Notes under the pieces: model-generated
The model's database searches: none
The model's input: only the letters and a program-made list of their open reading frames with translations
Told to the model about the DNA's origin: nothing
Shown here: positions 1 to 64,000 of the stretch, piece by piece
Layout of the letters: the number at the start of each line of letters is the position of its first letter
How positions within the stretch are numbered: the stretch's first letter is position 1
Program-made: the position numbers and the translations under genes
DNA from: Cliona cf. orientalis
Taxonomy: Eukaryota; Porifera; Demospongiae; Clionaida; Clionaidae
Length of the DNA stretch: 64,000 bases
Assembly: GCA_963930775.1 (NCBI GenBank)
Contig: OZ005698.1
Coordinates: forward strand, 2,982,501 to 3,046,500
Reading direction: 5' to 3'

Positions 1-2616
1 ACACCATCACTACCCTCATCCACATACTGGACTCCCTTTACTCGCCCCTTACGCTTCTTCTGGGTCTGCAGATATACATACATTCATTAATAATGCTATA
101 ATTTTTTATATGCCTGTGCATTACATGTATGTACAACACATCAAACATAAATATATGTACAATGTGCATAGACACGCGTATGTACAAATAGCTCACAGGT
201 CCATCCTTAGTGGTAGCTGCTGGAGTACGAAATCTCTTCTTTGTCTGTTTGAAGTCATCATCCAGTGAGTCATCGAGGACAATCACCTCCTCCTCCTTCC
301 CACTCTTCCCTTCACCATCATCACCTTCACCCCTCACAGCAGCACTCTCAGCTCCTTCATTCTTGACTCCTCCATCCTCAGCTTCCTCCTCCTTGATTTC
401 CATTTTCTCAATTTCTTGATTTTTTGCTTCATCGATTTCTCTTTCCGGCTTGTTTGGCTCAGTGTTTGGGACTTTGTTTCTATCATCCTTATGGCTTGCT
501 TCATCAGGTTGGCCACTACTACAAGAGTTAGAGCAGCGGCTTACAACGCTGTTAGGCTCCTTGGACGATAAAACTATTTGAGCTGTTGAAGAGGAGCTAG
601 ATGTAGTTGACACAACAAGAGAGCCCATAGCTACAGTATTTACACTACACTGAGTGTTTAGATTAGAATTGGTCACTGGCGGTACCGTTGTGGGCAGTAT
701 CATTGATGGCAATAGAGTGACAAGAGATTTTCCGGACGATACCGCAGCTCCACCACTAGAATGGGCACCACTGGTTAAGGTCGAAGGTTGGATGGGAGTG
801 GAGACAGACAGCTGGAGGAGAGGAGTGGGTGTGGCCAGGTGGGTGGAGCCTGGGAGACTGAGAAGAGAAGCTTTATTGCCGGGAGCAATCTGGTTGCTAA
901 GAGGAGCTACAGGTAGTTGGGTGGAGCTAGAAAAATTGAATGAGAGCAGAGGAATAGGAATATTGAGAAGAGGGGTGGAGCCAGGAATACTCAGAAGAGG
1001 AACTGACTTAGTGGGTGTGGCTGAATGGGTGGAGCTTAGGAGAGGAATGGGCGGGACCAGGTTGGTTGGTCCAGGGATACTGAGCAGAGGGGTAGGTCTA
1101 CCAGCATTCACGTTGGGAGCTGGAGTGGGTGTGGCAGCGTGAAGGGTTTGGTTGGAGGACGATTGCTGCTGCTCCTTCAAAGCATGACACTCACACACAC
1201 AGGACTTGCTGGCATCATTCTGATGACCTAAGGTATAATAATATATGACAGTAAGGAGAACATTAATATGTCCATGGTGGCCCATGATTGCAGTGCATCC
1301 ATGTACATTTACATGTACATAAATGCCGATTCAAAATGTGTTCTATTCTGCATGTGCATACCTTCAAGCTTTGCCTTCATTAAGTCAGTCTCTATATGAG
1401 CTGTGATACAAACATATTATAAGAAATTGACTCGTATAATAAATTCATAGAGTAGTATTAGATGTATGCACTACCTTACAGTACGTAGTCATCAAGATGA
1501 CACTTGTAGAAAGTATATAAAATCCATGCTAGTACAGCCAATACCTTAACATTATAATCTCTACAAGTTCACGATTATCCATAAGTAAAGGGGCTTACTC
1601 TTCTTATGGTGCAGCCACGCCAGGGATGAACAGAGCAGGGCCAGACTCTTCCCGCTACCAGTAGGGCTCTCTAGCAGGGCATTCTCACCTTTGTTCAGGG
1701 CAGTGATGATCTGGGTACAACCATATACATAATTGCAATGGTACAATCATGTACACAACAAATGTTATGCTTCCAGCGCTTGCACTACCTGACCCAAAAG
1801 GATAAAAAAATTAATGGAAAACTAGAGCTCATATCCCACATGCCATAGCAAAATCACCCATGGCCATGCCTCTTCTTAGAGGCCTCTTTTTCTTTGAAGT
1901 TTAGCCTCTTGCTACTTACGAACTTTAAATGATCTCTTTTGTTCCCTTCTGAGATTCGTGATATTAGTTTTGTGCTAGAAGCATGCTATAGACAAACTCA
2001 AGCATGCGCAGTAGACTCCTTTAGTTGATAGGTACATGTTGATATTTGCTAATTTTTATGCAAACAGATGACAGACAGATTGCTTTACCCCTTATTACAC
2101 ATGCGGGGTATGAATACAAACTTGTGTCCTATACATCAGAATACTTAACACACATATTTTATGTGGACCAACTGATCATGTCCGACTATTTGTGACCTGC
2201 TCTGAGAAAATGTACCATTCGTAGTATAGAGGGTAGCATGATGACAATGTCCTACTTGCTTTCTACAATTGTTTGTGCCCGTGCATACAACAGGAACTAT
2301 TAAATATAGACCAGATTTATACGCACAGAACATTACTCCATACATACATGCATACAACAAAAGTCCCAAAATTAATAATCACAATAATAATATTATTATT
2401 TCATTCAATGTAGGGTAAGTGGTCGTCAAACAACACAGTGGCTGGCCTGCGCTGTATATACCTGATATTAAAATGCATATTCATTTATACCTTTGCCATC
2501 ATAGCCATCTGAGTTGGGTAAGGCTTGCAGGGAAACTTGAGTGGTATCCCTCCAATAGCGTAGTCATGTTGTACTCTAATTGGAGCCCCCTCCGTTGATC
2601 CGCTACAGCCGGCCAT
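1..2616 (-). CDS. BRIP1: BRIP1/FANCJ DEAH helicase, N-terminal part (runs off the left edge)
   Basis: Exons read on the minus strand: 2616-2491, 1710-1599, 1400-1362, 1227-197, 65-<1; all junctions are GT-AG and frames agree. About 458 N-terminal residues are present. The start is the first ATG; it is followed by a family-typical N terminus with [16 protein letters not shown] (Q motif, residues about 21-36). Walker [10 protein letters not shown] lies at about 56-64, followed by [10 protein letters not shown], as in FANCJ. The family is a 5'-3' Fe-S DNA helicase acting in interstrand crosslink repair and at G-quadruplexes. The 343-codon exon 4 is a Ser/Pro/Leu-rich insertion containing CVCECH, in the place where vertebrate BRIP1 has its long insert. 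It is followed by an acidic stretch, then basic KKRFR and QKKRK motifs that could serve nuclear import. The Fe-S cysteines and DEAH box lie outside the window. Confidence 0.93.
1817..2024. repeat. Interspersed repeat R2, copy in BRIP1 intron 1
   Basis: About 200 bp sharing long blocks with 63784-64000, including AACTAGAGCTCAT, TTAGAGGCCTCT and GCATGCTATAGA, in the same orientation. The family was not identified. Neighbouring sequence at 2090-2180 also resembles 15850-15920. Confidence 0.7.
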
Positions 2617-2792
2617 CCTACGCCTAGATACGGTTCACTCAAATGCCAGCACAGCAAAACTGGAGCTCAGGATTTATAACAGAAATCGAGTGGGAGAAGA
2701 TGAATAGAGGACAGGACAAGGGAGGGGTAGAGAGAAGACACGGTCACCACGTCAGTTTTTTGCAGGCACGGGCACGTTCCCATCCGAGCGCG

Positions 2793-2812
2793 CCCGCCAA
2801 ATTCCCGCCAAA
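2793..2812 (-). promoter_or_regulatory. Tandem E2F-type sites upstream of BRIP1
   Basis: CCCGCCAAA (2793-2801) abuts TTCCCGCCAAA (2802-2812). On the gene strand this reads TTTGGCGGGAA then TTTGGCGGG, the E2F/DP consensus. The sites lie about 180 bp upstream of the BRIP1 ATG. Cell-cycle (E2F) control of BRIP1 is known in mammals; conservation in this organism is inferred. Confidence 0.6.
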
Positions 2813-3358
2813 TAATTTGATTCTCGTTACGCGTTTTGCATGCTGATCGCGTATCGGGAATGTGTGTAGATAAGGGGTGGGGCTAGTTTGGTGTGCCAAT
2901 TTTACTCTCGTTTACTATGATTAGCTGTTCTGTACTTTATTGTACTACATGTACTGCAATGTCAAGCATGTTCTTGATGTACTATTTTGCATAAATTTAT
3001 AGGGAAATAAAAGTTTAATGTTTTCATAACATTAAAATGTACTATTATAATAGAGTTAAAAGAAGACAATTGTAATACTGTTGTGCCCTTGGAGTAAGCA
3101 TGAATAGCAACATCTTGTCCATATGCATGTTTTAATACACCTGGTAGCTGGTCAGGCATCACTAAACTTTATAAAGGCATGCAAATTATAGCATCTCCCT
3201 CAGTGCTTTGGCCGCCGTGGATGAATCATTCATTGAGCATAATATTATTATAAACTTCCATCAATAATCATTAGCTGTACATGTCAAGCTCCCATTGTAA
3301 AAATTATACATAAGTCAGAATAAAAGTGATCATCATAAACTAGCTATATAGTTAAATA

Positions 3359-3946
3359 ATGAAGGGGATCATACTATGCTATCTATTACTGTCCACAGTG
3401 GGAATTGGAGCGACTCTGACTGCTGGAGCGTATGGTGTAAAAGGCCTCCCCAAACTTCTCGATGCATTGCTCCATGGTCGTATACAAGACGATGATTTGG
3501 ATAAACCAACAACCGAAGCAATTCCTAGCAATGAAGATGATGAGGATAGCATAGCCAAGATTCAGAGTGTATTCAATGTGCTGGCACAAGTAGACATGGA
3601 AGGTGCTAAGCTAATGGGTGGCAAGAACTCGTATAAACTGATGGAAATCTTAGGTAAGTCTCTTTGGAATACAGGAAAGGGACTCTTGAAAGAGTTTTTT
3701 GGTTGCAAGGAGCAAGACATGTCATTGAAGGTGCTTCTCCAGGAGCTAACCAATGAACAGACAGGTACTAGTGATGAAGCCAACAGCAAGGAAGCTGAAG
3801 TGCGTGCTCAGCTTCAGGTGCTTTTCAATGCCTTACACATGATGGAAGCTAACATGATGAAGGAGGGAAACAGTGATAAGGAGCGAGCATTTGCTAAAGG
3901 CATCAATGACAAGATTAAATCCATTACACAGGAATCTTTATGCTAG
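3359..3946 (+). CDS. Secreted protein A (intact copy A1), unknown family
   Basis: Single-exon, 195-residue ORF. An N-terminal signal peptide (about 1-20, hydrophobic LCYLLLSTVGIGATL) predicts secretion. It is followed by an acidic stretch (56-64), a Trp/Lys/Leu/Phe-rich amphipathic stretch (about 100-117, ending FFGC), a Glu/Asn-rich helical region, and a C-terminal Cys195. After the signal peptide only two cysteines remain (116 and 195), which could form one disulfide or pair between chains. I do not recognise the family. Two other copies in the window (17.4-18.25 kb and 19.37-20.12 kb) are broken, so this is the only intact locus. It lies opposite to, and between, remnants of BRIP1-like exons. 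The purely acidic/cationic layout would fit a processed precursor, but no function is assigned. Confidence 0.75.
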   Translation: MKGIILCYLLLSTVGIGATLTAGAYGVKGLPKLLDALLHGRIQDDDLDKPTTEAIPSNEDDEDSIAKIQSVFNVLAQVDMEGAKLMGGKNSYKLMEILGKSLWNTGKGLLKEFFGCKEQDMSLKVLLQELTNEQTGTSDEANSKEAEVRAQLQVLFNALHMMEANMMKEGNSDKERAFAKGINDKIKSITQESLC

Positions 3947-4234
3947 AATCTGGTGGTAAAGCATTACTGAATATAATATGCACCCATAACTTGTTAATAT
4001 TAAAGAACAATATTCATTGAATAATAGTTTGCAAACAGTCAATGATTTGTGCTAGGAAAATAGAATACTATTAGCCGTAGTACCATGTAGTATTAAAATT
4101 AGTCAACATCTTGTGAGTTTATATAGGTGACCATATTATGTGACCATAATTATAATAAAAATTAAACACCTTTTTGACGGGGTGGCAATAACAAAAAGTA
4201 CAAAAACAAGTGCATGTGCCATGGTTACCATAGC

Positions 4235-4354
4235 TAGTGATGGAAAATTAATACTGGGGGACATCCGATCGCTACTACATCACCATTAATTTTAAGGCAT
4301 AAATGTGATGTAGGGATGTTTACCTCCTATATAATATATTAGTTTTCCATTGCT
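4235..4354. repeat. Palindromic hairpin element, copy 1
   Basis: Arms are GTGATGGAAAATTAATACT on the left and AGTTTTCCATTGC on the right. The second copy is at 20405-20516 in the duplicated block. The central loop is reverse-complemented between the two copies (see findings). Confidence 0.7.
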
Positions 4355-4654
4355 GGCATCGTCAGGACATTGATAATGCCAGGGCACTTGTCTTGGTGAT
4401 GAACTATACCTCTACCTCCATTAAACTGCCGGGTGGTCTTGGAATGCAAGTGCATGCAGTCTGAAATTGGATCTGGCATCATTATATATAAAGAGCATAT
4501 TATATAAGTGGTCAAGGTTTTCATGGTTGCATTCACAAGTGCTTGGTGGTCATTTAAGTTAAAATCTTGTATTTTTTGGCAGTATACCAGATTGATGGTC
4601 AAGGTTCTAATTATATACTATACCATTTTGTGACCATGGGATGCATGCAGATGA

Positions 4655-4708
4655 TGAACCTGGAGCATGCAACACAATTATTTGTTTTGCATGCATGCTC
4701 CAGGTTCA
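4655..4708. repeat. Hairpin (inverted repeat) absent from the paralogous block
   Basis: TGAACCTGGAGCATGCAA is followed by TTGCATGCATGCTCCAGGTTCA after a 14-bp spacer. In the duplicated block (about 20847-20880) only the left arm is present. Confidence 0.6.
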
Positions 4709-4743
4709 CCAATATCTGCTGCAGCATGATCTGTATGTGCTAC

Positions 4744-4813
4744 TGAGGTAAGAGTCCTCCATGTTGTGAGTCTCATCAAGAATTATCACCTTGGCGGTAA
4801 GATCTATCAACAT
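4744..4813 (-). pseudogene. BRIP1-like helicase exon with DEAH box (unit 1, decayed to DETH)
   Basis: The minus strand encodes 23 codons, MLIDLTAKVIILDETHNMED..., matching the FANCJ motif II region (VVILDEAHNIED). There is an AG acceptor before and a GTAGC donor after it. The frame is compatible with the upstream-in-transcript exon at 14253-14348 (phase 0). The catalytic Ala of DEAH is Thr. No neighbouring helicase exons were found, and an 8.9-kb insertion lies between the two exons. I read this as a relic of a duplicated BRIP1 segment, not part of the BRIP1 gene at 1-2616, which it lies upstream of. Confidence 0.75.
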
Positions 4814-5066
4814 CTATGAATTGTATTATATGTCATGCTTATAATAAAATTAAAGTTTAACCATTGTATGGCGAAGATCTCAGATACAGTATACTATACA
4901 ATGATATACTATAATCCCAGCAACATACATGACATTGAAAAATCATATACATGTATAGGCCAAAGAATGAGAGACAAGAACATATTGTATACTTGATCCC
5001 ACCAACAAATTTAAACTGCACATGTCATGCATGATGTATACAGGAACAATATTATGTTGACTATAT

Positions 5067-5325
5067 GAATTGAATTGAATTGAATTTTATTTTAAAGTCA
5101 CGCCTCTAGGCGGCAGACCACAAGTTTGGCCCATGTGACAACAATTTTACATAAAATTAATAAAGGTATAATGTGATAATAATATAATAAAGAGAGTGTC
5201 ATATAATATGAGAGATATATACATAATCCTGCAGGAGCCTCGGGGAATTGTACATAGAATAGTTAATAATCAAGGGGGTGGAGGGTGAAAGGAGAGGTGG
5301 ATAGAGAGGGGAAGGTGGGAAAGGG
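5067..5325 (-). mobile_element. LINE 3' end fragment (minus orientation)
   Basis: Read on the minus strand, it ends CGCCTAGAGGCGTGAC, then AAAATAAAATTCAATTCAATTC, a simple-repeat tail typical of CR1/L2-like non-LTR elements. The tail abuts exactly the point (about 5068) where the two duplicated blocks stop matching. The matching ORF fragment in the same orientation is at 13240-13925, so it may be one element split by later insertions. Confidence 0.6.
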
Positions 5326-5354
5326 CTTTCTTCTTTTTTTTTTTTTTTTTTTTT

Positions 5355-5785
5355 CAAGGCGACCTGAACACTAAGCAGAAAAAAAAATTGTCCAAAAACC
5401 ACCATATAATCGAGCTGGGTGCATAGTGGAACCATACAATGCAAGCAGGCAGCCTAAATTTCAATTTTGTCAAAAAGTTGGTAAAGGTCGTCACGTTTAT
5501 GTGCGCGCGTGGCCCCGCCCCTCACGTAGCGCGTGGGCGGAAACATTGCAAACGCATGGCTTCCCTGTACAAACATATGGGGAAACTTCAAAGGGCCGTA
5601 ACTTTGATTCTAAGGCGTGAATCAAAATTCCTGAAGGTCAAATCTCTGCATTCAATCCATTCTGCGCGCCGGTGCAAAAATTATGTCCCCAAGTGCTCCC
5701 AGTTCCCCCCTGAATTAATTAATTAAAAATCTTTTTTTTTTTTCAAGCTAAACCACACCATAAGATAAAAGAATTACAACAACCT
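5355..5785. repeat. Repeat R1, copy a (MITE-like, about 400 bp)
   Basis: Starts GAACACTAAGCAGAAAAA and runs to a T-rich stretch and ACCATAAGATAAAAGAATT. Shares extended sequence with 7945-8340 and 12256-12490. The end ACTTAGTGTGT in the 12.4-kb copy is the inverted complement of the start, indicating terminal inverted repeats. Short ORFs here are not supported as genes. Confidence 0.65.
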
Positions 5786-7944
5786 ATAATTAAGAAATAC
5801 ATGCATTTGTATGTGGGACCATAGAATGTAACCATACAAGTTTTATGAAGCATTATTATTCAAAAGCCTCGGCAAATCTTACTATTGTGTGGCACACACA
5901 GCAAATGATTCATGTGGGCCATGTACCACTTGTCAGCTACCGTACGTACAAAGTCTATTTGCCAAGTCCAACAACAATGTGCACACAAGTTGCAATTACA
6001 TTTTATACGGACCTGTACTATTATGTGCAAAGCCTTGATGAATCATTGTTGCATACCATTTCCCGCTGATGAGTATGTATGACATTGTGTGTACATACAT
6101 AATAATATTATGCCAAATCTCAAGTTGCTCGCACATAATTTTAATCATAAGGCAGAGTATTACAAACATTAACTGATATGCTACATACTGCAGCTGTTGA
6201 TGGCTACCTGAAATTCCAACAGCATAATAATTATACTATCCAGCTGAAGCTACTGTAGCACCTCGTGAATGACCACCTGACACTCCTTTATCACTTGCAG
6301 TCGTCACAGTTGTCATACCACCCCCAATGAGTCCACCATATCCACAGTTGCAGTGGCACCCACCTATAATATTATAATATTATTGAGCAATGGTTAAGTT
6401 AATGTCCAGGACCCACCGTACCATCCACTGTGGAAACTAGATTGATATCGCTCCTTGATCCCTGTCAGCTGATGAAGTTGGAAGTTGTCTCTACTTTTCT
6501 AATATCAAATATAATTATATAATATTATTATTATAGTAACAACTCAAGTTGGTATAATATAGCTATATATACCTATCAGAATTAACAACTCTTATAGACT
6601 TACCAATGAAATGTTGGCTTCGTAATAATCTGATGTCAAATGCAGCTGATGCTGAAGATACATTTTAGGTATAGCTAACTTGCAGCCGCTGAGTATAAAT
6701 TGTTTATAGTACTAGCTATACCTATAATACAAAGTACATGAACCTTAGTGGTTTGAACTTACCACAATTCGGAGTTTAATTAGCTATTACACCAAATCCA
6801 GTTTTATGTTGATATAACTGGTTGAGACTACACTCCTTGCTGATAATATTTTGTTAGTGAAAAAAGGTAAAATTAATCCAAGTTTATAATATCAGATTCT
6901 GCTAATTTTATAATAATGTGAGACAGAGCCCCTTTGCACAATCATTAACATAATATTATTAATAATTATGCTACAATATTATAAATACATTAGCTATATA
7001 ATATTATTATCAGAAACGTATGCAAATTAATGAACTGCTATTATAATAAAACAAGCTTTAGCTATAGAGTTACCTAGCTAGATGGGACACCTCAATATAC
7101 AGCTTCAGAGTCGTCACAATTTCTCAATCTCTGTAGAGTGTTACCGTGTGTGCGGATTAGGTGAGTATAGTGTAGAACAGTATAAATAATAGACGGGTAT
7201 ACAAAAATAATACATTAGCATGGCAGAGACTGTGGGCCCCAGGCTATTAGCTATATAGCTAGCACGATTTCAAAGGCTAGCTAGAAGTTCATACACTAGA
7301 CTGGCTTTCAGGTTTAGGGCTGGTTCATTCACCATCCCACAGTGCATGTTGATGGCTTGGTCATTGCCAAACCGTCATGTAGCTCATGCAACAAACTGGC
7401 ATACACATACACATACACAAGTTTATTTACCTCGTTTCGATCAGGGTGAGTGCGGCTTCGCTGGACTCCACCTAGTGAAGACAGGCTGTCCTAGCGAACT
7501 CTAAACGTAGTGCCAACTCTATCCTGTAGCTAGTAGCTAGTGCCGCTCTTGGACCGATCGCTTGGATGTCCTCAGTAGCTCACGTTCTGACGTGCATTAG
7601 CCAAGGCAAGGCTAAGGTGACCTTCGCGCGACCCCAAACAAACCCGCAGGTGTGCTCGTTTGTCTTTATTAATTAGTACGCGGTATCCGCGATTGGGCGA
7701 TTGCGTCATAGCCTGCGATCGAGTTTGTACACACTATATGGACGTACGTGGAATACGGGACTTCCCCCGCGCGTTAAAACCACTAAATCTAGCATTTACT
7801 CGGATATGAAAGTAAAACTAAAAATTCTGCCCACAACATTTTTGAAGATTTTTCATTCTGTCCATGTATATATAAATTTTATCTCATAAAACCCTTCCCA
7901 CGGCTAGATAAGTTAATTATTTACATTACATTACATTACTCATA
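5786..7944. other. Gene-poor AT-rich spacer with a GC-richer patch
   Basis: No ORF longer than about 75 codons and no recognisable exon. It is part of the 8.9-kb insertion inside duplicated unit 1. At about 7435-7750 base composition shifts to GC-rich with several CpGs, plus TGACGT and TGCGTCA motifs, which looks like an orphan promoter-like patch. I found no gene attached to it. Confidence 0.4.
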
Positions 7945-8345
7945 CGGAAATTCTTTTATCTTATGGTGTAACAAGGAGACCACACACTAAGCAGAAAAAA
8001 ACTGTCCGAAAACCACCACATAGTTGAGCTGGATGCATAGTAGAGCCATACAATGCAATCAGGCAGCCTATACATCAATTTCGATCAAAGTGGGTAATGG
8101 TCGTCACGTTGATGTGCGCGCATGGGGTGAAAACATTGCAAATGCATGGCTGTTGAGCTGAATGCTAAGTAAAAGGCATACAGTTAGACAGCCTATACTC
8201 CAACTTTGATCAAAGTGGGTAAACTCATCATGTTTGTATGCACATGGCTCCGCCCCTTACGTATCAAGTGCAGTGGGCAGAAAACATTGCAAATGCACAG
8301 CTTTCCTATACAAACATGGGAAAACTTTGAAGGGCCCTAACTAAC
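7945..8345. repeat. Repeat R1, copy b (two partial units in tandem)
   Basis: The unit beginning ACACTAAGCAGAAAAAAA matches the left half of copy a. From about 8155 a second, more diverged run covers TGATCAAAGTGGGTAAA and AAACATTGCAAATGCA through GAAGGGCCCTAACT. Confidence 0.6.
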
Positions 8346-8607
8346 ACTGTAAAAGTGATCTGCAGGTAGATATGCAAGTAAACTTAGTGTGTGAGTAGCA
8401 CGTATAGAACGTGCATGTATTAGATAATGTTCACATGCTACAGTATACATCCCCAGTCTTAATGCTGGAGTAGGTAGTGACCCTTTACCGTTCACATTTC
8501 CAAGTGTTGACATGATACAAGTATAATGATGAAGTGCTTGGTGAAAAATTAGAATTCGAGTCAATATAAAACTGTAATACTAAGGAGTAAATTAATACTG
8601 AGGTGTA

Positions 8608-8784
8608 CCATAAATTGCAAATATTTCTTTGTTAAAGACAGCCTGGCTTATGTGAAAATTGAATGCACGAAAATACATGTGCAATATTAACGAGAATGCA
8701 GTCACGTCCATTCCAAAATTATTTAACACGAAAAAGTATCACATAAAATAATTATTTCAGGTACAAAATATTCGCAATTTATGG
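8608..8784. mobile_element. TA-flanked MITE (177 bp)
   Basis: Terminal inverted repeats CCATAAATTGCAAATATTTC and GAATATTTTGCGAATTTATGG-type, read inward from each end; flanked by TA on both sides. A Tc1/mariner-like target duplication is inferred. Confidence 0.65.
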
Positions 8785-10628
8785 TATTACAGAATTGTGT
8801 GGTGGGACTGTACGTTGTTCACGATGCAAGAGCAATATCCACCCACTGAGAAAAGCCGGAGGTGCAGTATTGGCAGTGAAGGAATGGCTTCTGGATGTCA
8901 CGAAGGGTCTGAGACTATCGGGTATCCAGTTGATAATGATGCGAGGTATTTAGCAAGATAGTGGTAGTGATCCAACGATGTTCATGATAGTTCTGACCAT
9001 ACCCCTTGCCTTAATAGCTTCCATGCATGCTAGTTCAAGCATCACAGTGAAGGCACTCATTTTTGTGGGTGGAAATTTTTGTGATACCAAATCAAATACG
9101 AAATAACAAAAATTAACACCCCACGAAAAGTATCCACTATTATCCTCATGTATACTAGCATGAACAATGTCAAAGTGAGCACCTGGGCTGTGGAATGGAG
9201 TGCACGAATAAACACGGAGGTGATCAGCGTAAATATCAGGAATGATATACATCACAATTCAAGTATGACAGATATAGAAATGCAATCCAAGAGTATGTAC
9301 ATGATTAATTTTGTCTGAGCAGTTAAGTTTGAAATAATTGTGTGACAGCACTCAATCTAGCTCAGCTAGAGAGTGGTACTCCATCCTAAAGTATGGTTAT
9401 ACATGTGGGAGAGTACTAGTCACGTGTTTGCAGCTTGGGATTGCTAGTAGGACCTACATAGACAATGGTTTTGGATAGCACCCTTCATATCAAGTATTTA
9501 TTATCCCTGGTGCTCCAGTTAGAACTTGCTGTGATAGAGTCTACCTACAGATCAGTGCATGCATTTCACTCCCTTTGGAGGTCATCAGGACGACATAATA
9601 TTATGATGCAGATACAACAAAAAGGTTACTTGGTATCACTCCACCAGTAGGAATTTTAGAAATGTTGAGTTGCCACTAAGACAGTCATGTATGTTGCATG
9701 CATTCAGTTTCAATCCCAGGATGTGTGTCTGTATGCGCACTATATACTTAATGCCTTTTTATTTACAACATTGCTGATAATCCATAAGACTATTAGTAGC
9801 ATTAAGGACCTCTATGTTTGCAGCAGTATTCAGAAGTATAGAACAATTTCAGCAGCACTGTTGACAAACTTTAACAAGATGAACATGCACATAGTAGTAG
9901 GCAGGTTTGAGTGCAACCACAGAGCAAGTGCGATACACATACCATCAGCCTGAGGGTGTCTCAGTACTGTAGCCTCAGTAATATATATCACATTTAATTT
10001 TGCAATACAATATTATGAACACGCCTATGTACTTGTATGGGAATGGTTGGCTGCCAGCCTCAATCTAGTTGTACCAACTAAAGAGGGTACTCAATCATTG
10101 TGGTTCGGTGCACATGTACTTGTATGCTTGTTTATGAGTACTGTAAGCAGGTGATACAGTGTGCACAATATTGAGCCACATTAATGAGAGTACTGGGCAG
10201 CCAGAGTGAGTGGTACTATTGTAGATACCACATGAAAGAGAAAATCTGGGTACATGCCACTCTTGATCTTCGGAGCAGCGTGATCTGCATGGCTGACAGA
10301 GTACATGTCAAATACACACACAGTACATTATAGTACAATGTGGGCTCAAACCGTGTGAAGAGGACGTGATATTGGTTAAGGTACATGTACATGTGAAAAG
10401 TACACCTACATGTATAGGAGCTTACAGATGTAACTGCACTTGATAAACATGGGTTTGTCAAGCGTTGGCAATATGCTGAGTTCTCAATATCAGGCGAGGG
10501 AGGGGAGCCACTCACATCTAGGTACATGGTGCCCACAAAGCAGTGTGTGTGCATGCATGGTGGCAATTGCCATAACTGTCTGCACCTGAAGTAAGTAACA
10601 GGTGGGTAATGCTTAGTCATCCAAGACT
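8785..10628. other. Spacer without supported genes
   Basis: Only short, low-quality ORFs on both strands. Sequence at about 9050-9140 resembles the right part of the MITE at 62180-62634 (ACCCCACGAAAA). The minus strand at about 10430-10600 has a possible coding-like stretch but no secure splice sites or homology. Confidence 0.35.
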
Positions 10629-10910
10629 TTACCAAATGGGATGGGTAGATGCTGGAGGACAGAGGATGACAAAGGCACTAGTGCTGTAAAGTGACTGTGT
10701 GCAAAAAAACAGTGTTAGTGGCAAGTGTGGTAGTAATGTAACATCACCTGACATGAGCAAGGCTCTATGTGCACTACTGCACCACTGTAGGTGTTGTCTT
10801 GTACCTGAAGCAAATGCAAGAAATTTCTGAGCAAACACATGAACATTGTCAATATCTGCTAGCATGAGTGTCTTCACACGGTCCTCACTAGTGGTGTAGA
10901 AATACACATA

Positions 10911-11953
10911 TTATGTGAATATTGGCCTGTCAAGGAGAAGTGATAATGGAAACAAGTGGAAGTCACTTCCCCAGCATCCAATACGTAATGCATCTACAAT
11001 GAGGGTGTTGGCTTTACGCACTTGATTTCCATAGGGGTCCGTAGGGAATGCATGTTGCAGGGCTTGAATCAGAACGTCCCTGTATTTGACAGCTGCATAT
11101 GCAATCAATAATCTGAAAATCCTTGAAAGGCACTCACTACCACACACAACTCGAGAGGGCATGGTACATGCAATCCCCATCCCTGTTGTCAACACAGGCT
11201 TGTATGTTTGTAACATTAGTGGGTGACATTGAATGCCAACAGACACAGCTCTTGGTAAAGCTGGAAGATTGGTAGCATAGACTGGAGGTAGTGCATTAAC
11301 AGCTTGTACAATGACTTCAAAAGCCTCATGCATACCATTCAAAGAGTGAATAACCTCCTGTATGGAATTTAATGAAAGTGTAGTAGTCAGCACACTCTGT
11401 GGAGAGGCACCAAGTAACTGCTGCACTCTTTGTAGCAAATGAATACAGGCAATATTTATGTTACTATGAACACATGGCTCATCTGTTGAAGGGGAATTAC
11501 TGAAAGTGCTAAGCTTAAGCACTTTACTAGGAGGCTGTCCACAGCTATCACTATTGGCTCTCTTAGGTGGACGCCCTCTCCCATATTTTGGATGCTGAAT
11601 ACTATCAGGAGCCTGTGACTTTGAAGTATCAACGTTAGATGTAGATGGCCACACCCGTAACACACAGCTAAACCCAGTGGCTTCTGATCAAAGGTACGCT
11701 GCTGTGAAATTCAACGTGCAGCAGGCATCTAGCAGCTCATCATCAATGTTCACCAATTCATTAGAGTGATACCAATCAGTTGGAAGCTCTACGGCATCAT
11801 GAAACTCTGGGTATTGCCTACCATAGCCAGCTTGTCGGGTAGTCCCACGAGGACGACCTCGCTTCCTAAAGCTCTCCCCACAACTAATACAGGCCATAGC
11901 ACGAACGTTGTTCGTTGCGCCACATACGTACACAGTTTAGCACGGACAGGCAT
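10911..11953 (-). pseudogene. AT-hook / zinc-ribbon-like gene, unidentified, probably frame-broken
   Basis: Two ORFs on the minus strand. The upstream one (frame entered from ATG 11953, MPVRAKLCTYV) shifts by one base near 11925 into CGATNNVRAMACISCG, a CxxxC...CxxC zinc-ribbon-like pattern, followed by the AT-hook RKRGRPRG. The downstream ORF (11663-10911, about 250 codons) carries a second AT-hook, KYGRGRPPKR, then a hydrophobic/Leu-rich region that I do not recognise. A splice between the two near 11690-11590 is plausible. Possible further exon-like sequence lies at 10907-10629. It sits inside the transposon-rich insertion, so it may be a mobile-element gene. A nuclear DNA-binding role is inferred only from the AT-hooks. 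Confidence 0.45.
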
Positions 11954-12172
11954 TTGTACTACTGATACACAATTGTCAACAAAAGTGCCTACCAAACGCT
12001 CAAAATTGTTTATAAATGATTGCTATACTTTATACTTACTGACAACACTTGGTGAAAGCGAGGAAAAGTTCGATTGCACCCTCCTGACCACGATTCTTTT
12101 CAGAAACAGATAGACTAGACACGAGAAACTGAGCTCCAACGCCCTACGCACGCACTTATATACAAGCGCGTT

Positions 12173-12251
12173 CTAAATAACGCACACCGGGACTCATTAA
12201 TACCCTGCGCATGCGCGCTGATATGCGAGCACGTTCTAAATAACGCACACC
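12173..12251. promoter_or_regulatory. Tandem CTAAATAACGCACACC motifs
   Basis: The 16-mer occurs exactly at 12173-12188 and 12236-12251 within a duplicated stretch that continues GGGACTCA. A third exact copy lies at 48050-48065, 16 bp before the SLC13 start codon. Placed upstream of the minus-strand AT-hook frame, it may be a core-promoter or initiator-region motif. Confidence 0.45.
12206..12217. promoter_or_regulatory. NRF1-type palindrome
   Basis: TGCGCATGCGCG matches the NRF1 consensus (YGCGCATGCGCR, with G/R at the end). It lies between the two CTAAATAACGCACACC copies, supporting a promoter region for the minus-strand frame. Confidence 0.45.
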
Positions 12252-12255
12252 GGGA

Positions 12256-12490
12256 CTCAAAACATTGCAAATGTGTGGCTTCTCTGCACAAACATATAGG
12301 TAAACTTGAAAGTGCTGTAACTTTCACTCTAGGGTGTGAATCAAAATTCCCCAAGGTCAAATCTCTAGTTACGACCCATTCTGCGTGCCCATGTAAAAAT
12401 GATCTCCTCAAGTGCTCCCAAACCCCCCGTGAATTAATTTATTTTGTTTTTTTCTACTTAGTGTGTAACTACTTAGTGTTTAATTTTAAT
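12256..12490. repeat. Repeat R1, copy c (right half)
   Basis: From AAACATTGCAAATG to TTCTACTTAGTGTGTAAC; co-linear with 5548-5740 of copy a. Confidence 0.65.
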
Positions 12491-13239
12491 TTGCAACAAC
12501 AATAAATATATTAATATTAGATTGGCAAATTAGGTGAATTTTGAGGATGATTTCTGTTGTGTACACAAATATGTTCAGGAGAAAGTAGTAAAAATTTTGC
12601 CATAAGGTTCAATAGAGATAATATTATACAGATTTGTCAGATTAGGTGAATGTTTGGGAGTGATTTCCGTTGTATATACACATCAGTAAAGTACGATCGA
12701 GAAATTAGCCATTTGGGAATGTTCAATAGAGATAATATGATTGGGAAAGTTCAATGGAGGTAATATGAGTTGTTTTTCTTTTTTTTTGGTTGCTGTTTAG
12801 AACAATGATATAAGATAAGTGTCAATAATAGATTAGAAGTTTTCAGAAGAGAATAAAATGATTTTGCCATTTGAGGAGTTTTTTTTTGTTTTTTTTTAAA
12901 GAAATGAAACATGATATAAGACAAGATTTCAGTAAGAGATTAGAAGTTGTCAGAAGAGAATGATTTCAGTTGTATAAATGATTTGCCATGTGAGGAGTAT
13001 ATTATTTATTTTATTTATTTATTTATTTTATTATTATTTTTTTTCCAGATAAGTTATAGGGTTTTGTTTCTCTCTTTTTTTATTTATTTATTATTATTTA
13101 TTATTTTTTTCCTTATCTTTTATATTTAAGCCCATTGTGTGTGTGTATGGAGAGGAACGAGAGGGGAGGGGAAGAAGGAGAGGAGAGAGTGGAGGAGATA
13201 TGAAGAAAAGGTGTCAAATGATATAATTATTCTTTGCGG
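12491..13239. other. Low-complexity T-rich and GA-rich spacer
   Basis: Several diverged tandem units of about 100-150 bp (recurring TTCAATAGAGATAATAT, ATTAGAAGTT and CAGAAGAGAA), then (TTTA)n tracts at about 13005-13110 and GA-rich sequence at 13142-13210. It could be the 3' UTR of the adjacent LINE fragment. No gene. Confidence 0.45.
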
Positions 13240-13925
13240 CCTCACGGTCTGAGTTACCTCAAACGGTTACACCTCTCGCGGTACAGATGGCAGACGGCAG
13301 TGCCAACTTTGGGGGAGGTTGCACAGGCAAGTAAGATCTGGCAGGTTTTTTCTTTAGCTGAGAGAGATGAAAAATTCGGTACAATATCTGTAATTGCCTG
13401 GGTAAGTTCAGTCCTAGGGGAGCTCAGCTCGTGGCATGACAAGAGGAAGTGGCTTTCGTCCCCCACACCATCCTTGCACAGTTGGCAGGTTCTTTCCATT
13501 AGGGGGGTTTTGGGAGATCTGTACCGACCTGTTTCTACTTCTAGGGGTAGGCATCCACATCTCAGTTGTGCAACAATTCTTCTTTTATTTAGTGAAGCTG
13601 ATCTCATAATATACTGCTCGCTTGAAGGAGTTACTTTAATTTCACGATAATACCTAAATCGGCCACCTGTTTCACTGTCGACTGGGATTTCATCAACTGT
13701 CTCTTTCCATTTCTTTGACTCCAAGTTAGCCAGTGCATCCCACTGCTCATCTCCGGTCATCAACCCACTAAAGTCCTTGATGCTCTCCATTAGTTCTTTC
13801 GTCTTCCCTGCCCAGTTTTTTGCTGTAGGCTTTCCTGAAATAAATTTACTCCATGCATGTATCTTTTTAGTTACTCTCTCCCTCCATTTTCCTAATTCTG
13901 TTGTTGAACCTAAGTATTTGAAATT
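13240..13925 (-). mobile_element. Non-LTR retrotransposon (LINE) ORF2 C-terminal fragment
   Basis: The minus-strand ORF of 178 codons (13790-13254) contains RRIVAQLRCGCLPLEVETGR and TCQLCKDGVGDESHFLLSC. This is the C-terminal CCHC-like domain (CxxC...HxxxxC) that follows reverse transcriptase in LINE ORF2 proteins. Coding-like sequence continues upstream to about 13925 (WREREVTKKIHAWSKF). Reverse transcriptase and endonuclease parts are missing, so it is a dead fragment. It lies inside the 8.9-kb insertion interrupting duplicated unit 1, in the same orientation as the LINE 3' tail at 5067. Confidence 0.85.
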
Positions 13926-14252
13926 TGATGGCCATGGCTAAAGGAATCCATCCCGTCTCCCCGAACAAACCAGCTATGGGACAGACCTTACCCACCCCCA
14001 TATTACTTCGGCATGATGGGTATGCATGGTTTGCGCTTGAGTTGCAGCCATAATGAGGAAGACCATTCCACATCAAAATCTACATGCACACTGAAAGCTT
14101 ACGTGGAAGGCCTTGGGATAAGATTATTAACCTTTCTAATAATAATATTGACAATGTCCACTTGGACTGATGAGACACTATAAATCACACCACAATTATG
14201 TCATAATAATATCATTATGCCAGCACCCCAATAATCAGTGTATGTAACTGAC

Positions 14253-14348
14253 CTGTTCCCTGATCATGGGGTCAATGAGATAATTATAGGGACAGAAGAT
14301 GATGTCAGCATCCTCCTTCAGACCACGGAGGGCAAAGTACGAGCAGGC
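14253..14348 (-). pseudogene. BRIP1-like helicase exon (Fe-S cysteine to PYNYL region), unit 1
   Basis: An open 32-codon exon on the minus strand with AG acceptor and GTCAG donor, phase 0-0. The sequence ADIIFCPYNYLIDPMIREQ matches FANCJ (DADIIFCPYNYLLD). The preceding ACSYF corresponds to ACPYY, which carries the fourth Fe-S cysteine; Cys is kept, Pro is Ser. It would splice directly in frame to the DETH exon at 4813-4744. No flanking helicase exons were found. The counterpart in unit 2 (22565-22632) is frame-broken. Confidence 0.75.
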
Positions 14349-14737
14349 CTGTATAGTATTATATGCACAAGCCTATGTATACAAAATTAATGTATACAAT
14401 GTCATGTATCATGTACATGCATGTACATGTATGGGATAGTACAGGTCTGGCATTTGAGTCTACTGCATGGTGAATTAAAATCTTTGCACTATACTGTACA
14501 TGTAACAGTTATGATTTTGCATCTAAAAATTGACGAAATTATAGTGCAGATTATAACCAAAACTCCGCTACCAGTATAACATACATGTGGTTAACATAAG
14601 GGAGGCAAAATAGACAAACATGTACATGTACTATAACTTATGTAATTTCAGGTGAAAGATCAAAATCAGCACATGTGCTCAAATTTTAATTATACAATAT
14701 ATTATTATAGAAGAGTCTGGAAATAGGTGACTGTTCC

Positions 14738-14745
14738 TATAAAAG
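14738..14745 (+). promoter_or_regulatory. TATA box of secreted gene B1
   Basis: TATAAAAG, 93 bp before the ATG. The surrounding 60 bp are nearly identical in front of B2 (22965-22972). Confidence 0.65.
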
Positions 14746-14830
14746 GAGCTCGAGCAGTTAAAGGTTGCATGCAACTTCTCCAGGTCAACACTCCAGCTGA
14801 ATTAACTATTAAACTTCTGCAAGCACAACA

Positions 14831-15346
14831 ATGAAGATCATTTTCATCACCTTCATTGTTCTGTCCGCTCTTGGCCTTATCCATGCAAGGCCTGCTTCTC
14901 AGTCCAACTTCAACCAAGAGGAAGTCAAGGCTTTGATTCAGACCCTAATTCAAAGTGAAGACTATCAAGATACTGGTGCAGATGAATTGGGCAGTCAGAA
15001 CCGTTACAACTTCAATGCACTAAGCTTGGAAGACAAAACTGCCAGCAACCAAATCTTTGGCTTGTCAATGAAATTATGGGCTATTAAAAAGATATTTAAT
15101 CGCAAATTTCGAAATGCCATGTTTACGCTTTTCAAGCCATGTGTGTGCGGCCGTGAGGAGCTGGTAAAAGAGCAGCAGTCTGATGATGATGATGATTATG
15201 GAGCTGAGCTGATGCAAGATGATGAACCAGATGGTGGAATGAATGCGGAGGCAGAAGGTCGTCGATTCAGCTTCTATAGGATGAAGAGGTGTGTACTCGA
15301 GAAACTTCGACATCTTCCTGGATTGGCTTTGAAGTATGCCGGATAA
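14831..15346 (+). CDS. Secreted protein B1, unknown family
   Basis: Single-exon, 171-residue ORF. A clear signal peptide occupies residues 1-19 (IIFITFIVLSALGLIHA). It is followed by a Gln/Glu-rich stretch, a cationic amphipathic helix (about 78-103, with Trp83 and many Lys/Arg/Phe), a CVC pair (Cys104/106), an Asp/Glu-rich spacer (118-133), then a second cationic segment with Cys154. Three cysteines remain in the mature chain. No family is recognised. The acidic spacer between cationic segments would fit a precursor cleaved at GRR (about 143-145), but that is conjecture. Its paralogue B2 at 23058 differs by in-frame indels only, showing that the reading frame has been under constraint. Confidence 0.85.
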   Translation: MKIIFITFIVLSALGLIHARPASQSNFNQEEVKALIQTLIQSEDYQDTGADELGSQNRYNFNALSLEDKTASNQIFGLSMKLWAIKKIFNRKFRNAMFTLFKPCVCGREELVKEQQSDDDDDYGAELMQDDEPDGGMNAEAEGRRFSFYRMKRCVLEKLRHLPGLALKYAG

Positions 15347-15739
15347 AATTTAATACTTAGTCTACAGAACAGCCAATTGGACTGTACATATTATAATATT
15401 GTATCAACATTAGAGGATTGTGTTAGCCATAGCTATAGGCCCTATTATTATTAGTGCACTATGATTACTCTGTGCTGAACTCCAATAATTTTTATAGTTG
15501 ATTTCCACTATGTTACATGCTCTAAATTGTAGCTATAAATTGATTTTGCATAACATTAGATACAAGTATGTTTGATGTCATAATCATGGGATAATAATTA
15601 TTATGGCTAATATGCATGCATGAGCTACTAACAGCCAGCTGAAATGCTCAGTACAATCAAGATTGCCAGTTAGCTAGTACAGTGTGCACTACATGCACAG
15701 ATAAACATAATAATGATATTATATAATATAGCACCAAAT

Positions 15740-16260
15740 TTTGAACTGCTATGCTATTATGGCGTAGACCACCCCCCCTCCACTCCCCTGCAGCACTAGC
15801 GCCACCTGACCAAAAAGGATAAAATTAAATTTTAAAGTATTCCATGGAAAGTAAACGTGCACAAACTTGTATCAGAATACTTAGCACACTTATGTGGACC
15901 ACCTGGTCATGTTTCAAGTGACTATTATAGCTTATAGCTAGCTACCGTATACGTAAAATTTTTTGATGGATAAAAAATCTTCGCTGCTATCTATGTATTT
16001 TTGTGCTAGCAACAATAACGGCACGACCGATTACTTTACCCCTTGCGCATGCACGCAGGGTAAAAAAGGGAAAGAGAGACAGAGAGAAAGAGAGAGATAG
16101 AGAGCTATTAGCTATAGGTGAAGGGGGAAGGGGAGTTTGTTATTTTTTTTTTGGCTGTGGTGCAAGTGATTGGTAATCCCTTTATTAATAACTTAAATTA
16201 CGAGCACTAGGTATTTAATTACCATATCATCTCAGTGACATCCTAAAATACATCTTAATC
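15740..16260. repeat. Inverted copy of the sequence found at about 25420-26310
   Basis: 16160-16260 is the reverse complement of about 25425-25540. The GCGCCACCTGACCAAAAAGGAT stretch near 15800 reverse-complements about 26245-26265. Together with the C pseudogene this forms one inverted segment about 1.5 kb long. Confidence 0.65.
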
Positions 16261-16375
16261 AATAGCAATGATTAATGGGGGTATCTTTAGACAGAATATT
16301 ATAATTATATATGCTATAAGATATCCAGCTGGATTGTTACTAAACACGAAAAGAGTTAAATCATTCGATGATGCT

Positions 16376-17230
16376 TCATTGAATATAAAGGTCCAAAACT
16401 TGAAGGGCAACATCGTCTGTATCAGTCTTCTCAGGGGAGGCAGATACGCACCTCAATGGAATCATTTGTTGGATTAGGAAGCTGCATGGTGAACCACGGA
16501 GGTGTTTTGCCATTACTGCAACATTTTATATTGTCTTTCGCATTGCTGCCCATCCCACAGTGTACAAATGTCCATGTATCCATGTGGGGATGGACGTTGC
16601 TGTATTGCCAGACTCACAATAGTAGTTTTCTCCAACAAATGACTGTGGCTGAGTTGCTTCAGATGAAGGATCAGAACATGGACAATTATTTCCTAGTTCA
16701 ACTCCGAATTGACCTCCGGATTCAGTTATACCACTAGCCAGAGTCCAGATGTGATTGCGAGGCATGCCATATGTTATACTGACGCCATAGACATAGTATG
16801 AGTCAATGTTTTGACTCTGCTGCTGTGCACCACCTCCAAATCCATCAGTGTTTGCAACTTGATACCCGATAACTCTTCCGCACACTTTATTGTACACTCG
16901 TGCACTGCTAAATGAAGTTCCTACACAACTAGCTACCGGTTGAACTCTGTGGCCGTCTACAAGACCTGATTCCATTGGTGGTATCCTCTCTCCAGACAGT
17001 AGGACAACTTTGTGAAAGATCACTCATGTTTAAGGGTAGCTACTATTTGATCCCAATCCCCTGGTCCACAATTACGATCGCGAGCTATATTTGTAACTGC
17101 TTATGCTCGAACATTTGCTGTGAGGTCTTGAAATGCTTCGTCTCTCTTTTCCTGGATAGGACAGGTTCCAATTCTTTCAGGTATTATCACCACCTTGGCT
17201 GTGAGTAGAGATTGTTCCACAGCTTTATAT
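16376..17230 (-). pseudogene. Secreted protein C, broken and inverted copy
   Basis: Minus-strand relative of the gene at 24315-25205. Conserved blocks include VYNKVCGRVIGYQVA, YVYGVSITYGMPRNHIWTLA and FVGENYYCESGNTATS. Breaks: the N-terminal signal peptide is missing; a 4-bp CTAG insertion near 16928 (GGTAGCTAG) creates an in-frame stop and a frameshift; a short deletion near 16555 removes the SGDP region; and an insertion follows near 16540. It ends at a TGA at 16376-16378. Confidence 0.85.
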
Positions 17231-17389
17231 GACTGATCCCACCAATAATTATTCTGTACTCCATTCAAGTAGGTACTAAAATAAAAGACTACACTGCAAT
17301 ATTATGTTCTTGACATTGCAGCAGCTGTGTACGGCAAGATTAGTAATTATTATAATACCTGAATTGTTGAAATAAAACAATCATAGTAG

Positions 17390-17950
17390 ATGTACTACAG
17401 CTGTGTCCTTACAGTTGCATGCATGATGTGAGTCAATGCGCTCCACTAGCTTAGCTCTTTCCATATCTGCTTCTGCCAGCACATTGAATACACCCTGAAT
17501 CTCGGCTATGCTATCATCATCATCTTTATTGCTAGGAATTGCTTCAGTTGTTGGTTTATCCGAATCATTATCCTGTATGTTAATAACACGACCATGGAGC
17601 AATGCATTGAGAAGCCCGGGAAAACTGTTCCCCGTTTTGTATCATATGATCCAGCAGTCAGAGTCGCTCCAAGTACCACTGTGAATAGCTACTAGCAGAT
17701 AGCTAACATAGTATGATCCCCTTCATCATATAGCTAGCTAGTTTATTTCAGTCACTTTAATGTACAATATAGCTAGTAGGAGTTTGATGGATAATGATAT
17801 AAATTAATTTTTTGCACACAATGAATGATTCATAGCCAAGCAATGAGCCATAATTTTATACCTTTTGGATATCCGACCAATATTAAATTTTCAGCTCGCA
17901 ACATTAAAGTATTCATATGGACAGGATTTTGCTATTCATACTTACATAAC
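17390..17950 (-). pseudogene. Secreted protein A copy A2, 5' half, inverted
   Basis: The minus strand starts ATGAAGGGGATCATACTATG at about 17727, as in A1, but reaches TAG at codon 8. The upstream sequence (17730-17950) matches the A1 promoter region in the same inverted orientation. The 3' half of the gene follows on the plus strand at 17960-18251, so an inversion breakpoint splits the copy. Confidence 0.8.
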
Positions 17951-17959
17951 TAGTCCAAT

Positions 17960-18251
17960 TTTGGAAAGGCTTAGTTAAGTCTCTTTGGAATAAAGGAAAG
18001 AGCTACTTGAAGAAGAAAATTTGTTATCAGGAGCAAGACTTGAAGGCACTTCTCCAGAAAAAAGGCTAACCAATGAAGAGACAGATGAAGCCAACAGCAA
18101 TGATGACAATGAAGTGCGTACTCAGCTTCAGGTGCTATTCAATGCCCTACAAAAGATGGAAGCTAATGTGATGATAGAGGGGAAAAAGAAGTCACTTGGT
18201 AACACCATCAATGACAAGATTAAATCCATTACGAAGGAATTCTTATGCTAA
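17960..18251 (+). pseudogene. Secreted protein A copy A2, 3' half
   Basis: Plus-strand sequence matching A1 residues about 95-195 (the LTNEET..., EVRTQLQVLFNALQKMEAN and INDKIKSIT blocks), ending with the same Leu-Cys-stop. It lacks a start and signal peptide because the 5' half is inverted next to it. Confidence 0.8.
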
Positions 18252-18960
18252 GCTGGCAAACAAGTTATTTTGTAGTTTACACTTTTGCACACACAACTAA
18301 ATTTGTTAGCTTCAGAGAATTTAACAATAGTTTGCTGACAGTGATTTGTATTAGCATTAGCCGTAGTACCATGCAGTATAATAATTATATCATCCATGGA
18401 ATTAGTCAATCTGTCATAGTTGATCGTTATGAAAATTAAATTCCTTCATCACAAGATATTATTTCCACAAAATTAAGTATCATAATGCGACATGCTTAGC
18501 TATGCGTAAGTTTCAACTTTGTATACAGTGCATGCATCCCCAGTAGCAATTTACTTTTTTGTGGATATGAAGTCATAATCATCATACTAGGTGTAAATCC
18601 ATGATGAAACCTATATATAGTGTAATCTATGAGATGATTATAAGAAGATTTATAGGGCATCGATGGATCGGAGCCTTTTGCATTGCCCATTACCATAGTT
18701 TTCCGGGCAAGCACCCATGTCATGTACGTTAGGAATCAATGTAGCAGCTTCTATACAAAGGTATGGAAATTAATAATTTAAATCCCGGATAAGCGCCCAT
18801 ATGCATGAGGGCCAAAATTACGTCGGAGTTCTGCATAAGCATCTGTGGGGGACACTAGACAGTATTAGCACATGCACCATAAGCACATAATATTATGCAT
18901 GTGATCAGCCCCAACTCCCATTCCCATTATTAGCATGATGAGCCCCACCCACCTTATGCA
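18252..18960. other. Spacer between A2 and duplicated unit 2
   Basis: 18252-18480 matches the 3' flank of A1/A3. 18640-18850 carries CCCGGATAAGCGCCC and AGGGCCAAAATTACG, which recur near 53450 and 61740 and mark another unnamed interspersed repeat. No gene. Confidence 0.45.
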
Positions 18961-19368
18961 TACCATCACAAAATTCAGAAACTTTAATTTATGGGGAAAC
19001 AAAAGTTGAATGTTTTCATAATAAATATAATAATTATTATAGAGTTAAAAGAAGACAATAATTGTAATACTGTTACAATTGTGTCCTTGGAATAAGCATG
19101 AATAGCAACATCCTGTCCATATATAATATATGCATGTCTTAATACACCTGATAGGCTGGTATACCTGATCAGGTATCACTATACTTTATAAAGGCGTGCA
19201 AATTATACGTAGCATCTCCCTCAGTGCTTGGGCCGCTGATTAATCATTCATTGAGCATAAACTTGTATCAATAATCATTAGCTTGACGTATACGTGTCAA
19301 GCTCCCATTGTAAAAATTATATATAAGTCAGAATAAAGTGATCACCATAAACTAGCTAGCTAAATAAT

Positions 19369-20120
19369 GAAGGGGGGATCATACTATGCTACCTATTACT
19401 GTCCACAGTGGGAATTGGAGCGACTCTGACTGCTGGAGCATACGGTGAAAAAGGCATCCCCAAACTTCTTGATGCATTGCTCCATGGTCGTATTATCAAC
19501 ATACAAGACGATGGTTTGAATAAACCTACAACCGAAGCAATTTCTAGCAATGAAAATGATGAGGATAGCATAGCCAAGATTCAGGGTGTATTCAATGTGC
19601 CGGCACAAGTAGATATGGAAAGCGCTGATTAAGCTAATGGGTAGCAAGAACTCATAATTATGCACTTGTCCAGTTTTGGGAAAGCTTAGGTGATCTTCTT
19701 TTGAATACAGGAAAGGGCCTCTTGAAAAAGTATCTTAAATGTAAGGAGCAAGACATGTCATTGAAGGCGCTTCTCCAGGAGTGACCAATGAGCAGACGGG
19801 TACATAGGCGTAGGAACCATGGGGGCTCCGGGGGCTAGTGCCCCCCTATGTTTTCTTATAGTTACATAGCTAGGCTCAATTTTCTACACACTGATCATAC
19901 TGCCCTTGCCTATAGATCTATAGAGCCCCCCTTTACCAAACCATCTTCCTACGCCTCTGGGGTACTAATGATGAAGTGCGTGCTCAGCTTCAGGTGCTTT
20001 TCAATGCATTACAGATGATGGAAGCTAACACGATGAAGGAGGGAATCAGTGACAAGGAGCAAGTATTTGCTGAGAGCATCAACGACAAGATTAAATCCAT
20101 TGCAAAGGACTCTTTATGCT
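19369..20120 (+). pseudogene. Secreted protein A copy A3, dead
   Basis: Closely similar to A1. Breaks: two extra G residues in the G run after the start (AAGGGGGGATC versus AAGGGGATC); an extra GATT near 19626 giving a stop; a lost codon frame near 19782 (GAGTGACC); and a 157-bp transposon at 19804-19960. The C-terminal block INDKIKSI and the Leu-Cys-stop remain. Confidence 0.85.
19804..19960. mobile_element. 157-bp MITE inserted in A3
   Basis: Terminal inverted repeats AGGCGTAGGAA (19806-19816) and TTCCTACGCCT (19946-19956), flanked by the target duplication GGTAC (19799-19803 and 19961-19965). The A1 copy has an uninterrupted GGTAC at this site. Unlike the other elements, the inserted one contains a GC-rich inner palindrome. 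Confidence 0.8.
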
Positions 20121-20404
20121 AGAATCTGGTGGTAAAGTTAGTTAGCATTACTGAACAATATGTGCCCACATATTAACTTGTTAATTTTTAAAGAACAATC
20201 ATTGAACAATAGACTAGTTTGCAAACAATGATTTGTACTAGGAAAATATAATATTATTAGCCATAGTAGCTACCATGTATAGTATTAAAATTAGTCAACA
20301 TCTCGTGTGTTTGTATAGGTGACCATTATAATGTGACCATAATAATAAAAGCCTTTTTGACGGGGTGGCAATTATAATAAAAAGCATGAAGACAAGTGCA
20401 TATG

Positions 20405-20516
20405 GTAGTGATGGAAAACTAATACTAGGAGACATCCCTACATCACATTTATGTCATAAAATTAATGATGACGTAGTATCGGATGTCTCCTATAGTACTA
20501 GTTTTCCATCACTACC
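20405..20516. repeat. Palindromic hairpin element, copy 2 (loop inverted relative to copy 1)
   Basis: Arms TAGTGATGGAAAACTAAT and TAGTTTTCCATCACTA. The inner 60 bp match copy 1 (4262-4320) only after reverse complementing. Confidence 0.75.
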
Positions 20517-20792
20517 AGTGGCATCACCAGGACATTGATAATGCCAGGGCACTTATCTTGGTGATGGGCTACCTCTACCTCTATGTAAAAATGTACTGCC
20601 GGGTGGTCTATAGCGCAATCTGCAATTGGATCTGGCACCATAATAATTAATCATCAGAGCGTAAGTGGTTTCCAAGATTTTCATGGTACGTTGCTTCAAA
20701 TGCTTGGTGATCATTTGAGCCTTGTATTCAGACTTATGATTGATGATCAATGCTCAAATTGCATACTACCTTTTTGTGACCATGCAGATGAT

Positions 20793-20841
20793 TAGTCTCG
20801 TGCCCAGCCCTCTTACGCAAAAAGGGCTGGGCACGAGACTA
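20793..20841. mobile_element. 49-bp near-perfect hairpin insertion with 9-bp target duplication
   Basis: TAGTCTCGTGCCCAGCCC ... GGGCTGGGCACGAGACTA, flanked by GCAGATGAT at 20784-20792 and 20842-20850. The homologous site in unit 1 (about 4648) has no insertion. Confidence 0.85.
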
Positions 20842-20891
20842 GCAGATGATGAACCTGGAGCTCGAGCATGCAAAACAAGTGCAACTGTCAC

Positions 20892-20961
20892 TGAGGTAGC
20901 TAAGAGTCCTCCATGTTGTGAGCCTCATCAAGAATTATCACCTAAGATCTATCAATATCTA
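20892..20961 (-). pseudogene. BRIP1-like DEAH exon, unit 2 (frame-broken)
   Basis: Minus-strand relative of 4744-4813. It still encodes VIILDEAHNMEDS, but a 7-bp deletion just upstream destroys the frame, and a TAG follows the motif. Confidence 0.75.
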
Positions 20962-21245
20962 TGAATTGTACAATGTCATGCTTATAATAAAATTAAAATT
21001 AATTTTGTGTGGCGAAGATCTCAGATACTGTAATAACAATACTATCCCAGCAACATACATAACATTGTACATGTACATGTATAGGGAGAATGAGAGATAA
21101 GAACATGTATTATAGATCCCACCAATAAACGTTAGTGATAAATGTACACTGTACAGGAACAATAATAATATTATGTTGACTAGTATATTACTTTGGCATG
21201 ATGGGTGGGTCACAGTGTGGTTTATGCTTGAGTTGCAGTCATATA

Positions 21246-21977
21246 CAGTCGAGCCTCCAAACAAAGGACACTTGACTTTGGGAACGGGCCTTTTATCCTT
21301 TGTTCGGAGGTTGTCCTTATCTCGGAGGTTTGCCACATTTTGACCTTAAATAATAGGGCAGAGATTCATTGAAATATAAAAATGTACTAACTATGAATGT
21401 TCAAAACCTAACAATATCATGTGTTGTGAGTGAGTAGAATAAAGTAGTCATGCAGTGTCGATTATCTTGCAAATGTATGTTTTAGGTTAATATGACAAGA
21501 TTTGAACTGACAGACAAGACTTCATGTCCATAGCTTCCTTGTAACTAAGTTGTCAATCTGGGAAGGGGTTCTTGTTGCATGTGTTGATCATCGTCATTGT
21601 CCTCATCATCGCCACCATCAGTCCTTCCATTTGCTCAGTTGCTGAGGAACTGGTTATGCAGGGGGACTTGAAACACCGGGTACCATGTGTGTATCACCTC
21701 TATGGACCTATGCCTTACATAGATAAGATGGAGTTGGTGGACTCATTAACCTAGTGCCCTTGTTTAATTCCTGGTGTCCGTTATTTAGAAGTGAATTTGT
21801 ATTGGAAAATCATGTTGGGAGCTGGACTTTTGTCCGCTGTCCGGAAACGAGAAGCATCCACTTTTCAGAGGTTGCGTAAGTACTACAATCATGCTAAATC
21901 CAATCTGTAACATGATGCTTGTCCGTTGTAGAGAGGTAGTTCTCCTCTCGGAGGGTCTGTTATCAGAGGCTCGACTG
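21246..21977. mobile_element. 732-bp TIR DNA transposon, non-autonomous, pogo/Tc1-like
   Basis: Starts CAGTCGAGCCTC and ends GAGGCTCGACTG, flanked by TA on both sides. Sub-terminal arms are GGACACTTGACTTTGG-type. The empty site is seen in unit 1 near 14050. The only internal ORF (about 60 codons) has no transposase features, so it is a non-autonomous derivative. Confidence 0.85.
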
Positions 21978-22564
21978 TATAATATTATTATTATTATCGT
22001 GGGTTCTTCCATTTCATATCAAAATCTATATGTACGCTGAAAGCTTATGTGGTAGGCCTTGGGATGAGATTAAGCTTTCTACTGTGCTATATACTGTGCA
22101 AAATAGATAAGTCTTAAATAACGTTAACCTTTAGTTGTCCACTTGGACACTGTCAGATGAGAATCACACCACAATGCTATAAAATTATTATGCGAGTATC
22201 CTTGCAGCATGCTATATTGGCTCCGTGCTGGAATGGCATAAAGTGAGATTTGACCCGCTACATCCTGTTCCACAGAGCCCCAACCACTAGCTACACCACC
22301 ACTGTTGTCGCTGCTGCTGATCATTACTTCCCCCTTTCATAGATAAACCCTAGAGACTAACCCTGCTAACCATTGGCAACCCATCCTCAACCCTCCCCCA
22401 GCCCCTCCCATCCATACCGCATATACATAATATGATTAGTAATATACTGTATATTATATTATACCATTGTTGCATGCGTTTTGTGCCGATGTTGCGCGCG
22501 CCTCCCTATGGCCATTCCAGCACGGAGCCATTGTGGCACGCTACAATCCCAATAATCAGTGAAT

Positions 22565-22632
22565 GTGATTATCGGAACAGAAGATGATCATATCAGCATC
22601 TTCAAACCACGGAGGGAAAAGTACGGGCAGGC
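22565..22632 (-). pseudogene. BRIP1-like Fe-S/PYNYL exon, unit 2 (broken)
   Basis: The minus strand opens ACPYFSLRGLK (keeping the CPY that unit 1 lost), then loses frame through small deletions before the PYNYL block. Confidence 0.7.
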
Positions 22633-22964
22633 CTGCATATAATACACAAGCCCATGTATGTAAACGTATATTGTATACATGTGCATGTATGTACATGTAT
22701 GGGACAGTACAGGTCTCTACTGCATGACCGGTGTATTAAAATTTTTGCACTACTGTTATGATTATACATCTAAAATTTCAGGAAATTAGTGCAGAGTAAC
22801 CAAACTCAGCTACCAGTACAACATACATGTGGTTATCATAAGGGAGGCAAATAGACAAACATGTAGCTATAAGTGTATGCAATTTCAGATAACAGATCAA
22901 AATCAGCACATGTGCTCAAAATTTATAATTATTATGGAAGAGTCTGGAAATAGGTGACTGCTCC

Positions 22965-22972
22965 TATAAAAG
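22965..22972 (+). promoter_or_regulatory. TATA box of secreted gene B2
   Basis: TATAAAAG in the context CTCCTATAAAAGGAGCTCGA, 93 bp before the ATG, as in B1. Confidence 0.65.
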
Positions 22973-23057
22973 GAGCTCGAGCAGTTAAAGGTTGCATGCA
23001 ACTTCTCCAGATCAACTCGAGCTGAATTGCCACTATTAAACTTCTGCAAGAACCACA

Positions 23058-23552
23058 ATGAAGATTTTCATCACCTTCATTGTTCTGTCCGCTCTTGGCC
23101 TTATCCATGCAAGGCCTGCTTCTCAGTCCAACTTCAACCAAGAGGAAGTCAAGGCTTTGATTCAGACCCTAATGCAAAGTGAAGACTATCAAGATACTGG
23201 TGCAGATGAATTGGGCAACTTCAATGCACTAAGCTTGGAGGACAAAACTGCCAGCAACCAAATCTTTGGCTGGTCAATGAAATGGGCTATTGGAAAGATA
23301 TTTAATCACAGATTTCGAAACGCAATGTTTAACCTCTTCAAGCCATGTGTGTGCGGCCGTGAGGAGCTGGTAAAAGAGCAGCAGTCTGATGATGATGATG
23401 ATTATGGAGCTGAGCTGATGCAAGATGATAAACCAGATGGTGGAATGAATGCAGAGGCAGAAGGTCGTCAAATCAGCTTCTATAGGATGAAGAGGTGTGT
23501 ACTCGAGAAACTTCGACGTCTTCCTGGAATGGCTTTGAAGTATGCCGGATAA
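23058..23552 (+). CDS. Secreted protein B2, paralogue of B1
   Basis: Single-exon, 164-residue ORF, strongly similar to B1 throughout: signal peptide, cationic Trp-containing helix, CVC pair, Asp-rich spacer and cationic C terminus. Differences from B1 are substitutions plus three deletions of 3, 15 and 3 bases, all in frame. Promoter and 3' flank are also duplicated. Retention of both copies with an intact frame, while neighbouring A and C copies died, argues that the product matters. Function is unknown. Confidence 0.85.
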   Translation: MKIFITFIVLSALGLIHARPASQSNFNQEEVKALIQTLMQSEDYQDTGADELGNFNALSLEDKTASNQIFGWSMKWAIGKIFNHRFRNAMFNLFKPCVCGREELVKEQQSDDDDDYGAELMQDDKPDGGMNAEAEGRQISFYRMKRCVLEKLRRLPGMALKYAG

Positions 23553-24203
23553 ACGCTACAGAACAGCCGATTGGACTATACATATATATCAACATTAGAG
23601 GATTATGTTAGCCATAGCTATAGGCCCTAGCTATAGAATCATATTATTAGTGCACTAGGATTACTCTGTGCTGAACTCCAATAATTTTTATAGTTGATTT
23701 CCACTAGTTGGATGCTCTAAATTGTATAAATTGATTTTGCATAATATAGATACAAGAATGTTTGTCAATTGATGTCATAATTATGGCTAATATGCGTGCA
23801 TGAGCTGCTAACAGCCAGCAGCAATACTCAGTACAATCAAGATTGCCAGTTAGTATATACAGTGTGGCATGCACAGACTGACTATGGGACGGAAAAGAGT
23901 GTACCCCCCACTCTTTACTACCTGAATAATAATAATAATACATATATAGGCAGGAAACAGTGTAACTACCCCCGCACTCTTTGATTCCTGCCGGAAAAAC
24001 GAGGCAAGGTCCAAGAGTACCCCCATACTAAATTTAGCCTAGCTATAATTATTATGCTTGCCTCCACTTTTCAGGCAGAAAAGAGGTATATACTATTGGG
24101 GTACACTCCTTCCTGCAAATTATAGAATGGGCGTGGTCATCTAAATAGTGTAATTCTATCCACACCCATTCAATTCCACCTTTCCACGATCCATTCTAAC
24201 TGC

Positions 24204-24211
24204 TATAAATA
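24204..24211 (+). promoter_or_regulatory. TATA box of secreted gene C
   Basis: TATAAATA in GCTATAAATAGC, 111 bp before the ATG. Confidence 0.55.
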
Positions 24212-24314
24212 GCAGCTGTCAGTTGGTGAGCTTGAATGATTTCCAGTCCTTGGAACATTTAGCTCATTATCATGTTGAGGTCAGATAGAAAAACTGTCTA
24301 GGATCTTCATCAAC

Positions 24315-25205
24315 ATGCCTCTACTCGTGCCATTGCTCATCATACACATTGTGATAGTGCTGCAGCCTGCTGTATCTCTACTCATGACCAAGGTGGTGAC
24401 AATACCTGAAAGAGTTGAAATCTGTCCTGTCCAGGAAAAGAGAGATGAAGCATTTCAAAACCTCACGGCAAATGTTCAAGCGTTACTACAAACATATGCA
24501 GCAAATTCAGTTTATAATTGTGGACCAGGAGATTGGGATCAAATAGCATCCTTAAACATGAGTGATCTTTCACAAAGTTGTCCTACTGTCTGGAGAGAGG
24601 ATATCACTAGCGGAATCAGGTCTTGTAGGCGGCCACAGAGTTCAACCGGTAGTTGTGTAGGAACTTCATTTAGCAGTGCATCAGTGTACAATAAAGTGTG
24701 TGGAAGAGTTATCGGATATCAAGTGGCAAGCACTGATGGATTTGCACATGCTGCACTCGGGCACCAACACATTGACTCGTACTATGTCTATGGCGTCAGT
24801 ATAACATATGGCATGCCTCGCAATCATATCTGGACTCTGGCTAGTGGCATAACTGAATCCGGAGGTCAATTTGGAGTTGAACTAGGACACAATTGTCCAT
24901 GTTCTGATCCTCCATCTCAAGCAACTCAGCCACCGTCATTTGTCGGAGAAAACTACTATTGCGAGTCTGGAAATACGGCAACATCCTACCCTACATGGAC
25001 ACATGGACATTTGTACAGTGGAGATCCACTGTGGGATGGGCAGCAATGCGAAGGACAATGTTGCAGTAATGGCAAAACACCTCCGTGGTTCACCGTGCAG
25101 CTTCCTAATCCAACAAATGATTCCATTGAGGTACGTATCTGCCTCCCTGAGCAGACTGATACAGACGACGTTGCTCTTCAAGTTTTAGACCTTTACGTTC
25201 AATAA
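24315..25205 (+). CDS. Secreted cysteine-rich protein C (intact copy)
   Basis: Single-exon, 296-residue ORF. The signal peptide (about 1-22, VPLLIIHIVIVLQPAVSLL) is followed by a helical segment (about 35-70), then a cysteine-rich domain. That domain contains CGRVIGYQ, a YYVYGVSITYGMPRNHIWTL block, CPCSD, FVGENYYCESGN, LWDGQQCEGQCCSNG and PPWFTVQLP, and ends in DLYVQ. I recognise this arrangement as a lineage-expanded extracellular domain of marine invertebrates without known function. No TM segment follows, so secretion is predicted. The stop codon lies inside an AATAAA signal (25201-25206). A broken inverted copy (16376-17230) and a relic (28905-29060) exist in the window. Confidence 0.82.
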   Translation: MPLLVPLLIIHIVIVLQPAVSLLMTKVVTIPERVEICPVQEKRDEAFQNLTANVQALLQTYAANSVYNCGPGDWDQIASLNMSDLSQSCPTVWREDITSGIRSCRRPQSSTGSCVGTSFSSASVYNKVCGRVIGYQVASTDGFAHAALGHQHIDSYYVYGVSITYGMPRNHIWTLASGITESGGQFGVELGHNCPCSDPPSQATQPPSFVGENYYCESGNTATSYPTWTHGHLYSGDPLWDGQQCEGQCCSNGKTPPWFTVQLPNPTNDSIEVRICLPEQTDTDDVALQVLDLYVQ

Positions 25206-25356
25206 AGCGTCATCGAATGATTTAACTCTTTTCGTGTTTAGTAACAATCCAGCTGGATATCTTATAGCATTATATAATATCATATCATCAATAATTATAA
25301 TATTTTATAATTACATATCCTGTAAAATATAGTCCACCATAATAATTGTATAAACT

Positions 25357-25731
25357 CAGGGTTTCATACAGAATAAAAATTTGGGGGGAAAGTGGGCGTG
25401 GCAGTTTTATGCAACATGTCCCCCCTCCCCCATTAACCATTGATATTGACTAAGATGTATTCTAGGATGTCACTGAGATGATACAGTAATTAAATACCTA
25501 ATTAACTAAGAGATTACCAATCATTTGCACCATAGCAAAAAAATAATACACTCCCCTTCCTCTGTCACCTAACTATAGCTCTCTATCTTTCTCTATCTCT
25601 CTCTTTCTCTCTCTTTCTTTCCATTTTTCTTCTTTCTCTCTTCCTTCTGGGTGGGGGAAGCTGGGTGTTTTGGGGGAGAAGCTTCTCCCCCCACCCCCCC
25701 CCCCCCCCCCCCCCCACTAGATGAAACCCTG
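25357..25731. mobile_element. Repeat R3, copy 1 (CAGGGTTTCAT...ATGAAACCCTG)
   Basis: Inverted ends CAGGGTTTCATA and ATGAAACCCTG. The inner GTGGGCGTGGCAGTTT and CATTAACCATTGATAT match R3 copy 2 at 38497-39106. Contains a CT-rich microsatellite and a poly-C run (about 25690-25715). Confidence 0.7.
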
Positions 25732-25940
25732 GAACCATGTGACTATACTGAGTTTAGTGGGTGTATATATATGTCATGCATGGCATTGCACTTTGTAATG
25801 TATTGTGCATGTAGATCTACTATTGTATACATGACACAGGCATTTGTAGAAAGCAAATAGGTCATTATCATGGATAAAAGATACTATGATTTATACTATG
25901 AATGGTATGGTCCCTTTTCTCGCAGCAGGTCGCATTAATA

Positions 25941-26137
25941 CCATATTTTGCCAGGAGAAATTTTTGCCAATTTTGCCACCTGCTTTCGTTGGCGAAATTT
26001 TATCACGCTAAAATTAATTTTATAGTGGATATGGCTGTATTGACAAAAATGTTTTCAGTGGTTTACTTTCTGCAATACATGATAGCAGTGCTTGGCGAAG
26101 TTTTTATCCAGCGAAAAATTTCAAGTTACGTATATGG
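25941..26137. mobile_element. TA-flanked MITE, about 197 bp
   Basis: CCATATTTTGCC...CGTATATGG ends with imperfect inverted repeats (both reading inward to AAATTTTTCGC/GCC) and flanking TA. Resembles in style the elements at 8608 and 62180. Confidence 0.5.
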
Positions 26138-27320
26138 TAGCTAGTCACTTGAGACATGATCAGGTGGTCCACGTAAGTGTGCTAATTAGTACTCTGATGT
26201 AATATAAGTTTGTGCACGTTTACTTTCTATGGAATACTTTTATCCTTTTTGGTCAGGTGGCACTAGTGCTGGGGGGGGGGGGGGGGTGGTCTATGCCATA
26301 ATAGCATAGCAGTTTAAACTTCGGTGCTTAATAGTTTATGGGGTGCATGTGCACCCAATCCATGTACCTGTGCACCCATCCTATGCATGTATAGTTTTGT
26401 TGTTTACCTAAACGTATAGCCTATCACAGTATGCATATTTCACTACACTATCACAACACATGTTATGTATTATAACAAGACTGTCTACATGGAAAAAATA
26501 CCTAGTAACAGTGCTACATTCATAATAATACTCAATTCCGCTATAGCTAGCTTTATGCAGGGAGTGCACAGAGAGAAGGTCCAAAACTTATAATATTAGG
26601 ATTCAGGGCTCAAATTGGCTATAGTAAGAAAAATTCTTGGAGTGTATACCCCCACTCTTTACTGCCCCTTTTAAATGAATGCACAGGAGTGCAAAACCCT
26701 CACCGCTACACGCATGCATAACTCATGCACATGTAGATCTATAGTAGCTAGCATATCAATTTTGTGTATGCCTGCTCAATATAAGGAGTATTGAACTAGA
26801 TACAAACTAGCTACCATAATAATATGGTAGTATGTATCTAGTTCAATATTATATTATACATAGCTACCCTGCACCTGATCCATGAGGTACTCCAGTTATG
26901 ATATAGGCTAGGGGGAAGGCACCTGCCTATGTCACTATAATAACTGAAAGCCTCTGTGACTACTTAAACTCAATTATGCACTTGAGAGCCACTGCCCGGG
27001 CTGTTTACACTGTCACTGCATTGACAACTGACCAGCAAGGCACAGAATGGCAACCATAGCTGCACACTATTATACCACTGAACGTGACCACTCTTCCTTG
27101 ATGCCTGGTAATCCTCAGATGCGTACTTTCTCTAAGACGACCCTTACCATACGGACGGACGGACGGACGGACAAACAAACGGACAGACGGACGGACGGAC
27201 AAAAATCGCCAAACGATTGCAGTAACCCTCCGCCTACGCTTTGCGGCGAGGGTTAATAATACAACATACTTGTGAATAACTATGATACTGAATAACTAGA
27301 GAAGATGTTTCAACATCAAT
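26138..27320. other. Repeat-rich spacer
   Basis: No gene found. Holds a poly-G run (about 26271-26287), a hairpin at 26788-26850 (AGTATTGAACTAGATAC arms, TATGTATCTAGTTCAATATT) and repeat R4 at about 27140-27256: (GGAC)n followed by AACCCTCCGCC...GGCGAGGGTTAATAA. Confidence 0.5.
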
Positions 27321-27994
27321 GGGGCGAGCCTCCGCGAACCCCACACAAGTGTTATGGTATAATAAAAGTGGAATTTTCAATAGGCTATATGTTCAGATAA
27401 TATTTCACACGGCTGTCTGTTGTTCTATACAAAGTTGCTGAATTCATATGATTGTGCATATGTTCCTATATATAGTGAGTGGATGCTTGTCCTGAGACTC
27501 TCTCGCCAATCTCTCCCTTTGGTTATTACTTAATCTAATCAATCTGACCCCTCGCTGTTCTTCAGTTTTTGATGAAAAACTTTCGCTCTGCCTAGAGCGC
27601 TTTCTCTGAACTTGTCTTGTCTGTCTCTGTTCTTGTGTTTCTGCAGCTCTCCTTTCCTGGTCTCTCTTAAGTTCTACGTTTTCTTAACCTTTCTTCTTTT
27701 TCGGCTGCAGTTTCAGTTGCTCGATGAGCTCGCTCCCTTTCTCTTCTACGTTGGAGTTTTATTTCTCTCGCAGCTGAAGACTTCCATATTGATTCACTGA
27801 GTTATGAACGTTGAGTCAACGTTGTGTGCAACTTGTGTCATTACGCATGCGCATTAATTGAATGTACATCGTTGAAATAGAAGAGGTATATATACGGTAC
27901 GGAAGGACGTACGCAGATATATACATATACACATACATATAAACGGAAAATCTCGATTGGTATCACCTGTGTGGGGCTCGCTTCGGCTCGCCCC
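27321..27994. mobile_element. 674-bp TIR element with AAT target duplication
   Basis: Left GGGGCGAGCCTCCGCGAACC and right GGCTCGCCCC arms are imperfect inverted repeats of about 31 bp, each ending in CCCACACA(A/G)GTG on the inner side. Flanking AAT lies at 27318-27320 and 27995-27997. The inner part is T-rich without a transposase ORF. Confidence 0.7.
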
Positions 27995-28400
27995 AATTAT
28001 GAGAACTCTCACGGGATAAACACATGGTTTTTGTTCAGGATTGATTTTGCATGTTTGTTATACATCTGTGAGGCTAGCGCTATAGCAGTGGACCTTCACC
28101 TCCCTCTGTGTCTGCAAACAATAACTCTCTGTGTCAAAGGTAATGTCAGCTGACTCTAATACTGTTACAATGCAACTTGCATGCTGCTCAATGAATAATT
28201 GCCACATCATAATATCTCAGGGATCGGTCATCCTAACATCTCACAATCATCAGATAACTCAATCTGGAAGAGCTGCAGCTTAATTGCTCCATATGTCCAA
28301 CACTCACGCCAATGTCTATGTGGAATTTTGTTCAAAAGGAAGTAAAAACAAGTGGATCATATTAAGGGTTGCTTAATGAATAGTGAACGATATCTGTACG

Positions 28401-28434
28401 TGGCAAAATGTAGTGACTGTCACTACATTTTGCC
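28401..28434. repeat. Perfect hairpin
   Basis: TGGCAAAATGTAGTGAC followed directly by its complement; flanked by further GTAGTGA-type inverted sequence. Related to the element at 28591-28714. Confidence 0.75.
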
Positions 28435-28590
28435 ACAGATGTCACTACCAAGTAGTGATATTCACCTTCATTAAATTTTTTTTATAGATATTCAGTTACA
28501 TACACTATACTTCCCATAATAGTACTACTATAATATTATAAGCATGTTAAATATGACAGTTTGTTATTCACAAACTGGCATACTTGCACG

Positions 28591-28714
28591 TACTGTAAAA
28601 ATGAATAGAGAATGTCACTACTTGGTAGTGACAAATTGTAGTGATGGTCATTACATTTTGCCATAGATAACACTATACCAAGTAGTGACGTTCACCATTC
28701 ATTTTTTACAGTAT
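28591..28714. repeat. Palindromic MITE
   Basis: Outer arms TACTGTAAAAATGAAT / ATTCATTTTTTACAGTA and inner arms GTCACTACTTGG / CCAAGTAGTGAC. Confidence 0.7.
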
Positions 28715-28904
28715 ATGCCCCCTGCATGTTCTCAATCATACATCATGCAACTGGAGTATATAGTAGAATACGCCACTTTTGATAGCTCATAAACTGGCAA
28801 GTTTGATACTCTGAAAGTATCTGTAATTAACTGGAAGTTATGAGAACTATGATGGGAATTAATGTGCCAGTGCAACTGAGGCAAAAAAAATTTTTAACAT
28901 GCAT

Positions 28905-29060
28905 GCATGTCATTTGATACCAATCTCCTGGTCCCCAATTACCGGGGTATAAGCTGTATCTGTACTAACTGTTTGTATTAATGTTCATTGACAAACATCA
29001 TCAGTGCATGAGGTTTTGAAATGCTTCATCTCTCTTCCTGGACAGGACAGCAATGAGCTC
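28905..29060 (-). pseudogene. Relic of secreted protein C
   Basis: The minus strand reads CTGTCCTGTCCAGGAA...GAGATGAAGCATTTCAAAACCTCA and GGACCAGGAGATTGG. These match the 24426-24545 part of gene C, with deletions in between. Nothing else of the gene remains nearby. Confidence 0.8.
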
Positions 29061-29970
29061 ACCTCGAGGCTCCAATGAAGCTCTTAGAGCTTCACTGGAG
29101 GTGAGCTAAGATTTTGTATGATTAGACTATCGTGCAAAACCCTTGGTACATGCTAATTACCAGTATGTAATAGATATTATGATTACATAATAATCAGATG
29201 CCATCAAAGGAACTGAGACATACGGAGTAATTTTTTGAGCCTTTTAGAAGCTTAATTCCGTCTCTTTAAATTTTCTCTCCAGTTCTAGTGATAAGATGGT
29301 GAAATTGAGAGAATGTAGTGACAATGTGTACACGTTCACACGTTCAAAGAGCACTCAGGCTAAGCAACTAATTCCCTTAAGTTAATTACTCTCCTGGTGA
29401 CCAATCCTATACCATTCTCCATGCAGGTCTGGTGTGTGCATGGTGTGCATGGTGTATAATGATACTAGCTCCATGGAATTAATATAAGCTAGTATCAGTA
29501 TCTGATGATATTTATGCATAACGTACTGTCCTCTCTGAATATGTAATATTTAATTTATTGTCATTATCTGTTGATCATGACTTTCTCTTCCATGACAGCT
29601 GTGGTTTGTTGCTGCTGTGGTTAAAACTATTATCCTTTGCTTGTTGACTACACTGATTAGTATCATAATAATAATATTATTATTACAGTATCGGGTACTT
29701 CTTTGTGCTAGCAATAATACCTATAGAATTATTGTCATGTAGATCGTTGCTCTCATCAACAAACCCACTCAATCACACAGCACCAATGTCAATAAAATCA
29801 TCCGCATGAATCAACATTACTGTTGGTTTATCATGTTATTTATTAAAGACTCGGAGAGCAACATTTCCCTGATAAAAAAAATCCTATTTGAACTTCCCTG
29901 ATAGCCAGAATCATTGCTGCATCCAATAATTACAAGTAAGAGGGATACAGTGATAGTAATAATACTATTA
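29061..29970. other. Spacer upstream of the Calx-beta gene
   Basis: No gene. A short hairpin (AGCTCACCTC...GAGGTGAGCT) lies near 29055-29106. The rest is AT-rich. Confidence 0.5.
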
Positions 29971-32387
29971 ATGAATGTTAGGGTAATGGATCCAGAGTTA
30001 TGGTGTGTGATACTTTTGATAACCTCCACAATAGGTGAGTTTAGAACATACTATAGTCACTGACTCATTGACTAGACACTGAGAATTGTAATTACCAAAT
30101 ATTCTACAGTCTCAATGCAAGGTCAGGTAGTGTGCAGAGCCAGTTTTAACTGTGCTGGTGGACTAGCTGATGATCTAGGAGTGGCAGTGGATGCGGCAGG
30201 CTGCTGTCTGGGCAACCCAAATGCTATGGCCTATAATCCCGGGGGCAGTGAAGACTGTTTTGCTTGTGTTGGTGAGTTCTTGAATGTCATTTCCTGTAAA
30301 TGGGCGATAAGAATTTATTTTCTTATATAACAGTTGTTGGATTCCTCAATGCCTCATTCTCTGGATTTGAGCAGGGATCTGGTCACTCTGTGCCAGTGGG
30401 GTACCTAAAAGGTGGTACAGTAGCTGGACAAAACTTGGTGTTTGATGTCAGAAGTACCCCAGGCACTGCAAGTGAGAGTTAGCTATAATTATATTGCAGC
30501 TAGTTGGAGGTTGTTATTATTATTTTTAGTGATTTGCAATTGACGAAACTTCAATTGCAGGAGAGGGCTTTGATTATACAGTGAACACTTTGAGAACGAG
30601 GGCTTTAGCTAATGGCCAAGTTGCAACTGTGATGCTGACCTTCCGTGCCGATTATATTGCTCAAGAACCCAATGAGACATTCATTCTCACACTGGATCCA
30701 GTTGTTGCACCAAATCCAAGAGAAGGGTTATTTTTCCAGAATGCTATAGAAGTGACAATTGTGAATGATGATTGTAATAAACAGAGGCATCCTTTGTATA
30801 ATAATTTAAAATTTAATTTTATTATAATATAGATGTTAAATTCTCATTCACTGAAGATCGTTATCGTGCCCGTGAGCCTGACTTATTGAACCCTGCGACA
30901 TTCCTGCCTGTTTTAGTGTCCAAGTCTGTACAAATTGCTTCTCGAGTTGAACTAGTGGTTGTTTCTTTAACAGTTGATGAAGACAGAGGCACATCTCTTC
31001 CTCTTCCTCCAAATATCCCTGAGAATGATCCGAGGTCTCCACCATTTGCAAGTAAGAAAATAGGATTTTACTATTATTATTATTATTATATAATACTCTC
31101 TAGACATTGCTGACTTTAACAACACTAACATCACTATTGTTTTTGAGCCTGATGAGGATGTAGAGGTCTATGAAAAGAGTGTTCCTATTTTTATTACTGA
31201 TGATGCTATCAATGAAGCAACAGAACAAGTGTTTATTGCAGAGCTGATGCTTGTGAGCAGTTTAGACCCTGCCGCAGTTGATCTTTCCATACGACCATCA
31301 ACTCTGTGCAGGATTATTGATAATGATCGTAAGTTGAAACAATTATAGTGCTATCGTGATTGTACTACACTGACAGCTATCATAACTAGAGCTCTCTAGA
31401 GCCCAGAACCCTCGGCGCGTTGCGTGGTGTTTGTTGCACATACAAGCTGGCAATGATAACTACATTGATCTCCTGCAGTGACCCTGAGTGCCCAGATCAT
31501 GCTTCTCAAGCTCAAGTTGAGGGGTGTCGTACCAGTTTTGGAGGTGGAGTATGTCATCTCTGGTTTGGTGACTAGACTAAGCTGTATTCTGTGTAGGCTC
31601 GCTTTCAAGTTGTGCTCTTCTGGTGCCGCTATTTTTCACTAGCCTCATCATCTGCTGATTCTGATGCTATTGCCGCTATTCTCTTGCTTTCTATAGGCTA
31701 GTGGAATAAACTGGAAGTCATACACATACACAGATTTCTGCCATGGAACAATATTTAGGACACTGCTTGCGGACCGGAGGCATGATTTATATACTTATTT
31801 GAAATCAAATCACAAAATAGCTACAATAACTCTGCACAGAATAGCTATGTTGCATGTGAACTGGGTGGTAGAGAACCAAAGGTGCTATAGCCTTGTACCC
31901 TCCAAGGGCCTGGTGCAAGGCTACAAGCACATTCATATTAGTACCTTACCAGCTGCTTCAACTGAAAAACAGCTGGCCAGAGAGTGCAGCACAATGTATA
32001 CGGTAGCATGACTTGCGTGTAAATAGAGACAAGTGCATTGGGTGTGGCTTGCAGGAAAGTCAAGAAGCTATTTAAACTTTATGCTTCGCTGACTATTGGC
32101 CCAGGCAGGCAGTAGCTTTACAGGAGTTGTAGCTGGAACTACTTAGTTGTATCTTGAAAGAAGTCTACTGTTGTTCATTCTGTCCATCAAAAAGCTGCCA
32201 AGGTGCGTGGAAGGATGGACTTATGGTGGAAGTTAGCGGTCCTGAGTAAAATTAATGTCACCAGAACTGGAGAACGAAGCGTTCTCAGCGAAATCCATAC
32301 AATACATGGCTTTGAAACGCCATAAGGAATCATATAACACCGAGGTTGAGACTCGCAAACGAGGTATGTAGCAGTTACAGAGTTAAA

Positions 32388-32424
<37 letters not shown>

Positions 32425-35400
32425 CACACACACAGAACGACTACAGTAACCGTCGCGCATGCGCCAAGGGTTAACAGCTGGCCAAGTTCAGACACGTGCT
32501 CTTTATAGAGTAGTATTATGCAGTACGCATGCATGTATACGGTAGCATGACATTCGTGTAAATAGAAACGAGTTGCTTGGCAGGCCAGGCCCGGAAAGTC
32601 AAGAAGCTTGGCAGTTACACTAAATACTTCGAGACAGTAACTTTGCAGGAGTTATTATCATTTTCTATCTTGAAAGAAGTCCAGTGTTGTTCATTTTGTC
32701 CATCGAAAATCTGCAACGGTGCGTGGAAGGATGATCTATGGTGAAAGGTAGCGGTCCGGAACAAATGTCGCCAGAACTGGAGAACAAAGCGTTTTCAGCG
32801 AAATCCACACAATGCATGGCTTTGAAACGCCATAAGGAATCATATAACACCGAACTTGAGACTCGCAAACGAAGTCTGAAGCAGTTAGAGAGTTAACAGA
32901 CAGACAGACAGACGGACAGACAGACACACAGAACGACTACTGTAACCCTACGGCGCATGCGCCGAGGGTTAATAATAATATTATGTTTACTGTGTATATA
33001 CCACTATTACAACATACAGCCATCAGAATTGGATTCGAGCTACCTGGCTACACATACACAGAGCCATCGTTTGACGAATTCATAGATCAGTCTTTTATGT
33101 CACCAACTGGTAGACCTGAAAATGGGCCAGTCTTTTTGGCCAAGGAAAACAATACAATTTCAGAACAGATTTTTCAAGTTTCTTTTCAAGTCACAGATTC
33201 AACTCCCACTAATATTCAATCAGCTACAATTCATCGAGATTATTATTTTGGATCCCAACTGGTCAAACAAGTCAAACTTTCCCATTTTTACCCTCTGAAC
33301 AGAGGATTCCTTTTTTATTTCAGCTATTGGCAGACACTCTCCCTGAAAGAAATGAAGCATTTCAGGCTAGAGTATCTCCTGCAGACACTCTAGACCTTGG
33401 TAATGGGATGGTGGAGCAGCTTCCAACTTATCGGAGTCCTCTGACTTTGTCATATACAACACTCATTACCATTGTAGACAATGATCGTAAGTTTTTAAGC
33501 ACATAATAATTATTATATTGATTCTTTAGCTAATTATATTAATATTGCATTTCAGCTATTGTTATTGGATTTACCAACACGAGCTACACTGTTGATGAAG
33601 ATATCGGAACTCTGCAAGCTGAAGTCCAAGTTCTCAATGTTCCTCATGATCACCTTCTACCAGCTTCTGTAGATCTAGTCATTCAATCAGTATCTGGATC
33701 AGCAAGTAAGTGAACAGAGCCAGTGTACAGATATTGATGCTAATATTATTCAAAATTGTTATAGCTGGAGGAAGCGACTATCAAGAAATTAATGCACTAA
33801 ATTTTGATGTATTCCTAACCTTTGATGATGTAAATCGTCATCGTTCATTCCTTGTGGCTATCATAAATGATACTTTATTTGAACTTGATGTTGAAAATTT
33901 CACATTAGAGCTGAGATTTGATCCATTTGCATTTGAACCACCTTCAGATGTAATACTCCGTCCAAATATTTCAGTAGTTAATATCTTAGATATTGGTAAG
34001 AAACAAATCAATAGCTATGTGAAGTATGCATAATGATAGCGATCCATTGTTATTCCATGTAGCTGTTGTGATTGGTTTCCTGAACACTTCCTACACTGTG
34101 AGTGAGAACAATGGAGTAGCAAACATCCAGATTGGAGTGATCCGAGGCTCACTAGAGGAACCAATTAATGTGCAATTCTCTCTTAATGCTATGTCTGCTA
34201 CTAGTACGTAAATTGCATAATACATGTATAAGCATAAGTATGTATAGTGATGACATTACTTGTTCTTCAATAATTACTGTTCAGCTCCACCAGATTATAC
34301 TTCGGTCTCTCGAGCTTTGGTTTTCTCTAATTCTTTAACATTTCAAACTGTACAAGTACCAATTGTGAATGACTCAACCCTGGAACTTAGTGAAGTGTTT
34401 ACAGCATCGCTTGCACTGGTCCAGGAGAGTTTCAATAATCATGTTAAGCTCGTACCTACCTCAGTCTCTGTTACAATCAGTGATGATGATGGTACTTAGT
34501 CTATATAAATTATACTTAAATGCTATAATGATTTCATTGTATGCAGAGCTTGTATTTGGATTCGGCGCTATGGAGTATGTTGTATATGAGGGTAATGGAT
34601 CTCTCATGATTGAAGTGATCTTCATTCAAGGAATTCCTGGCGACTACCAACCTATGGTTCTCATGTCAACACACAACGGGACAGCAACAGGTCAGCAGAT
34701 CTTTTAAACGGCAAAATTATTTTGATAAATTCCTACAGAAGGGAGAGATTTTTCTGCCCTAGTGTCTTCAGAGATTACGTTTACAGCTATCAACCAAGTC
34801 AAACAATTATCCATACCTATCATTTCTACCAACTCTACTGAGAGTAGTGAGGAGTTCACTGTCACACTAGATAAGGTCATGTTAGTCCACTCAAACACCA
34901 GAATCACAGTAAATGTTTCCGATCAAGAAAGTGCTCGCCTCATACTGAATCCTAGAATAGCAAAAATTACTATCTTAGATGATAATGGTACGTAAATCAC
35001 AATGATTGATAAAAATAGCCATTAATTTCATGCAGTACTATAAATCTTAGTGGCAGTGATTGGCTTTCTGAACTTTAATCTTACTGTTCCTAGAGGAAAA
35101 GACACCCTTAATTTCACCATTGGAGTTTTGCATGGCTATATAGACACAATGGTGACTGTTTTGTTCACAACAGAAGCATCAAGTGCAAAAGGTATAATGT
35201 TATTAGAGTATTCAGTGTTTTAATAGCAATGTTATGTCAATTACAGCTGATGAATATATCGAAACCTCTCCTTATTTTCGCTGGAGATGCTGTGCAGCAT
35301 GTACCTGTCCACATCATTGATGATGGAAACTCTGAACCTTCAAAGATCTTTTTTTGGGATTCTGAGCAGTGCTAATGGCACAGTGATCCCATCGAACATT

Positions 35401-35836
35401 CACCTGGAACCTGCAAGAGCCACTGCCACCATCATCAATACTAAGAGTATAATAATGTTATGATACAGTATAATATTTCCTTCCATATTATTATATTATT
35501 ATTATTATAGACAGAGATACAGGGAATAGTCAGCCTCGGAATAGTAGCCTTGTCACAGTGCTTGCAGTGGTGATAGTATGTGTCCTAGTGCCCTTAATGT
35601 CGATAACAGCTATTATGATAATATGTCTCTTATTCAAGAAGGGGAAAAGGAAGAAGCAGGTACCAGAAAATACATATGATTCAGTCTCACTGCCGCCAAG
35701 TGCTCTTCCCTCCCTCTCGGAGGCCACAAACCTTGATTATGATGAAGTTAAGACTGTTACTGACACTCAGTTTGAGCTCACAAAAAATGCAGCCTACAGC
35801 TCCTTTAAGCCACCATCAGCAGCTGAGACTAACTGA
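29971..35836 (+). CDS. Membrane-anchored Calx-beta repeat protein
   Basis: Exons: 29971-30034, 30110-30271, 30334-30471, 30561-30773, 30833-31051, 31104-31328, 33020-33486, 33556-33705, 33765-33995, 34063-34203, 34285-34491, 34547-34690, 34739-34987, 35051-35191, 35247-35446, 35511-35836; introns phase 1. Nominal length is about 1,090 residues. Signal peptide (start at 29971 or in-frame 29986), a Cys-rich N-terminal domain (AAGCCLGNPNAM...CFACV), then about seven Calx-beta domains, recognised by repeated GF-N-(x)T-V and IVNDD/IIDNDR/ILDDNG ends. One TM helix follows (VLAVVIVCVLVPLMSITAIM), then a cytoplasmic tail with YDSV, YDEV and YSSF. Calx-beta domains bind Ca2+ and build sponge aggregation factors, so Ca2+-dependent adhesion is the likely role. 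Exons 33020 (467 nt) and 35247 (200 nt) contain frame breaks, so the locus may be decaying or misassembled. Confidence 0.8.
31999..32975. repeat. Two tandem copies of repeat R4 in intron 6 of the Calx-beta gene
   Basis: Units at about 31999-32476 and 32541-32975 share GTGTAAATAGA, GGAAAGTCAAGAAGCT, GAAATCCA(T/C)ACAAT and CGCCATAAGGAATCATATAA. Both end in (CAGA)n plus CAGAACGACTAC-TGTAACC and a GCGCATGCGCC palindrome followed by AGGGTTAA. Related tails occur at about 27140-27256 and 36340-36400. Confidence 0.75.
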
Positions 35837-36586
35837 TTAATCTCCAGCTGACTTATGACTGAAGTTTGTGATATACTGCTTACTCACTTGAAAATATTCA
35901 ATGAAATAGAAGTAGCTAGTCTGTCTAGACTCTAACTTTGATAGAATAAAAATAACTTAGTAAGCTTGCATGCAAACCGAATTTATAATATTTGAATTAT
36001 AGTTTGCCCCTAACTGCACAAGAGGCCTTGATCGTTGTTTAATTACCTCATGGATTATCTCATAATAACCACACCAGTGACACCATACCGGTAATTTTCA
36101 TCGTAATTCCCAAATAATCAACTGAAAAGTTCATTGCTATTAGCCATCCACATCAGCAGCTAGTCAACCCATCTATTATTAAATTATTCCACTAACATTG
36201 AAAATGTTTAGTCTGTGACCTTGACGCAGATTTTGTTCCATATTCTATCTGTCCATCTCCCTGTGTTCACTGGTAAGAGACGTTAGGTAGAGCAAGGAGA
36301 AGAAAGTACACAATGACATTCGATGTACACAGTGGCAGTAACAGACACACTCACATGCAGAACGATCATTGTATCCCTCGCGCATGCACCAGGAGTTAAT
36401 AAACAATTATTATTAATTTTAATAGCTGATTATTATGGAAATAAAAATACACAGCATGTGCACTCCAAAAAGTTGTAACTAGCTACAATGATAATTTTAT
36501 GCACAACTATTATTTTTGCATGGTAATAGTGAATCACGGATTGTTATTAATTTATCTTTTCAGTCACCTTGTGCTGTAGTGCTTGG
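35837..36586. other. Convergent 3' spacer between the Calx-beta and Ig/FN3 receptor genes
   Basis: Contains an AATAAA at about 35945 usable by the Calx-beta gene, and a worn R4 tail at about 36340-36400. No gene. Confidence 0.5.
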
Positions 36587-38942
36587 TTAAGTTGAAAGAG
36601 TCTCATCAGCAGCAAGTTCATTAGTGTTGCCATGGATACTGGTGGTTGCCACGGGGACATAAGCTGGGCACTGGGTGAACTCATAGTCTCCAGTTGATGG
36701 TAATGGCTGCATCTGCACTGCCTCAACTTCTGGTTTTGGCTTATCCAGGGATGAAATTTTCATATTATCCTGATTGTAGTTGTCCAGTATCTCATACTCA
36801 TGATCAGTAGTTTCAATAGTCTCATAAACTTCTCTCTCTTTGTTAGTGGGAGACAGATCACTTAACATCACACTCCCTGCAGCTGGGGCTTCGTATGGCA
36901 AGGGCCTGTGTAAGACAGTAGACTAAGTATTAAACATAATAAGAAATTGGCTTAATTAATGAATTTACTTTTGATTTGGATTGAATCCAGCTCTTCGGCT
37001 TCTGAGTACCAGGGCAACAATAACTATAACGGCTGTTGTTGCTGCAATGATTAGCACGATCACGACAGCTACCACTCCACCTATGATGGTGTCAGAGGCT
37101 GAGCTAGTTTGATCTGGAAGAGCTGCTGCTGTTTGTGGTGGTGGATTGGCATTTACAGGACCCATGGGAGCTGGAAAAAATTTGTAAAATCTGATAGATT
37201 GATGCATGATCCATTACCCAGTTAATAAGTTGGCCATGTTAGAATAAAGATTAGGGGGGAGACCCAGATAACAAAGATAGACTAGCTGTGCACTCTCTCA
37301 CAATTAGCTACCTGACATCCCAGCTACTGTTGAGGTTTTAACCGTGACATTGTACTCAGCTCCTGATTGCAGTCCTGAAATAATGACTCGATTCTGTGAC
37401 CATGGAACAATTATAGTTCCTCCTAATTCACTCTGCCTCTTCCTAGAGTCAATGATGATGGTGTATGTAACAATGTAGCTAGCCAATCCCTTCAGTTCCA
37501 CCAAAGTGAATTTTGTCCAGCTCACTCCAATAGATGTGGGATTAAATCTCACAACTACAACATTCTCTGGTGGAGGTGGCGCTGAAAATGAGAAAAAAAT
37601 CACATGATAATAATATATTATGATCTTTATACATGAGTTGCTCCACTTTACTAGTCTCATTCCCATGCAGGCTCCATTGAAAGTGACGGAACCTGCGGAT
37701 GAGGCTATAGCACTTTACCTCCTTCTTGTGTGAAGCAGTAGGTTTGGTTTTCTTCCCCACATCCAGCCAGATTGAGGGCCTTCACTGAGATACTGTAGGG
37801 TACTTCAGCAGCTGTAAATGTACAACAATAATAGGCAGTCTATTTTAATACAACAGCTGTATATAGCTACCAAGTCCAGTGAGAGTCGCCTCTCTTCTAT
37901 CAACAGACTCATCATATACACCAGACTGGATAACTTCCCTGGTGCCTGGTCTGTGCTCTAGTCTGCTCACGATGACTTGATAGTTGACCACTTCACTGCT
38001 CAGCAGGGTAGGCAGATCCCAGGAGATGGAAAGCTCTGACGGTGAAGAACTCATAGAACAAGCCAAGTTCCTAACTTCACCAGGTACTAAAGTTAATGAT
38101 GAAGTTTCGTACTATAAGATGCATAGTATAGGTACTCACAGTCAATATTAGCTTGCACTTTATCTGTACCAAATGTATAATTGTCAATTTGAGCCTGTGG
38201 GATGTTCACTATAGAATGACAAGTGTACTGGCCTCTGTTGTTAGCAGTAACATCACTGAAAATGAGCTCTCTAGTTTGAGGATTCATTCTTGGATTACTG
38301 GACTCCACAGTAGGCACTTCAGAGCCATCAGGGGCAATCCAGATGATGGTGGGTGGAGAGAAGAGATTCTCCACTTGAGTAGCAGTGCAATTGAGGGTCA
38401 TGACCTCCCCACATCCATCCAATTGACGACGAGATACAATGGAAATAGTAGGGGGTCGGGAGGGAAGAGCTAAAGGTGGAAGCAAACATAAGCAATCAGG
38501 GTTTCATCCAGAAAAAAATTTTTGGGGGAGAAGTGGGCGTGGCAGTTTCACGCACCGTGACCCCTGCCCCAATTAAGAATTGATATCAATTCAGGGGCTG
38601 ATCCAGAGAAGGTGGATAGGGTGGCTAGCCACCCCCCTTCACTAATTATTTTATGCAACGTAGTATAGGAGATGTCCACCATTATTAACCAGCCACCCCC
38701 TTTGCACCAGTATGGTTTACAATGGGTAGCCACCCTATCAGCCACCTTCCACACAAATTTTCTGGATCAGCGCCTGCAATTAATGATTGTATTTTCTGAT
38801 GTCACTGAGGTATTGCATAGTTTTATCTAGTGCTCTTAAATAATTGAGTCATGAAGTAGGAGACTATACTGATCACTTGCAATGCCAATGCGACGCAAAA
38901 ATGTACACGCTCCCCTTCCCACACCATGCACCTCTCTCTCTT

Positions 38943-39009
<67 letters not shown>

Positions 39010-42000
39010 CTTTTCCTCCTTTCTTCTTTCTCTTTTTCTCTTTGGGGGGGGGGGGGGGGGGGGGGGGGGAAGCTTCCCCCCCCCACCCCCCCCGGATGAA
39101 ACCCTGGCAATGAAGTACTAGCATGCAAAAAGTTACACTAATTAACGCACGTAGCTATGTACCACATTAGCTTACGTGCAACTGCCAAGTTGTAACTATC
39201 TAGGCCACTGTATTCAATAATGTGTGGGGAGTTGTCTGAGGAACGAATAGTGTAAGCCAAAGTATACTCTCCTGAACTATCAGTGGCCACAGGTAGCAAT
39301 GATAGCAAAATCTGAGTTGTAGTCACTAATGAGGAAGTACCACCAGACCATGTCCCTGAAACTGTGACGTCAGTGTCCACATTTGAATTCTGCTGAATCC
39401 TTCCCATGATGATCAAGTTCGTTCCATTGTAGGCAGTGGGATGAGGAAGGACTGAAAACACAGGACGCGGAACTGCACAGTCATTTTGATTTTGTTTTAA
39501 TTGCAGCTCAACTTTGAGTGTTTTACACTGACAACTTACTTTGAACTTGGACAGTTTGACTGGCAGTCCGACTCAGAGAATTGAGTCCTTGTATATCTAT
39601 AGTAGCTCTGCACATATAAACACCTGCTTGGGATGTACGTATGCGATTGAAAGCCAGTATCCTAGTGGTAGTGCCTTGGATCCCCAACTGGTCACCCACA
39701 GTTGTATCAATGATATTATTTCTAGGGAATTCCCACACTAAGGTTGGTCTTTCTACAAGGTACTCGTCAAAAGCAGCAGTACAGGTTATGGTATCCTGGC
39801 CACCAGCTTCTACAGATATTCCTTGGATAGGTGAGACAGAAACTGTAGGAGCTTGGAGAGCTACGGGGAAAAGGCATTTTAGCGATATTGAAATTATCAA
39901 CCTAACTTCTTAATACACTTACGACCAACACTGATAGACTCCAAGCCTGAGGTAAAGTCACTAGTAACCACATTTGGCACAGATAGTGGAGATGTTGTGT
40001 AGGCTGAACAGTTGTATGCACCAGTATCAGCTTCAAGAAGATAACTGAATGTCACAGTAGTCTCAAAAGTGTTTCCTCCAACTGATACCGTCCGTGGGGA
40101 AACACTGACTCGATCAGAGTCTGATAATCCATTACCCATGATGCTGCTCTCCACTATGATATCTGTATCCACTCCAGTTGTGTTAGGGGTAATGCTACAA
40201 GTGAGAGAGAAGGAGGTACCAGCATTGAGGGTTGTATTGCGACTGCGACGAAAAGTCAAAGATGAAATGGGAGCAGGCACTGTGTGGCCAAGGAATTGCT
40301 AAATCACTCATATACATATACATATATAAACTGAGTGCTCACATTTCACTTGAATGGGGAAGATCACATGTTCAGGATGGTTCATAACTATTCCAGGTAT
40401 GGTCTGAAGAGATTTACAAGTGTAGACTCCAGCTTGAGAGGTGTAGAGGATGTTGAAAACCAGTCTGCTGATGAGGTGAACATCAGTGGTAGGACCATCA
40501 AAAGAAATGGTGAAGTTTTCTCCACTTCTAATGATATTGCCCCTTGGATCAAGCCAATGTACTGCTAAAGTGGATGTAGATGAAAGATCAGGCTCCCTGC
40601 TGGTGTTGCATATCATTATATAGCCGGAGAATCCAGCTGTGGAGATACCTTCAGAAGTAACAGTAACAAATTGAGTTGGAAAATCTGTATAGAGAAATGT
40701 ATACACATCAAAGAATACTATTATTATTATCATAATAATATTACTAAAAACATTAATAGTTCGCGATATAGATGTGGTAGCAGTAGAAATAAACGTAGTG
40801 CCTTGAGGAATTACAGTAACATCACACTCGTATGTTCCAGCATCAGTGACATTCAAGGGATTGAATCTGAGAGTGATGTCATATGGAGGTGAGCTCACTG
40901 GAGGGTTAACAATGGTTATTCTCCCATTTTCATCTCCATCCATCAGCTCTGTCCCATTCCTATTCCAGATTCCCCGTACTGTGACTGGAGTATCCACCAC
41001 ATCACCTAGAGTGATGCTACAGGTGAAGATGAGATCCAGACCTTGGAAGAAACTGGTGTTCTGTGGCGATCCAGAGATGATGGGCGGTGGAGGGATAACT
41101 GCATATGAGAAAAATAATGTAAGTGTATACGACAACAGTGCAACTGACATTGAATAGAAACATTAGTTGTGCTATTTCCAAAGACATCGACTCCAGCCTC
41201 TGGGATGGAGAGTCTGGCAGTGCAGGTGTATCTCCCAGCATGACTGGTCCGCAGAGAGGGGAAGGAGAGGAGATGAGGTGTCGACGTAACATCACTTGAT
41301 AGACTAGCATCTTCCCTAGTCCAAGTCAGCACAGGGGTGCCTCTGATTCCTTCTTGTATGGATGCTGAGCAGTTCAGTGAGAGAAGCTGTCCAGCTGTCT
41401 CAAAGTGATTGAAAGGATCGATGCTCACAGTAGGAGGGAAGGGAACTGCAATAAAATTTAATGTTTAATACACAAAAATTATTAAATTTGCACACATGCA
41501 TAATAACAATGTCATTATCACTCACGAATAACTACAACAGGCATTACTCCTTCTCCCATTTCACTTGCAGTGATGAAGCTTGGCACGTCAATAGGAGGTC
41601 TTGCTCTAGCTTGGCAGGTGAAGGTAGTGTTATCAGCTATGCTCAGAGGGTCTAAGGTGAGGGTGCTTGTGAATGATGGTCTGAAGCCAGTTACTGAAAA
41701 GATGGTTATTCTAGCATCATCATTGGATAAACGTGTGCTTCCTCTCAGCCAAGTGATGTCCATATCGGATATGGCTATATCAGTATCGGTGGCAGAGTTG
41801 ATGGAGATGGCACAGGTGAGAGTGAGAGGAGCTATACGACCAGCAAAGAGTGGACCAGGGGGAACACTGATGACCACATCAGGAGTAGAGACTGCATGGG
41901 AAAATATTATCACACTACTACTCGGGGAGTAGCTATGTATAATGAACAAAATTATGTACATGATTGAGGCCTTACTTTGGATTTTAAGTTCTTCTGTAGT

Positions 42001-45000
42001 AGAACGCATCAATGCTGTATCAAGAGCTGGAGAGATCAAAGTACCACTGCACACAAAACTGCCTTCATGAGATGTCCGTAGCAGTTCAAAGGTCAGAGTA
42101 GAAGTGACCGTCATGTCTTCTGTGGTATTAGATACAGTGATTCCGTTTCCATTGGTGACAGCCACTCCCCGGGTATAAGTCCAAGTGGCAGTTGGAGAGT
42201 TAAGAAAAGCATTTACTGTCTTGGAAACAGTACAGGTCAGGCTAAAGACCATCCCAGCACGGGCAGTGCCTAAACTAGACACACTGGCAGTGAGGGAATT
42301 AGCTGGAACTGAAATAAAAAATAATATGTGAAGTAATCATATGAAGGAGCAAGGAGAACTGGGAGGACCTGGTGCATAGAAACATGATTATCATGATAGA
42401 CACCACTGTCATCTTACCAACAACATTCACAGTAAAATTTTGCACTGCTGTTACTGTCATTCCATCTTCTCCATCTCTAGTCACCCTGCACATATAGACT
42501 TGGGCATGAATGCTGTCGTTGACTGGAGAGAACACTAGATCCAGCTCCTGGATGCCAGTGAAAGCAACACTCTCCACCACCATCCCATCTCTCAGCCATT
42601 CTATCATTGATGATGGAGCATCACTCTTGCATGTAGCAGTTATTGATTCACCAACACTGAATTGATCTCCAAGTATAAACACACCTACATTATTATTATG
42701 TATGATAGACATACCAATGGTATCACAAAATAGTGCCAATTAACCGTTTAGCTCCAAACTTTCTTGAACTGGAACTGTGACTCTAGCATTACTGACCTCA
42801 CAGGTAAAGATTTCACCCACAAAGAGAGTAAGATTATCATTGAAAAGAACACTCTGATATGTAGCTTCTATAGGATCTATCAATCTCTGGCTTTGCTCAA
42901 AGAGAGAGAGGTCCACTGGGATACCATTCTTCCTCCAAGTGACGGTGGTAGGAGGACCACCAGTGGAGGTACAGGTAAGGGTGGTCGAGTTCCTGTCAAA
43001 AAGGAGAGATATGATGGAGAGAGAACCTGCAAAATAATATAATTTTATCAACAGCCTAAGACTATAACAGTTGTAGTAGCTAATGTACGTATTTATCTCA
43101 CCCTCTTGCTGAGAATATATTCCGACATAGATGTTCTGGTTGATTCCATTAGTGTCAGGTATCTCACAGCGATACATTCCACTTGGAGCCACATTAAAAT
43201 TGAATCGATCACGGTGCAAGCTCACAGCACTGGAAACTCGACTTTTGATGAATGGTGAACTACCAGAATCTGTAAGTGATCTACCATCAGGTAGGTACCA
43301 TTCCCTGGTCACACTGGCTGCATTAGGTGTCTCACTGTCACTACAACACTCCAAGCTAGTAGTCAGGCAGTACAGAGCTGACATAAAAAAATTGCTGCCA
43401 ATATCAGTCACAGTCACAATACTATTGTTCAGATAAAGCTGACCCTTCAGAAGAAACCCAAGGCCTAAGGAAGAAATATAATATTGCTTACATAATTATC
43501 ATTAAATTTTATACCCTGTGGGGTAGTAGTGCTGGCTGTGTAAAAAACTGGTGAGCCACGCACATCAATGGTAGGATTTGAAGCTTGCACCTCAAATGTG
43601 TAGCTAGTTCGAGGTGGCAGGCCAGTAATACTGAGCATCCTATCTGTATCTTCAGTACCAGGAAGCGTCCGAGCAATAGCTAGCATAGTAGGAATCGGAG
43701 CTCAAATTGGGATAATAGACAATTCTATAGCCATCAGTGCGTCCATTGCGCTCTTGACAGTCAACACAATCCCAGCGGATGGTGATGCTAGTGACATTCA
43801 CAGAACTGGCAGTAAGAGACTGCACTAATCCAGGGACTGAAAATAGAGACAATGTAAATTTATTATTAATAAAATTAATAGCAGAAACACATGATATAAA
43901 TAGCTAGTAAAATGCAATAGGTAGCGATTCTGGACGATCGACCTAGGCACATAAAAGCCGTTATAACTCAGCACCAGAGGGGATTGACAACAAAAACAAG
44001 ATAGCTTAGGAAATTCTCTTTCATTTAAGCCTCGAAACAAGCAAATCGGTTGAGTACACGCCTTGCAGATTTAATTTTTAGCTCTATGGAAAAATGTATG
44101 GAAAAACAATAATCGCGGCACATAAATCGGGCACACTTCAACCTTTCAACAAAAAACACATATCCTCACAGAGTGGAAGCTATTGACACCTTCACCATAT
44201 AAATTGCTATTGCCACCAGTTTGCACCATCGAGCCGAAAAATTAGGCGGAATCGCTACAATAGGTACCTGCTTCAGTGGTAGTGGTCATGGTAGGCTGTG
44301 ATGGTACACTCCTTGTCACACTGTTGACGGCTGTTAGTGTGATTCGAAACACACTATCCTCCTCTACTGATGTTGAGGCACTGTTATTCAAAGTGTGTCT
44401 CCTCAGAGTGCCATTGTGCACTGATACAGTGACTGGAGGGTATGGTCTACCACCCTCACGTTCACACTCTTCAATAAAATAACGGTAGTTGATCTCATAT
44501 CTGTCCACAGCATCAGCTCCCTCTGGCTGCTCCCAGGTCAAAGTGATGGGGGTAGGTGTGGCAGTTGCCCTCAGGTTAGTGGGAGGAGGGAGGGGGGCTG
44601 TGGTAAAAACATTATGCATAATAATATTATTTTTAAACTTGATACAGGGATGCAGTGAGGTAGCTACACACCAACAGTGATGTTAATTGATCCGGAAGTT
44701 GTTCCACCAGAAACAATGCTAGCTTGGCAGACGTAGTTACCAGTTGTAGCTACCCTAACAGAGACAGTGCTGATGTATGTTATAATGTTCAGCATCACAG
44801 CAGGTACTGGGCTAACTGGCACATAATAATAATATGGTCCAGTCCATTCTGTGTTCACTGTCACTGGAACATCCACTGCTGGACTCAATTTTACAGTGCA
44901 AGTTAGAGTAACAGTAGAACCTGCAATCACACGCAGCGGAGCAAAGACAATCACACCAGTAGGAGCTGGAACTGAAGGAAGGAGAAAATATTACAACAAA

Positions 45001-47349
45001 GACCCCATAAATAATTAAAGAAATCTTACAATTTACTTCCACTACATCACTATTCTCCACCACCAGACTCCCCACAGTGGCTCGGCATGTGTAGTTACCA
45101 GCATGAGATGCCAGTAAGGGAGAGAACGGAAGTTGACTGGTATTAGTGAGCTGAGTTCCATTGCTATTAAACCACTGATAAGTTGCTGGATCAGTTGTTT
45201 CAGTGACAGAGCAGTCCAGAAAGTAGCTCTGACCAGCAGTCAGGGAACCATTGGAGGTGATCACAACACCGATTGAAACTATATACAGGTATTAAAGTTT
45301 TACTAGATGATATTGTTATTTAGACTGTTTTAATTAATTTTACTGTTTGCACAGAGAGGTTGAATATCTCCAGCAGCATTGAGTATTTCACAGCAGAACA
45401 GTCCAGTTGGCATCATGACACTAGCATTTCGATTTAGGTTGACTGTTCCATCATCGTACCCTCTGTTTTTGTAGAAACTCAGAGCAGTTGATGGTCCTGG
45501 AATCATTGTCCTATTAGGAGTGTACATGTACCACTCCCCTGCTCGGATGGAAAGTGTCCTACAGCATGGCATTCTGTCAGTGATACACTGGAGCCCGTCA
45601 TTTAAATCAGTATCAGGACTAGTCTCCTCAATCTCAGTGATCTGGATGGCACTATTGTTAGCATAGATCACTCCCTTTAGAGAGAGGTAGACACCTGCAC
45701 ACATGTATACAATGTTAATTATAACTTACAGCACCTCCCATATTCATTTAGATATGTCTCATAGTAATAATATGATATGTGAGCATGCATGCTAATCACT
45801 ACATGTGTACTTGCATGCAGCTTGAGTAGAAAGTGCATAATTTGCATGAGAGCACTATAATATTACCAGTATAATATTGCCAAGACTGCTATATATAGAG
45901 CTAGTAATATTTGCGTGGATAATGACAACAATGGTGATGACAAAACTTGATTATTTTACCCCTGACACATAATGGATGTAGGACAAAATAATATTATTAA
46001 TATTAAGTATTCTATCGACCTATATTGAAGTATGCATGATAAAAACATAATATTATTGCATTATTAATTTACAGCCTACCAGTTCCAATAGTGATGCTAT
46101 CCATTCCACCACTGATAATTATCAAGTTTGATTCAACATTGGCCATGCATGTGTACTCTCCTGATTGATTCCTCCCAAATGACCTGATCATGGCTGTACT
46201 AGTGTATCTGGTTGCATTTTCCATCACTGACGTCGACCTAGTAACAGGAATGATTGCTACCCCAGCAGGTCCTGAAAACTGAGCAGTCATGGCCACTCGA
46301 ACATCCACCAATGGACTCAAATCCATGGTACAGGTCAGAGTAACAGCTGATCCAACTGGGCGAATGGGGCTCACAGGAGTACTCATAATCACTACTACTG
46401 GATTTGGCACTGGAGGAAAAGGATATTAATACATAATTCATCAGCATTTTAACAGAGGCAATAATTATCTCTCCATTTAATCTGCAAAGAATGATGCAAC
46501 TAAACACTCACTTTGAATGGTTACCATCACTTTTGCAGTCTCCTCTATACTATTCAGTGTTGCTCTGCATGTGTATATCCCAGCAGCAGAAGCAGTCAGT
46601 GGGTTAAAAGTCAGTGTGCTCATACTACCATTAGTAGACATAATTTCATTGTCCATTGGATCCAGCCAAGTGATATTTGGCTGATCAGTTAATGCAGTAG
46701 TGGTCCTAGTAGAACACACTAGACTGTAGCCATCACCAATAGTGTTATTACCAGTAGGAGTAATGGTGACAAGTAAGTCAACTGTATAACATAGCTAATC
46801 GGTAGGCTGGAATGGAAAATTTTTGTACTCACCAATGTTTATGTACAGATCAGCCGGTGACCCATTGACTTGAGGAATATTACAACGAAACTGTCCAATA
46901 ATCGTACCAGTAGATCTGCGGTTTAGGAGAATATGCCGAGATCCCCTGGTTCTGTAGTAGCCATTTGTAGTAGTACCATGAAGAAGCATTCTATCACCAT
47001 TGGGCATGTAAAATTGTCCAGCACGTATTTCAATACAACAAGTATTGCTGTCAGTGGTACACTGTAGTGCATCTGCTCCTTCTCTAATGTCAATCCTCAG
47101 CACTGTGGAGCCATTAGGGTAGGCTGCTCCATTGAGGTAGAAGCCAAGAGTTCCAGCTGAGGTAGATAAAACAGGTACAATATGATAGTTATTTACTTGT
47201 CATGGATTAGAGAGCACTGATATTGTAAGTATTAGCTATAAGAGAGCTTGTATATGATTCAGTTGCAAAGTTACCTCACCTTGTGCATTAGTCATATTAA
47301 CAGTGATACACAGCAATACTGCTGTCATGAATACAATAAAGTCCTCCAT
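36587..47349 (-). CDS. Large V-like/Ig/FN3 receptor with cytoplasmic ITAM
   Basis: 26 exons (5' to 3'): 47349-47280, 47156-46833, 46781-46512, 46409-46080, 45694-45344, 45278-45030, 44971-44672, 44597-44268, 43836-43515, 43464-43102, 43026-42745, 42684-42418, 42308-41976, 41891-41526, 41445-41149, 41098-40745, 40684-40343, 40279-39923, 39860-39540, 39451-39176, 38469-38140, 38086-37871, 37811-37719, 37581-37312, 37170-36969, 36905-36587. Nominal length is about 2,510 residues. Order: signal peptide; V-like, Ig, Ig; V-like, Ig, Ig, FN3, FN3; V-like, about 11 Ig, FN3, FN3; TM (VVAVVIVLIIAATTAVIVIV); tail. The tail carries YETIETTDHEYEIL, a YxxI-x6-YxxL ITAM. Introns are phase 1 except the last (phase 2). 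Exon 43515 is 322 nt, one base over frame. Whether it is one gene or two fused models is open, but only one signal peptide and one TM are seen. Confidence 0.8.
38497..39106. mobile_element. Repeat R3, copy 2, with CT and poly-G microsatellites
   Basis: CAGGGTTTCATCC ... GGATGAAACCCTG ends, flanked by GCAAT at 38492-38496 and 39107-39111. Lies in an intron of the Ig/FN3 receptor. Contains a (CT)n tract at about 38935-39010, poly-G at about 39043-39068, and a nested element at 38592-38776. Confidence 0.85.
38592..38776. mobile_element. 185-bp MITE nested in R3
   Basis: CAGGGGCTGATCC ... GGATCAGCGCCTG ends, flanked by CAATT at 38587-38591 and 38777-38781. The R3 copy at 25357 continues without it. 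Like R3 itself it has CAGGG ends and a 5-bp target duplication, suggesting a hAT-like source. Confidence 0.8.
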
Positions 47350-48081
47350 TTCTGCATAAGAATAAGGAAGCTACATATATGCTTGCAAAAAATATGATCA
47401 TGAAGCACCTCTTATCTGCCTCATTTTCAAGATACTAGATAGCTGTAACATGAACTTATGGCAATATATTATTATAGTTAATTCATACTGGCAGAGAGAC
47501 AATTCTGGAGTCTCAATAGCACACCCGTATGATTATGTTGCACTAAAATTATTATTGACTGTGGAGGGAGCTAGTGTGGCATGCAATAACATCGCTGTTG
47601 TTGTGTGTTCATGCCCTTGAAAGGTTAAACGATAACTTACTCAGTTTAGATTCAGTGAACATACATGTAGCAATATAACATAATTCCAACACTAATTGAT
47701 GTATACCATACCATGTTTACTGGTCATTACTATTAACTTGTGTACACTCATACTATAGTAAACTATAGCTATTAGTTTAGCTACTATGCAAGAATTAACT
47801 TTTAATAGCTTGTCATACGAAAATCATCAGCTCAGTTATAGACAGTGGCATAGCTAGAGTGGCCAGTCACTGAGTGGCTCTCGCCATGCACAGGATTCTG
47901 ATTAGATAACTTTTATTTGAGCTTGTATAAACATTGTTACAATGCTAAATCTTGGACGGTAATTTAATATTTGAGCAGATACCTAGTGTGAGGTAACTAT
48001 TATGCTTAGGATATACTAGGGTAAAGGGGGTGGGGCTGGAGGACTGGCTCTAAATAACGCACACCAACAGTCGAAGTCACG
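47350..48081. other. Divergent promoter region, receptor and SLC13 genes
   Basis: 732 bp between two start codons on opposite strands. AT-rich, except for about 48000-48081 before the SLC13 start, which is GC-richer and contains CTAAATAACGCACACC at 48050-48065. No other gene. Confidence 0.55.
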
Positions 48082-54239
<6,158 letters not shown>

Positions 54240-54432
54240 TTGCTTATTAATTATTTTTTATTTGTTGTTCAAATCATGCAGGATGTTTGTAATAAACAGG
54301 AATGTGTTGACCATTTCGCTTGCTACTTCGCATGGTATAATATTATTATGTACGTGTCATCTTGCATGCACTAATACTAATTATTATGTCTGCACTATTA
54401 TAGTGCACAATTGATATCACGATCAAAACATA

Positions 54433-54700
54433 CAGAATCTGATCTACATGCGTGATGATCATAACATGCATGTATTATGAAGTCGATTCCAACAACGTTG
54501 AAATGGGCTATCAACCATGCAGGCCTAATTATAGCCCACGATCGATATCACAATCAATGGCTAGTATTACTGACCACATACAGAATCTGATCTACATGCA
54601 TGATGATCATAACTTGCGATATAATTATGAAGTCGATTCCAACAACATTGAAATGGGCTATCTCACAATCGATATCACAATTGAATTGTATTACTGACCA
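54433..54700. repeat. Minisatellite, about 150-bp units (left part)
   Basis: Two units beginning CAGAATCTGATCTACATGC and including GAAGTCGATTCCAACAAC, TTGAAATGGGCTATC and CAATCGATATCACAAT. Related units at 55490-55873. Confidence 0.85.
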
Positions 54701-55277
54701 CCAATAGATGCTTGCTTCCCATCTGGTTCAATTTCCATTTCATTTTGTACAGCTTCAAACTCATCGATAAATAAATTCTCTACTAAACTCCCTTCACTAA
54801 CCATCATTACTTCAATTCCTTGTTGCTGGCTAAGTTCATTAGCGATGGAAATAGATGGTTTGTGACTTTCCTGAACACCAATAATTATTATGATGAATTT
54901 ATACCCCTGTTTCTGTCTGCAAATTCTCTTGGATACACAGTGGATTATATACAGTAACAGTAACAACACTCCTCTCCTCATTAGAGTCATTAGCATGGAC
55001 GTCTAGAGCCTGTGCATGTGTGCTGTTGACTTTCCTGGCCAACAGATGGCTCTTTATTGTCCCTTGTAAATTCACATTCTGAGCCAATGTTAGAAACATA
55101 GTTATAGACTGTATTTTCAAATGTATGACATTGTATGTTTGTTGTGTCATCTAGTGTGATGCGTACGGCTGCTGGAACTCTACAACTCTCAATCTTGGAT
55201 TCCAGATCTGATTCACTGAATGTGCAAAAAATGAATAAGATCACACACACCACGCACATGCTCCCCTTAATGTGCAA
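54701..55277 (-). pseudogene. VWA-domain-like fragment, frame-broken
   Basis: Three overlapping minus-strand frames give consecutive pieces of what looks like one von Willebrand A-like domain: an N-terminal hydrophobic lead and NIQCHTFENTVYNYVSNI; then KVNSTHAQALDVHANDSNEE and RSVVTVTVYN; then YKFIIIIIGVQESHKPSI with ANELSQQQGIEVMMV. The frame changes have no obvious splice sites, so a pseudogene is more likely than a gene. It is flanked on both sides by the same minisatellite. The assignment to VWA is tentative. Confidence 0.4.
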
Positions 55278-55489
55278 GAAATGGCAATAGCGCTATGAAT
55301 CTGACAGAATATCATCTATACTGGCCACTATATATAGTAAACAGATTTGTAAACATAATATTTCCATTGCTAAAACACAGGACACTGTTTTTCAAAACAT
55401 TGTTTGCATGACTTGAATAATGTCATGTAATACTATACCTTGTATGCACACTTTAAATCCTGCAGTACTCAATTCCAACTGAGACATGC

Positions 55490-55873
55490 ATACAGAATCT
55501 GATCTACATGCATGATGATCATAACATGCATGCGATATAATTATGAAGTCGATTCCAACAACATTGAAATGGGCTATATTTCAACCAGGCCAGGCCTAAT
55601 TATAGCCCACAATCAATATCACAATCAGTAGTATTACTGACCACATACAGAATCTGATCTACATGCATGATGATCATAACATGAAGTTGTCATAACGATT
55701 CCAACAACATTGAAATGGCTATCAACCAGGCCTAATTATAGTGCACAATCGATATCACAATCAATAGTATTACTGACCACATACAGACTCTGATCCGTAG
55801 TACATGCATGATGCATATGATCACAACAGGAAGTTGATTCCAACAACATTGAAATGGGCTATCAACCAGGCCT
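55490..55873. repeat. Minisatellite (right part, three units)
   Basis: Units start near 55493, 55648 and 55786, with the same core as 54433-54700; the last is truncated. Non-identical spacing and high divergence exclude a CRISPR-like array. Confidence 0.85.
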
Positions 55874-55927
55874 TGCAACATTAAATTTTTGGGGTGTGGC
55901 CATAATTACCTTGTATGCAGACTCTTA

Positions 55928-58900
55928 ATGAAAAATAAAATGGCCCAGCTAGGCTGCCTAAGTATTCTCATGATAGGCTTCTTCTCTGGTAAGCTGCATG
56001 ATAATTTATTATTAATGCATGTAACTACAGATCTAGCTACATTAATTTTGCTGATAACCAGGAATGATTACAACTGCTGAAGCACAGTGTTCACAGTCAA
56101 ATGTTCGGTAAGTGTAAGCTTATAGTAATTACAATAGCATACACTTATGCAGATATTTTGCAAAATACGTAGGCTATAATAAATCATGTCCCCTTTATGC
56201 AGCATTTGCTACCACCAAACAAGTTATGTGACTTATTACACAATGTACCACACGAATAGCAGAAGCTCTTCGTATTCTTGTGGAACATTTGGATGGAGTA
56301 GATGCCGAAGGTAAGGTTCCAACGAATTCAGATAATATATGACATTGTACTATAATGATGAATAATTAATACAGGACTACATACTATCGAACATCATCAG
56401 CTGTTTCAGTAACTAGATACAGAACTCAAATGAGGTGTTGCAATGGCTACCGTAGTATTCAAGAAAGATGTGAACGTAGGTTATCTTTCAATGAACCTAA
56501 ATACAATAGCAGCTACAGACCAAAATTTTAAAGCTGAACTCATAATATTAATTTTTCATGTTATTGCTATACTTAGTGGATTTGGATCAATAGAATAATA
56601 GGCTAACTTGAAAGTGATGCTGTTTGTCTTCAACAGCTTAATACTTATGCATTGGATTCGTACTCACACTATCTTGAAGCATATTATAAGAAGTACGTAC
56701 TAGTGCATTGCATGACATTGTGTATGCTGACCTAACCTAGCTACACTGATGTATGCATGCCAGTAGCATGCAGGTACTAGTTAGTATTATAATCTTAGTT
56801 ATAGAATATGAGTGTATATATAGATTCTGAATCAATACGTTATCGTTATATTCCTTTTTTATTGTCATTCTGCATGCAAATGGCAAGTGTTACTCTTGAA
56901 ACTAATTAAGTTTATCATAACAACAGCCATATGCAGCCCTGCTTGTGAATCCGGGTATACTTGCGTAGCACCTAATGCATGCAGAAGAGGAGTTCAGCTG
57001 ATGCTTGGAGGTGTCAACTATCCAAACAACAGTGTCATTCAGTTTGATAGCATTTACTACACTCCCGATCACTGTCACTCCTTACTGTGCACGATAAATC
57101 GGATTCCATGTTGCTCTGACAGTCAAGGGGGGAACTGGTATCGTGTTGGATCAAGTGGAAGTATCGCAAATGTGGTGTCAACTGAAATGACAGCAGCTTA
57201 TTACCAGAATCGAGAAAACGATGGGACGCTACGTCTTATAAGACAAGATGATGCTAATCAACCAACAGCATCTGAGATCTATTGCTGCCAGCTTCCTGAT
57301 GCATCGCTATTTATCCATAACCTCTGTGTTACCATAGGTACGTAGATCATCATGCACATAATAGATATCATAAAGTTGTAATAATATTATTTTATATACA
57401 GTTGTCAGTTCGCCTGGTGTGTGGCTATCACTGGGGGGTCTACTTTATTTCAATAATAGTGCAATAGAATTACGAGAAGTCTTTGAAAGTCCTGGTGATG
57501 GTGGTCAGTCACTAATGTGTGCTACCTCAAAACAACCTTGTTGTAAAACTCGACCTTATCGCTTTGGAGAGTGGTTCTACCCCAACGGAAGTGCTGTGTC
57601 AATCGATGGTTCTGGTAACAGTTTTTTCAGGGATAGAGGGGATGATGGAACTGTTCGTCTCCATAGGAGAGGAATTGCCTCATTGTCTGCCGCTATGGGT
57701 GAATACTGCTGTGAAATTCCTAATGCAAACAACATTATTCATCGACTCTGTGTGCATTTTAGTAAGTTTATAATAAATTAATGCACAATGTAATTATAAT
57801 CACAACTGATATCCTATTGGCTGCATGCAGTTGACAGTTCACCCCAACTTGAACTATTCGTAGCTGGTCAACCATATCTCAATAATAGTGTGATAGGGTT
57901 GAGTGAAATAATTGAGTCTAACCAAAGCTTGGTGTGTGCAACTGCAAGACGTCCCTGTTGTAGAAGCTTAGAGATTGGAGAGTGGCATTATCGCAACATG
58001 ACCAAGGTTCCAAATATTGATTCAGAAGCTGGAAATAACTTCTATGTGAGTAGAGAGGATGATGGAACAATAACCCTTCACTTGAGGAACATCACCACAT
58101 CCCTGTTCAACATTAACCAATTCTGTTGCGAGTTGCCCAATATCAATAATCTCAATCAGAAGCTTTGTGTTTATCTCGGTATGTATACGGTAAAAATATA
58201 TTATTACAGTATCCACAATGTCATGCTGGCTTCTATTAATATTATTCATGATCATGATACTTGCCGCATATGCAGATCCTACAGCAATTGAGGAAACTAC
58301 AGAAACCATTACTGCTACATATCCCAATGAGTTGATTCAATTTCGTATCGTCGGCATAGCAGACTGCTACAACTGGGTGGTAAGGATCACTTGATTATTA
58401 TTCAGATACTAGGCTATTATAATGTATATAGTAAGTGTATTAGTCAGACTTGTTTACAATAGTTAACAGATGTGCATGCACAAGCGTATTAAAGTGAAAA
58501 TTTACTTTGTGCTTTCACATAAACATAAGCATGTGGATACCTTGTTGAAAGAAGAGGAACTGATCCAGGCTGTTGTTGAGGCGGTGGAGGAGAGATGTCG
58601 CTGTGGCATATCCATGGACCATTTCGCTGGTGGCACATTTCGGTGCTTCCAAGATTCTTCAAACACTGCTGTAACCTATCGCACAAAACTACTGCTAACA
58701 TCACCGAATATCACGGAGCATATCTCACTGTGGATATCAACAAGTCCATTTATATCTATTAGTGCAGTACTGCTCCAAGTTGATGGTACATGCCCATTTA
58801 CTGTTGAATTTTTCAGTGATCCTGAATGTGGAGTAGTGATGGAGGGAACAACCACTGATTCACTGGAATTAATGACCGCTGTATCCAATGGTCTATCTTT

Positions 58901-59381
58901 CTCAATCGGTGAAGCTGTAGGTTTTGTTGTGCTGATGCTAGTTCTGTTTAGTTGTGTTATGGTCATCATTATCATTCCAATTGTATTGTTTTGGAAGAAA
59001 TTCAAGTCCATGAAGCGTGCTCAATACAAGTAAGCACAATTTCATGCAATATACTTATACATTCATCATACATTAGACTAGAGGGCTCTCATCATTCCTA
59101 GAAGTAGCTAGCTAGCTATAATGGCAATAGCCAGTATTATTATCCATTGTTTCCCTATCCGTTATAGAGTTAATGATGAATCTAGTCCTTCAAAATCCAC
59201 TCATCCTCAAGAAACAACAAATCCAAAAGTTGAACGCCCTGAACCAGATGCACAAGAGGATATGGAAGGATGCTATGAAGACGTGAGTGATCAAGTGTAC
59301 TACAAATCTCTAATGAAGAAGCAACTTGACGATAGTTCTACATACACACTGCCACACCACACTGTTTGTGATATAAAATAA
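55928..59381 (+). CDS. EMI-EGF-(V-like)x3 transmembrane receptor
   Basis: Exons: 55928-55988, 56062-56107, 56203-56310, 56375-56475, 56927-57337, 57402-57761, 57831-58178, 58276-58379, 58530-59029, 59168-59381; 750 residues, every junction in frame. Signal peptide (about 1-28), then an EMI-like domain (about 29-105, ending RCCNGYRSIQERC), an EGF-like module (CSPACESGYTCVAPNAC) and three V-like domains (about 124-478), each with PCC ... W ... CC ... C. A juxtamembrane SEA-like domain follows (about 500-640, CRCG...FRCF...VTYR), then a TM helix (about 641-667) and a tail with YEDVSDQVYYKSL. EMI plus EGF recalls MEGF/Draper phagocytic receptors, but the V-like domains do not occur there. The exon 9 acceptor at 58529 is the best of two. 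The stop codon sits inside AATAAA. Confidence 0.85.
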
Positions 59382-59991
59382 ACAACAACAGTCACTGTTG
59401 CAGTTGCAGGTAGCTACTATTATTAAATTTAGTTTAACATTAAATTCACGGACTCTGCATGATTAGCTGAATAATTATTATGACAATGTATTAATTTGCA
59501 ACTGAGTATTACGCTCTATAGAATCTAACACTTACTATAACTGGCAATAATATTGATTAGCATAGTTATTGTCATCACCCGTATTGACACTTTTGCATAC
59601 TTAGTCTATTAATAATATTATTGGTTTCTATTGGCACGCATACATACTGCTTCCCCTTGAAGTGTTCCCTGGGTATTCCCCTGGGTATTCCCCAGAAACT
59701 GAAACTGCTACTAGTACGTGCTGTTGCATGCAGCTATTCGCCAAGCCAACTGAGCCAGTTTATTTTTACCCTTTTTGATGGTTTAATCACCGTTTAATAC
59801 AGATCTGGCCGTTTTCGTACTGACACGCTTTATCGGGCCTTGCGCATGCGCGCGTGGTAATGTGGAATGTTGCGCACGCGCAGTAAACTCGATGCGGTCC
59901 ATGGTTGAGTAAAGAACACTGTCCTAGCTGGTCAATTTAGGAAGAGTACGCTGTGCGCTTTTAGGTTTGCTGTGTGGAAACAGGCGATAAG
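59382..59991. other. Spacer and promoter of the VWA gene
   Basis: AT-rich until about 59640. From about 59800 it becomes CpG-rich with two NRF1-type palindromes before the VWA start. No gene. Confidence 0.5.
59841..59883 (+). promoter_or_regulatory. NRF1-type sites upstream of the VWA exon
   Basis: TGCGCATGCGCG at 59841-59852 and TGCGCACGCGCA at 59871-59882, 109-150 bp before the ATG. Confidence 0.55.
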
Positions 59992-60123
59992 ATGCCGTTG
60001 GACACGATCCTCCTCTTGGACACGTCTGGCTCCATGGCCGGAGCTGGCATGAGGGAGCTGAAGCGAGCCTGCAGCATCTTTATGGACGGCGTCGAGGAGA
60101 CAGCCAGACAGACTGGCCTCAGG
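59992..60123 (+). CDS. VWA-domain protein, first exon only
   Basis: The ATG opens 44 codons ending at a GTACGT donor, phase 0. The sequence TILLLDTSGSMAGAGMREL is a VWA beta-1 strand with the MIDAS motif DTSGS, and a helix follows. It has no signal peptide, so the product is probably cytosolic. I found no convincing later exon up to 64000; the gene probably continues beyond the window or has a long intron. Confidence 0.65.
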
Positions 60124-62179
60124 GTACGTTTGTAATGATATAAAATGATGATGTTGTATACTGTTAGATCTATAATAACGGAAGCTCTGATTGTACCATG
60201 GGTAACCACTGGCCAAGGCCCAAGGGACTATCAGTCACTTTAACATAGCTATAGTGGCTGCTGGGCTTATTCACAATGAATGCCAGGATATTCACTATTA
60301 ATTTTGTGTATGATCTTCAAAGCTATTTAACAGTTACTAACGTGATTCATAGAATGAATACCCTATTCACAATTGAAAGTTGGACCACCTGCTAGTGTAC
60401 ATAGCATTGAATTTTTTTAGCAATGAACGCTGCATGTCCTCAGCTGTGTGATAGAAGAATTTTCATGTAGCTTATGCATGGTTGTACAAAGTTGGTTTTT
60501 AGTGAGCAATTAAAGAGAGGCCTTGAGCTAGGTACATGGGTAGCTTATGATTAACAAATTAAAGGTCTTGTTGTCAAGAACCTGCAAGCCCTGATGGTAT
60601 GCCTCTGTCATGCATATGCACATTTGCCACTCATGGCCAGTAGACATCTACGGTGGTTGGCATGCAGCTCTTGATGTCGCTTTCTTTTGCAACTAACTTT
60701 CAAGTTGGTGTTGTTACATAAAAGACCTATGTTGACCTTGAATTAAATTTAGTCATTTTTGAACAAGGTATAGCATCAGCCTGGGCTGTTATCATAATAT
60801 TCAAGTTTTTAGAAAGTAGCTAGCAGTTAAAATTTAATGTAGTAAACATAAGACAGGCCACTCTATTATCAGATGTTATGATTCTAACACTATAATTGTT
60901 ATTCATACTGAAAGTATAATCATGTGACCATGCACTCTTAGACCAGACAGTCGACCACATAAAAATAGTTGTGTGTATGGGCTTGTCATAACATTATCAT
61001 GGGTATTCCCAAACTTGGACGTAAACAATCTGCCATGGATGGCATTGTTCTGTTATAATGACATGTGGTTGTAAAATGAATCAAGGATTGCAGGTAGCTA
61101 CTGATTGCCCAGGCATACATGCATGCAGGTACGTATCAGGTTGCTTAAGCACAGCTGCTATATTAATTATTGGTTTGATACATGAGCTATAACACTCGAG
61201 TGAATTAGCAACTGGGTCAGCTCCTATACCGTGTTAAATCATTTCAAGCTAGGGGTCAATGTAGTAAGCTTCTATACAATTTAATGTATGCAATAATAAT
61301 TATTACCAAGTAGCTATACGCAAAGTGCACAGTAGGATGCTTCATGCAGCTTAAAATGATTTGGTCATTGATCATGAGTACCCAGGCATTGCCATAAATA
61401 TGTAGGAGGTAGTCAAAACTAACAAACTTGAATGCTGACAGTATAGTAATAATAAAGATTGGCATGTACATATAAATGGCTGTAAAAGTTGTGATTCGAA
61501 CTGTTGTCCACAGTGGAAAATGATTGAAGAACATCAAATTGCTCCCTAAGAATTTAAAGTCCCGAGCTGGCGTGAATCTGACACTTTTATCGTTGACGGG
61601 CATGGCTTCTGACCAGGGTGGGAGAGTCTGTGAAGTGGAAGAGCTTCCACAACTAGAAACCTAATATCTGTGGATCAGTGGCCCTCCAAGAGCCTGGGCA
61701 CAACGCCAATGGACCATAGAGACCGCACCTTTAATCCCAGGGTAAGCGCCCAAGCGGGCCAAAATCACGAGTTATGTTTATGCGCCTGTAATGATCATGA
61801 TGGGCGCTTACATGGGACAATATACAGTATCTGGGCTACAATACACGAGCAGCTATAGGCAGCTGAGTAGAGTTTATTTGACATTTTACCGATTGCTGTA
61901 CACATCATACATTAGCTACAGTAGTGGAAGCTCAGTAAGAAAATAACTTGGCCTCAAGCCAAGCAATCATCTGGATGCTGAGTGTTAATTAGATGCATAT
62001 GCTAGAAAGAGGGGATCTCTGTGAGCACTAGGCTTGCCATGGCAGGCAAGAACAATGTATATACAGCTGGACAAAATTTTAATGGTACTAAAATCAGGCA
62101 ACATCAGAACATATTCAATGCTTCAGTTAGCTAGCTAGCTATAGGCAGCCAGATTTACAAGATCATGTTGTACCACATA
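60124..62179. other. Long intron or intergenic stretch
   Basis: No ORF above about 115 codons and no recognised exon. Contains the R5-like motif GGTAAGCGCCCAAGCGGGCCA near 61741. Probably the first intron of the VWA gene. Confidence 0.4.
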
Positions 62180-62634
62180 CCGTATGGCGGGTAATTTTCG
62201 GTGGATCTAATTTTCGTGGAAAGTCCGAAAAGGCCCTCAAAATTAATTATCGTGGTTTTAAATTTCGTGGCATGTATAGCAACCAGTCCAGGGGCGTGGC
62301 ACTGCTGCACAAACGATGATATAATCGATACACATGCTCACAATCTTATTTGTTACTAAGCCATACCTACAGAGACTTGGACAAATAGCATGAGATAGAA
62401 GAATATTAGTGTCGAAGATCTATCAGCTGGATGACAGTGGCTACTGTTGCTTGCTATACTGGAAAGTGTTCGCTGCGCTGCCACGATGTTTGTGGCCACG
62501 CCTATCATCATGGACTCGCATAGTACCATATCGCCGTAGGCATTAATTTTCGTGGATGGGAAAATTTCGTGACTGCCAAGTCAACCACAAAAATAACGAA
62601 AATTAGCACCCCACGAAAATTACCCGCCATACGG
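62180..62634. mobile_element. 455-bp TA-flanked MITE
   Basis: Ends CCGTATGGCGGGTAATTTTCG and CGAAAATTACCCGCCATACGG are inverted repeats of 21 bp, continuing imperfectly inward. TA is duplicated at 62178-62179 and 62635-62636. A partial relative lies at about 9050-9140. Confidence 0.85.
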
Positions 62635-63783
62635 TATTCAACACCATAATTTTAAATCCTGAGGGGAGTGAACCAGAAGCAGCTACCTTCCAGTGGAATG
62701 GAGGTTATGACCTTCCAACTCTTCGTTGAAACCTATACTTCACAAATTTGACCTGCATTCCCAGCGAAGACTTGCTAGGCGAGCCTCACGAAGGTAGCTA
62801 AGAGGTTATATATAATTTTGGCTTCTCACATTCATAAATATTTTGCAAGAGACTGCAAGCGAACTAACAAGTTTCTTAAGCAGTGGATTGATTGCCATGG
62901 AGCACATGCTCAAACAACAGGACATGGCAAAATGTACATGCACAAGTCACCGGGTTGGCTTTCAACCTACAATTTCCACTCCCATTAGCTATTCAAGTTG
63001 CATTGTGTGCTAAGCTATGTGCAGTACTATCACACATGTTGTTTACATAATCCACTGTAACTGGAGCGCATCCAAAGGTTGCATCTTCTTGGGCCAAGAT
63101 CTAAGTATGCAAATATAAACAATACAAAAAAATTGACAGATCTATATGACTGTGATTGTACAACTGATAGTATATATACAAGGAGTGGGCGGCAAGTGAA
63201 GTGAGCCTCAACTCCTTGTAATTATTATAATTATGCAGAGATTCTATAAACATAGCTATTCTGCAATGAGCCTATTGGTTTCCAGCCTCACAAGAAAGTA
63301 ATAGCAACACTGCATACTAGTAGACCATGCCTCTGTGCGTTGGATCATGCCTCTGCACAAGGCATAGCTATTAGGCACTACAAAAGACTCTGACCTTTTT
63401 GACTGTGCAGGTGCTGCAAATTAGCTAAAATTTGAAAACATAGTACACATTGTTATCATAGCTACACTACAGTAGGCAATATAACCCACCTGTTCCATAG
63501 TCACCAGTGTGACCACTTATCTACAGCACATGACATTGTTATCCAGCTGGCCCTCCTACAATAATGTAATTAGGGAAAACATAATCATTATTGTAGACTC
63601 AGGCTAGTTAGCATACCTCGCTGTTAAGAAGGGTGTGTGCGTGTACATGCTGCAGGCGTTACCCATGGCCAGCTCTAGTAAACACATACGCCTTACAAGC
63701 CCAACTCATGATATTATGCTGGTGGCAATTCAATGTGTATCAGTTGTCAGTTGATGATGCAGATATTATAGTAAGAGAGTTTG
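62635..63783. other. Spacer without recognised genes
   Basis: Short ORFs only. A small hairpin ACAAGGAGT...ACTCCTTGT lies at 63178-63222. Confidence 0.45.
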
Positions 63784-64000
63784 AGAAACTAGAGCTCATA
63801 GAGCACATACCCTGCGTGCCATGAAAATATCATATATAATAGATCACCAATATCTCTTTTTAGAGGCCTCTATTCTTTGAAAATCAGCCTCTTGCTGCTC
63901 AGAATCTTTAAGTGATAGCTATCTTTTGTTCTCTTCTGAGATCCTTAATCACAAAGCATGCTATAGAGAAGCTTGAGCATGTGCAGTAGACTCCCTAGTA
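63784..64000. repeat. Interspersed repeat R2, second copy (runs to the window edge)
   Basis: Matches 1817-2024 in the same orientation (GAAACTAGAGCTCATA, TTAGAGGCCTCT, GCATGCTATAGA, AGCATG-GCAGTAGACTCC). Confidence 0.7.

Follow-up and report, generated by a model that had tools for sequence, protein, structure and literature searches.

An ITAM-like pair of tyrosines in the tail of a large Ig/FN3 receptor gene and its paralogues in the demosponge Cliona cf. orientalis

The ITAMs of vertebrates, such as those of CD3, FcR-gamma, and Ig-alpha/beta, act with the kinases Syk and ZAP-70, and the strict form of their consensus has an acidic residue at position -3 of the first tyrosine ([DE]xxY). CLEC-2 and Dectin-1 are representatives of the hemITAM receptors. 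In Drosophila, Draper, Src42A, and Shark constitute a working ITAM-Shark pathway, as described in the available portions of PMC4503800 and PMC5138034. Multi-gene families of Ig-type receptors with ITAM, ITIM, or hemITAM motifs, namely Alr of Hydractinia and fuhc of Botryllus, are presented as allorecognition candidates (PMC12065747, in part), and the oyster receptor CgIgIT2 is described as a protein with five Ig domains, one transmembrane (TM) segment, and an ITAM (PMC11999971, in part). The sponge membrane proteins with Ig domains include the Ig adhesion molecules and the Ig-RTK of Geodia cydonium (PMC2248247, PMC11999971), and sponge Ig proteins are treated as adhesion molecules in the latter source; the available portions of both mention no tyrosine switch in the Geodia proteins, which we liken to the receptor described here by description and not by sequence. 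As regards the kinases, a single Syk-like gene plus HTK16/SHARK is ascribed to invertebrates (PMC10253181), sponges are counted among the animals with Syk-family kinases (PMC9486129, PMC9601881), and a table in PMC8662651 puts the emergence of the Syk family in vertebrates. In the full-text literature searched, which comprised few subscription papers and was covered as titles, abstract openings, and the available portions of PMC9505182, PMC11999971, PMC12065747, and PMC2248247, no mention of an ITAM-bearing sponge receptor was found, which is weak evidence for its absence.

The window, i.e., the whole stretch of DNA that was analysed, has 64,000 nucleotides and corresponds to C10:2982501-3046500 of a 216.8-Mb assembly in 149 contigs (G000); other C-numbers below denote contigs of the same genome. 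Silicateins are known from siliceous sponges, and a sponge silicatein alpha query (identical to PDB 6zq3) was found to be 73-82% identical to five exons at C12:3671652-3672554 and 84% identical to an exon of a gene next to them, as compared with 46-55% in the 13 best long cathepsin-type frames; we regard these genes as the mark of a demosponge.

The window contains a receptor gene whose features are collected in Table 1. The size of this gene (~10.8 kb), its 12 Ig exon frames, and its four FN3 domains, assigned with the use of Pfam, agree with the sequence-only reading of the locus as a large Ig/FN3 receptor. The FN3 domains are distributed over five frames, and two of the domains score above and two under the Pfam cut-off. 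We take the gene product to be a type I receptor with many Ig domains, four FN3 domains, and one TM helix. The TM exon and the tail exon form a single open frame across their junction (...VIVIVALVLRSRRAGFNPNQ-K-PLPYEAPAAGSVMLSDLSPTNKEREVYETIETTDHEYEILDNYNQ... to TAA), and the core of the tail is exact, which bears out the initial description of one TM helix followed by a YxxI-x6-YxxL tail.

Table 1. Features of the receptor gene and of its tail (positions in the window)
Feature	Position	Strand	Description and basis
Receptor gene	36587..47349	-	~10.8 kb, from signal peptide exon to stop codon; exon chain read by eye
Putative signal-peptide exon	47281..47349	-	ATG-led, hydrophobic, MEDFIVFMTAVLLCITVNMTNAQ; GT donor after it; sequence read
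Ig-like region	38093..46794	-	12 exon frames with Pfam Ig matches, 10 of 12 above the curated cut-off
FN3 exons	43468-43903 and 44245-44682	-	interspersed among Ig exons; Pfam
Exon-like frames	39138-39572, 45333-45725, 46798-47199	-	without any Pfam family
Membrane-proximal FN3	37845-38111	-	slightly under the Pfam cut-off (1.8e-4); extends into exon near 37705-37839
Membrane-proximal FN3	37304-37714	-	above the Pfam cut-off (fn3 2.4e-10)
TM exon	36969..37170	-	202 bases; helix 37004-37090, RSRR after helix; sequence, paralogue matches
Phase-2 intron	36906..36968	-	63 bases, GT-AG (GTAAAT...ACAG); not present in paralogue L047
Terminal tail exon	36587..36905	-	319 bases; 105 codons past junction Lys, TAA stop
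Tail segment	36785-36838	-	EREVYETIETTDHEYEIL; sequence
ITAM-like core YETI-x6-YEIL (Y1, Y2)	36785..36826	-	YETIETTDHEYEIL; sequence, selection
YEFT	36674..36685	-	Tyr conserved in 16 of 19 tails; 2 of the others have a gap and 1 has Phe
YVPV	36650..36661	-	Tyr conserved in 17 of 19 tails; the other 2 have a gap

A search of the same genome with the tail gave 27 rows at E<=10, corresponding to 25 separate places, i.e., the window gene and 24 further places, of which 22 (23 of the 25 with the window gene) have E<=0.01. One tail per locus was read from 23 loci, own included (L001, L007, L008, and L039-L058): L052 comprises two places, of which one tail was used, L053 has an E of 0.19, and C13:755604 (E 2.1) lies outside the set. 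Nineteen of these tails are comparable, the remaining four (L050 to L053) having in-frame stops or being too distant. For the dN/dS and column tests, 15 intact tails were used, with L044 (stop), L048 (broken frame), L049 (deleted), and L047 (distant) set aside as well, and 17 tails were included in the alignment and the tree; all tails are from one genome. The DNA identity of the paralogous tails to that of the window gene reaches 90%. When the tail of one sister gene was compared with contigs of bacterial and archaeal genomes, no relatives were detected there, as expected.

The TM exon was matched in 18 of the 22 paralogous loci at E<=1e-3. Of the 21 paralogues in which the TM segment was matched, 17 have a GT donor at the same position (in L057 it is one codon later), and AG directly precedes the tail in those same 17, the size of the intron between them being about 50 to 75 bases in 16 and about 245 bases in L045. 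The four other loci with a TM match comprise L047 and three that are decayed or distant, namely L050, L051, and L053; the TM search gave no match in L052. In L047 (C13:5848500-5856500), the intron is missing and the TM and tail segments are continuous within one 887-aa frame, hence they are joined there, and the outer part of this frame is a PTTTEAP mucin-like repeat in place of Ig/FN3, so that the TM-tail module sits on another ectodomain. The shared position of GT and AG in 17 of 21 paralogues, together with the intronless copy, supports the splice join and led us to reject a splice artefact as its cause.

Certain loci at the margins of the family deserve a separate mention. L050 and L051 (C3) are two similar tails with in-frame stop codons, probably decayed copies, and L053 (C15:4288500-4296500) is a distant sister gene with a longer tail that ends in DEERYVVN...AAYATV and contains other tyrosine sites. 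A search with the pattern of the Y2 site gave 27 matches as compared with 5 in the control, and three of the places found (C1:9560821, C1:9572995, and C15:6080487, with EYAILDKY or GYEILDRY) may represent distant members.

In the window gene, the core of the tail matches the pattern Y..[IL]x6Y..[IL] exactly, i.e., it comprises two YxxI/L units with six residues between them. Two YxxI/L units, a spacing within the range of 6-8, and a location behind a TM helix are thus present, while the acid at -3 is absent. The fit to the ITAM consensus that had been proposed for this tail, with acidic residues before the first tyrosine, holds for the units and their x6 spacing and, as to the acids, for the Glu residues at -2 and -4, but not for the -3 position of the strict consensus, which is occupied by Arg. 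The further tyrosine sites that had been pointed out, YEFT and YVPV, are present as well (Table 1). The motif alone is weak evidence, since the loose pattern Y..[IL]x6-8Y..[IL] was found in 1795 of 200000 shuffles of this tail (0.9%) and occurs 22 times in the six frames of the window (120411 residues). With D or E within three places before Y1, the pattern was found in 858 of the 200000 shuffles and three times in the window, and in the strict [DE]xxY form in 337 shuffles and nowhere in the six frames of the window, the receptor gene included. It is the conservation across paralogues, not the motif alone, that is the strong evidence.

Of the comparable tails, 19 in number, 17 have Y1, 18 have Y2, and 17 have both together; of the two tails in which Y1 is missing, one is also devoid of Y2. 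The proposed check for relatives devoid of a tyrosine, performed here on paralogues, hence gave a mixed answer, with both tyrosines kept in 17 tails and not in two. In the 15 intact tails, the dN/dS value of the eight YxxI/YxxL codons is 0.047 (dS 0.63), that of tail residues 2-25 plus 47-73 is 0.35 (dS 0.38), and that of the whole tail is 0.33; for residues 74-92 it is 0.62, with a low dS of 0.15 that hints at exchange between the copies. When nine tails from separate places were used, the motif value was again 0.047 and that of residues 2-25 plus 47-73 was 0.37. Random sets of eight tail columns were as low as the motif in 21 of 20000 cases by pN/pS and in 70 of 20000 by pN. Among the 72 column sets of the motif's shape, the motif was third by pN/pS and second by pN, and those ahead of it were the motif itself, shifted by one or two columns. 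The tyrosine units are under strong purifying selection, which supports the two-tyrosine motif on a large Ig/FN3 receptor and rejects a one-off chance motif. The acidic residues near the tyrosines (E24, E26, E29, D35, E37, and E39) are kept in 16 to 19 of the 19 tails. Y2 is the most constant of the three tyrosines of the family and survives in distant relatives (DHDYERL, DHDYEPL): DHDYE.L is retained in L050, L051, and L052, where Y1 is missing or changed.

The pattern of divergence along the protein was compared in the 13 of 22 loci in which all parts are readable. The membrane-proximal FN3 and Ig domains have a median identity of 74-87% to those of the window gene, as compared with 71% for the tail and 65% for the TM segment, and the model of a constant tail under a variable ectodomain was rejected, because these domains are more alike than the tail and the TM segment, as they also are when every locus with a match is included. 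In the case of the next Ig domains outward, identities are about 70-89% in close matches and about 26-48% in distant ones. The term "diversified," used for this receptor in the sequence-only reading, is therefore justified only in part.

The spacing of Y1 and Y2 varies in the family: six residues in six tails, seven in one (YETV), and five in ten. The ten x5 tails (of 19) are one residue short of an ITAM, and nine of them have Ile or Leu at both +3 positions; this spacing, considered in isolation, would be an argument against an ITAM in the majority of the family members. Most sister genes, however, contain a third tyrosine, in YDDV, YEDV, YEDI, YDNI, and similar units. An ITAM-spaced pair is formed by Y1 and Y2 in 7 of 19 tails, by Y2 and Y3 in 8 (the units being six or seven residues apart), by both in none, and by neither in 4, so that 15 of 19 tails, that of the window gene included, have such a pair of some kind. 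The four tails with neither are the near-copies L007 and L058, the distant L047 (YDVP), and L049, whose core is deleted. In the window gene and in L045, Y3 is missing and the Y1-Y2 spacing is legal, and in L040, Y1 is lost (Asp) and the Y2-Y3 spacing is legal. The legal Y1-Y2 pair of L045 has YETV, and Val takes the place of Ile or Leu at the end of five of the eight Y2-Y3 pairs. If the two spacings were independent, the probability of zero overlap would be 0.0065 for all rows and 0.028 with near-copies joined into 14 groups, although both values overstate independence, as the spacing pattern partly follows descent. The tree built from 17 tails has little resolution (of its 14 inner branches, 11 are open and 2 are starred), and neither the order of the spacing history nor the number of events is derivable from it. 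An ITIM reading was rejected, since a site of the [S/I/V/L]xYxx[I/L/V] type is present in 0 of 23 tails, with all pieces of L050 and L051 included. The tail looks as if built to function like an ITAM, yet it departs from the strict consensus, and within the family the pair slides between two positions.

The check for Syk- or Shark-type kinases in the same genome, which had been proposed along with the motif, revealed both a Shark-type SH2-ankyrin-SH2 gene and Syk-type kinase exons with one SH2 half-exon. Genome-wide, we recorded 111 matches to SH2 exons and at least 147 to tyrosine kinase domains (119 of 2511 candidates scored); SH2-kinases of Src type are numerous and greatly expanded. The Shark/HTK16-type gene on C18 encodes an SH2 with FLVR followed by ankyrin repeats (L031) and a second SH2 with FLVR in two exons, followed by kinase exons (L059), i.e., the SH2-ankyrin-SH2-kinase architecture of Shark/HTK16. 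Pfam assigned SH2, Ank, SH2 (first part), and PK_Tyr_Ser-Thr to these exons, and the second part of the second SH2 was recognized only with a profile constructed for this analysis (7.5 bits) and by eye. Its kinase domain, with exons joined by eye, scored 283 bits with ZAP-70, 265 with ABL1, and 251 with SYK, an EGFR entry with two stretches ranking above. The Syk-type exons (C15:3135000-3137600, joined by eye) encode a kinase domain closest to SYK/ZAP-70 (234 bits vs. 173 bits for the next kinase family), with one exon 74% identical to SYK over 46 residues; an EGFR entry tops this list as well, but with 152.5 bits in each of two copies. In the part of this gene that was read, there is one SH2 half-exon, located a few kb upstream of the kinase exons and on their strand. 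While the SYK kinase query singled out the Syk-type gene, the human SYK tandem-SH2 query singled out no Syk gene in this genome. A SHP-2-like gene (L017) encodes two SH2 matches and a tyrosine phosphatase domain, and SHP-2-type SH2 exons are present also in L028 and L029.

Extra SH2 exons of SHP-2 type at C4:7450790 and C4:7511542 suggest more copies of that phosphatase. Among the kinase matches, a 2925-aa frame at C17:2316562-2325288 (minus strand) contains ten tandem tyrosine kinase matches and an SH2 match and possibly encodes a poly-kinase protein, a 1326-aa frame at C2:7894805-7897624 contains three tyrosine kinase matches, and four neighbouring ones are located at C6:5771139-5774296. Thirteen SH2 matches are clustered at C7:1892335-2144565 (plus strand), and in 12 cases a kinase match comes next, the two domains mostly sharing an open exon of about 400 codons; several of these kinases are without the usual DFG, as judged by eye.

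We propose, with a probability of roughly one half, that the tail is an ITAM-like module with an activating function, whose tyrosine pair is phosphorylated by Src-family kinases and read by the tandem SH2 domains of a Shark- or Syk-type kinase. The basis for this proposal consists of the gene and its tail, the conservation of the tyrosines and the purifying selection on them, the ITAM-spaced pair in 15 of 19 tails, the genes of both kinase types, and the many Src-type kinases. Ligand binding would cluster the receptor, and a Src-type kinase would then phosphorylate a pair of tyrosines, Y1 with Y2 (YETI and YEIL) in this gene and, in sister genes, alternatively Y2 with Y3 (for example, in YDDV or YDNI). 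With both of its tyrosines phosphorylated, the pair would be bound by the tandem SH2 domains of the animal's own kinase of Shark or Syk type, and the bound kinase would start an activating cascade, converting ligand binding to an activating signal as in the Draper-Src42A-Shark pathway. Phosphorylation, kinase binding, the activating outcome, and any immune or self-recognition role are what we infer for this tail.

It is rather unlikely, in our estimation, that each tyrosine serves on its own as a docking site (pY-E-x-I/L) for Src-family SH2 domains or for adaptors and that their pairing is incidental. YETI and YEIL do resemble the Src SH2 ligand type pYEEI, the Src-type SH2-kinases are the expanded group in this genome, and Y2, more constant than Y1, outlasts it in the three distant relatives mentioned above; such docking sites, however, would not account for both tyrosines together in 17 of 19 tails or for an ITAM-spaced pair in 15. 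Recruitment of a SHP-2-type tandem-SH2 phosphatase, with an inhibitory or mixed outcome, could make use of the SHP-2-like gene and of the exons of the same type in two further loci, yet we regard it as improbable, as none of the sites in the 23 tails has S/I/V/L at -2 and SHP-2 sites are usually farther apart than this pair.

Similarly small is the probability that YETI and YEIL function unphosphorylated, as YxxPhi endocytosis or sorting signals. Both sites fit YxxPhi, and phosphorylation of the tail is predicted only, but such signals would not need a second tyrosine at a fixed spacing, and the neighbouring acidic residues are kept in nearly all tails. That the motif arose by chance and was merely passed on when the genes of this family were copied in recent times seems very improbable: the loose pattern is common in the window and the tails of paralogues are up to 90% identical in DNA, but at a synonymous divergence near 0.6 the motif dN/dS amounts to about one-seventh of that of residues 2-25 and 47-73.

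The ITAM-like, activating module that we prefer resembles vertebrate ITAMs in that a receptor tail contains two YxxI/L units separated by six residues and that the genome also encodes a kinase of Syk/ZAP-70 type, and differs from them in its location on the Ig receptor itself, in having no acid at -3, and in the alternation of the spacing between two pairs in sister genes. The Y2 site DHEYEIL, with acidic residues before YxxL and the most constant of the motif, is reminiscent of the hemITAM of CLEC-2, but an ITAM-spaced partner tyrosine is present in 15 of 19 sponge tails. Draper, which is not known to contain Ig domains, shares with the sponge system an ITAM receptor and a SH2-ankyrin-SH2 Shark-type kinase in the animal. 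It is described, in the available portions of PMC4503800 and PMC5138034, as a receptor of CED-1/Nimrod type, unlike the sponge receptor. The oyster CgIgIT2 is alike in having several Ig domains, one TM, and an ITAM (PMC11999971, in part), while the sponge gene exceeds it in size, encodes FN3 domains, and is accompanied by about 20 sister genes. Hydractinia Alr and Botryllus fuhc, likened here by description and not by sequence, differ in their ITIMs, found in none of the 23 sponge tails. As to the view that an ITAM on such an Ig receptor in a non-bilaterian would be notable if it works, the ITAM-type motifs on Ig receptors of Hydractinia constitute a precedent (PMC12065747, in part).

A broader possibility, which we advance only tentatively, is that a multigene family of demosponge Ig/FN3 receptors signals via an ITAM-like cassette and Syk/Shark, in an arrangement that predates the sponge split, and that this cassette slides, its central tyrosine pairing with the upstream or the downstream neighbour at ITAM spacing. 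Such use of the cassette in a demosponge would make ITAM signalling by Ig receptors older than the split between sponges and other animals. Since both candidate kinases are located in the same genome, the question reduces to simple peptide binding. Should Syk or Shark prove to bind the tail, the axis of receptor, ITAM, and Syk that underlies B and T cell activation could be traced to sponge Ig receptors, and a large gene family would become available for asking what is recognised, microbes or other sponges.

The gene adjacent to the receptor gene (window positions 30076-35836, plus strand) encodes Calx-beta domains, which were assigned with the use of Pfam and are a constituent of aggregation-factor proteins of sponges, as well as one TM helix recognised by eye and a short tail. 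The tail of this gene product, NTYDSV...LDYDEV...NAAYSSF, contains two YxxV sites.
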